Of a stretch of 5,590 nucleotides of DNA, positions 1 through 5,590 are shown one piece after another. The notes beneath the pieces were generated by a model that was not told the origin of the DNA, made no database searches, and saw nothing but the letters and a program-made list of their open reading frames with translations. Position 1 is the first letter of the stretch. Every line of letters starts with the position of its first letter. The stretch is from an uncultured Dorea sp. Lineage in GTDB: Bacteria; Bacillota_A; Clostridia; Lachnospirales; Lachnospiraceae. The stretch lies in assembly GCA_948468495.1 (NCBI GenBank), contig CAOKJI010000155.1:1-5590 (forward strand), written 5' to 3'. A program made the translations under genes and the position numbers.

Positions 1-2
1 TC

Positions 3-773
3 TTCATTGATATTGTACAGGCGGTCAATACATTATGCAGTTATCTGGCCCTGCGTCATCTGGAGCGGCCGGAACTTTTGTACGAACAATATGGAATCAG
101 GAAGGCGGACGTGATACTGGTTCTTGGGAGCGATCTCCCCTGTCTGGCGGAAAAAGCATGCGCATTATGGAATAAGGGGCTGGCGAAATATCTGGTATTC
201 TGCGGAGGCGTCGGCCATTCTACCGGGAATCTGAAAGAGAAAGCGGGCAAAATTATGGGTAGGGACGTCGGAGAACTGCCGGATTCAGAAGCAGAGCTTT
301 ACGCGGTTCTTGCAGAAAAACAGTACCATGTTCCGGAAAAAGCTGTTATAATTGAGAAAAATTCTACAAATACTGCGGAAAATGTAAAATATGCCATGCG
401 GATTTTAGAGGAGAAGCAGATTAGGAGCCAGTTCATGCTTCTGATGCAGGATCCAATCCTGCAGAGAAGAAGTTATGTGACAGCTCTGGATTTTGTGCCG
501 GAAGAGACGCTCCTGATTTCTTATGCGCCCTTTATCCCTTCCGTCAGCATAGAAGGAAACCGTCTTCCGGACATTCCCTATCTGTGGGAGGAAGGCCGCT
601 TCTATGAACTTCTTCTGGGAGAGATGCGGAGGCTTCGGGATGACGGAAATGGCTACGGGCCAAAAGGAAAGGGATTTATCCGCCATGTGGATATTCCAGA
701 AGAGGCGGAAGCGGCGTGCCGGATTGTGTCGGAACATTTTGCAAGGTATGATACACGTGTGACGAAGGAGTAA
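3..773 (+). CDS. YdcF/DUF218-family protein, 5' end outside window
   Basis: The reading frame is open from the left edge (codon phase begins at base 3), so the gene starts upstream. The TTG at 78 has no ribosome-binding site and lies inside coherent coding sequence, so I do not use it. Numbering from that TTG as residue 1, the DUF218 core is visible: a beta-strand ADVILVLGSD (residues 10-19), a glycine turn CGGVGHSTG (42-50), an acidic DSEAE segment (69-73), an IIEKNSTNTAENV segment (91-103) matching the family's E-x-x-S/T-x-x-T-x-E-N motif, and MQDPILQRR (123-131) matching its conserved DP..RR motif. The family has a Rossmann-like fold. E. coli YdcF is reported to bind S-adenosylmethionine, but no reaction is established, so the role here is unknown. 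No membrane segment is seen in the visible part. The stop TAA is 9 nt before the HAD remnant, which suggests a former two-gene operon. Family call is confident; function is not. Confidence 0.88.
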   Translation, partial: FIDIVQAVNTLCSYLALRHLERPELLYEQYGIRKADVILVLGSDLPCLAEKACALWNKGLAKYLVFCGGVGHSTGNLKEKAGKIMGRDVGELPDSEAELYAVLAEKQYHVPEKAVIIEKNSTNTAENVKYAMRILEEKQIRSQFMLLMQDPILQRRSYVTALDFVPEETLLISYAPFIPSVSIEGNRLPDIPYLWEEGRFYELLLGEMRRLRDDGNGYGPKGKGFIRHVDIPEEAEAACRIVSEHFARYDTRVTKE

Positions 774-782
774 TGAGAAACT

Positions 783-872
783 ATGGCTGGAAGATATAAG
801 CTGATCGCGCTGGATATGGATGGAAACGGCCTGCCGGAAACAGGTAGAAAAATTTTTATAAAAAAGGATTGA
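783..872 (+). pseudogene. Remnant of a Cof-type HAD-superfamily phosphatase with its core deleted
   Basis: A 29-codon frame begins with an ATG preceded by AAGGAG (765-770, inside the end of the YdcF gene). It opens MAGRYKLIALDMDG, the N-terminus of Cof-type HAD hydrolases: hydrophobic strand followed by the catalytic DxDG motif. Homologues continue with T-L-L and run to roughly 260-270 residues. Here the sequence passes at about 825 to NGLPET. One base later, in the shifted frame (844-861), it reads VEKFL followed by TAA, which resembles the NG(V/L)...VEKFL tail of the same family. I infer an internal deletion, probably between similar GATGGA-like sequences coding for the DMDG and D-x-x-G segments, plus a one-base shift. 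The catalytic cap and motifs II-IV are gone, so it cannot be an active phosphatase. The N-terminal recognition is firm; the C-terminal match is inference from a short stretch. Confidence 0.7.
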
Positions 873-899
873 CTCTCACACTATGGCAGGCGGTAGGAT
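869..899 (+). promoter_or_regulatory. Promoter with 19-bp spacer, MerR-type, upstream of the MerR gene
   Basis: A -35 box TTGACT (869-874) and a -10 box TAGGAT (894-899) are separated by 19 bp rather than 17. This is the hallmark of promoters that MerR-family activators untwist. The start TTGACTCTC is the same as I recall for the B. subtilis bmr promoter. The spacer begins CTCACAC, but the matching right half of a dyad is poor, so an operator palindrome is not well preserved. The natural reading is autoregulation of the gene at 941. Confidence 0.55.
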
Positions 900-940
900 A
901 GATATGAGCTCAAAGAAAGAACACTCCGGAGGTAACGAGA

Positions 941-1756
941 ATGTTGAAAATAGGAGATTTTTCAAAATTATCCAGAGTCAGTATCCGAATGCTGCGCCAT
1001 TACGACAAAATCAACCTGCTGAAACCGGTTAAGGTAGATGAAGTCAGCGGATACCGGTATTACAGTGAGGAACAGCTTCTTATTATGGCAAGGATTCATG
1101 TGCTGAAAGATATGGGATTCGGTCTTTCGATGGTTCGTGAAGCTCTCGCGTGCTATGATGACAAAGAAGCGTTGGAACAATATCTTAAGGGTCGGCATGC
1201 AGAACTGGAAGCTCTTTTAGAGCAGACAGCAAGACGGTTACGCTCTCTGGAAACAGCCATGGAGTGGCTGAGAAAGGATGGTACTATGAATTATGATGTT
1301 GTATTAAAAACATTGCCGGAAAGACAGGTGGCAAGCGTCCGTCAGGTAATACCTGCATATGAAGAAGAAGGAAGATTGTGGCATGTTCTGTTTCAGGAAA
1401 CGGCGTCCATGAATATGAAGATGGCGGAGCCGCCTTATGTCAGTGCGCTTCTTCACGACGAAGAATATAAAGAGGCTGATGTGGATGTTGAGGTACAGGT
1501 TAGCGTAAAAGGAACGTATGCTGATACAGAACATGTACGGTTTAAGGTTCAGCCCGAAATGAGTGTGGTTAGCATTACGTTTGGAGGTTCCTACAAACAA
1601 TTTCGGGAAGCGTATGCATCTCTTGCCTCATGGACGGAGGCGAATGGTTATGAATTCTGTGGGCCGATGATGGACATTTATCATGTGGGGCCTCATGAGA
1701 CGCAGAACCCGGAAGAGTTTATCACTGAAATTTGTTGCCCAGTACAGAAGAAATAG
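941..1756 (+). CDS. MerR-family transcriptional regulator with C-terminal GyrI-like effector-binding domain
   Basis: This 271-residue protein has the layout of BmrR/TipA-type regulators. Residues 2-29 form the winged helix-turn-helix start (IGDFSKLSRVSIRMLRHYDK, then the LLKP turn). GYRYYSEEQL (37-46) is the wing, followed by the second helical pair to about residue 75. Residues 77-112 are a charged and leucine-rich dimerisation helix. Residues 117-269 are the effector domain, opening MNYDVVLKTLPERQVASVR and closing EEFITEICCPV, as in GyrI-like/AraC effector-binding domains. Such proteins bind amphipathic or cationic drugs or similar ligands and activate promoters with long spacers. The ATG at 941 has GGAGG at 928-932, 8 nt upstream. 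No efflux or other obvious target gene is adjacent: downstream is a terminator and an unrelated ATPase. Its only visible target is therefore its own promoter at 869-899. The ligand is unknown. Confidence 0.92.
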   Translation: MLKIGDFSKLSRVSIRMLRHYDKINLLKPVKVDEVSGYRYYSEEQLLIMARIHVLKDMGFGLSMVREALACYDDKEALEQYLKGRHAELEALLEQTARRLRSLETAMEWLRKDGTMNYDVVLKTLPERQVASVRQVIPAYEEEGRLWHVLFQETASMNMKMAEPPYVSALLHDEEYKEADVDVEVQVSVKGTYADTEHVRFKVQPEMSVVSITFGGSYKQFREAYASLASWTEANGYEFCGPMMDIYHVGPHETQNPEEFITEICCPVQKK

Positions 1757-1778
1757 AAATACTGTTTACAGGTTGTTT

Positions 1779-1812
1779 AAAATCATCAGCCGGATTACCG
1801 GTTGATGATTTT
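1779..1812 (+). terminator. Rho-independent terminator after the MerR gene
   Basis: Bases 1779-1793 pair with 1798-1812 over 15 consecutive positions, 14 Watson-Crick and one G-U, around the loop ATTA. The stem has a CCGG core and an AAAA/TTTT base, followed by ATTTGCTTT. It starts 22 nt after the MerR stop. The symmetric A-run and T-run mean it could also stop transcription from the other side. Confidence 0.85.
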
Positions 1813-1830
1813 ATTTGCTTTGGGTATAAT
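1802..1830 (+). promoter_or_regulatory. Sigma-A-type promoter for the ATPase-nuclease gene
   Basis: TTGATG (1802-1807), a 17-bp spacer and a perfect TATAAT (1825-1830) put the transcription start near 1837, about 40 nt before the ATG at 1877. The -35 box lies in the right arm of the preceding terminator hairpin, so terminator and promoter share bases. Confidence 0.6.
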
Positions 1831-1860
1831 TGGGATAGAAAGATTTGCGGAAAGAGGCAG

Positions 1861-1868
1861 AGGAGGAG
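1861..1868 (+). promoter_or_regulatory. Ribosome-binding site that fixes the ATPase start at 1877
   Basis: AGGAGGAG sits about 8-10 nt before the ATG at 1877. A longer in-frame reading from TTG 1802 would begin inside the terminator and the promoter -35 box and has no ribosome-binding site. Its 25 extra residues are also not part of the recognisable domain. Confidence 0.8.
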
Positions 1869-1876
1869 CGGGGCAT

Positions 1877-3454
1877 ATGAATAAGCGCTTTAATATTACA
1901 GGAACCTGTATTCCTGAAAAGCATTATATGGCTGACACGTCAGATAAAATTGATAAGATTATAGGTTTCATTGAGCAGGATTCTTATTTTACGATAAACC
2001 GGGCCAGACAATATGGGAAGACTACAACGCTCTTGCTATTATGGAGGCGTCTGAAAGAGCAGTATATCGTGATTAATACCAGCTTTGAAGGTATGGGGAA
2101 CGAGGCTTTTCGCTCAGAAGAAGCTTTTGTGCGGAGATTCTGCACCCGGGTGGCTGGAAGTCTTCGGCTGTCGGGCTATGACAGCGGGCTGGCAGATTTT
2201 TGGAGTACATTTTATGAAGAAGAGAATATGGATACGCTGAAAGAGCGTATCAGTGTCTTTTGCAGACAGACGGGAAGAGAAGTACTGCTTTTTATAGATG
2301 AAGTAGATAAAAGCGCTGATAATCAGATGTTTTTAAATTTTCTTGGTATACTTCGGGAACTGTATTTAGAGAGGGCAATGGGGGCGGTTACATTTAAGAG
2401 TGTTATTCTTGCAGGGATATATGATATTAAGAATCTAAAGCTTAAACTGCGGCCAGAGGAAGAGAGAAAGTATAATTCACCATGGAATGTGGCGGTGGAT
2501 TTTCCGATTGATATGAATCTGAATATTTCTGAGATTTGTTCGATGCTTCAGAATTATCAGGAGGATAGAGGAACTGTGTTCTGCATAGAAGAGGCGGCTA
2601 GGGAACTATACAGATATACGTCAGGATATCCGTTTCTGGTTAGTTTGGTGTGTCTTTGGGCAGATGAAAGACTGCCCGAGAATATGGAACCCGGGGAGAG
2701 ATGGGCGAAAGAGGGAATCAGGGTAGCAGTCAGGGAAATATTAAAAAGTACGTATACGTTATTCGATGATGTGATAAAGAATATTGAAAATCACGAAAAA
2801 TTCAAAAGATTTATTGAGGCTGTTCTGCTGGAAGGGAGGCAGATTCCATATAAGCTGTCGAATCCGGAAATAGAACTTGGAGTTACATTTGGAATCATTG
2901 CGGAGGATAATGGAATCTGTAAGATTTCAAATATGATATTTGAAACCTATATTTATGACCATATTATTGCCGCAAAACTGATGGAAAAAACGATATTATC
3001 TGTTCCGAGGAGCAGGTTTATTACAGAGGATCATGTTCTGGATATGAATGGGATATTAGAAAAATTTCAGGAGTTTATGAGAGCAGAATACAGAAAAAGG
3101 AATGATACATTTCTCGAAAAGCAGGGGAGGTTGTTATTTCTTGCCTTTTTGAAGCCAATTATTAATGGAGTAGGACATTATGTTGTAGAACCTGAAACCA
3201 GAAATAGCAGAAGAATGGATGTTGTGGTATTTTATGGAAAAAAAGAGTATATTTTAGAGTTAAAGCTGTGGTATGGGGAAAGCCGGTTTTCGGAAGGAGT
3301 AGACCAGCTTGCGGATTATATGGACAGCAGAGGACAGGAACGGGGGTGGCTGCTGACATTCTGCTTCAATGAAGGACGTGAGAAAAAAGCGGAGGATTAT
3401 ACCAAAGAAATTCAGATTGGAGCTGGAAAAATCATTTATTCATTTGTGGTATAG
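1877..3454 (+). CDS. AAA-like ATPase fused to a PD-(D/E)XK nuclease domain
   Basis: This 525-residue protein has an N-terminal P-loop module and a C-terminal nuclease fold. Residues 5-26 (FNITGTCIPEKHYMADTSDK...) lead into YFTINRARQYGKTTT (37-51). This is a Walker A lacking the first glycine, as is usual in the related AAA-ATPase_like and AAA_35 families with their R-P-R-x-x-GK(S/T) form. Walker B is VLLFIDEVD (136-144; D141, E142). VILAGIYDI (176-184) fits sensor 1, and YTSGYPFLVS (247-256) is the GYP-type helical segment seen in STAND-like ATPases. The C-terminus has R-R-M-D448, E461-L-K463 and Q477-x-x-x-Y481, the D...ExK...Q arrangement of PD-(D/E)XK nucleases such as PDDEXK_9. All three catalytic positions appear intact. 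No substrate is known. An accessory or defence role is inference from architecture and isolation. The gene is AT-rich: the 60 bases at 2761-2820 have 16 G+C, against 34 at 4021-4080 in pyrE, suggesting acquisition by transfer. Confidence 0.85.
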   Translation: MNKRFNITGTCIPEKHYMADTSDKIDKIIGFIEQDSYFTINRARQYGKTTTLLLLWRRLKEQYIVINTSFEGMGNEAFRSEEAFVRRFCTRVAGSLRLSGYDSGLADFWSTFYEEENMDTLKERISVFCRQTGREVLLFIDEVDKSADNQMFLNFLGILRELYLERAMGAVTFKSVILAGIYDIKNLKLKLRPEEERKYNSPWNVAVDFPIDMNLNISEICSMLQNYQEDRGTVFCIEEAARELYRYTSGYPFLVSLVCLWADERLPENMEPGERWAKEGIRVAVREILKSTYTLFDDVIKNIENHEKFKRFIEAVLLEGRQIPYKLSNPEIELGVTFGIIAEDNGICKISNMIFETYIYDHIIAAKLMEKTILSVPRSRFITEDHVLDMNGILEKFQEFMRAEYRKRNDTFLEKQGRLLFLAFLKPIINGVGHYVVEPETRNSRRMDVVVFYGKKEYILELKLWYGESRFSEGVDQLADYMDSRGQERGWLLTFCFNEGREKKAEDYTKEIQIGAGKIIYSFVV

Positions 3455-3534
3455 GCTATTTACAAAAAGTTCAGATTCAGGGTGTATGGGCTTTTTTGAC
3501 GTTGATCAGGATATGGCAGGTCAAAATTCCTGAA

Positions 3535-3563
3535 TTGAAATTATGCGGGAGATATGATAGAAT
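3535..3563 (+). promoter_or_regulatory. pyrE: Extended -10 promoter upstream of pyrE
   Basis: TTGAAA (3535-3540), a 17-bp spacer and TAGAAT (3558-3563), preceded by TGA (3555-3557), form an extended -10 element. Transcription would start near 3570 and leave a leader of about 130 nt. The rest of the 3455-3701 interval contains no gene I can support. A small hairpin ATCCT/AGGAT (3588-3604) is visible in the leader, but there is no clear attenuator. Confidence 0.6.
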
Positions 3564-3685
3564 TGAAAAGAATTGTATGTTACAGATATCCTGTTTGAAA
3601 GGATGCAGAAAGATTGAAAAGGGTGCGCTGGACGAGAGGTACGGCAGGGCATGAGGGCAGTGATAAAGGCGCGGCCCTTATGTAT

Positions 3686-3690
3686 GGAGG
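3686..3690 (+). promoter_or_regulatory. pyrE: Ribosome-binding site that fixes the pyrE start at 3702
   Basis: GGAGG lies 11 nt before ATG 3702. The in-frame ATG at 3684 overlaps this site and so cannot use it. The in-frame ATG at 3651 has no comparable site, and the 17 residues it would add (beginning MRAVIKARPLC) do not look like PyrE. Confidence 0.75.
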
Positions 3691-3701
3691 ATACAGATAA
3701 T

Positions 3702-4376
3702 ATGGAAAGATATAAGCAGGAATTTATTGAATTTATGGTGGAGAGCAACGTATTGAAGTTCGGAGATTTTACATTGAAAAGCGGAAGAAAATCTCCTTTT
3801 TTTATGAACGCGGGAGCCTATGTGACCGGGACCCAGCTTAGGAGGCTGGGAGAATACTATGCGAAAGCAATCCATGATACATATGGTCTGGATTTTGACG
3901 TACTGTTTGGGCCGGCTTACAAAGGGATTCCCCTTGCCGTAGCGACGACGATGGCGATTAGCAGTCTGTATGGCAAGGATATCCGCTACTGCTCGAACAG
4001 GAAGGAAGCAAAGGACCATGGGGATGCGGGAATCCTTCTTGGTAGCAGCCTGAAGGATGGAGACCGGGTGGTAATCATCGAGGATGTGACAACCTCCGGC
4101 AAGTCGATTGAAGAGACGTTCCCGATTCTTAAGGCGCAGGGAGATGTGGAGATTAAAGGCCTGATGGTTTCGCTGAACCGTATGGAAGTGGGGAAAGGCG
4201 GGAAGGTCAGCGCGCTGGATGAGATTAAGGAATTATATGGATTTGAGACCGGCGCTATTGTAACGATGGAAGAGGTAGTGAAGTATCTGTACAACCGGGA
4301 ATGTCAGGGGAAAATTGTGATTGACGATACATTAAAATCAGCAATTGACGCATATTATGAAGAGTATGGAATTTAG
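3702..4376 (+). CDS. pyrE: Orotate phosphoribosyltransferase
   Basis: PyrE joins orotate to PRPP to give orotidine 5'-monophosphate and pyrophosphate in cytoplasmic de novo pyrimidine synthesis. The 224-residue protein matches the usual size (E. coli PyrE is 213). Visible landmarks are FGDFTLKSGRKSPFFMNAG (20-38), with the conserved LKSGRxSPFF substrate segment, and GPAYKGIPLA (70-79). The mobile catalytic loop is RKEAKDHGDAG (100-110, with K101, K104 and H106). The PRPP-binding signature is VVIIEDVTTSGKS (123-135, with E127-D128 and the TTSGKS loop). All key residues appear intact. The gene stands alone here without other pyr genes. It has its own promoter, and its stop codon TAG is the left boundary of the long hairpin element. 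With that element removed, the next gene would start only 54 nt after the stop, so pyrE was probably once co-transcribed with the membrane genes downstream. Confidence 0.97.
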   Translation: MERYKQEFIEFMVESNVLKFGDFTLKSGRKSPFFMNAGAYVTGTQLRRLGEYYAKAIHDTYGLDFDVLFGPAYKGIPLAVATTMAISSLYGKDIRYCSNRKEAKDHGDAGILLGSSLKDGDRVVIIEDVTTSGKSIEETFPILKAQGDVEIKGLMVSLNRMEVGKGGKVSALDEIKELYGFETGAIVTMEEVVKYLYNRECQGKIVIDDTLKSAIDAYYEEYGI

Positions 4377-4537
4377 AGCGTGCCCCCCAATTCATTCCTG
4401 CAATCTGTCGCCCCACTTCACACCAGATTTTACGCTGAATTTGGTCAATGTAGCCTACTACACCTCCCAAATCCAGCATAAAATCTGATGCAAATTGGGA
4501 CGGCATCTTGTAAAAAGCAATTTGGGAACACGCTCTA
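4374..4537. repeat. 164-nt MITE/ERIC-like palindromic element: one continuous 80-pair hairpin
   Basis: Every base i from 4374 to 4453 faces base 8911-i, without a single bulge, down to a 4-nt loop at 4454-4457. I count 58 Watson-Crick pairs of 80. If the minus strand is the RNA, a further 12 are G-U, giving 70 of 80. If the plus strand is the RNA, only two are added. The ends are TAGAGCGTG (4374-4382) and CACGCTCTA (4529-4537): TA outside a GAGCGTG inverted repeat, as expected from a TA target duplication (Tc1/mariner-IS630 type, or ERIC elements). The best internal arm is 4424-4444 against 4467-4487. No transposase is present and the minus-strand open frame across it has no credible protein, so it would be non-autonomous. 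It may act as a terminator or RNA-stabilising hairpin for pyrE, or encode an RNA on the minus strand. The structure is certain; the mobile origin is probable and the function unknown. Confidence 0.85.
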
Positions 4538-4592
4538 GAAGAGGTAAGAAAAAAGGCTGATTTTATAGAAGAAGACTAGGAGGGAATGAACA

Positions 4593-4745
4593 ATGAATGA
4601 GAAAGCATTTAAGACAATGGGGATTACCGGCGCCGCCAGTATTGCAATCGGGGTTGTGATGATTGTGACTGGCATTACGACGGGAGTGATTGCGGTTGTC
4701 TGCGGAGGACGTCTGCTGAAGAATAAAGAGGGCCTGATGTTCTAG
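4593..4745 (+). CDS. Small hydrophobic membrane peptide (50 residues)
   Basis: The frame starts at ATG 4593 with a strong AGGAGGG (4578-4584), 8 nt upstream, and ends TAG one base before the VanZ-family start. The peptide begins MNEKAFKTMG, has a Gly/Ala/Val/Ile-rich stretch from about 10 to 38 (ITGAASIAIGVVMIVTGITT, then GVIAVVCGG), and ends with a basic, polar tail RLLKNKEGLMF. The core is long enough for one membrane helix or a tight two-helix hairpin. The strong ribosome-binding site, the near-abutting next gene and the clean membrane topology argue that it is real. I recall similar small proteins beside pyrE/vanZ-like genes in Lachnospiraceae, but cannot verify this here and know no function. 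Confidence 0.78.
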   Translation: MNEKAFKTMGITGAASIAIGVVMIVTGITTGVIAVVCGGRLLKNKEGLMF

Positions 4746-4746
4746 T

Positions 4747-5229
4747 ATGAATAAGAGAGGGAATGGACTGCGTTTTTTAGGTAAGGTATTATTTGTACTT
4801 TATATTGGTTTTATTATTTATTTCCTGCTTTTTTCGGAATGGTACGGAAGAGGGGCGATGAGGGAATACCGGTATAATCTGGTGTTATTTAAGGAGATTA
4901 AAAGGTTCTGGATATATAGGGAACAGCTTGGATGGTACGCGGTTTTTACCAATCTGTTTGGAAATGTGCTGATTTTTGTGCCGTTTGGCTTTTTCCTGCC
5001 TATGGCGAGCAAATATAAATACAGAAGCTTTTTTTCGGCTGTATTCTACAGCTTTGCACTGAGTCTGTGCGTAGAGACGTTCCAGCTTCTTGCGAAGGTG
5101 GGGAGTTTTGACGTGGATGATATGGTATTGAATACGCTGGGAGGGGCGCTGGGTTACATTGCGTTTACGATATGCGCGGCGATAAGGAGAAATTATGGGG
5201 TTCATAAGAAATCTAAAAGAAAAGGCTGA
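4747..5229 (+). CDS. VanZ-family membrane protein
   Basis: This 160-residue protein carries the VanZ-like signature. Helix 1 is at about 10-29 (FLGKVLFVLYIGFIIYFLLF), followed by the NLVLFKEI box (44-51). Helix 2 carries NLFGNVLIFVPFGFFLP (69-85), helix 3 LSLCVETFQLL (105-115), and the conserved acidic segment GSFDVDDMVLNTLGGALGY (119-137) leads into helix 4. E110, D124, D125 and N129 are the conserved polar residues. The C-terminus is strongly basic (VHKKSKRKG). VanZ in enterococcal vanA clusters gives low-level teicoplanin resistance, but most chromosomal family members have no proven role. This one has no glycopeptide-resistance neighbours, so resistance should not be assumed. The start follows the preceding stop by one base and only a weak AGAGGG lies upstream, which suggests translational coupling. 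Its last 35 bases overlap the next gene. Confidence 0.92.
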   Translation: MNKRGNGLRFLGKVLFVLYIGFIIYFLLFSEWYGRGAMREYRYNLVLFKEIKRFWIYREQLGWYAVFTNLFGNVLIFVPFGFFLPMASKYKYRSFFSAVFYSFALSLCVETFQLLAKVGSFDVDDMVLNTLGGALGYIAFTICAAIRRNYGVHKKSKRKG

Positions 5230-5590
5230 GGAGAGAGCTAAGGCGCGCCAGAGACGAAAGCGGGAGAAAGAGAGGCAGAGACGGCGCTATTATAAGCATG
5301 GTCAGGTGAAGCTAAAGCATTCAAAACGGGGAATGATTTCCAGTGGACTGGCATTTACGTCGGCGTTTTTGATGATGCTGATATTTTCTGTTTCGTACAT
5401 AAGCAGGGGAGAGGTTACGATATTCGTGGGCCTTACGGGCCTTTTGGTTCTTGCTATGACAGTCGTTGGGATAGAGCAGGGAATCAAGGGCTTTAAGGAG
5501 CGGGAAAAGAATTATGTGTCCTGCAAAAGCGGTATTGCGTGTAATGCAGTGCTTCTGCTTATATTTATTGCAACATATATAAGGGGGTTT
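5195..5590 (+). CDS. Multi-pass membrane protein of unknown function, 3' end outside window (DUF6142-like)
   Basis: The frame opens at ATG 5195 with AAGGAG (5184-5189), 5 nt upstream, and remains open for 132 codons to the right edge. It overlaps the VanZ-family gene by 35 bases in another frame. Residues 1-35 are extremely basic and charged (RNLKEKAEERAKARQRRKRE and onward), probably a cytoplasmic helix or nucleic-acid/lipid-contacting tail. A conserved-looking HGQVKLKHSKRGMIS precedes membrane helices at about 48-69, 75-96 and 113-129. KGFKEREKNYVSCKSG forms the polar loop before the third helix. The overall pattern recalls small clostridial proteins I know as DUF6142, an attribution from memory and tentative. 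Close spacing puts it in the same operon as the VanZ-family gene. No function is claimed. Confidence 0.8.
   Translation, partial: MGFIRNLKEKAEERAKARQRRKREKERQRRRYYKHGQVKLKHSKRGMISSGLAFTSAFLMMLIFSVSYISRGEVTIFVGLTGLLVLAMTVVGIEQGIKGFKEREKNYVSCKSGIACNAVLLLIFIATYIRGF

What the first reader, a model, noticed from the sequence alone, without database searches (positions are those of the whole stretch)
4374..4537. A 164-nt bulge-free hairpin whose imperfections favour a minus-strand RNA
Each base i in 4374-4453 faces 8911-i in one unbroken register. Of the 22 non-Watson-Crick positions, 12 (4383, 4384, 4397, 4398, 4411, 4419, 4420, 4423, 4433, 4438, 4447, 4448) are C-A or A-C on the plus strand and therefore G-U wobbles on the minus strand. 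Only two (4400, 4408) favour the plus strand. Random decay of a palindrome should give both kinds about equally. The bias suggests the hairpin is kept as a folded RNA, or folded single strand, of minus polarity. It might be a non-coding RNA, an RNA-processing or stability element, or a mobile element whose folded strand is the recognised form.
Basis: seen in the sequence. Interest (0 to 1): 0.78.

Follow-up and report, generated by a model that had tools for sequence, protein, structure and literature searches.

The report
Folding transposon fragment in gut bacteria
The hairpin is a 164-base hitch-hiking transposon fragment found many times over in some gut Lachnospiraceae bacteria, and one of its two strands has kept its ability to fold far better than the other as the family evolved, for a reason not yet known.

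Summary
The hairpin is one copy of a MITE-like family of gut Lachnospiraceae, usually 164 nt. Copies sit in CTAG-like sites with a duplicated TA; three occupied/empty pairs support insertion. An 883-bp IS5-family insertion sequence with the same 17-22 nt ends occurs in two carrier genomes and is the likely mobiliser. The window copy lies in the TAG stop codon of pyrE; 26 of 115 other copies end a neighbouring gene the same way. The strand bias is family-wide: G-T exceeds A-C on the same strand in 113 of 113 sampled 164-nt copies. It is not strand-biased mutation: recent changes are symmetric (WC>GT 60, WC>AC 70), changes inherited by three or more copies are not (22 against 6; G-type against C-type p = 1.3e-4). 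Arms co-vary at 29 of 80 pairs. So folding of the window-minus strand was kept, or folding of the plus strand avoided, in the lineage that spreads. Whether RNA or single-stranded DNA matters is open: no promoter-like site was found, and orientation follows replication (77 of 106). Pfam DUF6783 looks like this repeat, translated.

The parts
4374..4537 (-). MITE-like element, 164 nt, 80-bp arms and 4-nt loop; the better-folding G-rich strand is the minus strand
4374..4375 (.). TA target duplication, left copy; with the next G it is the TAG stop codon of pyrE
4536..4537 (.). TA target duplication, right copy
4374..4392 (+). terminal inverted repeat, left (begins TAGAGCGTG)
   Evidence: sequence; same terminus as the IS
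4519..4537 (-). terminal inverted repeat, right (begins TAGAGCGTG on the minus strand)
   Evidence: sequence
4454..4457 (.). four-base loop
3702..4376 (+). pyrE-like phosphoribosyltransferase gene; its stop codon TAG (4374-4376) is the first three bases of the element
4375..4506 (-). reading frame inside the element that matches Pfam DUF6783 weakly here (below the curated cut-off) and strongly in other copies; read as a translated repeat, not a gene

Best explanation
SHOWN: it is one copy of a non-autonomous, MITE-like element of 164 nt whose two arms pair along their whole length. The family is multi-copy in some Lachnospiraceae and sits mostly in CTAG or CTAA sites. In three occupied/empty pairs the empty site carries one dinucleotide (TA in two, CA in the relative of the window) where the occupied site carries two. 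INFERRED: an IS5-family transposase, made by an 883-bp IS with the same ends, moves it in trans by cutting at its ends and joining them at the TA of CTAG; when CTAG spans a stop codon, the element's own TAG restores the stop. SHOWN BY COMPARISON: within the lineage that spreads, inherited changes are mostly those after which the G-rich strand (minus in the window) still pairs through GT or carries GA/GG, while recent changes in resident copies show no strand preference. INFERRED, my leading mechanism at roughly 0.3: the G-rich strand's fold is kept because it acts as RNA during propagation or establishment of new copies. Single-stranded DNA at the replication fork, and avoidance of folding by the other strand, each stand close behind (0.22 and 0.25).
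For: Empty sites: window against L001; G107:3479966 against G304 with 98.0 and 98.5% identical flanks, and G107:1103069 against a paralogous stretch in L179, 81 and 74% identical. Copy number: 47 distinct places in G107. Termini: 90 of 115 copies are TA..TA, base -1 is C in 108 of 115, base +1 is G in 90 and A in 21. IS partner: inverted ends 883-886 bp apart in G107 and G184; DUF4096 and DDE_Tnp_1, NCBIfam IS5_3; ends shared over 17-22 nt, and C before and G after the TA in 5 of 5 IS copies looked at. Fold: GT > AC in 113 of 113; covariation 29 of 80 pairs, 0 of 500 shuffles reach it; tips 60/70 against branches to three or more copies 22/6 for GT/AC, and 20/17 against 10/1 for GA+GG/CT+CC, Fisher p = 1.3e-4; 13 of 16 pairs that switched between GC-type and AT-type show a GT state, 4 of 16 an AC state.
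Against: No transposition was observed. The transposase was found in 2 of 11 genomes examined at E 1e-15, so G001 (the window's nearest relative, a fragmented assembly) and G005 carry copies without a detected partner. One further paralogous comparison, G184:C5:8272 (77-82% identical flanks), does not show a clean TA duplication, and 25 of 115 copies lack TA at one or both ends (recount). RNA: 0 promoter-like sites, and tandem neighbours run mostly against the folding strand (39 of 59). Orientation follows replication (35 of 45 by map in G107; 77 of 106 by local GC skew; G258 alone 12 of 20, not significant), which an RNA role does not predict. The plus-side strand also co-varies (36 of 80 pairs), as any conserved palindrome would. 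Parsimony branches are not independent trials. Branches to exactly two copies give 16 to 6 for GT/AC but 1 to 2 for GA+GG/CT+CC and were left out of the Fisher test. The window's own subfamily was left out of the main tree because of a register shift; with it and masked columns GT/AC is 17 to 6, p = 0.035.
Confidence: 0.6

Rival explanations
1. The exposed strand must NOT fold. The transposase or the fork places the C-rich strand on the lagging-strand template, where a strong hairpin would be cut or deleted; C-A, C-T and C-C mismatches on that strand are kept because they weaken it, and GT/GA/GG on the other strand are only their complement.
For: The G-rich strand lies opposite the leading strand in 35 of 45 G107 copies and 77 of 106 by local skew. 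Where transcription gives no cue or the opposite cue the fork still predicts orientation: 14 of 17 by map, 23 of 31 by skew, copies inside called frames left out. AA/TT mismatches are 20 at tips and 0 on branches to three or more copies.
Against: It does not explain why pairing is kept at all: 83.3% of cells paired against 36-48% when slid, and 31 GT>WC restorations on branches to three or more copies. The fork-against-gene subset is small, and local skew is partly set by genes.
Confidence: 0.25
2. The folded G-rich strand acts as single-stranded DNA during transposition coupled to replication, for instance by bringing the two ends together.
For: Mismatches that persist are GT, GA and GG, which recalled thermodynamics ranks as the more stable ones in DNA; orientation is tied to the fork; the G-strand is more stable with DNA parameters in 6 of 6 subfamily sequences.
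Against: The G-strand is mostly on the leading-strand template, not on the exposed lagging-strand template as for IS200/IS605 (passages of PMC5371812). IS5 transposases are DDE enzymes that work on duplex ends (recalled).
Confidence: 0.22
3. Frozen ancestry: the founding element happened to carry these mismatches and later copies merely inherited them, or one strand mutates differently.
For: Some mismatch positions are shared widely: 20 and 21 by 6 of 6 subfamily sequences, 68 and 69 by 5 of 6.
Against: GT sits at 26 pair positions in at least 2 of 25 diverse copies against 4 for AC, and new GT states arise on branches to three or more copies 22 to 6. Mutation bias is not seen in recent changes at paired positions: 46 against 51, 60 against 70. 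At unpaired, G-rich positions recent changes run the other way, 6 against 17.
Confidence: 0.13
4. Protein coding: the element encodes DUF6783 and the strand bias follows from codon constraint.
For: Frame 1 is open on the G-strand in 55 of 115 and on the C-strand in 88 of 115; the 162 inserted bases are a whole number of codons; Pfam DUF6783 matches.
Against: The largest subfamily (50 copies) has a consensus stop in the DUF6783 frame. Substitutions within subfamilies show no clear codon phase (93, 67, 75; p = 0.10), and subfamily sequences that differ by 16-33 bases differ by 11-20 residues in that frame.
Confidence: 0.04

Closest known systems
RUP, Correia/NEMIS and ERIC type bacterial MITEs (review PMC2229807: outline and section 5 part 1 seen)
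   Same: about 105-155 bp, stem-loop from end pairing, many copies; RUP inserts at TA and is argued to be mobilised by an IS with the same ends; some have open frames that fuse to genes; ERIC effects depend on orientation
   Different: Partner here is IS5-family with CTAG targets, not IS630-Spn1 as argued for RUP; inherited changes are biased to one strand's fold, which the part of the review seen does not describe
IS5 family, IS427-type insertion sequences
   Same: DUF4096 plus DDE transposase in two frames, CTAG surroundings, shared ends
   Different: The element itself has no transposase; blastn at E 1 or less found only its ends related to the IS, apart from one 11-nt match
Rickettsia palindromic elements (same review, same section)
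   Same: palindromic repeat with an open frame, found fused to genes
   Different: here 88 of 115 copies are not inside a mechanically called frame; 6 of 115 have a frame open for more than 150 nt on each side through the element
Rfam microRNA precursors MIR6140, MIR2630, MIR5565
   Same: long hairpin of similar size
   Different: scores 43.7, 31.1 and 29 against gathering scores 140, 144 and 80: shape resemblance only

Membership tests
MITE (non-autonomous DNA transposon) | short, no transposase, terminal inverted repeats | tested here: met
   113 of 115 sampled copies 164 nt; only frames of the window inside it are short and hit no transposase; inverted ends
MITE (non-autonomous DNA transposon) | target duplication and empty sites | tested here: met
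   three occupied/empty pairs, one with CA in place of TA; 90 of 115 TA..TA; one further comparison unclear (G184:C5:8272)
MITE (non-autonomous DNA transposon) | autonomous element with the same ends | tested here: met
   G107 and G184; not detected in 9 of 11 genomes
MITE (non-autonomous DNA transposon) | mobilisation in trans demonstrated | not testable with these tools
   needs a transposition assay
IS5 family mobilisation | IS5-type transposase in the partner | tested here: met
   PF13340, PF01609, NF033580; first frame 138.9 and second frame 109 bits against cutoff 110
IS427 group of IS5 | two frames and short duplication in CTAG | tested here: inconclusive
   two frames and CTAG seen; group label is recalled, with one passage of PMC9241763 linking two CDS to IS427
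IS630 MITEs (RUP, Correia) | IS630-type partner | tested here: not met
   the partner found is IS5-type
IS200/IS605-type elements | transposed folded strand on the lagging-strand template; no target duplication (second part recalled) | tested here: not met
   TA duplicated; G-strand opposite the leading strand, hence not on the lagging-strand template, in 77 of 106
microRNA precursor families of Rfam | score above gathering cutoff | tested here: not met
Stand-alone non-coding RNA gene | own promoter | tested here: inconclusive
   0 promoter-like and 0 terminator-like sites in 4200-4640; a simple sigma-70 scan only
Stand-alone non-coding RNA gene | detected transcript | not testable with these tools
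   no RNA data
Pfam DUF6783 | profile match above cut-off | tested here: met
   E 1.1e-25, 4.9e-29 and 1.6e-10 for three other copies; the window's own frame 20 bits, below the cut-off 22.8

The most novel reading that the evidence does not exclude
A MITE moved by a DDE transposase in which selection, acting only on the copies that give rise to new copies, preserves the fold of one named strand, as RNA or as single-stranded DNA. That would mean a step in its life cycle that reads a single folded strand, which is not part of the usual cut-and-paste picture.
Probability: 0.4. Interest if true: 0.8.

Novelty: new variant of a known kind. Interest (0 to 1): 0.55.

Why it matters
Bacterial MITEs are often treated as pairs of ends around filler. 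Here the filler evolves like a structured molecule with a polarity, and the contrast between recent and inherited changes separates mutation from selection without an experiment. It gives a testable handle on what MITE interiors do. It also suggests that a Pfam family (DUF6783) is a translated repeat, which would affect gene counts in gut Lachnospiraceae, and shows that many copies sit exactly on TAG stop codons and rebuild them.

Tried and rejected
Strand-biased mutation was tested and rejected at paired positions. Replication-driven GC skew of the host strand was rejected as cause: the host leading strand is G-rich and the element's G-rich strand mostly lies opposite it. Coding was judged unlikely. 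Rfam miRNA resemblance was rejected. Phage and plasmid carriage: no match in the phage or plasmid collections, and no exact match of one 25-base pattern in viral contigs. Hit counts count both strands of a palindrome; for G107 resolves 92 rows into 47 places, with 150 of 1191 candidates scored, so 47 is a floor. The ORF calls were confused by frames through the element and were replaced. Solved structures for the transposase's second frame: none by sequence. Defence-family scan of the AAA protein: two marginal hits only.

Literature: no paper holds DUF6783. Searches aimed at this family listed no paper whose title or shown start of abstract describes it; only open-licence papers are held and most listed ones were not opened. 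Seen in papers: outline and section 5 part 1 of PMC2229807, passages of PMC5371812, PMC4549789 and PMC9241763.

Sampling: 126 rows of the listing were typed (lower rows, below about E 1e-29, were not); 115 had DNA held with at least 30 nt on each side (recount): G107 45 of 45, G184 40 of 45, G258 20 of 20, G005 3 of 7, G001 4 of 5, G162 1 of 2, G230 1 of 1, G024 1 of 1. They are the best-scoring, full-length copies; shorter and degraded ones exist. Ranking by a model that scores G-U on the G-strand could favour GT; it would do so at the tips too, where no bias was seen.

Full report
WHAT IS THERE. The window is Lachnospiraceae-like DNA: the closest pyrE locus found is L001 (MAG iMGMC-378, by its name a mouse-gut catalogue, recalled), PyrE 94% identical, with neighbouring DNA 91-95% identical. 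Genes in order are a DUF218 protein, a MerR/GyrI-like regulator, an AAA protein, pyrE, a small frame without a family, a VanZ-like protein and DUF6142.

IT IS AN INSERTION. L001 has pyrE and the DNA after it but no hairpin between them: window GGAATT-TA-[element]-TA-GAAGAGG, L001 GGGATT-CA-GAAAAGG. The L001 dinucleotide is CA, so TA duplication is clear in the window only if one base has changed since. L001 carries a related copy elsewhere on the same contig, and its genome (G001) gives 36 matching stretches, full copies, fragments and opposite-strand hits included. Two further pairs show one TA against two: G107:3479966 against the matching site in G304, flanks 98.0 and 98.5% identical over 202 nt each, and G107:1103069 against a paralogous stretch, 81 and 74% identical. 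In the first, G107 has two copies sharing a TA where G304 has one, as if one copy landed on the terminal TA of the other. A fourth comparison (G184:C5:8272, 77-82%) is not clean. The remaining hits are tandem copies matching each other.

IT IS A FAMILY. A covariance model from 19 copies finds at least 47 distinct places in G107 (one search counts both strands). It finds the family in 20 of 299 sampled genomes of the same family and 2 of 291 of the class, one of the two being G107 itself (at most nine candidates scored per genome). G002 and G003, close by PyrE, have none at E 1e-5. Of 115 sampled copies with flanks, 113 are 164 nt. The base before is C in 108, and the base after is G in 90 or A in 21, so the target is mostly CTAG or CTAA. 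Flanks reading C..A are met 19 times and their mirror T..G 4 times (p = 0.003).

THE LIKELY MOBILISER. Scanning G107 and G184 for the terminus gave inverted ends 883-886 bp apart. These enclose a two-frame transposase with DUF4096 and DDE_Tnp_1, named IS5 family by NCBIfam, the second frame one bit below the cut-off. In 5 of 5 IS copies looked at, C precedes and G follows the TA, and their ends match the element over 17-22 nt. The transposase was found in 2 of 11 genomes; the others may have lost it, carry a more distant one, or be incomplete.

STOP CODONS. The window copy begins with the TAG stop of pyrE. In 26 of 115 other copies a neighbouring gene ends exactly so (crude ORF calls of 60 aa or more). 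In the G107 tiles 10 of 289 CTAG sites lie at the stop of an ORF of 100 aa or more and 140 inside ORFs. The cut-offs differ and the elements themselves create CTAG, so the apparent enrichment is suggestive only.

STRAND POLARITY. In 113 of 113 sampled 164-nt copies GT exceeds AC on the strand that corresponds to the window minus strand, and in 28 of 29 copies, some of which overlap with the 113 (the exception, L323, is divergent and may be misoriented). Other mismatches lean the same way: GA/GG 568 against CT/CC 47 in G107 and 419 against 64 in G184. Subfamily consensus counts of GT:AC are 8:1, 7:1, 9:0, 11:0, 8:1, and 9:5 for a single odd copy.

MUTATION OR SELECTION. If one strand simply mutated differently, recent changes would show it. 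At paired positions they do not. Against subfamily consensus (three clusters of 9 to 50 copies), C>T plus A>G is 46 and G>A plus T>C is 51; at unpaired, G-rich positions it is 6 and 17. On a tree of 109 distinct copies without the window's subfamily, tip branches give WC>GT 60, WC>AC 70, WC>GA/GG 20, WC>CT/CC 17 and WC>AA/TT 20. Branches to exactly two copies give 16, 6, 1, 2 and 0. Branches to three or more copies give 22, 6, 10, 1 and 0. The G-type against C-type contrast of the last against the tips is 32:7 against 80:87, Fisher p = 1.3e-4. With the window's subfamily added and its shifted columns masked, branches to three or more copies give 17 to 6 (p = 0.035) and 12 to 1; tips give 49 to 60 and 15 to 14. 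So resident copies decay without strand preference, and the bias is in the lineage that produces new copies.

COVARIATION. In 25 diverse copies, chosen by me from 15 genomes or so and without the window's subfamily, 29 of 80 pairs change on both sides, and none of 500 shuffles reaches the observed values. The opposite strand gives 74.5% paired cells against 83.3%, and 36 pairs with changes on both sides. Of 16 pairs that switched between GC-type and AT-type, 13 show a GT state on the G-strand and 4 an AC state; GT is present (2 or more of 25) at 26 pair positions and AC at 4. Among the first 19 pairs, the terminal repeat, 3 of 4 switching pairs lack a GT state, as expected if the two ends follow the transposase rather than a fold (inference). 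Positions 20-21 (GG, CT), 68-69 and 72-73 (mostly GA, AG) are conserved non-pairs.

ORIENTATION. In G107 the GC skew turns positive at position 1 and negative near 1.7 Mb, taken as origin and terminus. The G-rich strand of the element is opposite the leading strand in 35 of 45 copies, and in 77 of 106 copies by local skew (G107 34 of 45, G184 30 of 40, G258 12 of 20, G001 1 of 1; nine of the 115 had too little flank). Where neighbouring genes are not in tandem, or run against the fork, the fork still predicts orientation (14 of 17 by map, 23 of 31 by skew; copies inside called frames left out). Orientation of transposons tied to replication is known for several IS types (passages of PMC5371812; the primary paper cited there could not be opened).

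HOW IT MOST LIKELY WORKS. Mobility: the IS5-family transposase acts in trans on the shared ends, with TA of CTAG as target (inferred from ends, flanks and empty sites). Fold: something in the propagation cycle selects for pairing of the G-strand, or against pairing of the other. I rank RNA first (about 0.3) because of the stepwise GC-GU-AU route inside the stem, with the anti-folding rival and single-stranded DNA close behind. No promoter-like site was found, and orientation speaks more for replication than for transcription.

DUF6783. Translations of the G-strand of three other copies hit Pfam DUF6783 at E 1.1e-25, 4.9e-29 and 1.6e-10, and 11 of 11 database proteins found with the window's frame carry that label. 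With a consensus stop in the largest subfamily and no clear codon-phase signal, the simplest reading is that DUF6783 is this repeat annotated as protein. Other members of DUF6783 were not examined.

LIMITS. ORF calls are mechanical. Tree branches are not independent trials. Orientation was assigned by a model that includes the structure, though the score gap between strands is about 52-72 bits for the G107 copies.

Noticed in passing
window 4375-4506 (-); Pfam DUF6783 (PF20574) appears to be the translated G-rich strand of this repeat rather than a protein family.
   Followed up: partly
L201 and L207; L104-L107: Short, internally deleted versions of the hairpin with similar ends exist, for example forms of about 80 nt in G001.
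   Followed up: no
L165 (G107:C1:2917400-2921800) and L166 (G107:C3:4500-9600): Pairs of the same terminus 2.4 kb and 3.0 kb apart: an IS copy next to or interrupted by a Mutator-type transposase gene, and a stretch of an 11.5 kb contig with inverted duplicated genes and the same kind of transposase.
   Followed up: partly
element positions 20-21, 31-32, 41-44, 52-54: Internal mismatches, mostly G-A or G-G, are spaced about 11 bases apart in the outer two thirds of the stem, close to one helical turn.
   Followed up: no
window 1778-1813: A separate short 16-bp inverted repeat with a 4-nt loop just after the MerR-like gene; it may be an ordinary terminator, not tested.
   Followed up: no
L008 7637-7785: In [Clostridium] symbiosum ATCC 14940 a related copy also lies shortly downstream of pyrE (6703-7368) but further away than in the window.
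   Followed up: no
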